From Pyrococcus sp. ST04 (GTDB lineage: Archaea; Methanobacteriota_B; Thermococci; Thermococcales; Thermococcaceae): DNA of 64,000 bases. A program made the position numbers and the translations under genes. The stretch lies in the NCBI RefSeq assembly GCF_000263735.1, contig NC_017946.1, forward strand, positions 1,405,348 through 1,469,347, given 5' to 3'. The notes below the pieces were generated by a model that was given only the letters and a program-made list of their open reading frames with translations, was not told where the DNA came from and ran no database searches. Positions 1-64,000 of this stretch are shown here, piece after piece (within the stretch, counting starts at the first letter, position 1; the number at the start of each line of letters is the position of its first letter).

Positions 1-795
1 GGGGCCGGAGGGGTTGTAACTAAGTCAATAGGACTTAAACCCAGAAAGGGATACGAGAACCCTACGATAGTTGAGCTACCTTATGGCCTAATAAATGCCA
101 TGGGGCTTCCAAATCCTGGATGGGAAGCATTTCTTGAAGAATTTAAGGGAGAGAAATTTGATTTTCCTCTTATAGTCTCAATATTTGCTGGAACTCCCGA
201 AGAATTCGCATTCTTGGCTGAGAAGCTTACCGAGATTGCCGATGCCTTCGAGCTTAACCTTAGCTGTCCCCATGCAAAAGGATATGGAATGGAGATCGGC
301 CAGAGACCAGAAAACGTATATGAGGTAGTTAGAAAGGTCAAAGATGCAACAGACAAACCAGTTATAGCAAAATTAACTCCAAATACTGATGACATAACTA
401 AGTTGGGGCTTGCAGCTGAAAAGGCCGGTGCCGATGCAGTTTCCGCAATAAATACAGTAAAAGCAATAGCGATAGACATATACGCCAGAAGACCCATTTT
501 AAGCAATAAGGTAGGCGGATATTCAGGGCCAGGTATAAAGCCAATAGCACTGAGGGCCATCTATGATCTAGCAAGAGTGTTGGAGATTCCAGTGATAGGG
601 ATAGGAGGAATAACAACCTGGCAAGATGCAGTGGAATTCCTCCTCGCAGGAGCTTCAGCTCTTCAAATAGGAACAGCCGTGTACCTTCGAGGATTCTCCG
701 TGTTTCGAGAGATTTCAGAAGGAATTAAAAGATACTTAAAGGAAGAGGGCTTTAGAAGTGTAAAGGAAATAATTGGACTTGCCCTAGATGTTTAA
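1..795 (+). CDS. pyrD: Dihydroorotate dehydrogenase, class 1 (5' end outside window)
   Basis: The reading frame is open from base 1 and ends at TAA 793-795, so the N-terminus lies outside the window. The visible 264 residues form the FMN-binding TIM barrel that oxidises dihydroorotate to orotate in pyrimidine synthesis. NLSCPHAKGYG carries the catalytic cysteine of class 1 enzymes, KLTPNT supplies the conserved lysine strand, and GGYSGPGIKP plus IGIGGI and ALQIGTAVY form the FMN phosphate site. The cysteine (not serine) base fits class 1, probably 1B. No pyrK-like partner is visible downstream; the next gene has its own promoter. Family identity is secure; the electron acceptor is inferred. 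Confidence 0.95.
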   Translation, partial: GAGGVVTKSIGLKPRKGYENPTIVELPYGLINAMGLPNPGWEAFLEEFKGEKFDFPLIVSIFAGTPEEFAFLAEKLTEIADAFELNLSCPHAKGYGMEIGQRPENVYEVVRKVKDATDKPVIAKLTPNTDDITKLGLAAEKAGADAVSAINTVKAIAIDIYARRPILSNKVGGYSGPGIKPIALRAIYDLARVLEIPVIGIGGITTWQDAVEFLLAGASALQIGTAVYLRGFSVFREISEGIKRYLKEEGFRSVKEIIGLALDV

Positions 796-827
796 CAAAT
801 GTCGAAATTCATTTCGTCGAAAACATA

Positions 828-855
828 GAGGAAAAGTTATAACATTCGTCGAAAA
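828..855 (+). promoter_or_regulatory. Promoter of the ACD alpha-subunit gene with repeated TTCGTCGAAAA
   Basis: A BRE/TATA-like element (GAAAA then GTTATAAC at 836-843) lies about 50 bp before the start codon, predicting a transcript start near 865. The 11-mer TTCGTCGAAAA occurs at 813-823 and again at 845-855, exactly 32 bp apart, on either side of the TATA box. The upstream copy merges with a near-palindrome, CGAAATTCATTTCG (803-816). This looks like a regulator-binding arrangement; the regulator is unknown. Confidence 0.55.
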
Positions 856-889
856 TCGAAAAATGTAAACGCTTTCAGGGGTGATATAA

Positions 890-2275
890 ATGAGCTTGGA
901 AGCTCTTTTTAATCCAAAAAGCATTGCTGTTATAGGTGCTTCTTCAAAGCCAGGAAAGATAGGATACGCAATCATGAAAAACCTAATTGAGTACGGCTAT
1001 GAAGGCAAGATATACCCAGTAAACATTAAAGGAGGAGAAATGGAAATTAGTGGGAGGAAATTTAAGGTTTACAAGAGCATACTTGAGATTCCGGATGAAG
1101 TTGATATGGCAGTCATAGTTGTTCCAGCTAAGTTTGTCCCCCAAGTTGTTGAGGAGTGTGGACAAAAGGGAGTCAAGGTAGTTCCAATAATAAGTTCAGG
1201 ATTTGGTGAGCTTGGAGAAGAAGGAAAGAAGGTTGAGCAACAACTAGTCGAAACTGCAAAGAAGTATGGAATGAGAATTCTAGGGCCAAATATTTTCGGA
1301 GTTGTTTATACCCCAGCAAAACTTAACGCAACTTTTGGACCAACTGATGTTCTCCCAGGTCCTTTGGCTTTGATAAGCCAGAGTGGAGCACTAGGAATAG
1401 CCCTCATGGGATGGACAATCTTAGAAAAGATAGGGCTCTCAGCGGTAGTTAGTGTTGGAAATAAGGCAGATATCGACGATGCAGATCTCTTAGAATTCTT
1501 CAAAAACGACGACAACACGAAGGCAATTCTGATATACATGGAAGGAGTTAAAGACGGAAGAAGGTTCATGGAAGTCGCCAAGGAAGTGAGCAAGAAGAAG
1601 CCCATAATTGTAATAAAGGCAGGAAGAAGTGAAAGAGGTGCAAAAGCAGCGGCTTCACATACTGGTTCATTAGCTGGAAGTGACACAATATACAGTGCTG
1701 CTTTCAAGCAGAGTGGGGTCTTAAGAGCACTAACAATAGGAGAAGCCTTCGACTGGGCAAGAGCCCTAAGCAACCTGCCTGAGCCTCAAGGGGACAATGT
1801 TGTGATAATAACAAACGGTGGTGGAATAGGAGTTATGGCAACTGATGCCGCAGAAGAGGAGGGCCTAAAACTTTATGATGACCTCGAACAGCTTAAAATC
1901 TTTGCAAACCACATGCCACCATTTGGAAGCTACAAGAATCCCGTTGACCTAACTGGAATGGCCGATGGAAAGAGCTATGAAGGGGCAATTAGAGATGCAC
2001 TTGCCCACCCAGAAATGCATGCAATAGCCGTTCTTTATTGTCAAACTGCTGTTCTCGATCCAAGAGAACTCGCAGAGATAATAATCAGGGAGTACAACGA
2101 AAGCGGGAGAAAGAAGCCTCTTGTTGTGGCAATAGTTGGTGGAATTGAAGCTAAGGAGGCTATAGACACCCTCAACGAGAATGGAATTCCAGCATATCCA
2201 GAACCTGAAAGGGCGATAAAGGCACTTTCAGCACTCTACAAATGGAGCAAATGGAAGAAAAAACATGGAGAATGA
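890..2275 (+). CDS. acdA: Acetyl-CoA synthetase (ADP-forming) I, alpha subunit
   Basis: This 461-residue protein is the alpha subunit of the archaeal enzyme that makes ATP and acetate from acetyl-CoA, ADP and Pi, the main substrate-level ATP step of peptide and sugar fermentation in Pyrococcus. The CoA-binding Rossmann domain (GASSKPGKIG, residues 16-25) is followed by succinyl-CoA-ligase-like domains (SQSGALG near 163; NGGGIGVMATDA). His257 in AAASHTGSLAGS matches the alpha-subunit phosphohistidine. The separate ATP-grasp beta subunit is not adjacent, as is usual in Pyrococcus. RBS GGGGTGAT precedes ATG 890. Isoform I is assigned from memory of P. furiosus; family identity is secure. Confidence 0.93.
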   Translation: MSLEALFNPKSIAVIGASSKPGKIGYAIMKNLIEYGYEGKIYPVNIKGGEMEISGRKFKVYKSILEIPDEVDMAVIVVPAKFVPQVVEECGQKGVKVVPIISSGFGELGEEGKKVEQQLVETAKKYGMRILGPNIFGVVYTPAKLNATFGPTDVLPGPLALISQSGALGIALMGWTILEKIGLSAVVSVGNKADIDDADLLEFFKNDDNTKAILIYMEGVKDGRRFMEVAKEVSKKKPIIVIKAGRSERGAKAAASHTGSLAGSDTIYSAAFKQSGVLRALTIGEAFDWARALSNLPEPQGDNVVIITNGGGIGVMATDAAEEEGLKLYDDLEQLKIFANHMPPFGSYKNPVDLTGMADGKSYEGAIRDALAHPEMHAIAVLYCQTAVLDPRELAEIIIREYNESGRKKPLVVAIVGGIEAKEAIDTLNENGIPAYPEPERAIKALSALYKWSKWKKKHGE

Positions 2276-2288
2276 AAAGTAGAAAGGA

Positions 2289-2477
2289 TTAATGGACATT
2301 CTTTTTCTTCTTCCACTTCTTACTCCATCTGTACTTCCTGAGTCTTCTGCTTCTTCCAAAACCACAGGCGGCGCAGTATCCTTTCTTTATGTTAAATGCA
2401 ACTCTCCCGCATCTTCTGCATCTAATGTGTGTGGGGGTCTTATTTCTTTTACCGAAAGTCGCTGTTCCGCTACCCAT
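2289..2477 (-). CDS. rpl37e: Large-subunit ribosomal protein L37e
   Basis: This is a 62-residue, strongly basic protein ([17 protein letters not shown] at the N-terminal half). Two CxxC pairs, CRRC and CAAC, form the zinc ribbon of archaeal and eukaryotic eL37, which binds 23S rRNA. Its length is normal. The start ATG 2475-2477 has GGTGAA a few bases upstream. It lies 15 bp downstream of the LSm gene, the standard archaeal LSm-L37e pair, and is presumably co-transcribed from the LSm promoter. Confidence 0.96.
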
Positions 2478-2492
2478 TCAAGTTCACCCCCA

Positions 2493-2723
2493 CTAGAGTT
2501 CTTCTGTTGGGGATATAGCTAACACATTGTCTCCTCTGATAACGATCTTGCCGTACTTCTTCACAACTTCTCCATCCTGAATCATCTCAGCATCCGCTAG
2601 GACAACGTTAAGATGAATGTCATATCCGATGAGCCTGCCTCTGAATTCAAACCCCTTCTTGAGAATTACAAGCACGTCCTTATCCAAAGACTTGTGGATA
2701 ACGTCAAGAGGCCTCTCAGCCAT
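2493..2723 (-). CDS. Sm-like (LSm) RNA-binding protein
   Basis: The protein is a 76-residue single Sm fold. VLVILKKGFEFRGRLIGYD is Sm1 and GKIVIRGDNVLAIS is Sm2 (IRGDNV is the signature). Archaeal LSm proteins form heptameric rings that bind U-rich RNA. The open frame extends to 2750, but ATG 2723 is preferred: GGGGGGAGG precedes it at good spacing, the residues before it are not LSm-like, and the predicted transcript start (about 2745) falls inside the upstream extension. It is followed by L37e. Confidence 0.95.
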   Translation of the reverse strand: MAERPLDVIHKSLDKDVLVILKKGFEFRGRLIGYDIHLNVVLADAEMIQDGEVVKKYGKIVIRGDNVLAISPTEEL

Positions 2724-2765
2724 TTTCCTCCCCCCTTTAGTTTCACACACATAATTGGGAGTGTG

Positions 2766-2781
2766 TTTATAACTCTTTCCG
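2766..2781 (-). promoter_or_regulatory. LSm-L37e promoter
   Basis: Read leftward there is a purine-rich BRE (CGGAAAGA) followed by a TATA box, GTTATAAA, at 2766-2773. It predicts transcription starting near 2745, about 20 nt before the LSm start codon. Confidence 0.55.
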
Positions 2782-2837
2782 TTCTTTGATTTGAAGTTCT
2801 AGCTAATGATTCTCAAATGAAGATGACATCCAACAAA

Positions 2838-2864
2838 TTTATATCTTCCTATGAAAATTTTTCC
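2838..2864 (+). promoter_or_regulatory. Promoter and probable FL11 self-binding site
   Basis: TATA box TTTATAT at 2838-2844 predicts a start near 2866. TGAAAATTTTTCC (2852-2864) lies between them. It matches 12 of 13 positions of TGAAA-N3-TTTCA, the consensus I recall for P. horikoshii FL11, the orthologue of the protein encoded here. Position and match suggest autorepression by blocking polymerase. Confidence 0.55.
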
Positions 2865-2879
2865 CCAGAGGTGTCCATA

Positions 2880-3335
2880 GTGAGAGGAGTACTCGATGAA
2901 GTTGATAAGAAAATCATAGAAATTCTTCAAAAAGATGGAAAGGTTCCACTAAGGGAAATCTCAAAGATTACTGGACTAGCAGAGTCAACAATTCATGAGA
3001 GAATTAAAAGGCTAAGGGAAAGTGGTGTTATAAAGAAATTCACAGCAATCATTGATCCCGAAGCGTTAGGGTATACAATGTTAGCATTCATACTAATAAA
3101 GGTGAAAGCGGGCAAATATTCAGAAGTCGCATCTAAACTAGTGAAATATCCAGAGATAATGGAGGTTTATGAAACTACGGGAGATTATGATATGGTTGTG
3201 AAGATAAGAACCAGGAACAGTGAAGAACTAAACAATTTCCTCGATATAGTTGGGAGTATAGAGGGGGTAGAAGGAACACACACAATGATTGTTTTAAAAG
3301 TCCATAAAGAGACTACAGAACTCCCAATCAAATAA
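2880..3335 (+). CDS. Lrp/AsnC feast-famine regulator, FL11-like
   Basis: This transcription regulator has an N-terminal HTH (VPLREISKITGLAESTIHERIKRLRES split over residues about 20-46) and a C-terminal RAM/ACT-like effector domain (VYETTGDYDMVVKIR). It is nearly identical, from memory, to P. horikoshii FL11, which assembles into octamers with lysine and represses many metabolic genes. The frame is open from 2817, but GTG 2880 is preferred: GAGGTG lies 8 nt before it, the product (151 aa) matches FL11 length, and the TATA box lies inside the longer frame. It is divergent from LSm. The ligand is inferred from FL11. Confidence 0.9.
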   Translation: MRGVLDEVDKKIIEILQKDGKVPLREISKITGLAESTIHERIKRLRESGVIKKFTAIIDPEALGYTMLAFILIKVKAGKYSEVASKLVKYPEIMEVYETTGDYDMVVKIRTRNSEELNNFLDIVGSIEGVEGTHTMIVLKVHKETTELPIK

Positions 3336-3413
3336 ACCTTCTTTATTTAGAAGTATTGAGAACTAATCCAACTAATGAGAGAAATGGTTCAATATTCAAA
3401 CTTACCCTCAAAA

Positions 3414-3423
3414 CTTAATAAAT
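3414..3423 (+). promoter_or_regulatory. Promoter of the HEAT-like gene pair
   Basis: CTTAATAAAT at 3414-3423 is a plausible TATA box giving a start near 3444, just before the GAGG ribosome-binding site at 3446-3449. The BRE is weak. Confidence 0.35.
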
Positions 3424-3459
3424 TTCCAAGTTCCTTAATAGTATTTGAGGGCCTTACAT

Positions 3460-4926
3460 ATGGAGAGGGGATTTTCAATAATAAACATTAGACAGCTTCG
3501 AGAAGATGTAAGAAAATGGAGAATAAAGGAAGCAATCAATACCATAAGCCTTGCTAGAAATAGAGTAGAAGTACTACGTAGCTTGCTTAGAGACAAAGAG
3601 AGCACGATAAGAGGAAATACTTTGTTCTTAATTGAGAAAATGGTCAAAGAAAACATTCTCAAACCAGAGGAACTTGAGGAACTCCTTGATGATATAATAG
3701 CTCTTACAAAAGATTCTAACGAGAGAATAGCCCTCGACTCTATAAAATTCCTAAAATACATTCTTGAGAATGTTGAACTTTCCAATGAAAGTTATAATAA
3801 AATAATGAAGACATTAATGGAAGTAGTAGAATCCGGAAAGGGTGTTCTTGGAGAGTACGCCGCAGAAGGCCTTGGCGTTCTTGGGGTTAAGATAACCAGA
3901 TTAGTCAGGAAAATAGTGCAATTTCTAGTCTCCTTAATAAAAGGGAGTAAAGAAAGAGAAGTTCAAAGTGCTGCCTTAACTGCGTTAACAGAAATAGCGA
4001 CAAAATCAAAAGACAAGGAGATAGTAGAGGAGATAATCTCAGAATTCATGGACTTTCTAGATTCCGACGACTCGTATATTAAGGAGAGAACACTATCCTC
4101 ACTTACTAGAGTCTTATCCTCCCAGAGAACTACAGTATCTAAGGGATTATTAGACAAACTAAAGGAAAAAATATCTGGATTAAAAGGAGGATATCTTGAA
4201 GAAAAAGCAGATCTGGTCTTAAATGCAATATCAACCAAAGAAAAAGAGAGTACAAGCCAATATGCTGGATATAAAATAGAACAACTGCTTGACATGGAAA
4301 AGCATGAAATAGTAGCCGAAATGGCTAAGGAAAATGAAGAAATATTAGATAGAATAGTGGATATGCTTTCATCACAAGATTATATAAGAAGAACAGATGC
4401 ACTATGGGTGATTTCTAGAATTGTTGACTTCCTCGGTCCAAGTAGAGCATACTCAATACTGCCAACTCTTGGAGACTTAATAAAGAGTCCAAATCCCTGG
4501 GTAAGGAACACTGCAATAAAAACACTGTCAAATATCTATTTCCTTTATCCGGGAACAAAAGAATATATAATATCCCTTCTTGACCTACTATTGAAATCCT
4601 CTGACAAAAGAGCAGTTGAAGCTGGACTTGAACTCATAAAGGAAATAACAACCCACTCTCCTACCAAGGATCTCTTCAAAGCTGTTATAATCCTGACACT
4701 AAAGAGGTTAAGAGACGAAACTGTAAGACTTCCAATTTTGAGATTCTATGCTTTAACGGCGGAGCACTTTTTGAGTTTGGACAGAGAAATACTACAGAAA
4801 CTGTTTGACGAGCTAAATGAAATTTACAAAATTGCAAGTGATGAAGAGAAAAAGATAATAATATCATTGCTCGACCTAATAAACACAATCCTTAAGAGGG
4901 AAACAGAAAATGGAAGCATACAATGA
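3460..4926 (+). CDS. HEAT-like repeat protein, first of a paralogous pair
   Basis: The 488-residue protein is built almost wholly of paired amphipathic helices about 35-40 residues apart, as in HEAT/armadillo solenoids; examples are NPWVRNTAIKTLSNIY and DSYIKERTLSSLTRVL. No signal peptide, membrane segment or catalytic motif is visible, so a cytoplasmic scaffold role is the most that can be inferred. ATG 3460 is chosen (GAGG 10 nt upstream); a TTG at 3445 is possible. It overlaps the next gene by 17 bp, and both share EYAAEGL and DALWVIS blocks, showing tandem duplication. The function is not recognised. Confidence 0.85.
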   Translation: MERGFSIINIRQLREDVRKWRIKEAINTISLARNRVEVLRSLLRDKESTIRGNTLFLIEKMVKENILKPEELEELLDDIIALTKDSNERIALDSIKFLKYILENVELSNESYNKIMKTLMEVVESGKGVLGEYAAEGLGVLGVKITRLVRKIVQFLVSLIKGSKEREVQSAALTALTEIATKSKDKEIVEEIISEFMDFLDSDDSYIKERTLSSLTRVLSSQRTTVSKGLLDKLKEKISGLKGGYLEEKADLVLNAISTKEKESTSQYAGYKIEQLLDMEKHEIVAEMAKENEEILDRIVDMLSSQDYIRRTDALWVISRIVDFLGPSRAYSILPTLGDLIKSPNPWVRNTAIKTLSNIYFLYPGTKEYIISLLDLLLKSSDKRAVEAGLELIKEITTHSPTKDLFKAVIILTLKRLRDETVRLPILRFYALTAEHFLSLDREILQKLFDELNEIYKIASDEEKKIIISLLDLINTILKRETENGSIQ

Positions 4927-6286
4927 ATTTATAGAGTACCTAAAAGGATGGAGATTAAGAAAAGCAATAGAAATTGTCTCTTCAAACAAGGAAGTAGGAT
5001 TAGAGATCCTTAAAAAGGCCCTCAATGAAAAGGAACCTCTAATAAAAAAGGCAACTTTGTATATAATAAAGAAGTTAGTCATGAAAAAAGAGCTTAACGT
5101 TGAAGATATAAGGACATTAATCCAGCACATTCTTCCCCTACTTGAAGACAAAGATGAATCTGTAGTTCTTCAAGCTATCGAGACCCTAAATACAATATTA
5201 AACTTCGTTGAGTTGCCTCAAGACTTAAACGATGAAATAACCACGATATTGATGAATGTTATAGAGGAAAGGTCAGAACCAATAAATGAGTATGCAGCAG
5301 AAGGACTTGCAACACTCGGAGCAAAAATCTTGACAATAGCTAGGAGAATCATAAACTGGATTAGAGAAATTATAAGAGGGAAATCACCAAGAAAGAAAAT
5401 CGCGTCATTAAGAGTGCTGAAAGAGATGATAGCTAGAACTGAAAACCCAGAAATAATGGAAGAGGCCTTTAACTTAGCTTTGGATCTCTTGAATGATGAG
5501 GATCCTCTAGTAAGGAAAATTGCACTTACAATAATTGATGTTGCTGTTGACAAAATAGAATACTTATCCCAAGAGAGCCTCCAAAGAGCATCTAAAGAGC
5601 TTGGGATACCCGGATTAGGAGAAAAGGCCAAAAATACAAAGGCAAAAATAGATGAATATCTTGAAAATCCAAAGACTATACAAAAACCGAAGGTCGAAAT
5701 TAGGGAAGTTGAAGAATACAGTATAGAGATGATAAAGAAGATGTTTGAGAAAGAGCAGCATCTAGCGGTTTTAGAACTAGCAAAGTCAGATTATAGAATT
5801 ATGAGTCTCATAATTAAAATTCTCCTCTCAGAAGACCTTCTCACAAAACTTGATGCCCTCTGGGTTATTTCAAATGCAACAAGCTACATAAAAAGAGATG
5901 ATGTTGAAAAGATAATCCCCCAACTAGAAGAATTCTTACTCCATGACAACCCCTGGATAAGATCGACTTCAGCAAAAGTACTTGCAGAGCTTGCACTCAA
6001 CTATTCCTCAGTTATGGACAAGATCATGAATACCACATTGAAATTCTTAGAGAAGAAAGATGACCCCAAGCATATAAGAGGAGGTATAGAACTCGCGGAT
6101 GCTCTTCTTTCGAGAGTAGAGAATATTGGATTTTTAGAAGAGGTCGTAAAGAGATTAGCCAAGTTGGACCGCTTACCAAAAGAAGCTACAGACTTCCTTA
6201 AGAAACATGAAAAGGATATAGAAGAGCTAAATCCAGAGTTAAAGCGTGAAATCTCGATAAAGCTTGCAAACTCACTGCTCGGTTAG
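4910..6286 (+). CDS. HEAT-like repeat protein, second of a paralogous pair
   Basis: This is a 458-residue helical-repeat solenoid homologous along its length to the preceding gene: [12 protein letters not shown] matches [22 protein letters not shown] matches TDALWVISRI, and [15 protein letters not shown] matches NPWVRNTAIKTLSNI. Similarity is moderate, so the duplication is old and the copies have probably specialised, perhaps as two subunits of one complex. ATG 4910 has GAGGG 9 nt before it. The 3' end overlaps the convergent NAC gene by 15 bp. No enzyme motif is visible and the function is unknown. Confidence 0.85.
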
Positions 6287-6601
6287 CTTTAATATTGCCT
6301 CCGCAAGGTCTCCATTTGTCTCTTCTAAAGCTTTTTTTGCAGTCTCATAATCAACCCCGGCCTGTTCCATAACAAGCTTTATATCTTCCTCAGATATCTT
6401 CACAATAACCTTCTCTTCCTCAGTCCCACCAGCAATTTGATACATCTTCTCTCCCATAGCTTTTATAACTGTCACAACGGGTTGCTTAATTATGATTTCC
6501 TTATCTTCCATCCTTATGATAACTTCTTTAACTCCTTCTAGCTGCCTCATGTCAAGTTGTTTCATTAGTTTTTTCAATTGTTTCTGGTTTAGTGGAATCA
6601 T
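6272..6601 (-). CDS. nac: Nascent polypeptide-associated complex protein (archaeal alpha-NAC)
   Basis: This is a ribosome-associated chaperone that meets nascent chains. It has a basic N-terminus ([19 protein letters not shown]), a NAC beta-barrel dimerisation domain ([21 protein letters not shown]), and a C-terminal UBA domain ([15 protein letters not shown]...[11 protein letters not shown]). Length 109 aa is normal. ATG 6601 is preferred over ATG 6607 and GTG 6610 because GGTGAT lies just upstream, which would be too close for the others. The gene converges on the HEAT pair. Confidence 0.93.
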
Positions 6602-6622
6602 CTTCATCACCTAAGACAGAAA

Positions 6623-6710
6623 TGGTGCGGGGGGCGGGATTCGAACCCGCGCAGCCCTACGGCACCGGATCTTAAGTCCGGCCCCTTTGGCCAGGCTCGG
6701 GCACCCCCGC
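6623..6710 (-). tRNA. tRNA-Leu (anticodon TAA)
   Basis: The gene folds on the minus strand with acceptor GCGGGGG/CCCCCGC, a long class II variable arm, anticodon stem CCGGA/TCCGG around loop CTTAAGA (anticodon TAA), and T-arm GCGGG-TTCGAAT-CCCGC. Discriminator A is followed by an encoded CCA (6625-6623). The large variable arm and A73 agree with leucine. No intron is seen. Confidence 0.95.
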
Positions 6711-6733
6711 TCACAAAAAGGTGATAGAGGTAG

Positions 6734-6743
6734 GTTTAAAAAT
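6734..6743 (-). promoter_or_regulatory. tRNA-Leu promoter
   Basis: Read leftward, ATTTTTAAAC forms a TATA box whose predicted start (about 6712) is within a few nucleotides of the tRNA 5' end. It lies between the tRNA and the stop codon of the upstream gene. Confidence 0.5.
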
Positions 6744-6744
6744 A

Positions 6745-7092
6745 TTATTCCTCCTCTTCTTCCATTTCTTCAATCTCTTCTAAGATGTGCTCAAACTTTT
6801 TGAAGTCTTCTGTCTTTGCTAGTAGAGTTATAAAGTCATCTATCTCCTCTTTCTCAAGGAAAGCTCCAGCCAGAACTCTCCCGGTATATTTATTATCCTT
6901 TATTTCCCAGAACAAATAGAACTCTGGGAAATCTTGTTTTATCTTTCTGTAAGCGACTCCATACTTTGAATCTTTAAGAGGATTCTGTTCAAGAAAGAAG
7001 TGTCCGGGCCTAAGCTCAATCATGTGAAGAATTGCTCCTCTCTTTGTTCTTACAAGTTTGACTTTAATGTTCCACTCCTTGATAACCTTCAT
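6745..7092 (-). CDS. Conserved small protein of unknown function
   Basis: This 115-residue soluble protein is mixed alpha/beta with an acidic tail ending EEMEEEEE. I do not recognise a family. WNIKVKLVRTKRGAILHMIELRPGHFFLEQNP and FYLFWEIKDNKYTGRVLAG, each quoted in part, look like beta strands of a compact domain, and the C-terminal half is helical. ATG 7092 is preferred because GGTGA precedes it; the frame is open to a TTG at 7104. A TATA-like ATTTTATTTA at 7125-7134 gives it its own promoter downstream of the TET gene. Confidence 0.8.
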   Translation of the reverse strand: MKVIKEWNIKVKLVRTKRGAILHMIELRPGHFFLEQNPLKDSKYGVAYRKIKQDFPEFYLFWEIKDNKYTGRVLAGAFLEKEEIDDFITLLAKTEDFKKFEHILEEIEEMEEEEE

Positions 7093-7137
7093 GGGGTTCA
7101 CCAAAAGTAGAAGAGAAGAAGGAGTAAATAAAATTGT

Positions 7138-8211
<1,074 letters not shown>

Positions 8212-8227
8212 TTAGTGTTTAGTTCTC

Positions 8228-8273
8228 GCTATATAAGGATGTCGTTTCTAATTAGTTAACGTTGCGTTATAAA
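8228..8273. promoter_or_regulatory. Divergent promoters, TET2 (left) and AAA-like/rtcA operon (right)
   Basis: CCTTATATAGC on the minus strand (8238-8228) places the TET2 start near 8207. GTTATAAAC on the plus strand (8266-8274) places the other start near 8296. The two boxes are about 38 bp apart. Confidence 0.5.
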
Positions 8274-8308
8274 CTATTTAAAGAAAAATGACTAATTTTG
8301 TTAATGGG

Positions 8309-10488
<2,180 letters not shown>

Positions 10489-10490
10489 AT

Positions 10491-11003
10491 ATGAAAGTCG
10501 GAATAATGAGTGACACCCATGACAATTTGCCCGCTATAAGGAAAGCAGTCGAATTCTTTAATTCAGAAGGAGTAGATTTGGTTATACATGCCGGGGATTA
10601 TGTAGCCCCTTTCGTTGCCAAGGAACTTTCAAAACTGAATGCACCTCTAAAAGGAGTTTTCGGAAATAACGATGGAGAAAGAGACGGACTAAGAGAGAAG
10701 TTAGGCATCAAAGATGAGATCCTTGTTTTAGATTTAAATGGCCTTAAAACCGTAGTTCTCCACGGAACTGATGAGAGAATTGTCGAAGCCTTGGCGAGAA
10801 GTCAGCTTTATGACATAGTGATTAGAGGACACACCCACAGACATGGAATCCAAGAAGTTGGAAGGACGATAATAATCAATCCAGGAGAAGTTTGCGGTTA
10901 CGTTACAGGAGTTAAGAGCGTTGCAATATTGAATGTAAGAGAAAGGGAGATAAAGATAGTGGATCTAGATACAAAAGATATTCTAGGCCTTATGAGCCTT
11001 TAG
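10491..11003 (+). CDS. YfcE/MJ0936-type metallophosphodiesterase
   Basis: This 170-residue calcineurin-like phosphodiesterase has all dimetal motifs: DTHDN (residues about 8-12), HAGDY, FGNND, VLHGT and RGHTHRHG, then NPGEVCGYVTG. Homologues cleave phosphodiesters with Mn or Ni; the natural substrate is unknown. ATG 10491 has GAGGTGG 7 nt before it; an upstream GTG at 10482 overlaps that RBS and is rejected. It follows rtcA directly, so a role on RNA-end phosphates is conceivable. Its end overlaps the convergent ABC permease by 14 bp. Confidence 0.92.
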   Translation: MKVGIMSDTHDNLPAIRKAVEFFNSEGVDLVIHAGDYVAPFVAKELSKLNAPLKGVFGNNDGERDGLREKLGIKDEILVLDLNGLKTVVLHGTDERIVEALARSQLYDIVIRGHTHRHGIQEVGRTIIINPGEVCGYVTGVKSVAILNVREREIKIVDLDTKDILGLMSL

Positions 11004-12261
11004 CTCTTTTGAATCTTATTTTTGCAGTCAAAATCTTTTCTGTCCTGAAAAACTTCGCTGTCAAATATAAGGTAATTCCTGAAACAACAACCAAATATCC
11101 TATACTCCTATACATCATCGAGTACTCTCCAAGTATCATTGCTCTAGAAGCAAGCACAGGATGGCTAAATGGAATTGCATATAGAATATACCTCACAAGC
11201 GGAGGCAATGTTTGAACGTCAGTTACCATGAAGATAAACGTTGGGAAAAGCATTGGCATTAACACGGCAGTAACAAGCGTCGAAGCACTCTTTGTATCCT
11301 CTGCAAAAACCCCCAAGAGCATTGAGATTGAAATTGCAAAAGTAATTGCCAAGAATATTATTACAGCAAATAGAAACATGCCATAGGGAGTTACTCTAAG
11401 ACCCAAATCTTCGAGCCTTATATTTGCTGTCTCTCCGAAGCTTGAGAAGTATCTACTCATTCCGAACATATATGCTATAGCAGCCACAAGACCCAGAACA
11501 GCGCTCCCTATCATCTTTCCAGCGACTATCGAAGTCCTTGAAACTGGTAACGTAAGAAGGGTCTCCAGCGTCTTATTCTCCTTCTCGCTAGCCATGGTTC
11601 CAGCAGCCATCTGAGAGACCATTGTGAACATTATGAAGACCACTATTGGAATAGAGAAGGCTTGGGAAGCCATAACTGCAGACACTAGAGAAGGAGGTAA
11701 GTTGATTATCCTCCCCTTAATTACAGAGTAGCTCCTAACCCCTATAGGATGAAGAACCGCTTCAGGATTTTGGAATTCAGTTTTAAGCTTTAACTTAGCT
11801 AGTTCTTCGCTGAGAACATTTACAACTGCATTTATCCTTCCCTCACTAACACTCTCCTTCATTCCAAGGCTCATCCCTGTAAATACTCCATAAACTTCAA
11901 TAAGGGCCTTCTTGTTTTCCTCTATGCTCTCTGAAAAGTTCTTTGGAATAACCAAAAGAACGTTATATCCCTCCTTAATGGCAATATTCAAAGCATCTTC
12001 AACATCCTTTGCCTTTATTTCGACAACAGTCACATTTGGGGCAACCTTTAGAGCCTTAATTAGTAAATCAGCATAATTGCCTTCATCAAAGTTCGCTATT
12101 ACAACCTTAGTCTCCTTTTGAGCCTGTTCCATTCCAATTTGAACCATTTGACCTAGAGCCGGATAGAGAACGAGAGGGACTATAATAAGGGCAAAAATCA
12201 GACCTTTATCCCTGAACATATCCTTTAGTTCTTTCATTAAGATTACCATAAAGTCAGACAT
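10990..12261 (-). CDS. ABC-2 type transporter permease (NatB-like)
   Basis: This 423-residue membrane protein has one N-terminal transmembrane helix (residues about 22-40), a large extracytoplasmic domain (about 45-195), then five or so helices in the C-terminal half (AFSIPIVVFIMFTMVS, ILYAIPFSHPVLASRA). KENKTLETLLTLPVSR is the typical ABC-2 coupling segment. This architecture is that of NatB-like exporters. The start is preceded by GGAGGCGATC and overlaps the ATPase gene by 8 bp, so both form one exporter. The substrate is unknown. Confidence 0.92.
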   Translation of the reverse strand: MSDFMVILMKELKDMFRDKGLIFALIIVPLVLYPALGQMVQIGMEQAQKETKVVIANFDEGNYADLLIKALKVAPNVTVVEIKAKDVEDALNIAIKEGYNVLLVIPKNFSESIEENKKALIEVYGVFTGMSLGMKESVSEGRINAVVNVLSEELAKLKLKTEFQNPEAVLHPIGVRSYSVIKGRIINLPPSLVSAVMASQAFSIPIVVFIMFTMVSQMAAGTMASEKENKTLETLLTLPVSRTSIVAGKMIGSAVLGLVAAIAYMFGMSRYFSSFGETANIRLEDLGLRVTPYGMFLFAVIIFLAITFAISISMLLGVFAEDTKSASTLVTAVLMPMLFPTFIFMVTDVQTLPPLVRYILYAIPFSHPVLASRAMILGEYSMMYRSIGYLVVVSGITLYLTAKFFRTEKILTAKIRFKRAKGS

Positions 12262-12982
12262 TCTTGATCGCCTCCATAAATACCTCCTCCAAGTTTTCGG
12301 CTCCGTACTTCCCCTTAAGCTCCTCCGGGGTTCCCACTTCCATTATCTTACCCTTGTGGATTAAAGCAACTCTATCGCACAAGTACTCAACTTCAAGCAT
12401 GTTGTGGCTCGATATCAAGAAAGTAACACCTTCATCCTCTGCAAAACTCTTTATGGTTCTTCTTATTTCAAAAGCATTTATTATATCAAGTCCACTTGTT
12501 GGCTCATCTAAAATTGCAAGCTTTGGTCTAACCATTAGAGCCCTCGCAAGCAGAAGCCTTCTTGTCATACCCTTTGAGTACGTTGATACCTTATCCCTAA
12601 GCCTGTTACCGAGACCCGAAAGTTCAATGCCAAGTTCTAACATTTCTTTAGCCTTCTTTTCTTCCTTGGCATAAAGTTTTGCCATAAACTCCAAATATTC
12701 CAGCCCAGTGAGTCTTTTGTAGGCACCAGCTTCCTCCGGGAGATAACTTATCAATTTTCTAACTTCATCTGCCTCTTTCACTACATCATAGCCAAAAACT
12801 TTTGCTTTCCCCCCTGTTGGTGTGAGTAAGGTGGCCAGAATTCTAAGGGTCGTTGATTTTCCAGCACCGTTGGGTCCTATGAGACCAAATATCTCTCCTT
12901 CCTCGATCGTGAAGCTTATTCCCCGAAGCGCTCTAACTCTTCCGTAGTCCTTCTCAAGATTGATAACTTCAACGGCGCTCAT
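12254..12982 (-). CDS. ABC transporter ATP-binding protein (NatA-like)
   Basis: This is a 242-residue ATPase with Walker A GPNGAGKS (36-43), ABC signature YSKGM (135-139), Walker B LAILDE followed by PTSGLD, and switch His in ISSHNML. It powers the adjacent ABC-2 permease. The operon order, leftward, is DUF2178 protein, XRE regulator, small membrane protein, this ATPase, permease, with each gene pair touching or overlapping (14 bp upstream, 8 bp downstream). This suggests a regulated drug, peptide or ion efflux unit. Confidence 0.95.
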   Translation of the reverse strand: MSAVEVINLEKDYGRVRALRGISFTIEEGEIFGLIGPNGAGKSTTLRILATLLTPTGGKAKVFGYDVVKEADEVRKLISYLPEEAGAYKRLTGLEYLEFMAKLYAKEEKKAKEMLELGIELSGLGNRLRDKVSTYSKGMTRRLLLARALMVRPKLAILDEPTSGLDIINAFEIRRTIKSFAEDEGVTFLISSHNMLEVEYLCDRVALIHKGKIMEVGTPEELKGKYGAENLEEVFMEAIKNV

Positions 12983-13340
12983 TCTTTACCCTCCCATATT
13001 TATACATGAGCAATCCTATGGTTGCCAAAGTAATTCCGAACAAAGCTAATATCCTCAACCCAGAATACCCACCCACAAAAGCAATTCCCAAGCCGGTAAC
13101 AACGCCAAGCCATCCATTCCTTTCATGAACATTATAGAAGTTTTGAGAAAGCATTAGAAACACAGCTCCACTCATTATGAGCCCAATCTCCAGAATTAGG
13201 AAAAATGGGTTTATTCCCCTGCACACTTCCCCAGTAACTAAGTTAATGCAAGCCAGCCTTTCGACGGGAGGTCTGATAACTGCCAATCCTATTCCAAATA
13301 TGTATAAGGCCAAACCCGCCTGCTTTTCAGTAATTTTCAT
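12969..13340 (-). CDS. Small four-helix membrane protein of the ABC exporter operon
   Basis: This 123-residue protein has about four hydrophobic helices (ALYIFGIGLAVI, FFLILEIGLIMSGAVFL, GWLGVVTGLGIAFVGG, ILALFGITLATIGLLMY) and a basic C-terminus. A pair of cysteines (ACINLVTGEVC) lies in the first loop, probably outside the cell. I do not recognise the family. It overlaps the regulator upstream by an ATGA-type junction and the ATPase downstream by 14 bp, so it is presumably an accessory or sensor subunit of the exporter. Confidence 0.82.
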   Translation of the reverse strand: MKITEKQAGLALYIFGIGLAVIRPPVERLACINLVTGEVCRGINPFFLILEIGLIMSGAVFLMLSQNFYNVHERNGWLGVVTGLGIAFVGGYSGLRILALFGITLATIGLLMYKYGRVKNERR

Positions 13341-13540
13341 TTTTCTCCCTCCTCATATATGAATATATCCTCAATTTTAAGTCCAAAAAATCTCGCTATT
13401 TTAAATGCTAACCTAAGGGATGGATCGTACTTTCCCTTCTCTATCGCTATTATCGTCTGCCTGGTAACGCCCAGAATCTTGGCCAATTCCTCCTGGGTCA
13501 GCCCTCTAGCCTCTCTAAGTTCCCTAAGCCTGTTTTTCAC
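13337..13540 (-). CDS. XRE-family HTH regulator
   Basis: This 67-residue protein is essentially one Cro/CI-type helix-turn-helix: LTQEELAKILGVTRQTIIAIE is divided over helices 2 and 3, followed by KGKYDPSLRLAFKIARFF. It has no effector domain. GTG 13540 is preceded by GGTGAT, which lies in the last codons of the DUF2178 gene. Short regulators of this kind next to DUF2178 and ABC exporter genes usually control their own operon; an inverted repeat at 14046-14068 is a candidate operator. Confidence 0.93.
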   Translation of the reverse strand: MKNRLRELREARGLTQEELAKILGVTRQTIIAIEKGKYDPSLRLAFKIARFFGLKIEDIFIYEEGEK

Positions 13541-13541
13541 A

Positions 13542-14012
13542 CTACATCACCCTGGAATAGTAGAATCTGAAGATTATGTGGAAAGCCATGAGGATGGCAA
13601 GTAGAATCTCGGATAAAATGAAGGCAGGCTTAAGAAGTTGATTTTCTTGATGAGCTACTGAGAGGTAAACAACAATGAACGCCAAGATTAGCATAAACAC
13701 CTGCAATGTTCTTCTTGATGATATCTCCTCTATTCTTAACGTTCTTTCATCACTTAAGACGTGGCCTCTCCTTGTGAGGATTGTGTAGTATAAGTTAAGG
13801 ACTAATACACCCACTATCAGAACTGCAAAAGCTATACTGAGGTTGCCTCTTGCCGTGGCTAATCCAAGGACGTATCCCATTATTCCAATGATGGCTACAG
13901 GTACTATCATCGAGCTTTCTTTTTCTTCCCCCAACTTCCTTCTGAGATAGCCAATTCCAATCGCTAGTACAAATATTGTAACTATCCATACAATCATGCT
14001 CTGGAGTTCCAT
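13542..14012 (-). CDS. DUF2178-like membrane protein
   Basis: This 156-residue protein has four predicted helices (SMIVWIVTIFVLAIGIGYL; VPVAIIGIMGYVLGL; AVLIVGVLVLNLYYT; then a C-terminal pair) and the hydrophilic block RRGHVLSDERTLRIEEISSRRT, quoted here in outline, that is typical of DUF2178. ATG 14012 is chosen because GAGGTG precedes it; the frame is open to 14063. It is the first gene of the exporter operon and lies 1 bp before the XRE gene. The function is unknown; membrane sensing for the regulator is a guess. Confidence 0.82.
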   Translation of the reverse strand: MELQSMIVWIVTIFVLAIGIGYLRRKLGEEKESSMIVPVAIIGIMGYVLGLATARGNLSIAFAVLIVGVLVLNLYYTILTRRGHVLSDERTLRIEEISSRRTLQVFMLILAFIVVYLSVAHQENQLLKPAFILSEILLAILMAFHIIFRFYYSRVM

Positions 14013-14045
14013 GTCTTGCACCTCTTTATGTAAAGTTTCTTTTAC

Positions 14046-14080
14046 GTTAAATATACCTAACATTTAACTTAAAAATATTT
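14046..14080 (-). promoter_or_regulatory. Exporter-operon promoter with overlapping inverted repeat
   Basis: A leftward TATA-like AATATTTTTAAG spans 14069-14080. A perfect 7-bp inverted repeat, GTTAAAT-N9-ATTTAAC (14046-14068), sits between it and the predicted start (about 14048). This is the classical place for a repressor, and the operon encodes an XRE protein. Confidence 0.5.
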
Positions 14081-14107
14081 CGAGGAATAGTAATCAATGA
14101 AGAATAT

Positions 14108-15361
14108 TTATAAATACGAAAGAAGAGTTCTCTGTTTTGGTTTTGGTGCTTCCTCTCCAACTGATATTTCAATATTCTCAAGCTCTTGAATCTTAGCTTT
14201 CCTGATCTCCTCAGGTAGTCTTATTTCACCATACTTTCCTCCACCACCAGGGATGACTATGAGTTTCCCATTTCTATATGCCCATATTGCCTTAGCAACA
14301 TCCTCATGAATTTGGGCAAGGGTCTCTATTGGAACATCTACAAGAACCCTAATTTCACTCCCAAATTCTTTAAGAAATCTCTTCCAAATAACCTTAACAG
14401 CCTTAGTTTCTATTCCCTTTCCAATAACCATCCCTATTATCTCCGCTAGTGGGGCAAGTCTCAAATAGGGAGGTCTATCCTTTGGCCTCTCATTGGTATC
14501 CGCAAGCTCGAGAATTCTGTCCCTAACACCTTTCTTAATAACCCCTCCACACTTAGGACACCTCCACCTTAGAGATATTGCATCCTGGAGGGTATACTTT
14601 GTATAACACCTCGAACATGCGGTAAGGTGATATTTTCCGAGCCTTGGATCCAAGCCCGCATTCAAAACTATCTTCCTTCCTCCTCTCCTGAGAATTGCTT
14701 TTCTTATTTCCTCGAATGTAATGTCTTTAACTTCAAATCTATTGAACTCCCTTCCCAACCTGTGTGGCTGGGGAGAATGGGCATCTGAATTGCTCAAATA
14801 TGTTAGAGTGTGATGTGCCTTAATCATGTCAGCCATTTCAGAGTCAGCAGACAGCCCAAGCTCGAGAAAATCAACCCTTGCATCTCCATACGCTTCCTTC
14901 AGGGAGTTGTATTCCTTATACAAGGCCGTCCAGGGAGTAAATGCGTGGGCTGGACCAATCAACACTCCAAGCTCATTACATATCTCAGCTATTTCAGATG
15001 CAGAGAGAGTGAGATGTGGTCTGCCTTCTGCTTCGATATCTCGCGAGTACTTTCTAAGGATCTCTCTTAGCTCATGAACTTGAGACAAACTGGGAAAAAT
15101 GAGAAGATGGTGAACCCGTTTTGAATCCTCAACTTCAGCAGTTAAAATGAATCTAACCCCTCTCACTTCAAAAGTTCCTTCATCAATTCTCTTTCCCTCT
15201 CTTGTTAACTCATTCTCCCAGTGGGGATTAAGAATATCCCCTGTTCCAACGAGGTTCAGTCCCTTTAGCTTTGCATTTTCCGCTATTATAGGGAATATCA
15301 TTAACTTTGAGACAGCCTTAGAATAATGGGAGTGAATATGTAGATCACCATCGACGAGCAT
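14108..15361 (-). CDS. endoQ: Endonuclease Q (PHP-domain DNA repair nuclease)
   Basis: This 417-residue protein matches P. furiosus EndoQ, which nicks DNA 5' of uracil, hypoxanthine, xanthine and abasic sites. The PHP metal site begins with DLHIHSHYS (His8, His10), continues through GTGDI, TAEVED and GPAHAFTPW, and ends with SNSDAHS. A zinc ribbon (CSRC...CPKC) and a helical C-terminal domain follow. The last eight residues, QRTLLSYL, are a PCNA-interacting (PIP) box. No RBS is visible; the TATA box places the transcript start at the ATG, so the mRNA is probably leaderless. Confidence 0.93.
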   Translation of the reverse strand: MLVDGDLHIHSHYSKAVSKLMIFPIIAENAKLKGLNLVGTGDILNPHWENELTREGKRIDEGTFEVRGVRFILTAEVEDSKRVHHLLIFPSLSQVHELREILRKYSRDIEAEGRPHLTLSASEIAEICNELGVLIGPAHAFTPWTALYKEYNSLKEAYGDARVDFLELGLSADSEMADMIKAHHTLTYLSNSDAHSPQPHRLGREFNRFEVKDITFEEIRKAILRRGGRKIVLNAGLDPRLGKYHLTACSRCYTKYTLQDAISLRWRCPKCGGVIKKGVRDRILELADTNERPKDRPPYLRLAPLAEIIGMVIGKGIETKAVKVIWKRFLKEFGSEIRVLVDVPIETLAQIHEDVAKAIWAYRNGKLIVIPGGGGKYGEIRLPEEIRKAKIQELENIEISVGEEAPKPKQRTLLSYL

Positions 15362-15381
15362 AGTAGTAGAAACATGGCAAC

Positions 15382-15392
15382 AAATAAAAATG
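15382..15392 (-). promoter_or_regulatory. endoQ promoter (leaderless)
   Basis: CATTTTTATTT read leftward is a TATA box centred about 26 bp before the A of the endoQ ATG (15361). There is no Shine-Dalgarno sequence between them. Confidence 0.45.
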
Positions 15393-15403
15393 TTTAGAAG
15401 TGC

Positions 15404-16243
15404 TCAGCCTTTAACGACGAGCACATCATCATCTAATCCTGAGAACTCTATCGAGCTGTCCCCAAAAGTTATGCTTGCTTCTTCATTTACAAGCTTCGAG
15501 TAGTCCTCATACCTTATTCCCACGATATACATAGGATCAAGATTGAGAACTTTCCTCTCAACTTCGAGCTCCGTTGCCATAAGCAGGGGGATATCTCCGG
15601 AATAAATCCCAGTAACCTTGAGTACTTCTCCAGATTTTCCTACGGAGATGAAAACGTAATCATTAGAGCTCCTGAATTCGTCTATCATATGAACAGAGCC
15701 CACTCCCTGTGGATTTGTTAGCGAGATCTTTCCTTCATTACCATTAAAGAACTGATACTCTTTTGAATAGACGGTCTCGTCAGCAACTTTTACAACGGCC
15801 CTAAGATCTGCAAAGTCATCCGATAGCTCATCCTCTCCAACAACACTCAAGCTCTTGAACTTTACTGGGATGTAGTCTTCATCAGTAGATATTGAATATC
15901 CAATTATCTTAGGCGCTCCTTCTTGAAGGCCATTGTCATAGTCAAATTCATAATAGATAAGCTCGTCAGAGTCTATGGATAGAGAGTTATCATGTCTCTC
16001 ATAATCAACGTCACTAATAAACAAAACAGCTTTTCTCTGTCCTTCCTCTTTAACTACAGTTAGAGTCGGTATTGATACATCGACCTCAACTACTTTTAAA
16101 CCCTGAAACTCTAGATTAACTGGCCCTTCTAGTTTTGTAACCTCTACTGTCTGAGTTTTCGTTGTTGCCGGAGAATTCAAACATCCGCTCCCAAAAACCA
16201 AGAGCAAAATTCCTATTCCCAAGCCAAAAATCCATTTTTTCAT
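15404..16243 (-). CDS. Predicted lipoprotein of unknown function
   Basis: The 279-residue product has a classic lipoprotein signal: MKKW, hydrophobic core [14 protein letters not shown], and lipobox GSGC with the lipidated cysteine at residue 21, followed by a Thr-rich linker. The rest is beta-rich and acidic, so it is probably an extracytoplasmic beta-sandwich domain anchored to the membrane. I recognise no family. ATG 16243 (AGGTG 7 nt before) is chosen over the open frame to 16273. It is divergent from archease, and no transporter gene is adjacent. Confidence 0.87.
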
Positions 16244-16280
16244 TTCAAACACCTGTTTAGGAATGAGGCTCATCCTAACA

Positions 16281-16290
16281 CCTTTAAATA
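16281..16290. promoter_or_regulatory. Shared TATA element, lipoprotein (left) and archease (right)
   Basis: CCTTTAAATA reads as a TATA box on both strands. It predicts starts near 16312 rightward (archease ATG 16323) and near 16260 leftward (lipoprotein ATG 16243). No other good box lies in this 79-bp gap. Confidence 0.45.
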
Positions 16291-16322
16291 CTTTTCTAAA
16301 AATTCATCCTGGAGGTGAGAGA

Positions 16323-16751
16323 ATGAAGACATGGGAGCACTATGAACACACAGCAGACATAGGGATCAGGGGATATGGGGACAGCCTCGAAGAGGCGTTT
16401 GAAGCTGTGGCGACAGCTCTCTTCGATGTTATAGTTAACGTCAACAAGGTGGAAAAAAAGGAGGTAAGAGAGATAGAAGTTGAGGAAGAAGACCTTGAAG
16501 CACTGCTATACAGCTTTCTTGAAGAACTATTAGTACTACACGACACAGAAGGGCTTGTCTTTGGAGATTTTGAAGTTAAAATAGAAAAGGTTGATGGAAA
16601 ATACAGGCTAAGGGCTAAAGCATATGGAGAAAAGTTTGACCCAGAGAAGCACGAGCCAAAGGAAGAAGTCAAGGCAATTACTTATCATGACATGAAAATT
16701 GAGCAACTACCGGACGGTAGATGGATGGCCCAACTTGTTCCTGATATCTAA
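16323..16751 (+). CDS. Archease
   Basis: This 142-residue protein belongs to the archease family ([17 protein letters not shown] at the start; the conserved Asp in HTADIG and the C-terminal KAITYHD are metal-binding features). Archease is a chaperone-like cofactor: in P. abyssi it increases the specificity of the neighbouring tRNA m5C methyltransferase, and in general it activates RtcB RNA ligase. ATG 16323 has GGAGGTGAG immediately upstream. The methyltransferase gene follows 12 bp downstream, the same pairing as in P. abyssi. Confidence 0.96.
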
Positions 16752-16763
16752 AGGTGATAGATA

Positions 16764-17699
16764 ATGAATCCCAAAGAGGAGTTCAAAAAGATAAATCCCA
16801 GATTAGTTGAGAGGTACTCAAAACTTGACGAAAGTGAGGAGTTTTGGGCATATTTATACAAGCCCATAAGACCAAGTATAAGGATAAATACACTGAAGGG
16901 GGAACTTAATGAGATAAAAAACCTTTTAGAGGAGAAATTCGAACTAGAGGAGATCCCCTGGACAAAAGGTGAGGGATTTTTTATAAAAAGATATGACGTC
17001 AACTTTGGAGAGCTTATAGAGTACTCCTTAGGCTTGATAATTCCTCAGGAAGCGAGTTCAATGATACCCCCCGTTGTCCTTGATCCGCAACCCGGTGAGT
17101 TCATTCTTGACATGGCGGCGGCTCCTGGAAGTAAAACTACTCAAATAGCTCAGTACATGGAAAACAAAGGATGTATAATTGCTAATGATGCCAAAAGGGA
17201 TAGAGCAAACATACTCATAGCGAATTTAAACAGAGCAGGAGTTTTAATAGCGAAAGTCACAGTTAGGGATGGTGCGTATTTTGGGAGGTATGAAAATACA
17301 TTCGATAGGGTTCTACTAGATGCTCCCTGCTCATCAGTAGGCATGATAAGAAAGAACTTCAAGTTTGCAAAAACGTGGAGCGTTGGAAAAGTTTACTATC
17401 ACTCAAAACTCCAAAAGAGGCTAATATTAGCAGCGTACAAGGCCTTAAAGCCAGGGGGAGTAATGGTATACTCGACATGTACTGTTGATCCTGTTGAAAA
17501 CGAGGAGGTTGTCGATTTCTTACTTCAAAAAACCGATGCGAAACTCGAAAAGATAAAACTTCCGCTTAAAAAAACACCTCCTGTTCTCGAATGGGAAGGG
17601 AAGAAGTATTCGGAAGAAGTCGCGAAAACCGTAAGAATTCACCCACAGGACAACGATACAGAAGCATTTTACATAGCGAAGATAGTTAAACCTAAATAA
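16764..17699 (+). CDS. tRNA (cytosine-5)-methyltransferase, NSUN family
   Basis: This 311-residue RNA m5C methyltransferase has SAM motif I LDMAAAPGSKTTQ (115-127), motif IV DAPCSS with Cys189, and motif VI YSTCT with catalytic Cys239, the two-cysteine pattern of RNA (not DNA) m5C enzymes. From memory it is the orthologue of the P. abyssi enzyme that methylates several tRNA cytosines and works with archease, encoded 12 bp upstream. No PUA domain is fused. The RBS is GGTGAT. The exact target positions here are inferred. Confidence 0.94.
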   Translation: MNPKEEFKKINPRLVERYSKLDESEEFWAYLYKPIRPSIRINTLKGELNEIKNLLEEKFELEEIPWTKGEGFFIKRYDVNFGELIEYSLGLIIPQEASSMIPPVVLDPQPGEFILDMAAAPGSKTTQIAQYMENKGCIIANDAKRDRANILIANLNRAGVLIAKVTVRDGAYFGRYENTFDRVLLDAPCSSVGMIRKNFKFAKTWSVGKVYYHSKLQKRLILAAYKALKPGGVMVYSTCTVDPVENEEVVDFLLQKTDAKLEKIKLPLKKTPPVLEWEGKKYSEEVAKTVRIHPQDNDTEAFYIAKIVKPK

Positions 17700-17721
17700 G
17701 AAATATTCCCTGGTGATCTGT

Positions 17722-17973
17722 ATGCTCGTAAAGAAGAAGGGTGTTTTTACCGAAGAGGATGCAAGGAAAGTAATTGAGATGGCGAGTCAGAAAATGGAGA
17801 AGGAAATAATAGTAATGGCATACAAAGTCACGGAAGAAGCAAAAAGGAGACTTTGGGACTACCAAAGAGCGGTTGCGTTGATGGCGGATTTAACTGGAGA
17901 AGAAAGATATGTTAGAGTGGAGATACTTGAGGGATACGTCAGTGACAAAGTCAAGGGAATAGAGCTTGATTAG
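17722..17973 (+). CDS. Small conserved protein of unknown function
   Basis: This 83-residue protein is predicted mostly helical, with a middle segment [20 protein letters not shown] and a final beta-like [13 protein letters not shown]. No motif is recognised. GGTGAT lies 5 nt before ATG 17722; the frame also opens at GTG 17713, inside that RBS, and is rejected. It is 22 bp after the tRNA methyltransferase and so probably in its operon. Its stop overlaps the convergent truD stop. Base composition is like the neighbours. Confidence 0.78.
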
Positions 17974-19187
17974 TTCTTCATAATCTCCCTTAAGACGCTA
18001 GTAGCATAGACTCCCTTAGGAAGGAAGAATCTAAAGAGGACGTCTTTGCCCTCAATTTTATATGCAAACTTTATAGGCTTTATCAGAAGTTCTCTTCTTC
18101 CTCCAGGTTCTCTTAGGGGTTTTGGAAGTTTTTTGAAGTCCTCAAGTTTCACTCCGCTTTCCTCAAGGATTTCGTCCTCGATTCTTCCTGGTAATCCCCT
18201 TGCTTTTCTCATAAAGTAACCAAAGATGGGACCAGATACCATTGCTTCTTTGTTCTTTATTTTCTCATTTACGAAATCAACGTTAGTTTCAGTAACCCTG
18301 TATGTCCTTGTCCTTAGAGGAATCCCTTTCTTAACCTGAACGACAATATCCCCCGGCACCGCTTCGTTAAGAGGAAGACCCTCTTCAATTCTCCTAGATA
18401 GGTAGAGGTTAAAGAGATACGATTGAAAAGAGTGTATAAATATCCTTAATATTGGCCTTGGAAGAACTAAAAAGGCCTTTTTCCAGCTTTTAGTTTCTTT
18501 ATACCTGTAAAGCATTGCCCTTTCATACCTGAGAAACTTTGGAAACTCTTCAAGAGCCTTTTCAACATTCTTAGTCTCGAGAAAGTTCCTTCTCGCTTCG
18601 TCACCTTCCATTCCATCTCCAGGATAACCTAAAAACACCTCTGCAGCCTCTTCATATTTTCGTTGAAGAAGTAGTTTTCCTACAATATGGTTTACTGCCC
18701 TCCTCTCTCCGAACCTTTGAATTCCAAAATAGTTTGGGAAACCACCTTTTTCTTTTGCCTCTTTAATCAACTCGGGTAATGTTGATGGGTTTGCATCTCT
18801 TACTCTAATAAGAAACCAATTACCAAGGAGAAGACCAAGCTTTAAAGGCCTTCCATATCCAATGAACCTTATATCGATATCTTGGATGTTCAGGTTCTCT
18901 AGAATACCCCTGTACTCTCCGCAGATACTTATGTATTGATAAGTTATCGCGTGTCTATCTTTGGTCCCCGCGAATCCTATTTTTGAATAGTGAATCCCCA
19001 ATCTCTTTGCAATTTCTTTAATTGCTGCCATTGTCTCCCAGTTCCTCTTTTTAAGAAGGTATATTTCGCAATTCCCTCTGAAAATTGACCGCGGGATAAC
19101 CTCTCTAACAATGAAATCTTCAGGAAACGTTTTTATCTTCCCACCTATTCCAGGAGTCCTCGTTAAAAATGCCAGTTCTTTGAGCAT
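17970..19187 (-). CDS. truD: tRNA pseudouridine synthase TruD family
   Basis: This is a 405-residue TruD/Pus7-family enzyme that isomerises U13 of tRNAs. The catalytic Asp77 is in [10 protein letters not shown]. The N-terminal PEDFIVREV and the internal NYFGIQRFG and [15 protein letters not shown] blocks are family hallmarks, and the length suits archaeal TruD with its insertion domain. The start is followed directly by [17 protein letters not shown], as in other Thermococcales. Only a weak RBS-like GGGGATAGGA is upstream. Pth2 lies 39 bp upstream on the same strand. Confidence 0.94.
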
Positions 19188-19226
19188 TTCCTATCCCCGA
19201 ATGTTTGACAAATACAATCCAAATAC

Positions 19227-19583
19227 TCATAGCAGTTTTAACTGTCCAGTTACTTTGTCCACGAGCTCCTCAGGACCGGGCCCTATTGCAAGCACTGTTA
19301 TCGTTCCTGGAGGAATTTCCGTCAGTCCAGCATCTTGAATTAAAGCGGTAGGTAGCCCTAATCTTTCAGCTTCAGCTTTAAGTTTGAATAACTCTTCAAT
19401 ACCCTCGGCTTTTACAACAACTTTTTTCTGCCCCTCATGGAACCATTTTTCAAACCATTCCCTTCTTTCCTTGTATGCCTTAAAAGCCGCAGTAACAGCT
19501 CCATGTGCAACTTGAACAGCGAGCTTACCCTTACTTAACTTAAGGTCTTTCCTAACAACTATAACCTGTTTGTACCGGAACAA
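19227..19583 (-). CDS. pth2: Peptidyl-tRNA hydrolase, Pth2 type
   Basis: This 118-residue archaeal/eukaryotic-type peptidyl-tRNA hydrolase recycles tRNA from peptidyl-tRNA dropped by ribosomes. Family motifs are [16 protein letters not shown] and [19 protein letters not shown], with the catalytic Lys and Asp in these blocks. The start is probably TTG 19583 rather than GTG 19592: AGGTG lies about 6 nt before the TTG and overlaps the GTG, and the product then begins MFRYKQ like the P. horikoshii protein as I recall it. It follows S7 by 38 bp and may share the RNA polymerase operon transcript. Confidence 0.94.
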
Positions 19584-19621
19584 AAGAAACACCTAATAAA
19601 AATAGTTTGCAAAAGAGGAAA

Positions 19622-20269
19622 TCAACGTGAGGATTCTGCAATTCTCTCGATTTCGAGCTTCTTGCTGTATGCGTAGCTCTTTGGATCTTTGTTTGCTGCT
19701 AGGATTATTTCCTCTGCCAGAGCTTCTGCGAAGCTCATTTTGGTTCTATAGCACTTTGCTGAAGCACCTAGTGCTATGTTTCTAAGTGCAACGTCAAGCC
19801 TCCTAAGTGGAGAGATATCTACCGCAACGTGATACCTTATACCACCGAACATTACGCTCGTAGTGTCTTCTCTTGGAGCCGCATTTTCTATTGCCCAGAC
19901 AAGTACTTGAATTGGGTTCTTTCCGGTTCTCTTCTCTATAATCTTGAACGCCTCTTTCACTATCTCATATGCCCTTGCCTTTTTGCTGTTTAATGACCTG
20001 TGCTCTCTTCTCATGAAGTGACCTGCAACCTTGTAGTGGCTTCCTCCACTCCTCATAATCTTGTTTATAAGCCTTTCAACTATGTGAACGTTGGCCTTTC
20101 CGAAGTGCTTCTTAGCATGTCTTCCGTGAGTGTGTGGGAGTAGTCTTGGCTCAAGGTTTATGTAAGGCTTTAGGGAAGGATCCCTAACTTCAACGTCTTC
20201 CGTACTCCATCTCCCCATGACCTTAATCTCGTGTGGTATGAAGAACCTCTCGGAAAGTGGTTTGGCCAT
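19622..20269 (-). CDS. rps7: Small-subunit ribosomal protein S7
   Basis: This 215-residue uS7 nucleates the head of the 30S subunit and contacts the E and P sites. Family blocks include [34 protein letters not shown] and [16 protein letters not shown]. The archaeal N-terminal extension is present. The RBS GGAGGTGATC precedes ATG 20269, and S12 ends 6 bp upstream. It is the last ribosomal gene of the rpoH-to-S7 operon. Confidence 0.98.
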
Positions 20270-20275
20270 TAAAGA

Positions 20276-20719
20276 TCACCTCCTTGGCTTCTCTTTCCTA
20301 CCTTTGACAAGCTCTTTCAGTGAAACTCTGTTAACTTTGACTACCTTGTACCTGATTCCAGGGATATCACCCATTGAACCTCCCTTTGGACCACCGATAC
20401 CCTCGATGATAACTTCATCGTGCTCGTCAATGAAGTTTATTGCACCAACACCTGGACAGAATGCTGTAACAACTTTACCGTTCTTGATGAGCTGAACTCT
20501 CACGGCCTTACGCATTCCTGAGTTCGGCTGCTTTGCCTCTACTGCGATCTTCTCAAGGACGATTCCCCTAGCCTGTGGAGCCCCCTCAAGTGGATCACTC
20601 TTCTCCTTGAGCCTGAGTACTCTCCTCTTGTACCTTATATCGCTCCACCTGAACTTCTTCCTCTTGAGCTTTAACTTTCTGCCAGCGAATTCACCATTTG
20701 GAGCCTTTTTACCCGGCAT
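20276..20719 (-). CDS. rps12: Small-subunit ribosomal protein S12
   Basis: This 147-residue uS12 of the decoding centre carries the universally conserved [19 protein letters not shown] region and [14 protein letters not shown]-type loop ([20 protein letters not shown]). ATG 20719 is the real start: GGTGATGCTC precedes it, and the in-frame MML before it only reads through the RBS. It is 10 bp after NusA and 6 bp before S7, the conserved archaeal order. Confidence 0.98.
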
Positions 20720-20729
20720 GAGCATCACC

Positions 20730-21167
20730 TTAAATTATTATCACATCTTCAATTCCGTGGTGTCTCTCCATAAGTTGCTTTACAATATTAATATTATGGC
20801 CTCCCCTTCCGATGGCCCTCGGCTTATCCCTCGGATTAACATCGAGGAGGGCCACTTTTTTACCGTCTCTCTTTTCAGTTATATGAACTCTTTTAACCTT
20901 TACGCCCATTGTCTTATAGATGTTCCTCAGGAACTCCTCGGGATTCTCAGAGTGCTCTACCAAATCTATTTCCTTCCCTAGAAGGCTCTGAATTCTCTTA
21001 ACATTCATTCCTCTCTTCCCAAGTGCAAGTCCCATTTCGCCTTTCTTTATCACATAAATTAACCTGTTTCTCTCTTGATCAATTAAGCAGTCAAGCACTG
21101 TAGCCCCTGTGAAGCTTTCAAAGAGTGCTATATACTTTATCTGGTCAGTGTTGAGCTTTAGTGGCAT
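20730..21167 (-). CDS. nusA: NusA-like transcription termination factor (archaeal, KH only)
   Basis: This 145-residue protein has the two KH domains of NusA and lacks the N-terminal RNA-polymerase-binding and S1 domains of bacterial NusA, as in all archaea. [22 protein letters not shown] (in part) is KH1 and [17 protein letters not shown] is KH2, each with a GxxG loop. It binds RNA and may act in termination or antitermination. It sits between L30e and S12 in the RNA polymerase operon. Confidence 0.95.
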
Positions 21168-21175
21168 TTTTTAAC

Positions 21176-21475
21176 TCACCTCTTTGCTAGTGCTAGTATT
21201 TTGCTCTCCCCTGGGTCAACTATTGCAAGGGATGCAACAACAAAGGGCTTACCAAGAAGCGTTCCCAACTCAACACTCGTTCCTTCAAATTCATAAACTG
21301 GTATGTCACTGAGCTTTGCATAATAATAGATATCATCCTTGATCTCTTTGGGAGCGTTTTTTGCAACTATGATTAGCTTAGCACCCCCGGTCTTGGCAAG
21401 CCTAATGGTTTCATTAGAACCGAGAATTACCTTACCAGTTTCCATAGCCTTTCTAAGTTCAAACGCTAAATCCAT
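21176..21475 (-). CDS. rpl30e: Large-subunit ribosomal protein L30e
   Basis: This 99-residue protein has the L7Ae/L30e fold: [20 protein letters not shown] and [22 protein letters not shown] are its RNA-binding loops. It is placed between rpoA2 and nusA, as in most Euryarchaeota, with 3 bp to rpoA2 and 8 bp to nusA. The usual alternative in this fold, L7Ae, carries a different loop and lies elsewhere in genomes. Confidence 0.97.
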
Positions 21476-21478
21476 CTA

Positions 21479-22669
21479 TCACACCTCCTCTTCCTTCTGT
21501 GGCTTTAGTGGAAGTCTCATAGTTAACTTAACAATGCCCGTTCCTACTGGAACGGGCTGCCCAATGAGGACGTTTTCAATTACACCGTTTAAGTTGTCAA
21601 CTTCTCCTCTCTCGGCGGCCTCAAAGAGGTGTTGTGTTGTTATCTCGAAGGCCGCCCTTGCAAGGACGCTTGCCTTTTCACCAACAACACCATGTCTTCC
21701 AATTGGCCTAACAACGCCGTCAAGGGTCATTATATCAGCAACGAGCATGATATGCCTGATATCAACCTCAAGACCCTGCTCACGCATTGTATTTACTATC
21801 TCTTCAATTATTGCGTTCCTTGCAGCTTCAATTCCAAGGACTTCTGCTATTTCATGAATGTTATTTGTTTTCGTCCTTGTTGGATCAACCCCTGGAACCT
21901 TCAAAACTTGTTTGAAGTTTGAACCTTCGGTGTAAATCACGTATTCATCGCCTTCCTTTCTCACGATGGTCTTACCGACGCCCGAGAGACCCTTCAGACG
22001 GTGCTTTTTAACCTTTTCGGCAAACCTTCTCAAGTCAGAGATCTTTTCAACTTTCTTCGGCCTAACTATTAGAGTGTATCCCTCCGCTTCAAATTCGGCA
22101 CTCTTAAACGAGCCCTGAAGCTTCTTCAAGATTTTCTCCATGGTTAAACCACTCTTTTCAAGCCTCTCAGGATCTATTTCCACGATAAATTCCATGTTTA
22201 TTAAGTCTATAGTCGTCGTTCTTGCCAAGTTCTCCAAGGTTGTACCCTCAATTCTCCTAGCAACCTCCTCAGCTTTAGCCCTGTCATAGCGATGCTCCTC
22301 ATCGAGGTAAACAGTCATCATGGGCGTTGATGGGTTCTTCCTCGCGTCTACAATTTCTATAATTCTTGGCAAACCAAGAGTTACGTTAATCTCTGCAACA
22401 CCTGCATAGTGGAAGGTGTTGAGTGTCATCTGAGTTGAGGGCTCACCTATAGACTGGGCAGCTACAGTACCAACGGCCTCACCTGGCTCAACAAGAGCCC
22501 TCTCGTATTCTTTAACAACCTCCTCAATGATCTTCTCAACCTCAGCCTTAGTTAGCTTGTATTTCTCATTGTATTTAATGAGCTTTTCATAAAGCTCATT
22601 CTTGACACTCTCAGGAAGATTTGCACCTTTCTTTTCAATTAAAGATTTAATAGTAGAAGGAGCTACCAT
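21479..22669 (-). CDS. rpoA2: DNA-directed RNA polymerase subunit A''
   Basis: This 396-residue subunit corresponds to the C-terminal third of eukaryotic RPB1 / bacterial beta prime. It contains the trigger-loop region and the conserved [21 protein letters not shown] segment (quoted in part), followed by NTFHYAG and [11 protein letters not shown]. No intein interrupts it. It begins 13 bp after rpoA1 stops. Confidence 0.98.
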
Positions 22670-22682
22670 AAAAACTCACCCC

Positions 22683-25406
22683 TCAGGTTTTTCCATTGGC
22701 TCTCATCTTTAATAACGTCCTAAGGATCACCCTATCAACATCAACAGTCTTTCCACCCCAGCTCTTCATTGGATCTACTCCATCCTCACCGTAGCGGAAC
22801 TGAACAATGACTCCAGTTGGATCTCTAACCGTTCCATCGTAGTCAACTTTGAGATCCTGTAACGCGTTGATTAGTCTTCTCTGCATGTAACCGCTCTGTG
22901 CAGTTCTAACTGCCGTGTCTACTAGACCTTCTCTTCCACCCATTGCGTGGAAGAAGTATTCTTGGGGGCTAAGACCACTCTTATAAGAGTTCACGACGAA
23001 TCCTCTAGCCCTAGCACCTAGATCACCCGGCTTGAAGTGACTGAGAACTCTTCCCTTAAATCCTCTGTAAAGCCTCTTACCTCTGATAGACTGCTGTCCA
23101 AGTAAAGCGGCCATCTGAGTAATGTTAAGTATCTTACCTCTAGCTCCTGTCTTTGCCATTATAACCGTGTGGTTATCCATACCAAGGTACTTTTCTGCGA
23201 TTGCACCAGCATTATCTCTTGCCTCTGCAAGAACTGCCATTATCTTGCTCTCTAGGGTCTCTTCAAGGCTCTTACCGGGAAGAGGCTCAAGTTCTCCTCT
23301 CTTGTAAGCTTCAATGAGTCTCTGGACTCTTTCTTCAGCTTCCCTGATTACCTCTCTTATTCTATCTCTAGCCTCCTCTGGGAGGTCTTCATCATCAATT
23401 CCTGTTGTGAATCCTTTGTGAGTTATGACCCAAATTGTTAGCTTTGTTACCTGATCAAGGAACTGCCTAGCCCTTTCGATTCCGTATTCTCTAACTATTA
23501 GGTCAAGAATTATCCCATCCTCTCTTCCGTAGGCTTTTTTATCAATGGCACCGCTGAGCAACTTTCCGTTCTGGATGTAAACGAAGCCATCGTAAGCTAG
23601 CTTCCTAACTTCCTCTGGATCTGGGATAAGTTTCTCCTCGATTAGCTTCTCTAAGGCCTCACAACGCTCTGGTTCGTCACAGAGCTTGTTCCTATACCAT
23701 ACTGTTAGATCATCCGGAAGGAGTAGTGAGAATATTGTCTTTCCGCTCCATAATGGCTTCCCATTCTCATACTTATCGGGTTCCGGAAGCTCCTTGATAT
23801 CAACGCCTGCAAACATTAGCATCTGCTCAACTTCTTCCCTGGTAAAGTAGGCTCCCTCTCTAGTTAACAAGTATCCACCAGAGATATGATCCTGAATCCC
23901 ACCAATAATCGGCCCTCCATACCTCGGAGAAATTATGTGGTTCTGAACCTCCATTAGTATTCTAGCTTCTGCCTGAGCTTCTTCTGTCTGAGGCACGTGG
24001 AGGTTCATTTCATCTCCATCGAAATCAGCGTTATAAGGCGGACATACGGCAAGGTTAAGTCTGAAAGTCTTATAAGGCATTACCCTGACGCGATGAGCCA
24101 TTATGCTCATCCTGTGGAGTGAAGGCTGTCTGTTGAAGAGGACTATATCACCATCAAGAAGATGCCTCTCAACCGTCCAGCCAATGTCAAGTCTCTCTGC
24201 CAAGAACTCCCTGTTGCTTTCCATAATTCTAATTCTTTTTCCATCAGGATCGATTACATAGTTAGCTCCTGGATACTTATCTGGACCGTTAAGAACCATT
24301 TTTCTCAGCTTTTCAATGTTGAATTCAGTAACCTTTTCGGGAACCGTAAGCTCCATGGCTATTTCAATTGGAACACCAACTTCATTTATACTTATCATGG
24401 GATCTGGACTTATGACTGTTCTCGCTGAGAAGTTGACTCTCTTACCGCTAAGATTTCCTCTGAATCTTCCCTCTTTACCCTTAAGTCTCTGGGCAAGAGT
24501 CTTTAGAGGCCTCCCACTCTTGTGCTTTGCGGGTGGTATTCCTGAAGTTTCGTTGTTTATATAGGTGGTAACGTGATACTGGAGGAGGTCCCAGAGGTCT
24601 TCTATAATCAGCTGGGGAGCACCAGCCTCAATGTTCTGCTTGAGCCTGTTGTTAATTCTTATGATATCAACAAGCTTGTGAGTTAAGTCATCCTCAGCCC
24701 TGATACCAGTCTCGAGCGTAATGGAAGGCCTTACTGTAACGGGAGGAACAGGAAGAACCGTGAGGACCATCCATTCTGGTCTTGACTTTTCAGGATGTAA
24801 TCCGAGAAGTGGGAGATCTTCATCGGGAATCTTCTCAAGTCTATCTCTCACCTCTGTAGGCATCATTCTGTGCTTGTACTCATTCCCCTGCTCATCCTTT
24901 CTAAGCTCCCAGTATATTGTGGGCTTTTCGAACTTTATTGGATATTGAGGAGCACCACAGTGAGGACATACCATCCTTTCCCTAGCCTTCTTGTGTATCT
25001 CCTTGAGTATCTTGTTGACTTCACTTCTTCTGTTCTTTGCTAGCTCCAGTTTCTTCATGTACTCCTCAATTTCCTCATCGGTTAGCTTTATCCTCCCACA
25101 TTCTCTACAAGTGCTCTCAAGGACTCTGTGAATAGTTTTTGCAAATCCAACGTGAATAACTGGACGGGCTAGTTCTATGTGACCAAAGTGTCCGGGACAT
25201 TCGCCAGCTCTTGCCCCACAAGTCTCACATCTAAGTCCTGGGTCTATAACTCCCATTCTCTTATCCATTACACCGCCTTCAATTGGATAACCGTCATCGT
25301 CGTATGTGTCTGGAACAGTAACCTCGACTGCACTCATTTTTCTAATTTCTTGAGGGGAGAGGATTCCAAATTCAATACTCCCAATAACCTTTTTAACTGA
25401 CTGCAT
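22683..25406 (-). CDS. rpoA1: DNA-directed RNA polymerase subunit A'
   Basis: This 907-residue large catalytic subunit holds the Mg-binding NADFDGDEMNLH loop. The N-terminal clamp zinc sites are CETCGARAGECPGHFGH and CPHCGAP. The bridge-helix area includes RGKRLYRGFKGRVLSHF and FFHAMGGREGLVDTAV. Length is normal and no intein is seen. The start codon lies 3 bp after the rpoB stop. Confidence 0.99.
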   Translation of the reverse strand: MQSVKKVIGSIEFGILSPQEIRKMSAVEVTVPDTYDDDGYPIEGGVMDKRMGVIDPGLRCETCGARAGECPGHFGHIELARPVIHVGFAKTIHRVLESTCRECGRIKLTDEEIEEYMKKLELAKNRRSEVNKILKEIHKKARERMVCPHCGAPQYPIKFEKPTIYWELRKDEQGNEYKHRMMPTEVRDRLEKIPDEDLPLLGLHPEKSRPEWMVLTVLPVPPVTVRPSITLETGIRAEDDLTHKLVDIIRINNRLKQNIEAGAPQLIIEDLWDLLQYHVTTYINNETSGIPPAKHKSGRPLKTLAQRLKGKEGRFRGNLSGKRVNFSARTVISPDPMISINEVGVPIEIAMELTVPEKVTEFNIEKLRKMVLNGPDKYPGANYVIDPDGKRIRIMESNREFLAERLDIGWTVERHLLDGDIVLFNRQPSLHRMSIMAHRVRVMPYKTFRLNLAVCPPYNADFDGDEMNLHVPQTEEAQAEARILMEVQNHIISPRYGGPIIGGIQDHISGGYLLTREGAYFTREEVEQMLMFAGVDIKELPEPDKYENGKPLWSGKTIFSLLLPDDLTVWYRNKLCDEPERCEALEKLIEEKLIPDPEEVRKLAYDGFVYIQNGKLLSGAIDKKAYGREDGIILDLIVREYGIERARQFLDQVTKLTIWVITHKGFTTGIDDEDLPEEARDRIREVIREAEERVQRLIEAYKRGELEPLPGKSLEETLESKIMAVLAEARDNAGAIAEKYLGMDNHTVIMAKTGARGKILNITQMAALLGQQSIRGKRLYRGFKGRVLSHFKPGDLGARARGFVVNSYKSGLSPQEYFFHAMGGREGLVDTAVRTAQSGYMQRRLINALQDLKVDYDGTVRDPTGVIVQFRYGEDGVDPMKSWGGKTVDVDRVILRTLLKMRANGKT

Positions 25407-25409
25407 GGC

Positions 25410-28400
25410 TCACACCCTCTCCGTGAGGTTTAACTTGGGCCTAATAACCATCGCCTTAAGCTCATCAAGCAATAGCTTGAACGCGTAACTCATCTCAACT
25501 TTGCTTATTCTCTCCTCCTCACCACATACTGGACAATAGACCTTGTGTCTTCTCTTGTCTTCTATTGCTATATGACCACAGTTCTCACAGACCCATACTT
25601 CTGTCTTGTCACTCTCCTCGAGTAGCCTCTCAATTAGTAACATTGCTGCACCGTGCCCAACGAGGACGTCTCTTTCCATCTCACCGAATCTGAGACCACC
25701 CTCCCTAGCTCTACCCTCTGTTGGCTGCTTCGTAAGAACCTGAACTGGACCTCTTGAACGTGCGTGTATCTTATCAGCCACCATGTGGTGAAGTCTCTGG
25801 TAGTAAATTACTCCAACGAATATGTCGGCCTCGAGCCTTCTTCCCGTTATACCATCGTACATTATCTCCCTTCCAGTGTGCTTAAAGCCAAGCTCCTCAA
25901 GCTCTTTTCTGAGCTTCTCCTCTGGCTCTCCTATGAACGCTGTTCCATCGACTCTTCTTCCTTTTAGGGAGGCAACTTTTCCACCAATTGCCTCAATGAG
26001 CTGTCCAACGGTCATTCTTGATGGGATACCGTGTGGATTGACTATTAGATCCGGAACTATTCCACTCTCAGTCCAGGGCATGTCTTCCTGGGGAACTATT
26101 AGGCCAATTACTCCCTTCTGTCCATGTCTTGAAGCAAACTTATCTCCAAGCTCTGGAATTCTAAGATCTCTCACGGTAACTTTAACCAGCTTAGTTCCAT
26201 CTCCAGTTTCGGTTATTATTACCTTATCGACAACACCCTTCTCACTAGGCCTTACAGCTACACTCGTCTCTCTTCTCTCCTGAAGTGCAACGCTACCAAG
26301 ACCCCTTTCTTCGAGGAATCTTGGTGGAGACGTTCTTCCAATGAGAACATCCTTACCTTCTACTCTTGATTCTGGGAATATGAGACCATCCTCATCAAGG
26401 TTTCTATAATACTTCTCTCCCCTATACCCTCTAACGGTTGGAGCTGGAATCTCAAACTTGTCAGTTTGTCCACCAAGGTACTTCTTTTCTTCCGCCTCGT
26501 AAGTTCTGAAGAACGTGGATCTTGCAAGACCTCTCTCTATCGAGGCCTTATTGATTATTATTGCATCCTCCATATTGTATCCCTGGTATGCTAAAACGGC
26601 AACAATAAAGTTCTGCCCTGCAGGTCTGTCTTCGTAACCTACAGCCTTCATAATTCTCGAATCGACGAGTGGAACTTGTGGATAGTGGAGGAGATGACCT
26701 CTGGTGTCAACTCTAATTCTGAAGTTTGCCCATCCGAGACCAAGACTCTGCTTGGCCATACCGGCTCCATAGGTATTTCTTGGAGCGGCATTGTGCTCTG
26801 GATAGGGAACCAGGGATGCAGGAAGTCCAAGAATTGCAGCAGGCATGAGTTCAAGATGAGTATGTTCTTCTGTAACCTCCCAAGGCCACATTGCAACATA
26901 GGCATTTTCCTCTTCCTCAGCATCGAGATACTCAATTACTCCCATCCTTATGAGATCACTCCACTTAAGCCTACCTTCCTTTACTGCCTGAACATGTTCT
27001 TTGGTTAGCTTTGGCTTTCCGTTCTCGACTATTATCAATGGCCTTCTAACTCTACCGTCATCGCTATTGACGTAGACTTCCTTAACATCCTCATAATATG
27101 CAACGTTTATCACGTCACTAATCTTTCCATTTCTCCTATCTTGCCTAATCCTCTGAGCTAAAGCTTTTCCGTCCTCAATTGTACCTATAAGAACTCCATT
27201 TAAGTAAACTCTCCAGAGCTCTGGGCTTGGTCTTCTAACCTCAATTGGAACTATTCCCAGGGACATTAAGTACTCCTTAACTTCCTCTTCTGGAACTGCA
27301 GTAGTTATCTGGGACATGAGTGCTAAGTTTTTGACCAGACCACAGTTTGGACCTTCAGGGGTTTCGGTAGGACATATCCTGCCCCAGTGAGTACCGTGGA
27401 GATCTCTGGCCTCGAAGTGGGGTTGCTCTCTGTCAAGTGGTGATGTTACCCTTCTCAGATGGGAAAGCGTGGAAACATAATTCGTTCTATCGAGAAGCTG
27501 GCTCACACCAGTTCTTCCACCGGGCCATGCACCAGTTGCAAGTGCATGTTCAATTCTTTCCGTAAGAACGTCTGGTCTTATTGAGTTCCTAATAAATCTG
27601 TGGATGTTTCCAAACGTGTATTTTTCACCCTTTCTCTGGTATGTCTTGGTCATTTGATATTGAATGTCCTTGACTAGCTGTCCAAATGCCACTCTGAAGA
27701 GATCCTTTAGAAGGTCACCGGCAAGCCTGAGCCTCTTGTTTGCATAATGATCCTTATCATCCTCATCTCTTCTTCCGAGGGAAAGTTCTATAACCTTCAA
27801 AGCCATCATTCCCAAGTAATATGCCTTCCTGATCCTGTCCTCTGGATTCACACCCATGTGTGGGAGGAGGTTGTTGTCTATTACGTACTCGGCTCTCTTG
27901 AGTCTGTACTCTCTGGCTTGACCTGGAGCAACGAGCTTTCCAATATATTCAAGAGCCTCCTGTTGGGTTGTTATATCACTTGCATCCTCCAAGTTATCGA
28001 AGAGAATCTGCTGGACTTCGGGATCATTTCCTACAGCATCAACTATATCTCTATCTCTCTCGAGACCCAAAGCCCTCATTACATAAACGAATTTAATGGG
28101 CTTTGGAACGTTGGGTATTCCAACATATAGTATTCCATCTTTCTTCCTTTCTACAGTTACTAACGCCCTATAGCCATGTCTGTAGGAGAATACCTTTGCA
28201 ACATATCTTTCTTGTCTCTCATCTTTCTCAACTAATGTTCTGTTTGGAGCTATGTCCTCAATAGATACAATTACTCTCTCAGAACCGTTTATAATGAAAT
28301 AACCCCCAGGATCTTTTGGATCTTCACCAAGTTTTATTAGTTCCTCATCACTGAGGCCATACAACCTACATACTTTGGACTTCAACATTATTGGAAGCTC

Positions 28401-28763
28401 ACCGATCCTAACTTCCACGGGTTCTTGTTCAATTCCTCTAATTACAGGAATCATTTCCAAGTATAATGGTGCCGAGTACGTTAGGTTTCTGATTCTTGCA
28501 TCCATTGGATAGAGGGGCTTCCTTTGACCGTGAGGCTCCTGAAACTCTGGTTGACCAACTCTTATCTTTCCAAATTTAACTTCAAAGTCAGGTATGTCAG
28601 GTTTTATTCCGCCAAATTCGTTAACAACTTCCTGAAGACCTCTCTCAATGAAGGCATTGTAAGAATCTAAGTGCTGCCTTACAAGTCCCTTTTCTTGCCA
28701 ATAGCTCTCCATAACTATCCATAAATCGTCGGGAGTAACCTCTACAACCGTCGGACCTCTCAT
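25410..28763 (-). CDS. rpoB: DNA-directed RNA polymerase subunit B
   Basis: This 1117-residue subunit is a single polypeptide, unlike the split B'/B'' of most methanogens, which fits Thermococcales. It has the RPB2 hallmarks: [40 protein letters not shown] and a C-terminal zinc ribbon (CENC...CPVC). ATG 28763 with GGGGTGAGAG is the real start; the 11 extra residues of the longer frame would read through the RBS. rpoH ends 19 bp upstream. Confidence 0.99.
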
Positions 28764-28782
28764 TCTCTCACCCCAGAAGCAT

Positions 28783-29031
28783 TTAATCCTCCACAACTAT
28801 CCTGTAATAGTAATAAACTCCGGCAGTTGGACTTTTTCTTTTAATTTCAATTATGTCACCAGGTTTTGCTCCAAGAGCTTTGACAGCAGGATCACTTGCC
28901 TTGATCTGGGGTAACTGGGCAGGTGTTATCTTATACTTTTCAAGCAGAGCCTTCTTCTCTTCCTCGCTTAGTACTCTATGTTCGGGTACTAACACATGAT
29001 CAAATATGTTAAACTCTTTTTTCCCCGCCAC
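28783..29031 (-). CDS. rpoH: DNA-directed RNA polymerase subunit H
   Basis: This 82-residue protein is homologous to the C-terminal domain of eukaryotic RPB5 ([21 protein letters not shown], split; [24 protein letters not shown]). It starts at GTG 29031 with GGGGGG about 8 nt upstream. It is the first gene of the RNA polymerase-ribosomal protein operon, whose promoter lies at 29092-29119. Confidence 0.98.
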
Positions 29032-29091
29032 GGAGAATTGCCCCCCAGAAATTTTTTACGAATGTCATCCACACACCGGCTTTAGCTTCTG

Positions 29092-29119
29092 ATATATAAG
29101 CTTTACTCAGATTTTATAT
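29092..29119 (-). promoter_or_regulatory. Promoter region of the rpoH-rpoB-rpoA operon
   Basis: Two leftward TATA boxes are visible: CTTATATATC (29100-29091) with start near 29070, and GATATAAAAT (29120-29111) with start near 29090. Both leave a 40-60 nt leader before GTG 29031. The tRNA-Thr 3' end lies 27 bp upstream of the second box, so transcripts from the tRNA promoter could also read in. Confidence 0.5.
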
Positions 29120-29146
29120 CCATTGCGAAAAGCTTATTAGAGAATG

Positions 29147-29223
29147 TGGAGCCCCGGCCGGGCTTTGAACCCGGGACCTGCCGCTTACCAAGCGGCCGCT
29201 CTACCAGGCTGAGCCACCGGGGC
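29147..29223 (-). tRNA. tRNA-Thr (anticodon GGT)
   Basis: Acceptor GCCCCGG/CCGGGGC is followed by discriminator T and an encoded CCA. The anticodon stem GCCGC/GCGGC encloses loop TTGGTAA (anticodon GGT). The T-arm is CCGGG-TTCAAAG-CCCGG. U73 is typical of archaeal threonine tRNAs. No intron is seen. Confidence 0.95.
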
Positions 29224-29250
29224 ACCTGCCGGAAAAACTTCGAATAGAGA

Positions 29251-29269
29251 GGATATATAAGGTTTTCGG
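29251..29269 (-). promoter_or_regulatory. tRNA-Thr(GGT) promoter
   Basis: Read leftward, BRE CCGAAAA precedes CCTTATATATCC (29262-29251). The predicted start near 29231 is 8 nt before the tRNA 5' end. The box lies directly against the stop codon of the upstream membrane-protein gene. Confidence 0.6.
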
Positions 29270-29890
29270 TTATGCTACTCCTCCCCCGATATCCCAGAGA
29301 AACATCGTAAACTCGAAATCATAAGCCCTAGTCAGGAGAGTTCCAGGATTGTACGGATAGTATATATAAAACTTCTTTAACCCTATTATTTTATGGCTGT
29401 CTCTAGGATCCACTTCATAACTCCAAACTTCGGTTATTGGCAAGGGGAACAGACTCCTAGTTATTACAACGGCATTAACAACGTCATACTTAAACTTTAG
29501 TTTGTTAAACTTTTTATCAGAAAGCCTAAATGCAGTCATGAAACCAATTCTTGGCATTCCATACTCTCCAATTCCAGTCACGTTAAACTTATAGTACTCA
29601 TTCCTTTTCATTTCCTCTATCAAACAGGATGATGTTAGGCATGTTTTTGTCTTTGTAAGGGAATAAACATACAAGTAATCATTTGTTAATTTAAACTGAA
29701 GGAGGGAAGTTAGAGAAAATGATACTATGAGTGCTATTATGAAGCCTCTAAGAACGTTTCTCCAGTATCTCTTGATAATATAATCCCATTTAGCCCTTAG
29801 TGTTACAAGAATGGCTAACGGTATTAAGCTAAAATACAGGAGCATACTAAACATGTAGCTCCCAAAACTTGGAAAGTGATCAAAGTACAT
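29270..29890 (-). CDS. Membrane protein of unknown function
   Basis: The 206-residue product has two predicted N-terminal transmembrane helices (FSMLLYFSLIPLAILVTL and NVLRGFIIALIVSFSLTSLL) followed by a mostly extracytoplasmic domain of about 130 residues and a hydrophobic C-terminus. Two close cysteines (TCLTSSCLI) in the outer domain could form a disulfide. No family is recognised. ATG 29890 is preceded by GAGGTGAG. The gene is flanked on both sides by tRNA genes of the same orientation. Confidence 0.8.
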   Translation of the reverse strand: MYFDHFPSFGSYMFSMLLYFSLIPLAILVTLRAKWDYIIKRYWRNVLRGFIIALIVSFSLTSLLQFKLTNDYLYVYSLTKTKTCLTSSCLIEEMKRNEYYKFNVTGIGEYGMPRIGFMTAFRLSDKKFNKLKFKYDVVNAVVITRSLFPLPITEVWSYEVDPRDSHKIIGLKKFYIYYPYNPGTLLTRAYDFEFTMFLWDIGGGVA

Positions 29891-29959
29891 TAGCTCACCT
29901 CAATCTTTGAAGATGCATACTCCATTAATAAACTTTTACAGAACTGAAAAAGTTAATAA

Positions 29960-30037
29960 TGGTGGGGCCGCCGGGATTTGAACCCGGGTCACGGGCTCCC
30001 AAAGCCCGCAGGATGGACCAAGCTACCCTACGGCCCC
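29960..30037 (-). tRNA. tRNA-Pro (anticodon TGG)
   Basis: Acceptor GGGGCCG/CGGCCCC is followed by discriminator A and an encoded CCA. The anticodon stem CGGGC/GCCCG encloses loop TTTGGGA (anticodon TGG). The T-arm is CCGGG-TTCAAAT-CCCGG. It is transcribed after tRNA-Thr(TGT), whose CCA ends only 2 bp before this gene's first base. Confidence 0.95.
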
Positions 30038-30039
30038 GC

Positions 30040-30116
30040 TGGAGCCCCGGGCGGGATTTGAACCCGCGACCTGGGGATTACAAGTCCCCCGCCCCACCAG
30101 GCTAGGCTACCGGGGC
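30040..30116 (-). tRNA. tRNA-Thr (anticodon TGT)
   Basis: Acceptor GCCCCGG/CCGGGGC is followed by discriminator T and an encoded CCA. The anticodon stem GGGGA/TCCCC encloses loop CTTGTAA (anticodon TGT). The T-arm is GCGGG-TTCAAAT-CCCGC. It is the first gene of a two-tRNA transcription unit. Confidence 0.95.
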
Positions 30117-30146
30117 TCGAGGCCGAAATAAAGGGAAGAGAATTAG

Positions 30147-30156
30147 TTTATAAAAT
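30147..30156 (-). promoter_or_regulatory. Promoter of the tRNA-Thr(TGT)-tRNA-Pro unit
   Basis: TTTTATAAAC read leftward (30156-30147) predicts a start near 30125, about 8 nt before tRNA-Thr(TGT). It abuts the stop codon of rrp42. Confidence 0.6.
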
Positions 30157-30987
30157 TTACCCTTTTGCATGACCCTTCTCTACAGCCTCCACTATTAAGT
30201 TTCTTATGTATTCAGCCTTTTTGAAGGCAGTTTCAACCGCATACATTACTTCTTCAAGCTTAAAAGCTCCTCCTTCGCTTTTCTGAACCGCTGAGATATG
30301 ACCAGTTTCATCCGTGGTTATCGTTAGCCTCCCATCCATAACCTGCTCTTCCTCGAGACTTGGATCAACGACGAGAGTGTTTCCTATTTTTGCAAATGTA
30401 ACTGGTACTGGAATCTTTTCTACAGGCAGAGGCTCTTTCTCCTCTAGTATCTCAACTTCTTCGGTTTCTTCATTGTATCTTACCTTAGGAACTCTCGCAT
30501 TCATTAGCGCAGCGATTGCCGCTATGCCAATTGCATCCATTAGGTTCCCATCGTGATCCAATACATGAACGTCAATGAAAACCACTCTAACAATCTTTCC
30601 TGGTACTATCACCATTTTTTCTAAATTTAAAGCTCTACTTTCCCTTATTCCCCTATCTATAACCCTCGCAAGTTCTATGGCCCTCTCATCCGGGGGCCCA
30701 GGTTCAAACGTTGGTGAGGCCAAAGGCACTAGCTCTACATTTGTCGTCATTACACCCATATTTGGGGTATCTGGAAATGGCTCACCCAACGTTGTTTTTA
30801 TTCCGACTAAGACTTGAGTACTCCCAAGTTTCACAAGTGCCGACCCTTCAGCTTTTTCTATTAATCCAACCTCGATTTCAATCGGCCTATAATCTTCAAA
30901 TCCCCTATCATCAATTCTTTTTCCTTCCTTGAGGAGGTTTATTATATGATCCCTCATTATTCCCGCGATTATTTCATTATCACTCAC
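30157..30987 (-). CDS. rrp42: Exosome complex subunit Rrp42
   Basis: This 276-residue RNase PH-fold protein is the non-catalytic partner of Rrp41 in the archaeal exosome hexamer. [18 protein letters not shown] and [17 protein letters not shown] mark the family, and the phosphate-binding and acidic catalytic residues of Rrp41 are not in the equivalent places. GTG 30987 is preferred over TTG 30996, because it yields the MSDNEI start remembered for P. furiosus and overlaps the rrp41 stop by 8 bp, as coupled genes do. Confidence 0.96.
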
Positions 30988-31729
30988 TTCCCTCAACCTC
31001 CTCAGCTATCTTTATGTACTTCTCTTTCAATGCCTCCCTCTGCTTCTGATAAACTGCCTTTGCTCCCTTTATGGCCAGTTTTACAGCTTCTATAAATTCC
31101 TCCTTTGTCAAATAACCATCCATTTGGAGAAGCGTTATATCGTTTTTAAGGGGCATTATGGCAACTGGAACATCGGCCTCTCCATAGTTGTCTTCCTCTT
31201 TATTGAGATCCAGAACTATTTCCCCCTCTATCTTCCCAGCGGCACACGCTGCAACGAGATCCCTCATTGGTATGCCAGCATCGGCTAAAGCCAATGATGC
31301 AGCCGTGATTCCTGCAACTCTAGTACCAGCGTCCGCTTGAAGAACTTCAATGAAAATGTCAATTGCAGTCCTCGGAAACATCTCAAGAATTAGGGCTGGC
31401 TCAAGAGCTCCTTTTATAACTTTGCTTATCTCTATACTTCTTCTATCTGGGCCGGGCTTCTTCCTTTCCTCAACACTAAATGGGGCCATATTGTACCTAA
31501 CCCTAAGAATTGCCCTGTCGGGTCTTTGAAGATGCTTCGGATGGATCTCTCTCGGTCCATAAACGGCGGCTATTATTTTGTTTCTCCCCCACTCAATGTA
31601 TGCAGAACCGTTAGCGTTCTTAAGAACACCAACTTTCATTTTAATTGGTCTGAGCTCGTACTTTTTACGGCCATCAATTCTCCTTCCATTTTCATCAATA
31701 AGCTTAATATCTTCAGGCTTCTCCATCAT
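30980..31729 (-). CDS. rrp41: Exosome complex subunit Rrp41 (catalytic)
   Basis: This 249-residue catalytic RNase PH subunit degrades and tails RNA 3' ends phosphorolytically in the hexamer with Rrp42. [15 protein letters not shown], the RxxR phosphate-binding area [11 protein letters not shown] and the catalytic Asp in [11 protein letters not shown] are present. Two adjacent ATG codons open the gene after GGTGGTTA; the first is used. It overlaps rrp4 by 17 bp and rrp42 by 8 bp. Confidence 0.97.
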
Positions 31730-32507
31730 TTTTAACCACCTTTTCCTCTTCTTTCTTCTCCTCTTCCTCCTCCAACTTTGGTATCTCTTCGATAATTCCT
31801 TGCTGCTTTAATTCTTCTAATCTTGACAACAGAAGAGCCTTTATCCTATCTGTCAGACCTCTTGTATGGCTTTCTCTATCTATTTTTAAAATGGCCTCTA
31901 TCGCAAGCTTTTCAAGGGCATCGTTTTTACTATTGACCCATATCCATCCATTCTGTCCTACTATAATTCTGCTCATTGTAAGCTTCTTAATCATGTTAAT
32001 CATAGAACCCCCTTTGCCAATGACCCTTGGAACTTTAGAGGGGGTTATCTTAACTATCTGACCACCTCTTAGAGGACCACCATTGAATGGCATTCCCTTT
32101 GTGGTAAGATCTATGTTGTTCACCTCATTAATTGCCTTGACCTTAGCGTATATTATGTCCCCAATATCAAAGAACTTCCTGAGATCTGTCCTTATCAAGT
32201 CAATTTTTTCATCTGTAAAGTCTTGAATCTTAAGATTCGCAGGATATGGTGCACCTATGTCTACTACCCAACTCGAGAACTTAACGTCAACGATCTTCCC
32301 TATAACATTGTCTCCTACTTCTGGAATGTAAGGCCCTTCAAGGGGAATCACCCTTATCGTATTCCCCTTTATATCGACAAGCCCTATCACAGTAGAATAT
32401 ATCCTTGATCCTTCCCTGAATGTTCCTCTACCGTTTTTATAGGGCCCCTGGGCAAGTAGTGTCCCCGGAACCACTAATTCCCTATTTTGGACGAAAATCC
32501 TCCTCAT
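31713..32507 (-). CDS. rrp4: Exosome cap subunit Rrp4
   Basis: This 264-residue cap protein gives the archaeal exosome its RNA entry pore. It has an N-terminal domain, an S1 domain ([22 protein letters not shown], in part) and a KH domain with [16 protein letters not shown], then an acidic Lys/Glu-rich tail ([10 protein letters not shown]). It overlaps SBDS by 4 bp and rrp41 by 17 bp. Confidence 0.97.
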
Positions 32508-33214
32508 ACGCCCTTCCTCTCTATAAGTTTAGTCTGAACATTTCCCTTTGTTAGGGCATTAAGTTTCTCATAAAATTCCTCCTCAACGCCACCAGGAATT
32601 TCAATCAAAAACATCCAGGAACCATCACTTCCCCATTCTTCTCTCTTTATCCTTCCGAACTTCCTGACCTCTCCATATGCCCTGCCCGCATATTCTCCAG
32701 GTATTTTCACAGCTATGACCTTTACTTCTATCTTAAGTGGAAGAACCCTCCGGAGAGCTTTGATAACATCTTGGACTTGGGCTTCTGCATCCTTGAATAT
32801 ATCCACTCTAACACCCACTTCTTCCATAGCCTTTAATATTCTATCTACAGGGTGAGGATATCCTGTTCTAGGGTCAACAGCGTGTCTGTGAATTATTGTA
32901 GCTATTTGCCTCTTCTTTTCCTCTAGCATTTCTCTTCTCTGCTGTGCAGTCAGCTGAACCTCCCCTTTCCTAAGGATTATCTTTGCAACTTCGTAAGGAT
33001 CACTGGTTCCAAATATTTTTTCCATCTCGTGTTCACTAGCCTTATCACCCTTATGAGCATCTTTGAATACATAAGGAGTTGCAAGTATCTCTTCAATGGG
33101 AACATCTTTGCCTTCCTTGAAATCTCTCGCAAGATATGGATCTACAAGAATTTCAAAAGTTTCACCATGTACTTTCAATCTTGCAATTACAGCTTTATCC
33201 ACGCTTATTGGCAT
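32504..33214 (-). CDS. sdo1: Ribosome maturation protein SBDS
   Basis: This 236-residue orthologue of human SBDS / yeast Sdo1 releases the anti-association factor eIF6 from the large ribosomal subunit in eukaryotes. The first domain carries [12 protein letters not shown] and [11 protein letters not shown]. The second and third (ferredoxin-like) domains follow. ATG 33214 has GGGGGTGA upstream; the longer frame begins inside that RBS. Its place between psmA and rrp4 is the conserved archaeal superoperon. Confidence 0.97.
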
Positions 33215-33264
33215 TTTCTTCACCCCCTAAACCTCAAATAAAAACTTAAAAAGAGAGAACATTT

Positions 33265-33290
33265 CTAATTCCCCCAAGAAGGAGAATTAG
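33265..33290 (-). terminator. Stem-loop at the psmA 3' end, possible terminator or processing site
   Basis: The two 10-nt arms CTAATTCTCC and GGGGAATTAG pair with one G-T wobble around a 6-nt loop. The stem contains the psmA stop codon and is followed leftward by CTCTCTTTTTAAG. It may end or attenuate psmA transcripts before SBDS, or be an mRNA processing or stability element. Confidence 0.4.
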
Positions 33291-34072
33291 TAATGGCTAT
33301 CAAGTTCAGAGTAGTCTTCTTCCTTCTCCTTTATTTCCTCCTCTTTCTCCGCCTCCTTCATAACTTCCTCAAGATACTTTTCAATTTCTTCTTTTGTAAG
33401 CTTTCTAAATTTCTTATCCTTGACAGTTATGACAGCAACTTCAATACTATCTGGACTTGGATTCTCCATGGTCTTTACCAATGCCAAGATCGCAAGCTTT
33501 ATTGAGTCTTCCAGCGTCATATCTTCTCTGTATTTTTCCTCAAATATTGCCATTGCAGTGTTCCTACCACTACCTATGGCCACCGCCTTCCATGCAAAGA
33601 ACGCCCCACTTGGATCGGTTTCATAGAGTTCGGGCTTGTCATTAACACCTGCCATTAACAATGCAGCACCAAAGGGCCTAACCCCACCATATTGGGTGTG
33701 CATCTGCTTGAGGTCACATATCTTCTTAACGATGACAGCCAATGGAGCAGGTTCCCCATAAGTCAGCCTGTGGATTTGAGCTTCAAGCCTCGCCCTATTC
33801 ACGAGAACTCTTGCATCAGCTATTATACCACTTGAGGCTGCAGCTATGTGATCATCAATCTGGAATATCTTTTCATAACTCTCCGGCTCTATAAGCCTAC
33901 TCGTTATCCTCTTCTCTACAGCTAGAACAACACCTTCATTACACTTAACTCCTACAGCCGTAGCTCCTCTCTTCACTGCTTCTCTTGCATAGTTTACTTG
34001 GAATAACCTCCCGTCAGGACTGAATACAGTAATAGCCCTATCGTACCCTGCTTGAGGTGGGACAAACGCCAT
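33287..34072 (-). CDS. psmA: Proteasome subunit alpha
   Basis: This 261-residue 20S proteasome outer-ring subunit starts at ATG 34072 (GGGGGGTGAAGAG upstream) with the gating N-terminus [20 protein letters not shown] (split in use) and the alpha signature [15 protein letters not shown]. There is no N-terminal catalytic Thr, as expected for alpha. The C-terminus is a long acidic helix ([17 protein letters not shown]). It heads the predicted proteasome-exosome superoperon; TET2 in this window acts downstream on its peptide products. Confidence 0.97.
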
Positions 34073-34104
34073 CTCTTCACCCCCCAAAGATACTCAAATG
34101 ATGA

Positions 34105-34115
34105 TTTTATATACC
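34105..34115 (-). promoter_or_regulatory. psmA promoter
   Basis: Read leftward, GGTATATAAAA (34115-34105) is a strong TATA box with start near 34085 and a short leader to ATG 34072. Confidence 0.6.
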
Positions 34116-34180
34116 TTCCGTGCTTTTTCGGCTTTTTATCCTTTATTATAGCCAAAGTATATTTGAGAGCATGGAAACAT

Positions 34181-34188
34181 TTTAATAC
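34181..34188 (+). promoter_or_regulatory. Promoter of the ACT-domain regulator gene
   Basis: TTTAATAC preceded by GGAAACA (BRE-like) predicts a start near 34210, about 27 nt before ATG 34237. Confidence 0.35.
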
Positions 34189-34236
34189 TAATGAACCCTA
34201 TAGTGGAGTGCTGAACTTTGATGGCGGTGATGGAGC

Positions 34237-34737
34237 ATGTGGGGAAGGATTGAACATCATTTCGATGAGTACCCGGTCAGGAAACTCATCGCCAAAACAT
34301 TACTGAGGTATGGTTTAAAAGTTTCAGAAGATATGAAGATTAAGGCAGGGGACATAGAAGTTCCATACACAAAGATAGCAAAGGCCCTTAATGTTGATAG
34401 GAGAGTTGTGAAAGAAACAGTAGCAATGATACTAAAGACTCCAGAGCTCAGGGAGATATACATGAATCTGGAGCCTACTGTTCACATGAAGTATGTTGGG
34501 AAGCATGTTGGGTATGGGGTTATTGAGATAGAACCCGAGCCTAGAGCAATAGGAATTCTTGCAAAAGTTGCCCAGAAGATTTCAGATAGGGGAATAAATA
34601 TAGTTCAAGCAATAGCAGAAGACCCAGAACTATATCCAGAAGCTACACTAACAATAATAACTGAAAAACCTATCCCAGGAGACTTAATTAACGAGCTTTC
34701 AAAGCTTGAGGGTGTGAAGAGGATATCCATCTACTAA
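34237..34737 (+). CDS. HTH/ACT-domain predicted regulator of amino-acid metabolism
   Basis: This 166-residue protein has an N-terminal winged-HTH-like segment (VPYTKIAKALNVDRRVVKETV, in part) and a C-terminal ACT domain (EIEPEPRAIGILAKVAQKIS, RGINIVQAIAEDPELYPEAT in part), the fold that binds amino acids. Such archaeal proteins are annotated as amino-acid metabolism regulators, but no ligand is proven. ATG 34237 has GGTGAT 5 nt upstream. It is divergent from psmA. Confidence 0.85.
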   Translation: MWGRIEHHFDEYPVRKLIAKTLLRYGLKVSEDMKIKAGDIEVPYTKIAKALNVDRRVVKETVAMILKTPELREIYMNLEPTVHMKYVGKHVGYGVIEIEPEPRAIGILAKVAQKISDRGINIVQAIAEDPELYPEATLTIITEKPIPGDLINELSKLEGVKRISIY

Positions 34738-34794
34738 AGTCTAATTTAATCTTCTCTTTATTCTCAAGGAGTGTTAATAATTTGGATTGAGGTA

Positions 34795-34841
34795 GAGGTT
34801 CATTTCGAACCTCATCGATACACTCAAAAAGGCTTTTATAT
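34795..34841 (+). promoter_or_regulatory. tldD promoter with upstream inverted repeat
   Basis: TTTTATAT at 34834-34841 is the TATA box. A perfect inverted repeat, GAGGTTCATTTCGAACCTC (34795-34813), ends 20 bp upstream of it, where an activator or a BRE-blocking repressor could bind. The leader of about 75 nt starts with an imperfect hairpin (34854-34885). Confidence 0.45.
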
Positions 34842-34938
34842 GGTAAGCTTCGAGGAAATAGTGTCTAGAACAAGACTGTAATTCCTAAAATTTTCCTGCC
34901 TAGGATGGAGGTCTTCAGTCCTCAAAGGAGGTGATTTT

Positions 34939-36309
34939 GTGATTGATAGGTTAGAAAAAGCCCTCAAGTGGGCTGAGGAAAATTTGAAAGCAGAATACAT
35001 AGAGCTCCGATATGAAAACTTGCAAAAGACAACACTAAACCTCAAGGATGGAATTTTTGTAAGCTTTACTGAAAAGCTTAACAGGGGAGTAGCAATTAGA
35101 GTTCTAGCAAATGGGGCATGGGGATTCTCCTCAACAAGTAACTTGGACAAGCTAGAAGAGTCCATAAAGGAGGCATATAAACTTGCAAAATCCGCCGCAG
35201 AAAGCAAGAAAGAGAAAATAAAACTCGCCGAGATAAAGCCTGTGGAAGACTTCGTAAAAAGCAATATGAAAATCAAACCCAAGGAAGTTGACATCGAAGA
35301 AAAAGTTAACCACTTGAGAGAGCTTGAAAAGCTACTCAAAGAGGACGAAGCCGTGAAAAGCGTTAATATAAGGTATGAAGACGGAGGAGGACAAAAGATA
35401 CTCCTAACAAATGAGGGAACAAAAATCGAGTGGGACTACAACTATCTCTACCAGGGGGTGTATGTAACAGGGAAAAAGGAAGGGAAACTTGCAATGGCGA
35501 GAGACAGCATAGGAGCAGTAGACTATGGATGGGAGCTAATGACAGATAGGGAACCAAACGAAAAAGTAAAAGAAAGACTCCTAAGAAAGCTCCATGCCCA
35601 GCTCAATGGAGTAGCACCAAAGCGGGGAGAATGGCCAATAGTTGCAGGGCCAATTGTAGTTGGAATAATAGCCCACGAAGCCCTTGGACACTTAGCAGAG
35701 GCAGACCTGACAATAAATTCACCCTTTAAAGACCTTCTAGGGAAACAGATAGCCCCAGAGTACGTAACCATGAGCGAAAGGTGGGTTGATGGAGGATTTG
35801 GAAACGACAAATACGATGACGAAGGCGTACCTGTCAAGGATATCCACATAATAGAGAACGGAATCTTGAAGGAAATTATGCTCAACAGAGAGTACGCCGC
35901 TAAATGGAATATGGAACCAAATGGCCATGCGAGAGCAGAGAGCTACAGGTATCCACCTATAATAAGGATGAGGAACACGATCTTCGAGCCAGGAGATTGG
36001 TCATTTGAGGAGATGATAGAAGACATAAAGTTTGGTTACTATGTAGTTGACTTCCGTGGGGGACAGGCCCAGCTGAATTCTGCCTTCCAGGTTGGAGTTC
36101 AGGAAGGATATGTAATAAGAAACGGAGAGATTGCAGAACCAATTAGAGATACATCAATAACAGGAGTAGCGATTGAGGCACTAAAGAAGATAACAGCAGT
36201 TGGCAAAGACTTTGGACTTGAGGTGGGATTCTGTGGAAAGGGCCAAACAGCCTTTGTTAGCTCTGGAGGCCCACACATGAGATTTGACGGAGGAATTCTC
36301 ATCGGGTGA
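34939..36309 (+). CDS. tldD: TldD-family metalloprotease subunit
   Basis: This 456-residue protein carries the TldD active site HEALGH (HExxxH, in IAHEALGHLAEADL) and the late GFCGKGQ metal-ligand cysteine region. TldD/TldE form a heterodimeric zinc protease that cleaves unstructured peptides; in bacteria it matures microcins and degrades CcdA. GTG 34939 with a perfect GGAGGTGAT is the start. tldE follows 9 bp downstream. Confidence 0.94.
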   Translation: MIDRLEKALKWAEENLKAEYIELRYENLQKTTLNLKDGIFVSFTEKLNRGVAIRVLANGAWGFSSTSNLDKLEESIKEAYKLAKSAAESKKEKIKLAEIKPVEDFVKSNMKIKPKEVDIEEKVNHLRELEKLLKEDEAVKSVNIRYEDGGGQKILLTNEGTKIEWDYNYLYQGVYVTGKKEGKLAMARDSIGAVDYGWELMTDREPNEKVKERLLRKLHAQLNGVAPKRGEWPIVAGPIVVGIIAHEALGHLAEADLTINSPFKDLLGKQIAPEYVTMSERWVDGGFGNDKYDDEGVPVKDIHIIENGILKEIMLNREYAAKWNMEPNGHARAESYRYPPIIRMRNTIFEPGDWSFEEMIEDIKFGYYVVDFRGGQAQLNSAFQVGVQEGYVIRNGEIAEPIRDTSITGVAIEALKKITAVGKDFGLEVGFCGKGQTAFVSSGGPHMRFDGGILIG

Positions 36310-36318
36310 GGTGGTATT

Positions 36319-37647
36319 ATGGAGGAACTCATCAAATATGGAGAGAAATTTTTTGACGAGCTCGAAATCGTGACCTATAAGGCCAAAGACGTTAGTGTCG
36401 ATATAGAATTAAATGAAATTTCAATGGCAGCAACAAGAACCGATGTTATAACGATAATCAGAGGAATCAAGGATAAGAGGATAGGAATATCAATAGTGGA
36501 CACGATAGACAAGGAAGAAGTCAAGAAGGCCATAGAACAGGCAGCAAAAATGGCCAAACTCAACAATCCAGATGAAAAGTGGGTATCCCTTCCAGAACCT
36601 GGAAAGTACAGAGAACAGCCAGAACCTAATGAAGAACTAAGAGAAGTATCACCCGACATCCTCGTTGAAATGGCAATTAAGGGAATAAAAATAGCTAGAG
36701 AAAAGGACGAGCACGTGACAGTAGCGGGAGGCTCAATTGCAACATCCTGGGTCGAGACATGGATAGGTAACTCGCATGGTATTGATGTTATCCAGAGGTT
36801 CGGCAATGCCTACGCCTTCTTTGAGCTTGTAGGAAGGAAAGAAGGGATAGTCACCCCAGGAATATTCGAATTCGACGCAAAGGACAACCTCGCTCTTGAT
36901 GTAGAAGGAACAGTTGAAAAGGCCCTTCAAAAAGTCCAGTGGGCATATAAAGTTAAAGAGGCCAAAAACGAGGAGGTACCCATAATCCTTGGACCCTGGG
37001 CGATAGCAGGATTGTTTGCCTATACTCTCTTCCCAGCGTTCAGCGGTGAGAGACTCGTTAAAAAGACCACCCCGCTTGCAGATAAAGTCGGAGAAAAAAT
37101 AGCCAGTGATGTTATAACTATATACGACGACCCATTCCACGAACTTAGCCTTGCAAAAGTTATAGCAGACGGCGAGGGCGTTCCAACAAGGAGATATGAA
37201 CTAATAAACAACGGTGAATTCAAGGGCTTCATATGGGACAACTATTGGGCAAAGATATATGGAACTGAAAGCACAGGGCATGGACATAGAGACTTCAGGG
37301 GTGGTGGGGTAAGCATAGGACTCAACACGCCAATCATAGAGAATGGAAAGAGAAGCCTTGAAGAGATAATTGGAGAAATAAAACACGGCTATTTCGTAGA
37401 TGGCGTCCAGGGAGCACATTCAAGCAACCCTGATAACGGAAACTTCGCCGTAACTGCAAACCCTGCCTATCTGATTGAGGATGGAGAAATAGTTGGAGCA
37501 AGCGTGTTCCTCATCGCAGGAAATATATATGAGCTGTTAAAGCAAGCAAGCGAGGTAAGTAAGGAACAGACAGTAATGCCAGTCATGTACACCGTGATAA
37601 CCCCATACATAAAATTCGAGAACGTCAAGATAGCTGGAAAGAAGTGA
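36319..37647 (+). CDS. tldE: TldE/PmbA-family protease partner subunit
   Basis: This 442-residue homologue of TldD lacks the HExxxH motif; the equivalent segment reads GPWAIAGLFAYTL. It is therefore the non-catalytic PmbA/TldE subunit that completes the substrate channel. Conserved GTESTGHGHRDFRGGG (in part) and NPDNGNFAV match the family. RBS GAGGTGG precedes ATG 36319. The end overlaps a convergent membrane-protein gene by 23 bp. Confidence 0.93.
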   Translation: MEELIKYGEKFFDELEIVTYKAKDVSVDIELNEISMAATRTDVITIIRGIKDKRIGISIVDTIDKEEVKKAIEQAAKMAKLNNPDEKWVSLPEPGKYREQPEPNEELREVSPDILVEMAIKGIKIAREKDEHVTVAGGSIATSWVETWIGNSHGIDVIQRFGNAYAFFELVGRKEGIVTPGIFEFDAKDNLALDVEGTVEKALQKVQWAYKVKEAKNEEVPIILGPWAIAGLFAYTLFPAFSGERLVKKTTPLADKVGEKIASDVITIYDDPFHELSLAKVIADGEGVPTRRYELINNGEFKGFIWDNYWAKIYGTESTGHGHRDFRGGGVSIGLNTPIIENGKRSLEEIIGEIKHGYFVDGVQGAHSSNPDNGNFAVTANPAYLIEDGEIVGASVFLIAGNIYELLKQASEVSKEQTVMPVMYTVITPYIKFENVKIAGKK

Positions 37648-38224
37648 TCTTTCTTCTCTTTATCAATATTATTCCAAAAATCATTCCAAAGGAATCCATT
37701 ATCAAGTCCCTGACCTTATTTTCGAGTGTTTCAGTTATGAAAGATATCTCCCCCTCCGTTAGTTTCTCGGCAACCTCCCAGCCAACGGCTAGTATATAGA
37801 AAACAACTATGGAATACACAAGAACCCGCCTTGGAGAGAAACCATAAGAATGTAGAATCTTTGCAACCATAAGCCAGAGAGTTAAACCACCCAGGAAGTG
37901 GCTTATCATATCAGCATTTCTCCATTCCTTATGGAACAAGTCAATATTTGTAAAAGGAACGTTGACAAGGGATACATGAACTGCTATGAAGATTCCGAGG
38001 ATAGCCATAATTTTTGGATCATAGATTGGAGATAATACCACTTTAAAAATCCCCTTGGGTGAGTAGACCCTTGGAAGCCATAAAGGAACAGAAAGACCAA
38101 GAATCGCAAGAGAGCACCGGTATATATGATCGAGTCTCCAGTAGTAAAAAGCTGTGAGTAAACCAAGGAAAACTACTCCAATTGAAGCAACTATCACTCT
38201 TTCTTCTAATTTCAAAGCACTCAC
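37625..38224 (-). CDS. Multi-pass membrane protein with DUF2238/VanZ-like layout
   Basis: This 199-residue protein has about six transmembrane helices. Polar residues typical of DUF2238-type proteins lie in helices: DMISHFLGGLTLWL (Asp and His in a membrane helix), GWEVAEKL and NKVRDLIMDSFGMIFGI. The role of that family is unknown; an intramembrane enzyme is conceivable. It begins 4 bp after the DUF1699-like gene and is the last gene of the leftward topoisomerase VI cluster. Confidence 0.75.
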   Translation of the reverse strand: MSALKLEERVIVASIGVVFLGLLTAFYYWRLDHIYRCSLAILGLSVPLWLPRVYSPKGIFKVVLSPIYDPKIMAILGIFIAVHVSLVNVPFTNIDLFHKEWRNADMISHFLGGLTLWLMVAKILHSYGFSPRRVLVYSIVVFYILAVGWEVAEKLTEGEISFITETLENKVRDLIMDSFGMIFGIILIKRRKITSFQLS

Positions 38225-38228
38225 CTAC

Positions 38229-38639
38229 TTATTCTTCACTACTTATCTGTTGTTGCATCGATATGAGATAATAGAGCGTTCTTAGTGGGATTCCAAGAGC
38301 CTTACTTATTTCCCTCGGCCTCTTCCCCTTCTTTAACATCTCGTTTATTTGCTCTATCGTTTTCTGGGAATACTTCCTTGGCCTTCCCCTGCCTTTACTA
38401 ATTGGAATTACCTTTATTCCCATCTGCTCAAGGACATTAATCACCTTCTTAGACACCTTGGGATATAAACTTGGAGGGCAACCGATTACCTTTACATTCG
38501 GGGCATTATCAAGAATCCTCACAATGACTTCTTTAGTTGGCCTTAAGTTTATGTAAACCTCGGTTACATCCTCATTCAGAGTATCGTCTATTTTCTTTAA
38601 AAGCTCCCTCATGTTCCTCGCTGTTATCTCAACTCTCAT
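38229..38639 (-). CDS. DUF1699-like protein with C-terminal HTH
   Basis: This 136-residue protein has an alpha/beta N-terminal domain (VTEVYINLRPTKEVIVRIL; VKVIGCPPSLYPKVSKKVI) resembling DUF1699, then an AT-hook-like basic patch (KGRGRPRKYS) and a helix-turn-helix of resolvase type (KRPREISKALGIPLRTLYYLI, in part). DNA binding is therefore likely. ATG 38639 follows GGGGTGAG; the upstream GTG 38648 overlaps that RBS. It lies 5 bp after the DUF530-like gene in the topoisomerase VI cluster. Confidence 0.8.
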   Translation of the reverse strand: MRVEITARNMRELLKKIDDTLNEDVTEVYINLRPTKEVIVRILDNAPNVKVIGCPPSLYPKVSKKVINVLEQMGIKVIPISKGRGRPRKYSQKTIEQINEMLKKGKRPREISKALGIPLRTLYYLISMQQQISSEE

Positions 38640-38644
38640 ATTAC

Positions 38645-39892
38645 TCACCCCTGAAGGAGTTCCAGAAACTTCTTTGCTTTCTCACTCTTAGGTAAGAATT
38701 TCTCGAATTTAGTGACGTCTGAAAATAGAAGCTTATGCAAACCGGAAACAACAAACTTTCTTATCCCCTCTCTAAGCTCTCCTTCGTCTATCTCTAGAAG
38801 AGAGGCAACTTCCTCTTCAGTAAAGTTCGAAATTCCATAAAGAATAACACCACCAAGTACATAGTTTGGCAGCCTTGAAATGTCACTTCTCTTCTTAACA
38901 AGCATTCTTTCAATCTCACATTTCCGAATTACAAGTAAGCTACCGAATCCTACTTTAAAATCGGCTCTATCCTTAAATGGCAAATCAAAGAGAGAATAGT
39001 GACAGTCTATGCACGACCTTATGCCAGGATAGAGTGTCAAGGATTCTCTCTCTTTCTCAGATGTTAAGAAGTAATACTTAAACACATCCAAAGCAAGCAT
39101 TTTTGCACCATCTTCTGGATTGAGGGTGGAATAAGCTAGGGCAAGGTTATCTACTGTGTAGTGATTGTTTATTAAAACCCCTACAGTTTTCACATAGCTT
39201 AGAACTCTCCATCTAAAGCGTTTGCCAAACCTCTTCCTAAGTTCTCCCTCTATATCAGCATCTACTGGCAGGTCAATCTTTTCTTTCTTTAGCTTCCCAT
39301 CTTCCCAATACTCAACTTCAATCCTGAATTTTTCTTTCCTGACAGTTCCTTCTTCCCTAAGTTTGCTTTTGATAAACTTAAAGTGCTCCCTCACTTCAAC
39401 TCCTCTCTGCCCAAGTAGTCTGAGGACATCACCAGAATAAGCCAAATAGGGCAATATTTCAATTCTGCCTAGTTTAATATCTCTTTCTACAGCTTTAACT
39501 TTTGAGAGCTTCTCTTTCTTCAAAGACTCAGGAAGTATTTCTCTCTTACCTTCTTTAAGGGTATAATTTGCCTCAAGTATGGCCAACGCCATTCTATGAG
39601 CTGTAATTGCAGATCTTAGCCTTTCAAGGGTTAAAGTCCTGTAGTGTCTTTTCCTATAGATCCAAGACAGGTGAGGATCTCTTGATTTCTTATCCTTAAA
39701 TATCGGAGCTGGCCCTAACTCACCAACTCTTCGCTCTAACTCTTCCTCCAACTCCTTAAGCATTTCCAATCTAGTTCTGAACGTAAAAAATAACTTAGGA
39801 ACGTCAAGATCCTCAAATAACCCGGGAGTGTCTATTGCTATATCATCAAGAATCTTGTTTATTCTTGCAATCAGCTCTTCTGTTGTGGGCAT
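38645..39892 (-). CDS. DUF530-like protein in the topoisomerase VI operon
   Basis: This 415-residue archaeal protein is largely helical and basic, with a cysteine/histidine cluster (SCIDCHYSLFDL, then RKCEIERM) that could bind metal and a C-terminal helix-turn-helix-like segment (FTEEEVASLLEIDEGELREGI, in part). I place it in the DUF530 family by general resemblance, with no known function. It starts 6 bp after top6A stops, so it should be co-translated with topoisomerase VI and may act on the same DNA substrate. Confidence 0.75.
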   Translation of the reverse strand: MPTTEELIARINKILDDIAIDTPGLFEDLDVPKLFFTFRTRLEMLKELEEELERRVGELGPAPIFKDKKSRDPHLSWIYRKRHYRTLTLERLRSAITAHRMALAILEANYTLKEGKREILPESLKKEKLSKVKAVERDIKLGRIEILPYLAYSGDVLRLLGQRGVEVREHFKFIKSKLREEGTVRKEKFRIEVEYWEDGKLKKEKIDLPVDADIEGELRKRFGKRFRWRVLSYVKTVGVLINNHYTVDNLALAYSTLNPEDGAKMLALDVFKYYFLTSEKERESLTLYPGIRSCIDCHYSLFDLPFKDRADFKVGFGSLLVIRKCEIERMLVKKRSDISRLPNYVLGGVILYGISNFTEEEVASLLEIDEGELREGIRKFVVSGLHKLLFSDVTKFEKFLPKSEKAKKFLELLQG

Positions 39893-39898
39893 GGCTCA

Positions 39899-41053
39899 TC
39901 ACGGAAGTAGCTTACCCTCCCTAATTTTCTCGGGCAGATATTCCTTAGCAACAAACTCAAGGCTCTTGTTTGCAAGGGCCTGCTGTTCTATTCTTACTCC
40001 CCACTTAAGGGCAAGCTTGAGCTGCCTTTGCCACTCCTTGTTCTGGAACCATGGATAGTTCAGCTCTTCAATTATTCTCTTGTAATCCCCAGTTGGGCCC
40101 CCCTTCTTGTCGGGGGGTATGCCCTTGAGTTTTTCAGTAACGTTTTCGAGGCCATACTCCTTTATGTCATCCATTGTCATCCCAACGAACTTGGCATCTG
40201 GAGTTGCAAGCTTCTCACTTAGGTAAGCCAAGTTGATTGAGCCCTGCTTGATCGTCGAATATATGTACCATCCATATGGGTCTCCATCAGTAAACACTAT
40301 TATCGGGAGGCCTTCTTCGTAGTGGAGCCTGTGAATAAGCCTCCTAACTCCTCTCGAAGCCTGTCCCTGGGTTGCAACAATCAGAGCTCTTTCCTTCTTT
40401 GGGTACTTTTCTTCTATCAGCCTATCGGCCATTGCAGCCGTCTCTACAACCAGGACGTAGTCAACATTAATCTCGGGGAATTGTATATGTTCAACTGTTC
40501 CAGGTACTGCCCATCCACCAGTTCCCAGCTTTGATGCATTGAACTCGTCCTCTCCATCCTTGATAACTATATCTCCGTAGATATATCCCCTTCTATCGGC
40601 AGTTATGTGCATCTCCTCTCTCAAAACACCAAGCATTCTCTCAAGGTCTTCTATTATGGGATCACTCTCACTCTGGTCTTCAAACGTGTTCTCTCTCGTT
40701 CCTGGAATCGTGTGCTTGTTTGCATAGTAGGCTTCTCTTAAGCTTGCATGCTTGCCCTCACTAACTAGCCTCTTAACGTAGGCCATTAGAATTAAGGTCT
40801 GCATGAATTTTCTAGCATGAGCCACGTTGAGGAAGTACCTCTTTGAAAGCTTATCTCCCATCCTGATTAATCTGGCCTCTTCGTCAAAGTAGACGTTATT
40901 TAACCCTCTCGTAGGGACGTCAAAGTAGGGATTCTTACCTGCCTTAACATCTTCTAGTATCCTATTTGCTAATTCCTCTAACTTCTTCAAAACCTTCTGA
41001 GGGTCATAGGAGAACTTCTCTTTAGGCTTCTGTCGCTTCAGCTTCAACTTCAC
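39899..41053 (-). CDS. top6A: DNA topoisomerase VI subunit A
   Basis: This 384-residue Spo11-related subunit cuts both DNA strands. The catalytic Tyr lies in [15 protein letters not shown] within the winged-helix (5Y-CAP) domain. The Toprim domain has [13 protein letters not shown] and the DGDPYG acidic motif ([12 protein letters not shown]). It overlaps top6B by 32 bp, ensuring equal expression of the A2B2 enzyme. Confidence 0.97.
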
Positions 41054-42716
41054 TCACCTCCTCTACCTCGATTTTGCTCTCAATTAAGTTCAGGAAGTAC
41101 TCCTTGATTTTCTCCTCAGGTTCTCCGGTAAGAATGTGAAGTGCCCTCGCTATCTCTGGGAGGTACTTTTCAAGGGTCTTCCTCCTTTTAACTTGATACA
41201 GCCTTCTAAACTTCCCACCAAGGTAGAAGGCTAATCTTCTTGCTGCTTCCATTAAAGCTAATCTTATCTCATTATGGATCTCCTCTATATCAGCTATGCT
41301 CTGCTTTCCTGTGCTTGTGTAGGGAACGTGAACGCTGATGACATTTACAAGAACCACTATCGGAGATGTTTCAAATGAATCTATCCTGTACCTCTTCCAA
41401 TCTATACTTCTAACAGCCGAGGTTATTACACAAGAGCCAGCATCAAATAACAGGGGAACTCTGTTTGCGTATCTTAGAACTTCTGAACTTGAAATGTGTC
41501 CACCATATGCAATTCCAACTTCAACTTGGAATGGAATTCCACCAGAGTAAACTTTAGGAGGTCTTGTTATTGCTGTTACAAACTCGGGTTTTAGTATGCT
41601 ACTCAACCCTCTCTTTATATTTTCCTCTCCTATTGGCCTGAGACCGTGGGTTGGAGGAGCTAAAAACTTCATCAATTTGAACGCTTCCACGATTTCTTCA
41701 GCCTCGTGCCATGTAAGCTTCTCGGGAGGCTTCTCCATAATCTTTGCAACTTGCTCAACAACTTTTTTCCACTTTCTTCCAAAGGACTTAAGAACAGCAT
41801 CAACTTCCCCATTCATCAACCTTTCATAGAGTTGCTCTCTAAGTTCCTTATTTTCCTCTGACTTGATTAATCTAATGGCCGCTATGTATTTTATTAGCTC
41901 ATCCACTTTTTTATCGCTAATTCTAGAGAACTCAGAAACAAGGAATCTTCTAACACTACTCCTCTTACTCTTGTGAGCCATTGTATAAACGTCATCAGTC
42001 ATAACACCCTTAGGATGAGGCTTCATCTCCACGGGAGGCTTTGGAATTTCATCGCTGGATCTTGGGAAAACGATGAGCTTTCCATCAGGTTCAATAAGCT
42101 CTATGTGAGCATGAGGATTCGCTATTGCAGTAAGTTTGAGATACCAATAAACCCCCTGCTTTGAACGGACATATTTAACATCCTTAACCTCAAGCTCTAT
42201 TCTAGTTCCCCTCCAACCCCTGGGATTGGGATGCCTAAGCTTCTTAACGATCTTACCTTCATTCTTTTGGACATCAATCTTAACCCAGGCTTCCACTATG
42301 TCATCGCCAGTTGAAGTTATAACCCTTGTAGCCTTTCCACTAGTTATTTGAGCAAACATTACGGCCCCACTTATTCCAATTCCTTGTTGTCCTCTACTCT
42401 GGATATTTCTGTGAGCCTTAGTTCCAGCAAGCATCTTTCCAAAGACATGGGGAATATAGTCTTCAGGGATTCCTGGCCCATTATCCTCAACTATAACTTT
42501 ATAGTGCTCTTTCCCCAATTCTTCAATCTCCACCCTAATGTAGGGTAAAATTCCAGCCTCTTCACAAGCATCCAGGGAGTTAGTGACCGCCTCGTGGATT
42601 ATTGTAGTCAGTGACCTAACTTTTCCAGTATATCCTAACATTGCAGCGTTCCTTCTGAAAAATTCACTGACGCTCTGAACCTTAAACTCCTTAAATAAAT
42701 CCCTTGCCTCCGCCAT
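41022..42716 (-). CDS. top6B: DNA topoisomerase VI subunit B
   Basis: This 564-residue GHKL ATPase subunit drives the strand-passage gate. ATP-site motifs are [16 protein letters not shown] (N box), VEDNGPGIP (G1) and [17 protein letters not shown] (lid). The H2TH and transducer domains follow. It opens 9 bp after the dim2 stop and overlaps top6A at its end. Topoisomerase VI relaxes supercoils and decatenates DNA in archaea. Confidence 0.97.
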
Positions 42717-42725
42717 ACAAACACC

Positions 42726-43391
42726 TCACAAGTTTTCATAATACATCGAGCCCTCAAGCTCGAGATCCTTTTTCCTCCGCTCCAAATACCTATAAACTGT
42801 CCCATGGGGGGAGCCTCTTGCCAACTTCTCTATAGCTGTCTTTGCTATCTCTATCTGAATAGGATTCCCTATTATTGCCACAGTTTTTCCGTAGACACTT
42901 ACACTAGCTCCACTCATCTCCTCTATAATCTGCCTCGTTCTTCCCTTTCTACCAATTATTCTTCCTCTAACTCTTGGGAGAGCCTTTTTCTCATCTCCAA
43001 TAATTATGTCCGTTAAGTTGACAATCTCCAAGTATTCACCCTCATTTAGAAGCCTAAATGCTCTCTCGGGAGAGAATCCTCTACCTATTGCAAGAACTAT
43101 ATCCCTTGCCTTCCAAACAGCTAAAGGATCAGTGGTCTCTCTTGTAGAAGTTATCCAGACTTCACCCGTCTCACTGTCAACTTCTATCTTTGTCTTGGTT
43201 CTCCTTTCTATTTCTTTCTTTGTTTGCCCTTTCTTCCCAATAAGCACAGCTATTCTCTCTTTTGGTATTTTAACGTACTCTTCCTGCCTAAAGAATTCTT
43301 CCCACTCATCATCCTCTTCCTCTCTAACAATCTCACCATCCTTCGTTACTTTTTCATACTTTTTCATAAGTTCTTCAAACTCCTCTCCCAT
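42726..43391 (-). CDS. KH-domain ribosome assembly protein, archaeal Dim2/Pno1
   Basis: This 221-residue protein has two KH domains: VKIPKERIAVLIGKKGQTKK (KH1, with GKKG loop) and RGRIIGRKGRTRQIIEEM (KH2, GRKG). It matches aDim2p of P. horikoshii, which binds the 3' end of 16S rRNA and aIF2-alpha. Its place between rio1 and top6B is conserved. It overlaps rio1 by 28 bp. The acidic N-terminal 45 residues are normal for the archaeal form. Confidence 0.94.
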   Translation of the reverse strand: MGEEFEELMKKYEKVTKDGEIVREEEDDEWEEFFRQEEYVKIPKERIAVLIGKKGQTKKEIERRTKTKIEVDSETGEVWITSTRETTDPLAVWKARDIVLAIGRGFSPERAFRLLNEGEYLEIVNLTDIIIGDEKKALPRVRGRIIGRKGRTRQIIEEMSGASVSVYGKTVAIIGNPIQIEIAKTAIEKLARGSPHGTVYRYLERRKKDLELEGSMYYENL

Positions 43392-44164
43392 ATTTCCTCA
43401 CCCGCCAGCTCGCGGAATTTTTCCTCTGGATCTTCAACATCAACACCCTTCTTTCCAAAATAATTGACTATGTTCCTAATATCCCTATAAAGGAGAGTTA
43501 AGCTCATCCTGTTCCTTCTCACAGTTGCTTGAGACCAGTCTATTATAACAGGCTCGTGCCAAATTAGTATGTTGTACTCGCTTAAATCTCCATGAACCAT
43601 ATCCCCTCTTTTCCAAAGCCTCTCTATGGCTCCCATTGCAAAGTTATAAAGCTCTTCAAAGTCAGACTTCTCAAGACTTTTCTCAACATCCTTGAGCCTT
43701 GGGGCAGGTTCTTCATCCCCTATGTACTCCATAATAAGGACATTATTTCTGAAAGCTATTGGCTCTGGTGCTCTAACTGCATATTTCATGGCCCTCTGGA
43801 GGTTCTTGAACTCTCTTCTAGTCCATACGAAAACAAGTTTCCTTATGTCCTTAGGTAAATACCCAACTCTAGGATCTGCAGCCAGGTATTCCCATATTCT
43901 CCTAAATTCTGTTGTATATGTTCTGTAGATCTTAACCGCTATTCTATTTCCCTTAGCATCATAACCAACAAATACATTGGCCTCTTTACCCGTACTCAGC
44001 ACTCCATATAGTCTGTCTATCTTTCCCCGCCTGTAAAAGTAGCTAATAGTCTCAACGGTTGTTTTATCAAATACCTCACTAAATACCTTAAAGAGCTCAC
44101 TATCCTTCTCTCTTTTTTCAGTTAACCCAAGTACCTCTGCAATCTCTCTGTCAAGCCTTTCCAT
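43364..44164 (-). CDS. rio1: RIO1-type atypical serine kinase
   Basis: This 266-residue kinase/ATPase acts in small-subunit maturation. Signatures are LSTGKEANVFVG (nucleotide loop) with the lysine in IAVKIYR, catalytic loop MVHGDLSEYNILIW, and metal-binding IIDWSQA, which together mark RIO1 rather than RIO2. It sits between eIF1A and dim2, an ordered cluster for 40S/30S biogenesis and initiation. The start ATG follows GAGTGATGGGCT. Confidence 0.95.
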   Translation of the reverse strand: MERLDREIAEVLGLTEKREKDSELFKVFSEVFDKTTVETISYFYRRGKIDRLYGVLSTGKEANVFVGYDAKGNRIAVKIYRTYTTEFRRIWEYLAADPRVGYLPKDIRKLVFVWTRREFKNLQRAMKYAVRAPEPIAFRNNVLIMEYIGDEEPAPRLKDVEKSLEKSDFEELYNFAMGAIERLWKRGDMVHGDLSEYNILIWHEPVIIDWSQATVRRNRMSLTLLYRDIRNIVNYFGKKGVDVEDPEEKFRELAGEEIWERSLKNL

Positions 44165-44175
44165 AGCCCATCACT

Positions 44176-44517
44176 CTACTCCAGGAGGAGAGAGCCTCCA
44201 GTTAAGAACTCCTGACTGATTTTTCCTTTCCTCAAAAGCCAATCCACCTGAGTCTGGGTGTATCTATAGACTATGTCTCCCCTCTTGTCGCTCTGAACTG
44301 GCCAAGGTTGCACTATAACCAAATCCCCGACCCTTATCCACACTCTTCTCCTAAGTTTCCCTGGGATTCTGCATCTCCTTATTTTCCCATCCTCACATCT
44401 AACATCCATCCAGCCAGCTCCAAGTGCTTGCTCAACAACCCCGAATAACTGGTTTCCCTCTGGAAGGGGAACCCTTATAACTTCCTCACCTTCAACCTTC
44501 CTATCCTTCTTAGGCAT
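44176..44517 (-). CDS. eif1a: Translation initiation factor 1A
   Basis: This 113-residue aIF1A has the OB-fold core of the eIF1A/IF1 family ([37 protein letters not shown], both in part) and a basic N-terminus. It occupies the ribosomal A site during initiation. ATG 44517 follows GGGGGTGATGCTC; the longer frame to 44556 reads through the RBS. It leads the leftward cluster eIF1A-rio1-dim2-top6B-top6A. Confidence 0.95.
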
Positions 44518-44537
44518 GAGCATCACCCCCTGATTTT

Positions 44538-44589
44538 TGCAAAAATTTTTCCACATACACCTCTTGGAAGAAGTTTAAAAATTTTTGCA
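44538..44589 (-). promoter_or_regulatory. aIF1A promoter with a perfect 13-bp inverted repeat
   Basis: TGCAAAAATTTTT (44538-44550) and its exact reverse complement AAAAATTTTTGCA (44577-44589) are separated by 26 bp. The right arm overlaps the leftward TATA box (ATTTTTAAAC, 44582-44573); the left arm begins where transcription should start (about 44551). Confidence 0.5.
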
Positions 44590-44790
44590 TACTCCTTCCT
44601 TAATCAATCCAACTACCCTTTAATAATCCTCAAAGAGCAAAGTAAGGAGACGTATCCACTATATTCAAGTTATACCTAACTCCTTTCCTGTTCTAAAGGG
44701 CAAGAATTGAAAAAAGCTAAAGAGAAAAATGACGAGCAGTACAAAGGTATTCTCCAATTTCGTTTAGAGAGAAGTGGGCTCTACCATACG
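44590..44790. other. Gene-poor interval between aIF1A and the SppA-like gene
   Basis: About 200 bp between the divergent aIF1A and SppA-like promoters holds no ORF above noise, no tRNA, no C/D box pattern and no strong hairpin that I can see. Confidence 0.5.
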
Positions 44791-44793
44791 AAA

Positions 44794-44803
44794 TAATTTA
44801 AAC
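44794..44803 (+). promoter_or_regulatory. Promoter of the SppA-like protease gene
   Basis: TAATTTAAAC preceded by ACGAAA predicts a start near 44825, leaving about a 30-nt leader that contains GGAGGTGAA before ATG 44854. Confidence 0.4.
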
Positions 44804-44853
44804 TCAAATCCACTACTAGAAATCAACGAGCTAAGTGTTTAGGAGGTGAAGAA

Positions 44854-45831
44854 ATGTCGAATAGTGTTTGGAAGTATGTCTCGTTTATTCTCATGCTTAT
44901 CCTAGCGCTCTCCATAGTAACCAATGCCCTACTATACATTCAGATAGGAGAGATAAAGTCCCAACAAAAAGAGATAGTAGTCCCCGCTTCAAATTTAACT
45001 GAAAACAAAACGCTTTCCTTAAAAATTCAAGAGCTAAAGAGGGAGATAGAATTTTTACGCTCTTTAGTGGCTACTAAATCTAAAGGAGGGAACATGTCAA
45101 TAGCTATAGTACCAATATTTGGACCAATTGACAACTACATGGCTTTGAATATTGTCAAGATAATAAGAGAGATAAGAGATAACTCCTCGATAGGCGGAGT
45201 CCTCCTTTGGATAGAAAGCCCAGGAGGATACGTTGGGCCAGTAAGGGTGATATACGAAGAACTTAAGAAGCTCAGCTATGTTAAGCCAATAGTTGCATAT
45301 ACAGGTAGTTACGCCGATTCTGGGGCCTACTATATTGCATGTGCTGCTGAAAAGATAATAGCAGACCCGCTGGCAGAGGTTGGTAGCATAGGTGTTCTAT
45401 ATGTGCACTTTAACGCTGAAGAGTACTATAAGATGAATGGAATAAAGGTGGAAGTATTCAAGACAGGCCCCTACAAAGACATGGGAGCAGACTGGAGGGG
45501 ACTAACCCCAGAAGAGAGGAGAATAATAAAAGACCAGATAGAGACGTACTTTAATGAATTCTTGGAAGTTGTGTCAGAAGGAAGGAATATGAGCATCAAC
45601 GAGACAAGAAAATTCGCAAATGGTTTAGCCTGGTTTGCAAAAGATGTCAATGGAACGTTGGTAGATGAACTCGGAGATTTAGATTCAGCTATTAGAGAGC
45701 TGTTAAAGCTAATGAACGTTACGAGTGCGAATGTAGTTATGTACAGCACACCTCCAGAGAATTTTGAGATTACAGAAAGTTCTTCCCTATACATGCCAGC
45801 AAAATACGTATATGGATACATCAGGAGGTGA
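44854..45831 (+). CDS. SppA-like signal peptide peptidase (S49)
   Basis: This is a 325-residue serine protease with one N-terminal transmembrane helix (residues 7-29), a coiled-coil-like linker (35-75) and an S49 domain outside the membrane. Ser156 in GSYADSGAYY and Lys208 in GPYKDMGADWRG form the expected Ser-Lys dyad; their spacing of 52 equals that recalled for the T. kodakarensis enzyme. It digests leftover signal peptides. The next gene starts 5 bp after its stop, so they are co-transcribed. Confidence 0.93.
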   Translation: MSNSVWKYVSFILMLILALSIVTNALLYIQIGEIKSQQKEIVVPASNLTENKTLSLKIQELKREIEFLRSLVATKSKGGNMSIAIVPIFGPIDNYMALNIVKIIREIRDNSSIGGVLLWIESPGGYVGPVRVIYEELKKLSYVKPIVAYTGSYADSGAYYIACAAEKIIADPLAEVGSIGVLYVHFNAEEYYKMNGIKVEVFKTGPYKDMGADWRGLTPEERRIIKDQIETYFNEFLEVVSEGRNMSINETRKFANGLAWFAKDVNGTLVDELGDLDSAIRELLKLMNVTSANVVMYSTPPENFEITESSSLYMPAKYVYGYIRR

Positions 45832-45836
45832 GGAAG

Positions 45837-46295
45837 ATGCAGTGTGAGGAAAAGCTGGAGGTGTTTGAAAACGGCTTTAAAGATGAGAAGTTTAATGTTG
45901 AGATTAGAGTTATAGGAGGGGATGCGAGGAAGATTTTGGCTGCAATAATCTACGAGTTATATCTTCCTGAATATGGCCCGGAATATGTCTACCCATTTGA
46001 ATGTGCAAAGGAGTTCTGGAGTGTATACATTGATAGCTCTGAAATTCAGGGAGAAAAAGTAGAACTCAAGCCAATAAAATTCGTAAGCAACCAAGTTAGG
46101 CAGAAGATAGAGGAAACTATCAAGGACATTGAAGTTCCCTTTGAAATTGAGCTTGACAAGGCTAATGTATACAAAACCAAAGAAGGATACCTTGTTGTCG
46201 GCAGTAATTTCATTCTCGATCCAAAGGGAAGATTGTTCCTGTTTAACAAGCCTTCCGTTGCTGAGATGATACTAAAGTATATCTGGAAGTGGTGA
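45837..46295 (+). CDS. Conserved protein of unknown function
   Basis: The 152-residue soluble alpha/beta protein has no signal peptide. FNVEIRVIGGDARKILAAII and PEYVYPFECAKEFW are its most distinctive segments, but I recognise no family. ATG 45837 is chosen because GGAGGTGAGG ends 4 nt before it; the frame opens at 45828 inside the previous gene. It lies between the SppA-like protease and the AI-2E-family permease with gaps of 5 and 3 bp, hence one operon. Confidence 0.8.
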   Translation: MQCEEKLEVFENGFKDEKFNVEIRVIGGDARKILAAIIYELYLPEYGPEYVYPFECAKEFWSVYIDSSEIQGEKVELKPIKFVSNQVRQKIEETIKDIEVPFEIELDKANVYKTKEGYLVVGSNFILDPKGRLFLFNKPSVAEMILKYIWKW

Positions 46296-46298
46296 GGC

Positions 46299-47318
46299 GT
46301 GGAAAGGGAAAAAATCGTTTGGATAGTTCTTGTTCTAATAATAATTTTCCTAGTCTGGAAAACTTTAAAGGAGCTGATCACTCCAATAGTTTACGGAATT
46401 GCAGCGACTTACATAGTGTACCCTTTTTATAATAGAATTAGAAACAAAGTTGGAAACCCGTGGGCCAAATTCATAATTTCTGGTATTGTTACTGGATTTT
46501 CAATTTTATTTCTCCTTGGGGTTACATTGTGGATAACTGACGCTCTAAAAAACCTCTACATATACTTAGACTCATTCTTTTCCTGGTTGGGGGCCCTAAG
46601 AGTTCCCCAAGCACTTTCTGCAGTATTTGATGCAATGGCTACTAGCTTTCCAGAAAAGCTTAGAGACCTCTTATTAAAATACACCCTTTCAATACCAAAA
46701 CTGGCCCTTCAACTCATAGTATTTCTTGCCGTGTTCTATGCAACCCTGTCAAATGCTGACTTTTTAGCTGAGGAGATATATTCTCTCCTCCCATCTACTA
46801 ACAGGAGATTAGGAGAAAAGTTAATTGAGAAAGTTAAGGAGACCGTTGATGCCATTCTAAAGACATGGTTATTCTTTAGCATAATGAAAGGCATGTTTTT
46901 GGCAATTGGGTTTTATATCTTTGGCCTAAGCAACGTTGCTGGGGCGATAGCGGCAGGAATATTATGCGCGATTCTTGAGTTACTTCCCGTAGTTGGTGGA
47001 TGGATAATGTGGGTTGTTGGAGCGATAATATTATGGCATAGATCTCCACTATTGGCAATTCTATTTTCATTATATGGGATAACAACAATATCTCCCTTGC
47101 CCGATTACACTATAAAACCTAAACTTACAAAGCACAGAGCGAAAGTAAGCTCAGTCGTAGCTCTTGTTGGAATTTTTGGAGGAATTATGGCATTCGGTGC
47201 CGTTGGGATAATTCTAGGGCCAATAGCCATAGGACTCCTCTTTGCCTTAATAGATGCTTGGAAGGAGATAGAAAGACCTAAACGACTTTCCAAAGCTCAT
47301 CACTCTCAGGACGTCTAA
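46299..47318 (+). CDS. AI-2E/UPF0118-family membrane transporter
   Basis: This 339-residue polytopic protein has about eight helices arranged as in the AI-2E (PerM/UPF0118) family, including the long amphipathic middle section and the conserved GVGAGILxxIPxxG-like region (here [17 protein letters not shown]) and final GPIAIGLL. Family members include exporters and Na+/H+ antiporters, so the substrate cannot be told. It starts at GTG 46299. The 3' end overlaps the convergent HypE-like gene by 41 bp. Confidence 0.88.
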
Positions 47319-48255
47319 GCGGTCTCTCAATTCCATTTTCAATTATTACCCTCTTTTTCTCAGCGAGAAACTCCCCAATTATACTAGCACTTATCCCATG
47401 GGCAAGCAACCTCTCCACAAGAACTTTGGCATGATCCCTAGGAACTGAGATTAGAAGTGCTCCAGAACTTATCAAGGCCAAGGGATCTAAATCATAGAAT
47501 GCACAGATTTTCTTTGTCTCCTCTCTCACAATAATTTTATTCGAGAAAATCCTAAACCCTAGCCCTCCTATATCAGCCATTTCGTGAAGCCCATTTGCTA
47601 CTCCCCCCTCTGTGGGGTCATGCATTGCAGTCGCAAACTCTCGAGCAATTAACGCCTCCTTTACAACACTAATCTCCTCTATGTAGGCCTTTGCCCTTTC
47701 AACGAAAGACCTCCCAAATACTGAAACAAGTTCATCTTCTCTTTCATGAGCAATTATAGACGTACCCTCGATTCCGGCACCCTTCGTCAAGATAATTGCA
47801 TTCCCTGGCCTTGGCCTTGGAATAACTAGATTCTCCTTCTCAACTTCTCCCAGCATAGTTCCAACAACTATAGGCTTTCTGAGTCCAGGAGTTACTTCGG
47901 TATGGCCTCCAATCACCGCTATGTCCATCTTTTCCGTGAGTTCCTTAATTTCATCCATGATTGACTTTACCAGATCAACGTCAGCCCCTTCAGGAAGTAA
48001 TATCGTCACTAAAAACCATCTAGGTACAGCTCCAAAAGTTGCCACATCGTTAGCATTAACATGAACAGCGTAATATCCGATTCTCTCTTCAGCCCCAGTA
48101 ATTGGATCTGTCGATGCAACGAGAACATAATCCCCAAAATCTATTGCAGCGGCATCTATTCCAACTCCAGGCCCTATTATAACTTTGTGACCTCCTTTTA
48201 GTCCCTTAAAAACGATATCTTTCAATACTTCGGGGGGAACTTTACCTGCAAGCAT
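47278..48255 (-). CDS. HypE-like / AIR-synthase-fold protein
   Basis: This 325-residue protein has the PurM/HypE fold: [27 protein letters not shown] (in part), [28 protein letters not shown] (in part) and ISSGALLIS are the ATP-binding hallmarks. It lacks the C-terminal cysteine motif used by true HypE to carry cyanide, so it is a paralogue of unknown substrate. hypA and hypB lie 3 kb away. ATG 48255 has TTGGGAG upstream. Confidence 0.86.
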
Positions 48256-48325
48256 CTCCCAACCCCACTAGAAAAGTGCACTAAGAGTTATTAAGTTAAT
48301 CCACAAGCGCATGGAGGGTGGTTAG

Positions 48326-49180
48326 ATGAAAGTTCACTATGAATGTTTAACGTGCATGGCTAACCAATGTCAAAAAATCGCCGAAATGGCCACTAATGAC
48401 TTGAATCTTAGAAGAGAGGCAATGTTTCTTTCAGCGAGACTGCTTGCAAGAGAGTATCATAGAGATGCCATTCCCGCCATAGCTGGAAGCTTAATATTCC
48501 TAGAACTCTATAGGTTCCTTGGAAATGACGACCCATTCAGAGAGTACAAAGAAAAGTCAAGAAATATTGCAAAGAAAGTTGTGGAAATACTCAGGAAAAA
48601 GCTGCTAATAGATTGGAAAACTGCAATAAAACTAGCGATAATTGGCAATGTAATAGACTTTTCGGTTGGTTTTTCTCCAGAAGACCTAGAAAAAGATGTA
48701 GAGAAAATGCTATATGACAAGTTATACATAGATGAGAGCGAAGAACTCCTTAAAACTGCGAAAGAAGCAAAAATAATCCTATATCTCACGGACAATGTGG
48801 GAGAACACTATTTTGACATGATACTAATTGAAAAGTTAAAGGAAGTCTCAGACGCTGAGATATATGTTGCCGGAAAAGAAGGGCCAATAATAAATGATGT
48901 AACCGTTGAAGACTTAGAAAGAGACGGATTCAAAGAGATAGCAAAAGTAATATCCACAGGAACCAGGATAGTTGGAGTCCCATTAGGCCAAGTTAGTGAA
49001 GAGTTTAAGGAGATTTTCAGAAGAGCCGATTTAATTATAGCTAAGGGTCAAGGAAACTTCGAAACACTAAGTGAAATTAAAGACGAGAGAATATTTTTCT
49101 TACTTAAGGCAAAATGCCCAGCCGTTGCAAGAGAGCTCAGGGTTCCACAAGGGGCACTCGTATGCAAAAGAAATATTTAA
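48326..49180 (+). CDS. DUF89 damage-control phosphatase-like protein
   Basis: The 284-residue protein matches the DUF89/ARMT1 family of metal-dependent phosphatases that clear damaged phosphometabolites. DNVGEHYFD and AKGQGNFETL hold the metal and phosphate residues, and an N-terminal CLTCMANQC cluster is typical of archaeal members. The P. horikoshii orthologue was solved by structural genomics, as I recall. RBS GGAGGGTGG precedes ATG 48326. The stop overlaps the convergent SPOUT gene by 4 bp. Confidence 0.9.
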   Translation: MKVHYECLTCMANQCQKIAEMATNDLNLRREAMFLSARLLAREYHRDAIPAIAGSLIFLELYRFLGNDDPFREYKEKSRNIAKKVVEILRKKLLIDWKTAIKLAIIGNVIDFSVGFSPEDLEKDVEKMLYDKLYIDESEELLKTAKEAKIILYLTDNVGEHYFDMILIEKLKEVSDAEIYVAGKEGPIINDVTVEDLERDGFKEIAKVISTGTRIVGVPLGQVSEEFKEIFRRADLIIAKGQGNFETLSEIKDERIFFLLKAKCPAVARELRVPQGALVCKRNI

Positions 49181-49791
49181 GGAGCAAAGAATTTCTCCAG
49201 TTCCTCATCTTCGTCCTCTTCATAATATCCAAGCTCTCTTTTTTGAAGTTCAATGAGACCTGGGGTTAGCAAAAGCTTTCCATTCAGCTTTGGAACAGCA
49301 TAATGTAATGTTATCTCGCTAAATTCATCCAGCTTTATTGTTGGATTTTCCTCATATTCAATTTCCTCCAACCTTTTTCCGTCAGCTATGAGCTTTGCAA
49401 TTATTGAAGCACCATCTATGGAAAACTGAGGCTTCCCTATATGTCTAACTTTAACACCGCTCATTTTAGATGTTATAAACTTCTTAGTCCTCCCACGTGG
49501 AATCGCATCCCCGAGAATTCCTCCGACCACTATTATGGTGTCCTCCTCTATATCCTCTGGCTTGAGCTCTTCCTCTGCTTGGAGGTCTAGTACTATCACT
49601 TTACTCCTATCAAAGGGTAGCCTCGTAATGCTCTCACTAACAACACTGCCTATCTCCGCAAGAATTCTTCTTTCTTCTGGCCTCACATTGGTGAATATCA
49701 GCTTATCTCCCCACCATTGGGCAACATGCTTGTACTCAAGTAGTAACCATTCACTTATTTCCTCCAAATGCTCTATCACTAAGTACGGCAT
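49177..49791 (-). CDS. SPOUT-class methyltransferase, SFM1-like
   Basis: This 204-residue protein resembles yeast Sfm1, a SPOUT enzyme that methylates an arginine of ribosomal protein S3. Both begin IEH-EE-SEW-LEY and share the knot segment VGGILGDAIPRGRTKKF. Sfm1 homologues in archaea are mostly unstudied, so a ribosomal-protein or RNA substrate is inference. It has an acidic C-terminal tail (EEDEDEELEKF). It lies divergent to the PfkB gene. Confidence 0.87.
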   Translation of the reverse strand: MPYLVIEHLEEISEWLLLEYKHVAQWWGDKLIFTNVRPEERRILAEIGSVVSESITRLPFDRSKVIVLDLQAEEELKPEDIEEDTIIVVGGILGDAIPRGRTKKFITSKMSGVKVRHIGKPQFSIDGASIIAKLIADGKRLEEIEYEENPTIKLDEFSEITLHYAVPKLNGKLLLTPGLIELQKRELGYYEEDEDEELEKFFAP

Positions 49792-49811
49792 GCTCCAAGA
49801 TTAAAACTAGT

Positions 49812-49821
49812 GCTTAAAAAG
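49812..49821 (+). promoter_or_regulatory. PfkB-gene promoter (leaderless)
   Basis: GCTTAAAAAG is a TATA-like box whose predicted start (about 49842) coincides with ATG 49843; no RBS is present before the ATG. Confidence 0.35.
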
Positions 49822-49842
49822 ATAGCCTCAAAATTCTCAAGC

Positions 49843-50619
49843 ATGAAGTATGCAGTTATAGGAAACTTTACCATAGATATTATTAACGGGAAGAAAAGAC
49901 CTGGAGGAGGGGCCTATTACTCGGGATTAGTGCTCTCAAAGTATGCAAAAGTAACAGTTTATGCAAAAATAGGGCCAGAATATCCGGAGGAATGGATTAG
50001 GGATATCGAGAGGTATGTGAAAGTTATCCCATTTCCAGCTGACTCAACGACCTCCTTTGAACTTGTGTACGAAGGAGAGTCAAGGGTCTTGAGAGTTCTA
50101 TCAAAAGGAGAACAATTCACCCTAAGAGAACTGAATAGCATCAAAGAGAGAAGAGTTATAGTAAACCCAGTTTCCGGAGAAATAAGACCGGAACACTTAA
50201 CTGTATTCAAAAATCCCTCCCTCGATGTTCAAGGATTCGTAAGGGAGCTTAAGGATAAAGTCGAGATAAAAAACGTCGATGGGAGCTTCTTAAATAATTG
50301 TAATATTGTTCATGCATCTGCCGAGGAATATAAGGCCCTAGTCAATCCTGGAACACCAAACATATTGGCAGTGACCAACGGAAGTAGAGGGGGTGTTCTT
50401 AAACTTAGGGATGGAAGGGAAATTAAGTTCGAACCAAAGAGAGTACATACAGAAAACCCGACAGGAGCAGGTGATGCATTCTTAGCTCTTCTAGTTTATG
50501 GTATAGACTCCTTTGGTATAGAGGAGGGCCTAAGGTTTGCAATAGATGAAACAGCAAAATTCTTGAAACTTGGATTGAAAAATTATCTAGACCGCGATGA
50601 TGACGCCTCGATTGGCTGA
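49843..50619 (+). CDS. PfkB-family carbohydrate kinase
   Basis: This 258-residue ribokinase-fold kinase has the N-terminal RPGGGAYYSG sugar-binding glycines and the C-terminal NPTGAGDAFLALL anion hole with catalytic Asp. It is shorter than ADP-dependent sugar kinases and belongs to the ATP-type PfkB family; the sugar or nucleoside substrate is not evident. The frame opens at 49810, but the TATA box lies there, so ATG 49843 is used. The last 8 codons and the stop lie inside a box C/D RNA; the stop TGA is part of its D' box. Confidence 0.88.
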   Translation: MKYAVIGNFTIDIINGKKRPGGGAYYSGLVLSKYAKVTVYAKIGPEYPEEWIRDIERYVKVIPFPADSTTSFELVYEGESRVLRVLSKGEQFTLRELNSIKERRVIVNPVSGEIRPEHLTVFKNPSLDVQGFVRELKDKVEIKNVDGSFLNNCNIVHASAEEYKALVNPGTPNILAVTNGSRGGVLKLRDGREIKFEPKRVHTENPTGAGDAFLALLVYGIDSFGIEEGLRFAIDETAKFLKLGLKNYLDRDDDASIG

Positions 50620-50652
50620 GTCGCGATGATTGGGAGGGACTTAGCTGAGCGG
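50592..50652 (+). ncRNA. Box C/D guide sRNA candidate 1
   Basis: The 61-nt element has terminal stem CCGC/GCGG, box C GATGATGA (50596-50603), a 12-nt guide CGCCTCGATTGG, box D' CTGA (50616-50619), box C' GATGATT (50625-50631), a 13-nt guide GGGAGGGACTTAG and box D CTGA (50645-50648). Order, spacing and size are exactly those of Thermococcales 2'-O-methylation guides. By the N+5 rule the D guide would modify a G and the D' guide a U; I could not place the targets with confidence. It overlaps the end of the PfkB gene and runs into the NUDIX ribosome-binding site. Confidence 0.88.
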
Positions 50653-50660
50653 TGGTGAAA

Positions 50661-51170
50661 ATGAACCGGTATGTTCTCCTAATTAAAGCCCCAAAAGGAA
50701 CTGATATCTCAAAGTTTAAAGAGGAAGTTGAGAACTTAGCAAAGAAATATGGGTTAAAAGCTGAGCTTCACAGGTGTATAGGGTTAACAGTTGACTTAAT
50801 AATAATCTACAACAACGGAATAGTTTTCGTAAAAAGAAAGAACGAGCCATACAAAGGGTATCTAGCGCTCCCTGGAGGCTTTGTTGAATATGGAGAGAGA
50901 GTTGAAGAAGCCGCGATAAGAGAGGCAAAGGAAGAAACAGGATTAGATGTGAAACTAGTTAGGGTAGTAGGGGTATATTCTGACCCCAACAGAGATCCTA
51001 GAGGTCACACCGTCACCATAGCTTTCCTTGCAATTGGAAGTGGTCAGCTCAAGCCAGGAGATGATGCAAAGGAGGCAATCGTTGTCCCAATAAATGAAAT
51101 TGAAAAAATAAAAGATAAACTTGCGTTTGATCACTCAAAAATACTCGAAGATGCCCTCACCTTGAAATGA
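50661..51170 (+). CDS. NUDIX hydrolase
   Basis: This 169-residue protein has an N-terminal domain of about 50 residues and a NUDIX domain with the complete box (GGFVEYGERVEEAA then REAKEETG). Archaeal members of this type hydrolyse ADP-ribose or oxidised nucleotides; SDPNRDPRGHTV is the segment typical of ADP-ribose pyrophosphatases. ATG 50661 is preceded by GGTGGTGA, itself overlapping box C/D RNA 1; the GTG codons in that RBS are rejected as starts. The end overlaps convergent hypB. Confidence 0.93.
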   Translation: MNRYVLLIKAPKGTDISKFKEEVENLAKKYGLKAELHRCIGLTVDLIIIYNNGIVFVKRKNEPYKGYLALPGGFVEYGERVEEAAIREAKEETGLDVKLVRVVGVYSDPNRDPRGHTVTIAFLAIGSGQLKPGDDAKEAIVVPINEIEKIKDKLAFDHSKILEDALTLK

Positions 51171-51888
51171 CATCTGCCACCTTTTCAACTTCCTTGGCGA
51201 ATTCCGTTTTCATTAGCTCTTCAACGTTTCCAATCTTGCTCTCCAAGTCTGGATAGAACTTTATACCAGCAAGATACCTGACTCCATACTTCTCCGCTAT
51301 CTTTTTAACATCTTCCTCCTCATCAAGCTTCATGTTTTCTACCACTCCAAGAATTTCTCTATTTTCTTCCTTTAGGAGCTGTATCAGCTTTTCCACTACA
51401 TTCAGGGCAAGCTTTGATGGCGTTGCTATAATGAGAAAGTTGCCCCTTTTCAGAAATCTTAAGACATCAAGGAACTGATCTCCCATCCCTGGAGGCATAT
51501 CAATTATTAGGTAATCCAACTCATCCCATCTCGTTATTGTGAGCAACTCGATTAGGGCATCACTAATTTCCTTTCCGCGCAGGGGCGTTGGCTTGTTCTC
51601 CGTATAGTAGGCTATTGTCATGAACTTTATACCGTGAACCAGGGGTGGAACAACACCCTTCTCCTCTTCAGGAAATTCCTTTGGCTCAAATCCTAGAATT
51701 ATATGATCGCTACACCCATGAAAATCCAAATCTAAAAGCCCCACTTTCAACCCTTTCTTTGCCAGGCTCAATGCTAAAGTAACTGAGATTAAAGATTTAC
51801 CAACCCCTCCCTTTCCGCTGACTACTGGGATTACCCTTCTTACGTTTTCAAGCCTCGCAGATATGGCCAACTGTCTTGGATCAATCAT
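51157..51888 (-). CDS. hypB: HypB, Mrp/MinD-type ATPase for hydrogenase nickel insertion
   Basis: This 243-residue SIMIBI ATPase has the deviant Walker A GKGGVGKS (25-32), Asp-containing LDLDFHGCSDH and IDMPPGMGDQF. In Thermococcales the HypB role is filled by this Mrp/MinD type instead of the usual GTPase; it forms a complex with HypA and changes its nickel affinity. The start overlaps the hypA stop by 4 bp, the strongest evidence for that role over a general Fe-S carrier (Nbp35-like). Confidence 0.9.
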   Translation of the reverse strand: MIDPRQLAISARLENVRRVIPVVSGKGGVGKSLISVTLALSLAKKGLKVGLLDLDFHGCSDHIILGFEPKEFPEEEKGVVPPLVHGIKFMTIAYYTENKPTPLRGKEISDALIELLTITRWDELDYLIIDMPPGMGDQFLDVLRFLKRGNFLIIATPSKLALNVVEKLIQLLKEENREILGVVENMKLDEEEDVKKIAEKYGVRYLAGIKFYPDLESKIGNVEELMKTEFAKEVEKVADVISR

Positions 51889-52307
51889 TCCTCTCCCTCC
51901 TCTTTCTCAATTTTTATTCCTCCAATGTAAACTCCCCTTCCCTTTACAACTTCGAAGTCATGACTTCCACATCTCGGACAGGAAATAAATGCATGAACGA
52001 CTTCTGGAATAAAGTGAATGTCCTCTCTAATCCTCTCATCAAGTCTGTCTTTAACCTCCTTTAGCTTCCATTCGTATCCACAGCTCCTGCATTTGAAAAT
52101 CGCTTCCTCTTCTTCAAATATTATTTCTGCTCCTTCTGCTATCGTTCCCTTAAACAGCTCCCTCATCGCAAACCCAACAACATCAGCGTTAACATCTTGC
52201 AGTTCTCCAAGAACTACCTTAACAGCGAGCACCCTTGAAGCGTTTTCCTTTTGAGCGTAATCAAGAACTGTCCTTACTATGGCATCAGCAAGAGCCCACT
52301 CATGCAT
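51885..52307 (-). CDS. hypA: HypA, hydrogenase nickel chaperone
   Basis: The 140-residue protein begins MHEWALADA; the N-terminal Met-His-Glu chelates nickel. The zinc site is Cys73/Cys76 (CRSC) with Cys110/Cys113 (CPRC), and the long insertion between the cysteine pairs is the Thermococcales form. The open frame runs to 52514, but the extension contains the dppA region and no HypA homology; GGTGAT precedes ATG 52307. It is needed for [NiFe]-hydrogenase maturation, with hypB next in the operon. Confidence 0.95.
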   Translation of the reverse strand: MHEWALADAIVRTVLDYAQKENASRVLAVKVVLGELQDVNADVVGFAMRELFKGTIAEGAEIIFEEEEAIFKCRSCGYEWKLKEVKDRLDERIREDIHFIPEVVHAFISCPRCGSHDFEVVKGRGVYIGGIKIEKEEGEE

Positions 52308-52337
52308 GGTATCACCATAGAACACTCCAATGCCACC

Positions 52338-52411
52338 CTTTAAAAATTGGAGAGTTTTGAACCGAAGGTTCAGATCATTAAAATTTGAATTTAAAGGGTA
52401 AGTCTTATATC
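52338..52411. promoter_or_regulatory. hypA/dppA divergent promoter region with TGAACC palindrome
   Basis: The hypA TATA box (AATTTTTAAAG, minus, 52348-52338) and the dppA TATA box (CTTATATC, plus, 52404-52411) flank a perfect inverted repeat TGAACC-GAA-GGTTCA at 52358-52372. The arms resemble Lrp-type half-sites. Confidence 0.45.
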
Positions 52412-52443
52412 TCAATGAAACTAAATTCATATGGTGAGCCAAG

Positions 52444-53280
52444 ATGAGAGCATTTGTCTCCATAGACCTTGAAGGATTGCCATATATAGTAAGCAGGGAA
52501 CATCTATTCGTCAAAGGAGCCCTTTATAACGAAGCTAGGAAGATAGCAACGAGAATAGCTAAAGTCGTTGCAGAAGAGCTCCACTCTAATGGCTTTGAAG
52601 AAGTAATAATTGCAGATTCTCACGGGCCAATGGTCAATGTAATTCCAGAGGAAATGCCAGAATTCGTTTCAATTGTCAGAGGCTTTCCAAGGCCGTTGAG
52701 CATGGTGGCATTTGCGAAGGGAAGTGACATTGCAGTATTCTTGGGATACCATGCAAAGGCAGGAACTGGATATGCAACTTTTGACCACACATATAGTGGG
52801 GCAACTATTGACAAGATCGAGATAAATGGGATTGAAGTCAGTGAGTTCTTAATGAATGCAATGCTCCTAGGGGAGTGGAACATACCTGTCGGCCTTGTTG
52901 CTGGAGATGAGGCATTAAGGGAAGATACGAAATATACCCCCTGGACTGAGTTCATAGCACTAAAGAAAGCAAGCGGAAGATATTCCGCATTGAGTCCTGC
53001 AATTAAAGTCATAGAAGAGAACCTCCGAGAAGGAGTTAAAAGAGCTGTAGACAAACTCAAAAAGAACGAACTGAAACCATTGAAAGTGGAAAAGCCTGTT
53101 AAGGTAAATGTCAGGTTTTTAAACAGCGCTTATGCTGAAGTTGCCGAACTACTCCCAATTGTTGAGAGAACTGGAGGAAAAGAAGTACAGTTTTCAGCAG
53201 ATAGTGTAGAAGATGCCTACAAGATATTAGAAGTCCTTATATTTGCAGCTGCTGGAGTTTCCTACATAACTTCTAGATAG
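52444..53280 (+). CDS. DppA-like D-aminopeptidase (M55)
   Basis: This 278-residue zinc peptidase has all M55 metal and catalytic motifs: SIDLEG (Asp-Glu), ADSHGPMVN, LGYHAKAG and HTYSG, and conserved Glu/His later. Bacillus DppA is a decameric D-Ala aminopeptidase; the archaeal substrate is not known and L-peptides are possible. RBS GGTGAG precedes ATG 52444. It is divergent from hypA. The following gene (TrpB2) has its own leader. Confidence 0.92.
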   Translation: MRAFVSIDLEGLPYIVSREHLFVKGALYNEARKIATRIAKVVAEELHSNGFEEVIIADSHGPMVNVIPEEMPEFVSIVRGFPRPLSMVAFAKGSDIAVFLGYHAKAGTGYATFDHTYSGATIDKIEINGIEVSEFLMNAMLLGEWNIPVGLVAGDEALREDTKYTPWTEFIALKKASGRYSALSPAIKVIEENLREGVKRAVDKLKKNELKPLKVEKPVKVNVRFLNSAYAEVAELLPIVERTGGKEVQFSADSVEDAYKILEVLIFAAAGVSYITSR

Positions 53281-53293
53281 GTTTAGCTGTCCA

Positions 53294-53434
53294 AACTTTT
53301 ATTAACTAATTTTTTTGTCCTTTTTTGATGCCCCATGCAAAGGAGTGATCGTTTTTGGCCTAGCTAGGGGGGCTTGTTTTTGGAACCTTTGAGGTAGGCT
53401 GTATTCTGCAGATAAAACTGAGGGAGGTGTTTTT
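53294..53434 (+). promoter_or_regulatory. TrpB2 promoter and long leader
   Basis: AACTTTTATTAAC (about 53293-53305) is the best TATA box, giving a leader of about 110 nt, unusually long here. The leader contains the perfect palindrome CCTAGCTAGG (53359-53368) between two TTTTTGG copies and ends with GGGAGGTG before ATG 53435. Translational or tryptophan-related control is possible, but I recognise no riboswitch. Confidence 0.35.
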
Positions 53435-54772
53435 ATGAAAGTAGTTCTCCCAGATGGTAAAATACCCAGGAGATGGTACAATATACTTCCCGACCTTCCA
53501 GAGCCACTAGCCCCTCCGCTAGACCCAGAGACGAATGAGCCAATAGACCCAGAGAAACTGAAGAGGATTTTTGCAGAAGAGTTAGTTAAGCAAGAAATGA
53601 GCACTGAAAGGTATATAGAGATCCCCAAGGAAGTGAGAGAGCTCTATGCAAAAATAGGAAGACCAACACCATTATTTAGGGCTACTAACTTAGAGAAGAT
53701 TCTAGATACACCCGCAAGAATCTACTTTAAGTACGAAGGGGCAACCGTTACTGGAAGTCATAAAATAAACACTGCCCTCGCACAGGCATATTATGCAAAG
53801 AAGCAGGGAATAGAAAGATTAGTGACCGAAACTGGTGCAGGACAGTGGGGAACAGCATTAAGTTTGGCTGGTGCACTCATAGGGCTTAAAATTAGGGTCT
53901 ATATGGCCAGAGCAAGTTACTACCAGAAGCCCTACAGAAAGACATTGATGAGGATTTATGGAGCTGAGATATACCCAAGTCCCAGCGAAAACACAGAAGT
54001 CGGAAGGAAGTTTTTAAAAGAGGATCCAAATCATCCTGGTAGCTTAGGAATAGCGATAAGTGAAGCTATAGAGGACGTTTTGAAGGATGACAAGGCAAGA
54101 TACTCACTTGGAAGTGTGCTCAACCACGTTTTGATGCACCAAACCGTAATCGGGCTAGAAGCAAAAGAACAGATGAAAGAGTTTGAAGAGCCAGATATAA
54201 TAATAGGGTGTGTTGGAGGAGGGAGTAACTTCGCGGGTCTAGCATATCCCTTCGTAAAGGATGTCTTAGATGGGAAAAGTGAGTACGAATTTATAGCCGT
54301 CGAGCCAAGGGCAGCACCTTCAATGACCAGGGGAGTCTACACATACGATTACGGAGATTCAGGGAGACTAACACCAAAAATGAAAATGCATACCCTAGGA
54401 CATACATACTACGTTCCACCAATCCATGCAGGAGGATTGAGATATCATGGCCTAGCCCCCACCCTTAGTATCCTAATAAACCATGGAATTGTAAAACCAA
54501 TTGCCTATCATCAAACAGAAGTGTTTGAGGCTGCAACTCTATTTGCGAAGGCTGAAGGGATAGTTCCAGCACCCGAAAGTGCTCACGCCGTCAAGGCAGC
54601 AATAGATAAAGCATTAGAGGCAAAAAAGGAGGGTAAGGAAGTCGTTATTCTATTCAACCTAAGTGGACATGGCTTGCTCGATTTGAAGGGTTACGAAGAC
54701 TTCCTTGATGGTAAGCTTGAAGATTATGAACCAGAGGAGTTTCCAATATTAAAAGAGGTCTCTAAATCTTAA
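53435..54772 (+). CDS. trpB2: Tryptophan synthase beta chain, TrpB2 type
   Basis: This 445-residue PLP enzyme condenses indole and serine. The PLP lysine is in TGSHKINTA, the phosphate loop is [10 protein letters not shown] and the substrate loop ETGAGQWG. Length, the N-terminal extension and sequence ([14 protein letters not shown]) show the TrpB2 group, which does not pair with TrpA in the usual way and may salvage indole or work with phosphoserine. No trp operon gene is adjacent. The end overlaps convergent aRF1 by 11 bp. Confidence 0.94.
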
Positions 54773-56006
54773 ATCTAAGCAACGCCCCCAATCCACCAAA
54801 GGCTCGATAGAACTGCTGTCCTTCCTCGGTGTCAAGGGAGATTATTTCCACATCTGACCCCGCTTCCTCTGCCATTTTTATTAGTTCTTCCGCAACGTCC
54901 CACTTTTCAAATGATATGTTCTGACTTCCACACTTCGGACATCTTGTCAACTTTCTCTTGTAGACTTCGAAGTCTTCCTCGCTCATGGTTTTCAGCTCTT
55001 CCCAACCACAGTTGTTACATTTAGCCCTAACCCTGACCTTGTTATATCCCTCACTAATCAGTAAAGTGTCAACGGCTCCCAATTCAAGCGCTCTTCTCAC
55101 TTCCCTTTCACCATATGTGGCTAGACCGGTGTCTTTGACTATGTGCTTCAAGAACTCATTTACAAGTTTCCTCTCCCTTATTACCTCGTGATCCCTAAGA
55201 ATGTCAGAGGCCTTAGCAACTAATTCCCTGAGCCCGTATTCACCATGATAACTAATGTCTACTACTCCAATTATTTTCTTCTTAAGTTCGTGGTGTAGGT
55301 AATCTCCCTCAACGAATTCCTCCTTTGTCGGTCCTGGGCCCCCTACTATAATACCCTTAAGCTCCCCTTTTTCAAGGAGCGGAAGAAACGCTCTGTTAGC
55401 GTGCTCTCCGATCCTCTTCATAAATTCATGAGTTTCCTGCTCCCTTATCCTCTCATAACGCCTTGCAGACTGACCACCTGCCCTGGTTTTACCTGGGACA
55501 TTTGAAGTGAGCTCATCAATAACTTCAATTCTTTTACCCCTAAGAATACCTATCGTAGCCTCATTTTTCTCCACTGTAATTAATCCATAGGCATCCTTCA
55601 CCCTAAGCATTTCTTCGAGTGGCTCTGTAACAAACGTCTGGTCACATCGATAGAGTCTCACATTCAGAGGCTCTGGAGGAATTATTGCCCACAATCTAAT
55701 ATCAGTCGTTCCCTCCATCTCACTAACGTTCCCAACGAACAGAGCAAGTCCATTTTCTGGAGTTTTTTTGTAAAGTTTGAGATGCTGCATTGCTCTTTCT
55801 AGGGCCCCCAGCACGTTCTTTCTAGTTGTTTTTGATTTTATGTTCTGGGCTGTGCTATACTCTTCTCTGAGTTGTTGCATGACTTTACTCAAATCATATC
55901 CCGCTGGAATATAGAGGGATATTAACTCAGTTCCTCGCCCTCTAATTTTCTTTAGCTCGTCAATCTTCTTCTTTAGTTCATAAAGTTGAGCGTCACGGTG
56001 AACCAT
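54762..56006 (-). CDS. prf1: Peptide chain release factor aRF1
   Basis: This 414-residue orthologue of eRF1 recognises all three stop codons. The NIKS motif (55-58) reads stop codons, and GGQ in RAGGQSARR triggers peptide release. The C-terminal domain has two CxxC pairs (CNNC...CPKC), a zinc site found in archaeal aRF1. ATG 56006 follows GGTGAGG-type sequence. It is divergent from the glycosyltransferase gene. Confidence 0.97.
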
Positions 56007-56076
56007 TTTGCCTCACCTCTCCGTCCAAAGGTTTAAAAATTGGCAAATTTATAAAGGTTTGGCATGGTGAGAGAGC

Positions 56077-56934
56077 GTGAATTTTGAAAACGTGAGAGTA
56101 GAAAATGGAGACACTCTTAAAGAATTCGTTGGATCCTTGGGGTTACAGATTAAAGATGATGCAATCATCAAGATAGGAAAGTTTTTTGTTGAGATTCATG
56201 GTGTAAAATATGAAGCAAGGTCTTTAGAAGAGTTAAGGGAGATAATAGACAAGCTTAGGAAAACCTACATTGTGATGCCAGCTTATAATGAGGAAAAAAC
56301 CATAGGGCAGGTTTTAGATTCTTTATTAACAGTGTTTCCAAAAGAAAACATAATAGTGGTTAATGATGGGAGCAAGGATAATACTGAGAAGATTGCCAGA
56401 GAGAAGGGAGTCCACGTATTGACACATCTAATTAATCGAGGTTTAGGGGGAGCCCTTGGTACCGGAATAACGTACGCCCTAATACTTGGAGCCCAAATAA
56501 TAGTTACTTTTGACGCAGATGGTCAACACCTGCTTGAGGATGCCTTAAAGGTAATTAAACCAGTAGTCGAAGGGAAAGCCGACTTGGCGATAGGAAGCAG
56601 GTTCAAAGGGGACATTAGCGGAATGCCATTAACAAAAAGGATAGGAAATATTGGCCTAAATGTAATAACGGCACTTTTTGCTAAGAAGTATATCACAGAC
56701 ACTCAAAGCGGACTCAGAGCTTTTTCTCGGGAGTGTGCAAAAAAGATTAAAATCACCTGTGACAGATATGCAGTTTCAAGTGAAATCATAATAGAGGCAT
56801 CAAGAAATAAATGCAAAGTCACTGAGATACCAATTAAGGCCATATACACTGAATATTCAATGAAGAAAGGAACAAACGTTATTGAAGGGATAAAAATAGC
56901 ACTAAATTTGTTCCTAAGCTTATTTAGGAGGTGA
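56077..56934 (+). CDS. Family 2 glycosyltransferase (dolichol-phosphate sugar synthase-like)
   Basis: This 285-residue protein has an N-terminal domain of about 65 residues and a GT2 catalytic domain: VMPAYNEEKTIGQVL, VVNDGSKDNT, DADGQH (the DxD-type metal site), IGSRFKG and TDTQSGLRAFS. It resembles archaeal enzymes that make polyprenyl-phosphate sugars for protein glycosylation. It ends with LFLSLFRR and no clear membrane helix; the following small membrane protein may anchor it. GTG 56077 follows GGTGAGA. The genes overlap through the RBS. Confidence 0.9.
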   Translation: MNFENVRVENGDTLKEFVGSLGLQIKDDAIIKIGKFFVEIHGVKYEARSLEELREIIDKLRKTYIVMPAYNEEKTIGQVLDSLLTVFPKENIIVVNDGSKDNTEKIAREKGVHVLTHLINRGLGGALGTGITYALILGAQIIVTFDADGQHLLEDALKVIKPVVEGKADLAIGSRFKGDISGMPLTKRIGNIGLNVITALFAKKYITDTQSGLRAFSRECAKKIKITCDRYAVSSEIIIEASRNKCKVTEIPIKAIYTEYSMKKGTNVIEGIKIALNLFLSLFRR

Positions 56935-56939
56935 GAGAG

Positions 56940-57308
56940 TTGTATACAATCCAGTATATTGGATTGGTTATAGTAGTTGGCTTAATGATTTATACTTACC
57001 TCCATTACAAGAAGAAGCGTTTCGAGCTCTCTGATCTCATGGCATGGGAGATTTTCTTTATAATTCTGCTAATAATAATTTTAGCCCCAGTTAGAATTTC
57101 AATGGAGATAAAGAAGATTCTTGGGCTTGGAAGGGGATTAGATGCCCTTTTTGCAACAATGATAGGATTAAGTTATCTTATCCTGTTTAAGCTGTACTTA
57201 GACATAGACAGGATAGAAAGAGAAATAACCGAACTCACAAGGAATTTTTCAATAAGGCTTAAGGAAATCGAAGACAAAATAAATGAGAAAAAGATAGAGA
57301 AAAATTAA
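56940..57308 (+). CDS. DUF2304 small membrane protein paired with the GT2 enzyme
   Basis: The protein is 122 residues with three transmembrane helices (YIGLVIVVGLMIYTYLHY, WEIFFIILLIIILAP, ATMIGLSYLILFKLYL) and a C-terminal coiled-coil tail. This matches DUF2304, commonly found next to GT2 glycosyltransferases. TTG 56940 is preferred as start: GGAGGTGA lies 5 nt before it, while the GTG at 56931 is part of that RBS. A role as membrane partner for the glycosyltransferase is inferred. Confidence 0.82.
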   Translation: MYTIQYIGLVIVVGLMIYTYLHYKKKRFELSDLMAWEIFFIILLIIILAPVRISMEIKKILGLGRGLDALFATMIGLSYLILFKLYLDIDRIEREITELTRNFSIRLKEIEDKINEKKIEKN

Positions 57309-57355
57309 AGAGCTCATAAGCTAAAATATGTAAGAGACAGCGGGGGGATGAATCC

Positions 57356-57721
57356 ATGGAACCAAGCGAATTTAAACTGAACCAGAAAGGAATAAAGGCA
57401 GTACTTCCATCTTTAGAGGCAGAAATAATGGAATACATGTGGGAAGTTGGTGAGGCAACGGCTGGGGAGGTTTACGAGTATTTAAAAAACAAATACCCCG
57501 AGATAAGGAGATCCACTGTTAGTATATTAATGAACAGGCTATGCGAAAAGGAGCTCCTCACAAGAAGAATGGAGAGAGGAAGGGGTGGAATAAGATACAT
57601 ATACAAAATAACGACAACAAGAGAAGAGTTTGAAAGAAAAATCGTAGAAAAGATAATAGACTCTCTAATGGCAAACTTCAGGGAAGCAACTTACGCATAC
57701 CTTTCAAAAATTAAGAAGTGA
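57356..57721 (+). CDS. BlaI/MecI-family winged-helix repressor
   Basis: This 121-residue protein has the BlaI/MecI layout: LEAEIMEYMWEVGEATAGEVYEYL (in part), RRSTVSILMNRLCEKELLTRR (in part; recognition helix), wing RGRGGIRYIYK, then a dimerisation helix. In bacteria these repressors are cleaved through a partner metalloprotease. Here the next gene, beginning 5 bp later, encodes an M48 membrane metalloprotease, an analogous pairing. Confidence 0.9.
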   Translation: MEPSEFKLNQKGIKAVLPSLEAEIMEYMWEVGEATAGEVYEYLKNKYPEIRRSTVSILMNRLCEKELLTRRMERGRGGIRYIYKITTTREEFERKIVEKIIDSLMANFREATYAYLSKIKK

Positions 57722-57726
57722 TAGAA

Positions 57727-58521
57727 ATGCTCTACTGGTCCTTCATATTTCAACTCTTAATTGTCTCCCTCACATATGGAAGATATGGAATTATAGCTTC
57801 TATGTTAGCTGTTCTTCTGCTAATGTTATGGTATAAAATTTCCCTGAAATTTAATTTGCCAACAGACAGATATTCCCTAATAAAATGGGAAGATATCCCT
57901 TGGTTATATGACGGGATAGCGAGAATGGCAAATAGAGCAAGAATTTCGATGCCAAAAATATACATCGAGGATTCTCCAATCCCAACAGCTTATTCTTTTA
58001 GGAATGCAATAGTCCTCTCGGCCGGGCTATTTGAAGTCCTTGACAAGGATGAAATCTTAGCAGTGGCTGCCCATGAAATAGGGCATATAAAAAATGGGGA
58101 CACCTTCATATTCCCTCTCTCTAAATACGCCCAATATATCATGGGGGCACTGACAATAGCAATTTTAGCTGGCTCAACTTCCCAAGGCATAAAAATAATC
58201 TCAGCACTAAATTTCCTAATATACTATGCAGGCCTTAGAAAGTTCTTGAGAAAGAGGGAGTTTCTTGCAGATAGCGTTGCCCTAAGAATAGCAGAAGTGC
58301 CATACGCCTTAAAAGAAGCCCTTGAAGAGTTGAAATACTATGAGGCAGCACTCAAGGCAAAGGATATTCCCCTACCAACGATAAAGCCCCAGGTTGAGAG
58401 GAAGGAAGAGCCCCAAAACCCAATTATGTATATCATGAGCACTCATCCCTCTTATGATGAGAGAATAGCCAGAATAATGGCAATAGTCGATATGTATAGG
58501 ATTTTTGAATACATGAGCTGA
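57727..58521 (+). CDS. M48-family membrane metalloprotease (HtpX-like)
   Basis: This 264-residue protein has N-terminal transmembrane helices (LYWSFIFQLLIVSLTY; IIASMLAVLLLMLWY), zinc motif AAHEIGHIKNGD (HExxH), a central hydrophobic hairpin, and the third ligand Glu in KREFLADSVAL, ending with THPSYDERIARI, all as in HtpX/Ste24 proteases. The ATG at 57727 is used; a GTG at 57718 overlaps the repressor stop. Coupling to a BlaI-type repressor suggests regulated proteolysis, not simple quality control. Confidence 0.9.
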   Translation: MLYWSFIFQLLIVSLTYGRYGIIASMLAVLLLMLWYKISLKFNLPTDRYSLIKWEDIPWLYDGIARMANRARISMPKIYIEDSPIPTAYSFRNAIVLSAGLFEVLDKDEILAVAAHEIGHIKNGDTFIFPLSKYAQYIMGALTIAILAGSTSQGIKIISALNFLIYYAGLRKFLRKREFLADSVALRIAEVPYALKEALEELKYYEAALKAKDIPLPTIKPQVERKEEPQNPIMYIMSTHPSYDERIARIMAIVDMYRIFEYMS

Positions 58522-58563
58522 AGAAAGTTAATTTTAAAATTCTAAAAGAACTAAGGGGAGAAC

Positions 58564-59121
58564 ATGACAATTGAAATTTTTCTTGATAAGGAAAAAGCAG
58601 AGAGGATAAAGAGAATCAGACCAACTAAAGATGAGTATTTTATGTTAATTGCAAAGCTTGTTTCTCTTAGGGCAACGTGCCCAAGGCTTAGGGTTGGCGC
58701 AGTTGCCGTGAAGGATGGATACATCCTCGCAACGGGATATAATGGAGCCCCAAGAAACATGGATCACTGTATAGATGTAGGATGCATCCTCGTTGATGGT
58801 CACTGCCACAGGGCTGTCCATGCGGAGCAAAACGTAATCGCGATGGCCGCAAGAAAGGGAATTAGTCTAGAAGGGGCAACACTCTATGTCACCCACTTCC
58901 CCTGCGACACCTGCTTTAAACTACTTATAAATGCGGGGATAAAAGAGATCGTCTATGAGGAGATGTATCCAAATGAAGTTACTGAAATGCTACTCAAAGA
59001 AGCACAGGAAAAGGGAATTATAAAAATAAGACAGTTCAAACTGTCGAAAGAAAGAGTTAGGCAATTTCTCGAGGAGTTATTCCCCGAGTTCTGTGGAAAA
59101 GGGTGTGGAGAAGAAGACTAG
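58564..59121 (+). CDS. Deoxycytidylate deaminase family protein
   Basis: This 185-residue zinc deaminase has HAEQN (His-Ala-Glu, proton shuttle) and PCDTCFK (PCxxC) as zinc ligands, with RVGAVAVKDGYILATGYNG upstream (split). It most resembles ComEB/dCMP deaminases making dUMP for thymidylate synthesis. A C-terminal extension ends FCGKGCGEED with two more cysteines. ATG 58564 follows AAGGGGAG. The stop overlaps convergent uppS by 4 bp. Confidence 0.9.
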   Translation: MTIEIFLDKEKAERIKRIRPTKDEYFMLIAKLVSLRATCPRLRVGAVAVKDGYILATGYNGAPRNMDHCIDVGCILVDGHCHRAVHAEQNVIAMAARKGISLEGATLYVTHFPCDTCFKLLINAGIKEIVYEEMYPNEVTEMLLKEAQEKGIIKIRQFKLSKERVRQFLEELFPEFCGKGCGEED

Positions 59122-59912
59122 CGCCCAAACCTCCTCTCCCTTTTCTGATACTCTCTTATTATCCTGAGGAAGTCTATCTTCCTGAATTCTGGAAAGTAGA
59201 CGTCAACAAAGAACAGCTCGCTATACGCTATTTGATATAAGAGGAAGTTGCTTATCCTAACTTCTCCCCCAGTCCTTATAACAATGTCAGGATCGGGCAT
59301 ATTCGGAACATATAGGTATTTCCTAAGCAACTCTTCATCTATGTCCTCAACCCTAAGCTTACCTTCCATAACGTCTCTAACGATATCCTTAACTGCATCA
59401 ACTATCTCACTCCTCCCTCCATATGCCAAAGCTATGTTTAAGACATAATTGTTGTACTTCCTCGTAACTCTTTCAGCCTCCTCAGCGGCTTCCCTAACAT
59501 TCTTAGGAAGAAGATCTTTCCTTCCAATAACGTTAACCCTGATTCCATACTCGTGAACCCTTTTATCCTTTACAAGCTCCCTAAATTTCTCCTCAAACAG
59601 TTGCATTAACCTAGAAACTTCCTCTTTAGATCTCTTAAAATTCTCAGTTGAAAAGGCATAAACAGTCAATATGCGTATGCCAAGCTCATGACACCATTCA
59701 ACAATTTCCTCAAGCTTTTTTGAACCAAAAAGATGTCCATACCAAGGAGGTTTTTCCTGTTTTCTTGCCCATCTCCGATTTCCGTCCATGATAATAGCTA
59801 CATGCTTGGGCAAATTACCAGATTTCACTTTCTCAAATAAATACTTCTCGTAAAGATCATAAGCAGGCTTGAAAAGAATGTGAGGAATGTGAGAAATAAT
59901 CCTGTAGATCAT
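59118..59912 (-). CDS. uppS: Z-type polyprenyl diphosphate synthase
   Basis: This 264-residue cis-prenyltransferase has AIIMDGNRRWARK (catalytic Asp and pyrophosphate loop), YAFSTENFKRS and GGEVRISNFLLYQIAYSELFF (in part). It makes the long polyprenyl chain of dolichol-like glycan carriers, which suits the glycosyltransferase 3 kb away. It overlaps the upstream hexapeptide protein gene by 4 bp. Confidence 0.95.
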   Translation of the reverse strand: MIYRIISHIPHILFKPAYDLYEKYLFEKVKSGNLPKHVAIIMDGNRRWARKQEKPPWYGHLFGSKKLEEIVEWCHELGIRILTVYAFSTENFKRSKEEVSRLMQLFEEKFRELVKDKRVHEYGIRVNVIGRKDLLPKNVREAAEEAERVTRKYNNYVLNIALAYGGRSEIVDAVKDIVRDVMEGKLRVEDIDEELLRKYLYVPNMPDPDIVIRTGGEVRISNFLLYQIAYSELFFVDVYFPEFRKIDFLRIIREYQKRERRFGR

Positions 59913-60430
59913 ATTTTCTTTCTCCCCTTCAAATGTTTTTCAGCCAGCTCTACATATATCTCAGCATTTTTCTTCGTCCACTCAATCTCTTCCTCCGTGA
60001 GTTGCCTGACCACCTTTCCTGGAACTCCAATAACGAGGCTATAATCCGGGATCTCCTTGTTTGGAGGAACCAATGCACCAGCTCCAATTATAACGTGATC
60101 CCCTATCTTAGCACCATCCAAAATTACTGCCCCCATTCCTATTATTACATAGTTGCCAACCTTCGCACCATGAACAACGGCATTGTGACCTATTGTAACA
60201 TACTCCCCGATCTCCGTCGGCAAGCCATGGGAAGTGTGAATACTGACATTGTCCTGAACGTTAGAATATCTGCCCACATAAATCTGCTCTATGTCTCCCC
60301 TCAGAACTGCAGAAGGCCAGACACTTGTCTTTTTTTCTAGCACAACATCTCCTATTACAACGGCGCTTTCATCTATGAAAGCCGTTGGATGTATTTTAGG
60401 CTTCCTACCATTAAGCTCGTACACCACCAT
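59909..60430 (-). CDS. Gamma-class carbonic anhydrase-like hexapeptide protein
   Basis: This 173-residue left-handed beta-helix protein has repeated [LIV]GxxxxI hexapeptides (VIGDVVLEKKTSVWPSAVLRG, in part). His residues in SIHTSHG and GHNAVVHG fit the three zinc ligands of gamma carbonic anhydrases. The P. horikoshii orthologue was first labelled ferripyochelin-binding protein and binds metal and bicarbonate, as I recall. It precedes and overlaps uppS. ATG 60430 follows GGGGAGAG. Confidence 0.9.
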   Translation of the reverse strand: MVVYELNGRKPKIHPTAFIDESAVVIGDVVLEKKTSVWPSAVLRGDIEQIYVGRYSNVQDNVSIHTSHGLPTEIGEYVTIGHNAVVHGAKVGNYVIIGMGAVILDGAKIGDHVIIGAGALVPPNKEIPDYSLVIGVPGKVVRQLTEEEIEWTKKNAEIYVELAEKHLKGRKKI

Positions 60431-60461
60431 TTTCTCTCCCCAAAATTAGCTATAGCACACA

Positions 60462-60469
60462 CTTTTAAG
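60462..60469. promoter_or_regulatory. Symmetric TATA box serving the hexapeptide gene and guide sRNA 3
   Basis: CTTTTAAG is its own reverse complement. Rightward it predicts a start at about 60491, exactly the 5' end of the C/D RNA; leftward, about 60441, 11 nt before ATG 60430. Confidence 0.45.
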
Positions 60470-60490
60470 ATTTAACTATGAAAATATGAA

Positions 60491-60548
60491 AGGCGATGAA
60501 GAAAATTTCGCTAGCTGATAGATGATGAGTACCCTCGCAACCGAGCCT
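60491..60548 (+). ncRNA. Box C/D guide sRNA candidate 3 (23S rRNA target)
   Basis: Terminal stem AGGC/GCCT encloses box C GATGAAG (60495-60501), guide AAAATTTCGCTAG, box D' CTGA (60515-60518), box C' GATGATGA (60521-60528), guide GTACCCTCGCAA and a degenerate box D, CCGA (60541-60544). The D' guide can pair over ten bases with UAGCGAAAUU, the near-universal 23S rRNA strand following helix 69; by the N+5 rule the target is the C of UAGC (C1934 in E. coli numbering as I count it). It has its own promoter, and its 3' end overlaps the lrpA stop on the other strand. Confidence 0.8.
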
Positions 60549-60972
60549 ATTTAAGCCTCTCCAAGATTATCGCTGGGCAAACCTTTGTTACCCCATCTAT
60601 TTTGCCTATTTTGTTGGAAATTATGTCCGCAAGATCTTCCCCGTCCTTTGCCCAGATAACGGCCATTATCATGTGATCTCCACTAGAAAGATAAAGCTCC
60701 CTAACAAACTCAAACTCCTTTAACTTTTCAGCTACTTCAAAGAGCTTCTCCGGCCTCGTATCCACTCCCGTAATAGTCACCAGCGAATAGCCAAGCTTTT
60801 TGGGATTTAGCTTTATTGTATAGCCCTCAATTATTCCCTTCTCTTCAAGCGCCCTTACCCTTTTTCTCACTGCTGTCTCGCTGATTCCTAGCCTCTTCGC
60901 GATTTCCGTGAAGGGGGTTCTCGCGTCTTTCACGAGCATGTCGAGTATAATCTTATCCCTTTCATCTATCAT
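60547..60972 (-). CDS. lrpA: Lrp-family regulator LrpA
   Basis: This 141-residue protein is the orthologue of P. furiosus LrpA ([18 protein letters not shown] start). The HTH is [21 protein letters not shown] (in part) and the RAM effector domain follows. P. furiosus LrpA represses its own promoter by blocking polymerase recruitment. ATG 60972 is used (GGTGG 8 nt upstream); a frame to 60984 is open. It lies near gdhA as in P. furiosus, here with a CRISPR array between. Confidence 0.95.
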
Positions 60973-61000
60973 TTTTCGAACCACCTTAGTATAAATTCAG

Positions 61001-61025
61001 AACCAAAGTATATAAAGTATTGGTT
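61001..61025 (-). promoter_or_regulatory. lrpA promoter embedded in an inverted repeat
   Basis: Leftward TATA box CTTTATATAC (61017-61008) lies inside the inverted repeat AACCAA-N13-TTGGTT (61001-61006 and 61020-61025). The predicted start is about 60987. A dimeric repressor bound here would cover the TATA box. Confidence 0.55.
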
Positions 61026-61144
61026 TTTAAACTTTGCTATAATTACAGAATTAGGTAAATTGTATCATCGAAATTCCGAAATATACTTTGTTTTCCGTAC
61101 CATTCTCACAGCTATTTAATTCTTTCAAAACTATCTAAAAATTA
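61026..61144. other. AT-rich interval between the lrpA promoter and the CRISPR trailer end
   Basis: No ORF. At 61112-61131 the sequence CTATTTAATTCTTTCAAAAC matches 16 of 20 bases of the repeat core and may be a decayed trailer repeat, although its spacing to the next repeat (13 bp) is too short for an intact spacer. Confidence 0.35.
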
Positions 61145-61683
61145 AAGCGAATACTATTTAGTTCTTCGGAAACCTAGCAAGAAGGGTAGAAAAAGAGCTA
61201 GAAGCAGACATAATAAAACTCTTTCCATACTATTTAGTTCTTATTTAGTTCTTCGGAAACAGTAGGGCCAATGAAAGGGCTCATAAACGCTAAATTTCTT
61301 TCCATACTACTAAGTTCTTCGGAAACAGTGGCCTTGCAGAGAATACTCAGAATAGAGATAGTTACCGAGGACTTTCCATACTATTTAGTTCTTCGGAAAC
61401 AAGAAGTATTATAGAGCGTTGAGGAATGGTAAGCAGGTTTTGTGCTTTCCATACTATTTAGTTCTTCGGAAACACGAAAACACCCCATTGGGAGGCGTTA
61501 CGTTTCTTTGACGGTGATCTTTCCATACTATTTAGTTCTTCGGAAACTTGTGTCGTCATGGAGATACTCTTTTACATATAAGTTTTCGGCTTTCCATACT
61601 ATTTAGTTCTTCGGAAACCGGCTCCTGACGTCTTTATTTTTTTGCACCCTCTTACTTTCCATACTATTTAGTTCTTCGGAAAC
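61145..61683 (-). CRISPR. CRISPR array, 8 repeats and 7 spacers, transcribed leftward
   Basis: The 29-nt repeat reads, on the transcribed minus strand, GTTTCCGAAGAACTAAATAG followed by TATGGAAAG. Copies are at 61145-61173 (first 6 bases of the plus-strand unit lost), 61221-61260 (40 nt), 61298-61326 (2 substitutions), 61372-61400, 61445-61473, 61519-61547, 61590-61618 and 61655-61683 (the last five identical). Spacers are 47, 37, 45, 44, 45, 42 and 36 nt. Divergent copies at the low-coordinate end mark the old trailer end, so the leader is at 61684 upward. The 3' end ATGGAAAG would be the crRNA 5' tag. No cas gene is in the window. Confidence 0.97.
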
Positions 61684-62323
61684 TTTGGGTTTTTTGGTTG
61701 TTTTCCTTCATTACTCCCCCCTCCAAGCTTAAATAATTTACCCCTTCAGGAAACCCGTGTTACTGCACTCCCTTTATAAACCCAACCCTAAAATGAAGAA
61801 CCCACGAAAACTCTCTCACTAACGAGTGGAGGATTGTGAATAGTTAAAACGAGAATTCAAGAAATCGAAGCATGTTGAAAATGAAAAAATTACCTAAAAC
61901 CAAGAGAATTCAAAAACAATGCCCAATTAAACCTCCTAGACTATCCAATTTTGGGGTCTCCCGCTTTCACTCCCTAATTAGACTTATGAGGGTTCCCAGT
62001 TTTCAAATGTATTCAATTGGCGGGAAATTACCACTGGTGGGGTAATCTGAAAACTAAATCAGTTTTTATGGTCTTATTCTTGTTTTACTCTATTATCATT
62101 GCTTATTTTTTGAATCTTGACCCCGAGCAGTGCTTCAATCCTCGAGCACTCAATGCATTAACCCTAACTCTACAAATGAAAAAACCAGCATAACACAAAA
62201 TAACACCAAACAAACAAAAAAAATAACACTAATCACCCGATTTTTCAATACTCTTTACCTTATAAGGATGGTATAGAAGAGGGAATTCATACAGAATAAA
62301 GCAGAAAGGAAGAGGCAAGAAAA
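61684..62323 (-). other. CRISPR leader and gdhA downstream region
   Basis: This 640-bp stretch without genes is AT-rich. Nearest the array is a T/G-rich run (61684-61712). A leftward TATA box TTTATAAAGG (61780-61771, preceded by GGGTTGGG) predicts precursor-crRNA starting near 61750, about 67 nt before the first repeat. The half nearer gdhA (62150-62323) holds A-rich runs and the gdhA 3' flank; read leftward, the first bases after the gdhA stop include T-rich runs able to act as an archaeal terminator. No ORF of 60 codons is present. Confidence 0.6.
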
Positions 62324-63586
62324 TCAGTGCTTAACCCATCCACGGTCAAGCATTGCCTGGTAAACTCTCTGGACTGCAACTACGTATGCTGCATCTCTCA
62401 TGTGGATGTTCTTCTCCTTCGCGGTGTTGTAGACATCGTAGAATGCCTTGGTCATCTTCTTGTCAAGCTTCTCTCTAACCTCCTCAAGCGTCCAGTAGTA
62501 GCCTGTTATGTTCTGCACCCACTCGAAGTAGCTGACTGTGACACCACCAGCATTACAGAGGAAGTCTGGTATCTGCAGAATTCCCTTCTCGAAGAGGATC
62601 TCATCTGCCTCTGGTGTGACTGGTCCGTTAGCAACTTCGGCAACGATCTTGGCCTTTATGTTGTCGGCGTTCTTCTTGGTTATTACTTCCTCGATTGCGG
62701 CTGGTGCGAGAACATCTACTTCAAGCTCAAGGAGCTCCTCGTTGGTTATGTTTGTTGCTCCTGGGAAGTCCTTAACGCTACCGTGTTCTTGCTTCCACTT
62801 GAGAACCTCGTCAGCGTTGAGTCCATCTGGGTTGTAAATTCCACCCTTGCTGTCGCTCACTGCAACGACCTTCATTCCATAGTCCTCGCTCATTATCTTC
62901 GCTAGGTAGTAACCTGCATTACCGTAACCCTGGATTGCGATGGTCTTGCCCTTGAGGTCACCCCATCCTAGAACCTTTGCAGCCTCCCTTATTGTATAGG
63001 AGGCACCTCTTGCGGTAGCCTCGTTCCTTCCAAGTGATCCTCCAATGCTTAATGGCTTTCCGGTAATTATTCCAAAGGCTGGTGTCTTTCTTCTGCTTAT
63101 TGCCTCGTACTCGTCCATCATCCAAGCCATTATCTGTGGGTTGGTGTAAACGTCAGGTGCTGGGATGTCCTCATATGGGCTTATGACATCATAAATAGCC
63201 CTTATGTAACCTCTCGCAAGCCTCTCCTTCTCCCTGTCGGAGAGCTTCTTTGGATCTACGATAATTCCACCCTTACCTCCACCGTATGGGAGATCCATAA
63301 CAGCAGTCTTCCATGTCATCCAAGCTGCGAGAGCCTTAACGGTGCTAAGGGTCTCCTCTGGGTGCCATCTAATTCCACCCTTAGTTGGACCTCTAGCCCA
63401 GTTGTACTGAACTCTGAATCCGGTAAATACTTTAACAGTTCCATCATCCATCTCAACAGGAATCGTAACCTCAACAATCCTCTGAGGTCTCTTGAGGAAT
63501 TCAAGGGCTTCCTCACTTATCTTCATGTATTGGGCAGCTCTCTCAAGCTGCTTAACGGCAATCTCAAATGGGTCTTGCTCAACCAT
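62324..63586 (-). CDS. gdhA: Glutamate dehydrogenase
   Basis: This 420-residue hexameric enzyme interconverts glutamate and 2-oxoglutarate plus ammonia; it is one of the most abundant proteins in Pyrococcus. It contains the catalytic-lysine region [13 protein letters not shown], the NAD(P)-binding [12 protein letters not shown] and the C-terminal [13 protein letters not shown]. From memory it is almost identical to the P. furiosus enzyme. ATG 63586 follows GAGGTGATGAAC; three codons of longer frame are rejected. Few variations from neighbours' base use, but it shows strong codon bias. Confidence 0.99.
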
Positions 63587-63634
63587 GTTCATCACCTCAA
63601 TTTAGTCGATTGGCGATACAAATTTGGACAATAA

Positions 63635-63652
63635 GCTATATAAAACTTTCGG
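63635..63652 (-). promoter_or_regulatory. gdhA promoter
   Basis: Read leftward, BRE CCGAAAG (63652-63646) is followed by TTTTATATAGC (63645-63635), a near-ideal Thermococcales core promoter like the P. furiosus gdh promoter. The predicted start is near 63612, with a short leader. Confidence 0.75.
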
Positions 63653-63680
63653 TAAATAAGGGTGGAAATCCTTTTGTTTA

Positions 63681-63717
63681 TTGAGTTCTCAATTTAGAAA
63701 TTCAATTCGATTGAATT
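63681..63717. promoter_or_regulatory. Two inverted repeats upstream of gdhA
   Basis: TTGAG-TT-CTCAA (63681-63692) and AATTCAAT-TCG-ATTGAATT (63699-63717) are perfect inverted repeats 6 bp apart, about 30-70 bp upstream of the gdhA BRE. They are suited to an activator or Lrp-type oligomer. Confidence 0.4.
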
Positions 63718-63850
63718 GCAAAACTATAGCAAATATTTTGGCAAAAGGAGGTTGTATTTATCGAATTTTACATACACCAATGCACAAAGGAGGACTTTAA
63801 TGCCCGTAAATTTATAGCCATAAAATTTTGGAATGATAAAAGATAAAATA
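63718..63850. other. Noncoding interval upstream of gdhA
   Basis: No gene found. On the plus strand AAAGGAGGACTTTAATG (63766-63782) begins a five-codon open frame ending TAG; I regard it as chance. AT-rich. Confidence 0.4.
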
Positions 63851-63907
63851 CCCTCAGCGGGAAGTCGGTCATCATCAAATCAGCTCACTCCAGTTCCAAT
63901 CATCGGG
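63851..63907 (-). ncRNA. Box C/D guide sRNA candidate 2
   Basis: On the minus strand a CCC/GGG terminal stem encloses box C GATGATT (63904-63898), a 14-nt guide GGAACTGGAGTGAG, box D' CTGA (63883-63880), box C' GATGATGA (63876-63869), an 11-nt guide CCGACTTCCCG and box D CTGA (63857-63854). Arrangement and length (57 nt) fit Thermococcales C/D RNAs. By the N+5 rule the D guide points at an A and the D' guide at a C; targets are not identified. The stop codon of the upstream gene lies within box C. Confidence 0.82.
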
Positions 63908-64000
63908 GCTTCTTTTTCCTTTCAATCCTCTCTTTTCTACTTTCAAGCCTTGCTCTCTTTTGAGCCTCGACCTCCTCTTTGAAGGCCCATTTGAGGAGTG
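63900..64000 (-). CDS. 3' end of a protein gene of unknown function (5' end outside window)
   Basis: An open leftward frame enters from the right edge and stops at TGA 63902-63900. The visible 32 residues begin LLKWAFKEEVEAQKR and end with a highly basic tail (RKERIERKKKPR), typical of an RNA- or ribosome-associated protein C-terminus, but no family can be named. Its stop codon is part of box C of guide RNA candidate 2, which would be co-transcribed with it. Confidence 0.7.
   Translation of the reverse strand, partial: LLKWAFKEEVEAQKRARLESRKERIERKKKPR

Follow-up and report, generated by a model that had tools for sequence, protein, structure and literature searches.

Gene overlaps involving archaeal C/D box RNAs are well described. 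About 25% of the C/D RNA genes in six archaea carry the stop codon of the gene upstream, and the stop may lie in any of the four boxes (PMC7994747). In T. kodakarensis, the C/D RNA sR61 (Tko-sR67) is 62 nt long, with ends at 2070055-2070116, a mapped start at 2070114, 100,212 reads and 92 circular reads; it is one of six C/D RNAs lowered at least twofold in a ligase knockout (PMC9014305). C/D RNAs usually have targets within 100 nt of each other, and one methylation hotspot is formed by helices 35/35a (PMC4644070). RiboMeth-seq data for P. furiosus are said to be available at GEO (PMC7758197). A role in mRNA repression, by way of k-turns, has also been proposed for the protein L7Ae (PMC5539422). 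Here, a C/D RNA between a pfkB and a nudix gene of Pyrococcus sp. ST04 is compared with these systems. The window, that is, the whole stretch of 64,000 nucleotides that was analysed, comes from an archaeal genome of 1.74 Mb. Its relevant features are the following.

49843..50619, plus strand: gene of a PfkB-family carbohydrate kinase (Pfam PF00294; from the open reading frame list)
50592..50652, plus strand: C/D box sRNA sR20 with terminal stem (Rfam RF01140 match; 9 of 9 genus genomes)
50592..50595, plus strand: 5' arm of the terminal stem, CCGC, partner of 50649-50652 (from the sequence)
50597..50603, plus strand: box C, ATGATGA (from the sequence)
50604..50615, plus strand: D' guide, CGCCTCGATTGG; forms 11 Watson-Crick pairs with 23S CCAAUCGAGGC without a mismatch; predicted 2'-O-methylation of U790 (E. 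coli numbering)
50616..50619, plus strand: box D', CTGA; the TGA inside it is the PfkB stop codon
50623..50629, plus strand: box C', GCGATGA (from the sequence)
50630..50644, plus strand: D guide, TTGGGAGGGACTTAG; nine perfect pairs to 23S AAGUCCCUC; predicted 2'-O-methylation of G707 (E. coli numbering)
50645..50648, plus strand: box D, CTGA (from the sequence)
50649..50652, plus strand: 3' arm of the terminal stem, GCGG; shares its last two G with the NUDIX Shine-Dalgarno
50651..50657, plus strand: NUDIX Shine-Dalgarno-like GGTGGTG (from the sequence)
50661..51170, plus strand: NUDIX hydrolase gene (Pfam PF00293, 87.3 bits)

An sR20 RNA between pfkB and nudix

The first-pass annotation had proposed a C/D RNA with four boxes and a CCGC/GCGG stem at 50592-50652, and all of these elements were found there. 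A sequence check gave an order and spacing of boxes C, D', C' and D that are correct for an archaeal C/D box sRNA. The match of the Rfam sR20 covariance model (RF01140) spans 50593-50650 and scores 54.8 bits against a gathering cutoff of 44 bits (window E-value 5.5e-9); model positions 1-56 are covered, which makes it a whole-length match. A strict four-box pattern is found at one place in the window and in none of 60 first-order-Markov copies. The RNA belongs to the sR20 family of archaeal C/D box sRNAs, has two guides and is not a product of chance. Minimum-energy folding of the region does not return the C/D fold; the genome of the window gives another hairpin, which is missing in several relatives. 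Without protein, k-turns are not expected to yield the C/D fold in minimum-energy folding.

The boxes are conserved in related genomes, and sR20 scores above the cutoff in all nine genomes of the genus, always between PfkB-type and NUDIX genes. In one of them (G005), C' differs by one base. The exact sequence of the D' guide plus box (CCTCGATTGGCTGA) is present once in each of the nine genus members and in 0 of 28 other genomes. In a wider comparison anchored on the NUDIX gene, which leaves out one g5 locus (G032), RNAs of this architecture sit directly upstream of NUDIX in 9/9 g2, six g5 and four of the eight g6 genomes. No RNA was found at the NUDIX-anchored locus in the other four g6 genomes, the g3 genome and two g4 genomes. 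The D guide core GGGACTT is common to most relatives in other genera, and the D' guide is different there.

The box C and box D consensus of a k-turn is present, and the third k-turn pair covaries in the sequences of relatives. This pair, box C base 5 with box D base 2, reads U/U, A/U in g5, or G/C in g6 and in one g2 genome; two genus members have U/C, which shows that the pairing is not strict. Box C is invariant in the nine genus genomes, and its fifth base is variable in other genera. In g5 and g6 this base is the third codon position in an Asp-Glu-Glu tail of PfkB, where the protein may constrain box C and box D may compensate.

Rfam matches are also found elsewhere in the window. An sR39 C/D sRNA (60492-60546, plus strand, C box ATGAAGA) adjoins, tail to tail, the convergent minus-strand frame 60547-60984, which reads as an Lrp-like regulator from its sequence. 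A short CRISPR array of six repeats (61298-61683, plus strand; Rfam CRISPR-DR41 match) is preceded by degenerate repeat-like copies at about 61150-61270.

Guides and their predicted rRNA targets

Searching rRNA with the two guides, as the first-pass annotation had proposed, gave 23S targets for both, clear for D' and probable for D. In the window genome all 11 of 11 D' guide positions pair with 23S CCAAUCGAGGC, with U790 at the fifth base from the box; by estimate, about 0.001 chance matches of this length are expected in rRNA. In each of the eight genus members whose 23S was read, the D' guide has an unbroken Watson-Crick match of at least 11 pairs to it, and U790 is the likely target. The D guide makes 8-10 consecutive 23S pairs across these members and nine in the window genome, at G707, which is probably its target, less certain than that of D' given the short match. 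The two predicted sites, both in the helix 35 region, are separated by 85 nt. A competing 16S site for the D guide has 11 pairs, including one G-U; in T. kodakarensis it does not rank with the best matches. The 16S sites 551 and 1084 were set aside as the main D guide target, as a preference rather than proof, because the match to 23S G707 is the more consistent one among genera and this site is 85 nt away from the D' target. L7Ae, Nop5 and fibrillarin are predicted to bind both box pairs, and the guides would then direct 2'-O-methylation of 23S U790 (D') and probably G707 (D).

In other genera the D' guide reads ACGTCAGCAYG (CATA in one) and makes 10/10 pairs around 23S C743 in all 17 genomes compared. 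Guide and rRNA change together: rRNA GTGCTGACGT is found with guide CAC and rRNA ATGCTGACGT with guide CAT, so that a G-to-A change in 23S is matched by a C-to-T change in the guide (C-to-U in RNA) in five genomes. For G028 and G034, the match was predicted from three earlier genomes before their rRNA was seen, and both agreed. A small number of independent events may account for the covarying substitutions. All genomes with the C743 guide have GACGT at the C743 site; GATGT is found there in the four RNA-less g6 genomes and in the genus of the window. The RNA-less g6 genomes (G033, G027, G035 and G024; L112, L113, L115 and L116) share GATGCTGATGT at the C743 guide site.

The end of PfkB within the RNA

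The upstream open reading frame has a likely start at ATG 49843, with another opening at GTG 49810, and its PF00294 match is weak (27 bits against a cutoff of 25.8). Its last eight codons (RDDDASIG) and stop lie inside the guide RNA. The TGA at 50617-50619 forms bases 2-4 of the D' CTGA, and the claim that box D' supplies the PfkB stop is confirmed. The boxes carry TGA in all three frames, and any reading frame that enters sR20 therefore ends at a box; PfkB stops in D' because it enters in the frame closed by D', the other two being closed by the remaining boxes. The stop lies in D' in 7/9 genus genomes, 5/6 g5 genomes and 4/4 g6 genomes with the RNA. G002 and G029 have it in or at the C box, and in G007 and those g2 genomes where the stop was located it comes 5' of the RNA. 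Within the genus alone, one genome has a C-box stop and one a stop upstream of the RNA. A D'-box stop as a selected feature was rejected, since every frame is closed by some box and relatives differ in where the stop lies. The coincidence is an ordinary, commonly described arrangement. The proposed overlap with a stop in a box is therefore real, but less unusual than it was made out to be: the RNA is already Rfam sR20, the arrangement is common and the D' location is not fixed.

A minus-strand Rfam sR58 C/D sRNA (window 63852-63907) overlaps the 3' end of a minus-strand open frame of at least 383 codons. The TGA stop of this frame lies 3 nt into CGATGATT at the RNA start, the same arrangement as in sR20 and PfkB.

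Codon use was compared in the seven genomes with the PfkB stop in D'. Seven of the eight third positions in the overlapped codons are invariant, against 9/241 in the rest of PfkB. Among invariant residues, a single codon is used for 7/7 in the overlap and for 2/71 elsewhere in PfkB (Fisher p about 1.4e-8). In the overlap it is the RNA that keeps the codons frozen, and the guide RNA thus dictates the PfkB tail, as had been suggested for the last PfkB residues. PfkB can probably do without this tail, because G007 and G002 stop earlier.

The same data bear on whether the boxes could be a chance by-product of the acidic PfkB tail codons GAT GAT GA, with no RNA at all. PfkB in two relatives without the RNA does have a DEE-containing tail, encoded GATGAAGA, as such an origin would allow. 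However, third codon positions are frozen in the overlap only, the RNA is kept where PfkB stops earlier (G007 and g2 genomes), and the Rfam sR20 match speaks for an RNA, which leaves this explanation extremely improbable.

Production of the RNA and comparison with known systems

The overall reading of sR20 as a guide RNA with rRNA targets that overlaps pfkB and is most likely excised from its transcript is very probably correct. The sR20 gene shares DNA with the end of the PfkB gene, and in Pyrococcus sp. ST04 the RNA would most likely be cut out of the pfkB-nudix transcript, because there is no TATA box where one group of relatives has it. That group is g2, where box C is preceded by a TATA-like box at a distance of 32-33 nt in 8/9 genomes. 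None was found at this position in the nine genus genomes, where the best matches reach 4-6 of 8. Matches in g5 and g6 are weak and also encode PfkB residues, and no conclusion on a TATA box is drawn for them. Alternatively, a genuine C/D RNA could have a promoter of its own inside pfkB instead of being processed from an operon transcript. It would then resemble these g2 relatives and be in keeping with the start mapped in T. kodakarensis (PMC9014305), but no comparable TATA match lies upstream in any of the nine genomes of the window genus, and this alternative is unlikely. The comparison shows homology, synteny, codon constraint and guide-target pairing that covaries in relatives; expression, methylation, co-transcription and excision in Pyrococcus sp. 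ST04 are inferred.

The T. kodakarensis copy of the sR20 locus (2070061-2070115, minus strand) coincides with the published sR61/Tko-sR67 (PMC9014305), whose 3' end falls 2 nt before the NUDIX ATG. This position makes it plausible that excision also cuts the bicistronic pfkB-nudix mRNA. The NUDIX start at ATG 50661 is backed by conservation, as Thermococcaceae homologs align from that Met; the frame also opens at GTG 50652. Since the stem ends at 50652 and GGTGGTG begins at 50651, the last two stem bases are the first two Shine-Dalgarno bases, and the proposal that the RNA ends in the NUDIX Shine-Dalgarno is borne out as a two-base overlap (50651-50652). Most relatives have a motif similar to GGTGGTG at the same distance from the NUDIX ATG. 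In the T. kodakarensis copy (L088, G031), the stem CACC/GGTG is formed with the NUDIX Shine-Dalgarno-like GGTG itself.

The use of part of the NUDIX Shine-Dalgarno by the terminal stem in most lineages, together with the proposed L7Ae repression of mRNAs through k-turns (PMC5539422), could also mean that the element stays in the mRNA as a cis-acting k-turn through which L7Ae represses NUDIX translation, with no trans guide. A cis switch, however, needs neither conserved guides nor their covariation with rRNA, the T. kodakarensis copy is excised and circularised, and in 5/6 g5 genomes the 22-24 nt between the RNA and the NUDIX ATG leave space for a separate Shine-Dalgarno. This arrangement is very unlikely, and a trans-acting guide RNA is the preferred reading. 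A broader idea is that each copy of the stretch serves as guide or as NUDIX leader, never as both, so that guide production would tune NUDIX: excision would remove the Shine-Dalgarno start, and L7Ae on the uncut transcript would cover it. Relatives would have moved between embedded genes and free-standing ones with a promoter of their own, and over the same time one guide would have acquired a new target in the same rRNA helix region. This idea is speculative and distinctly unlikely.

Both the RNA family and the type of gene overlap are already known, and the finding as first given is ordinary. The comparative details were not found described in the literature compared, the original sR20 and Tripp 2017 papers aside, and may be known. 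A comparative series at one syntenic locus is useful because guide and rRNA target change together in it; the series also shows a guide differing between genera, a target site altered in four RNA-less genomes, and a gene that alternates between TATA-preceded and mRNA-embedded states across relatives. It is open to testing in genetically tractable Thermococcales.

Rfam RF01140 sR20 has the same boxes and guides across the genus; nothing essential differs, and the window RNA is an ortholog. T. kodakarensis sR61/Tko-sR67 (PMC9014305) shares with it the position directly upstream of NUDIX, the D guide core GGGACTT and the architecture. Unlike the window RNA, sR61 has a D' guide to 23S C743 rather than U790, a TATA-like box of its own and no overlap with pfkB. 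The archaeal C/D genes that overlap the 3' ends of open reading frames (Tripp et al., 2017), as far as they are recounted in PMC7994747, likewise hold the upstream stop in a box. Compared with the overlaps described in that account, the one at this locus comes and goes among close relatives alongside the presence or absence of a TATA-like box.
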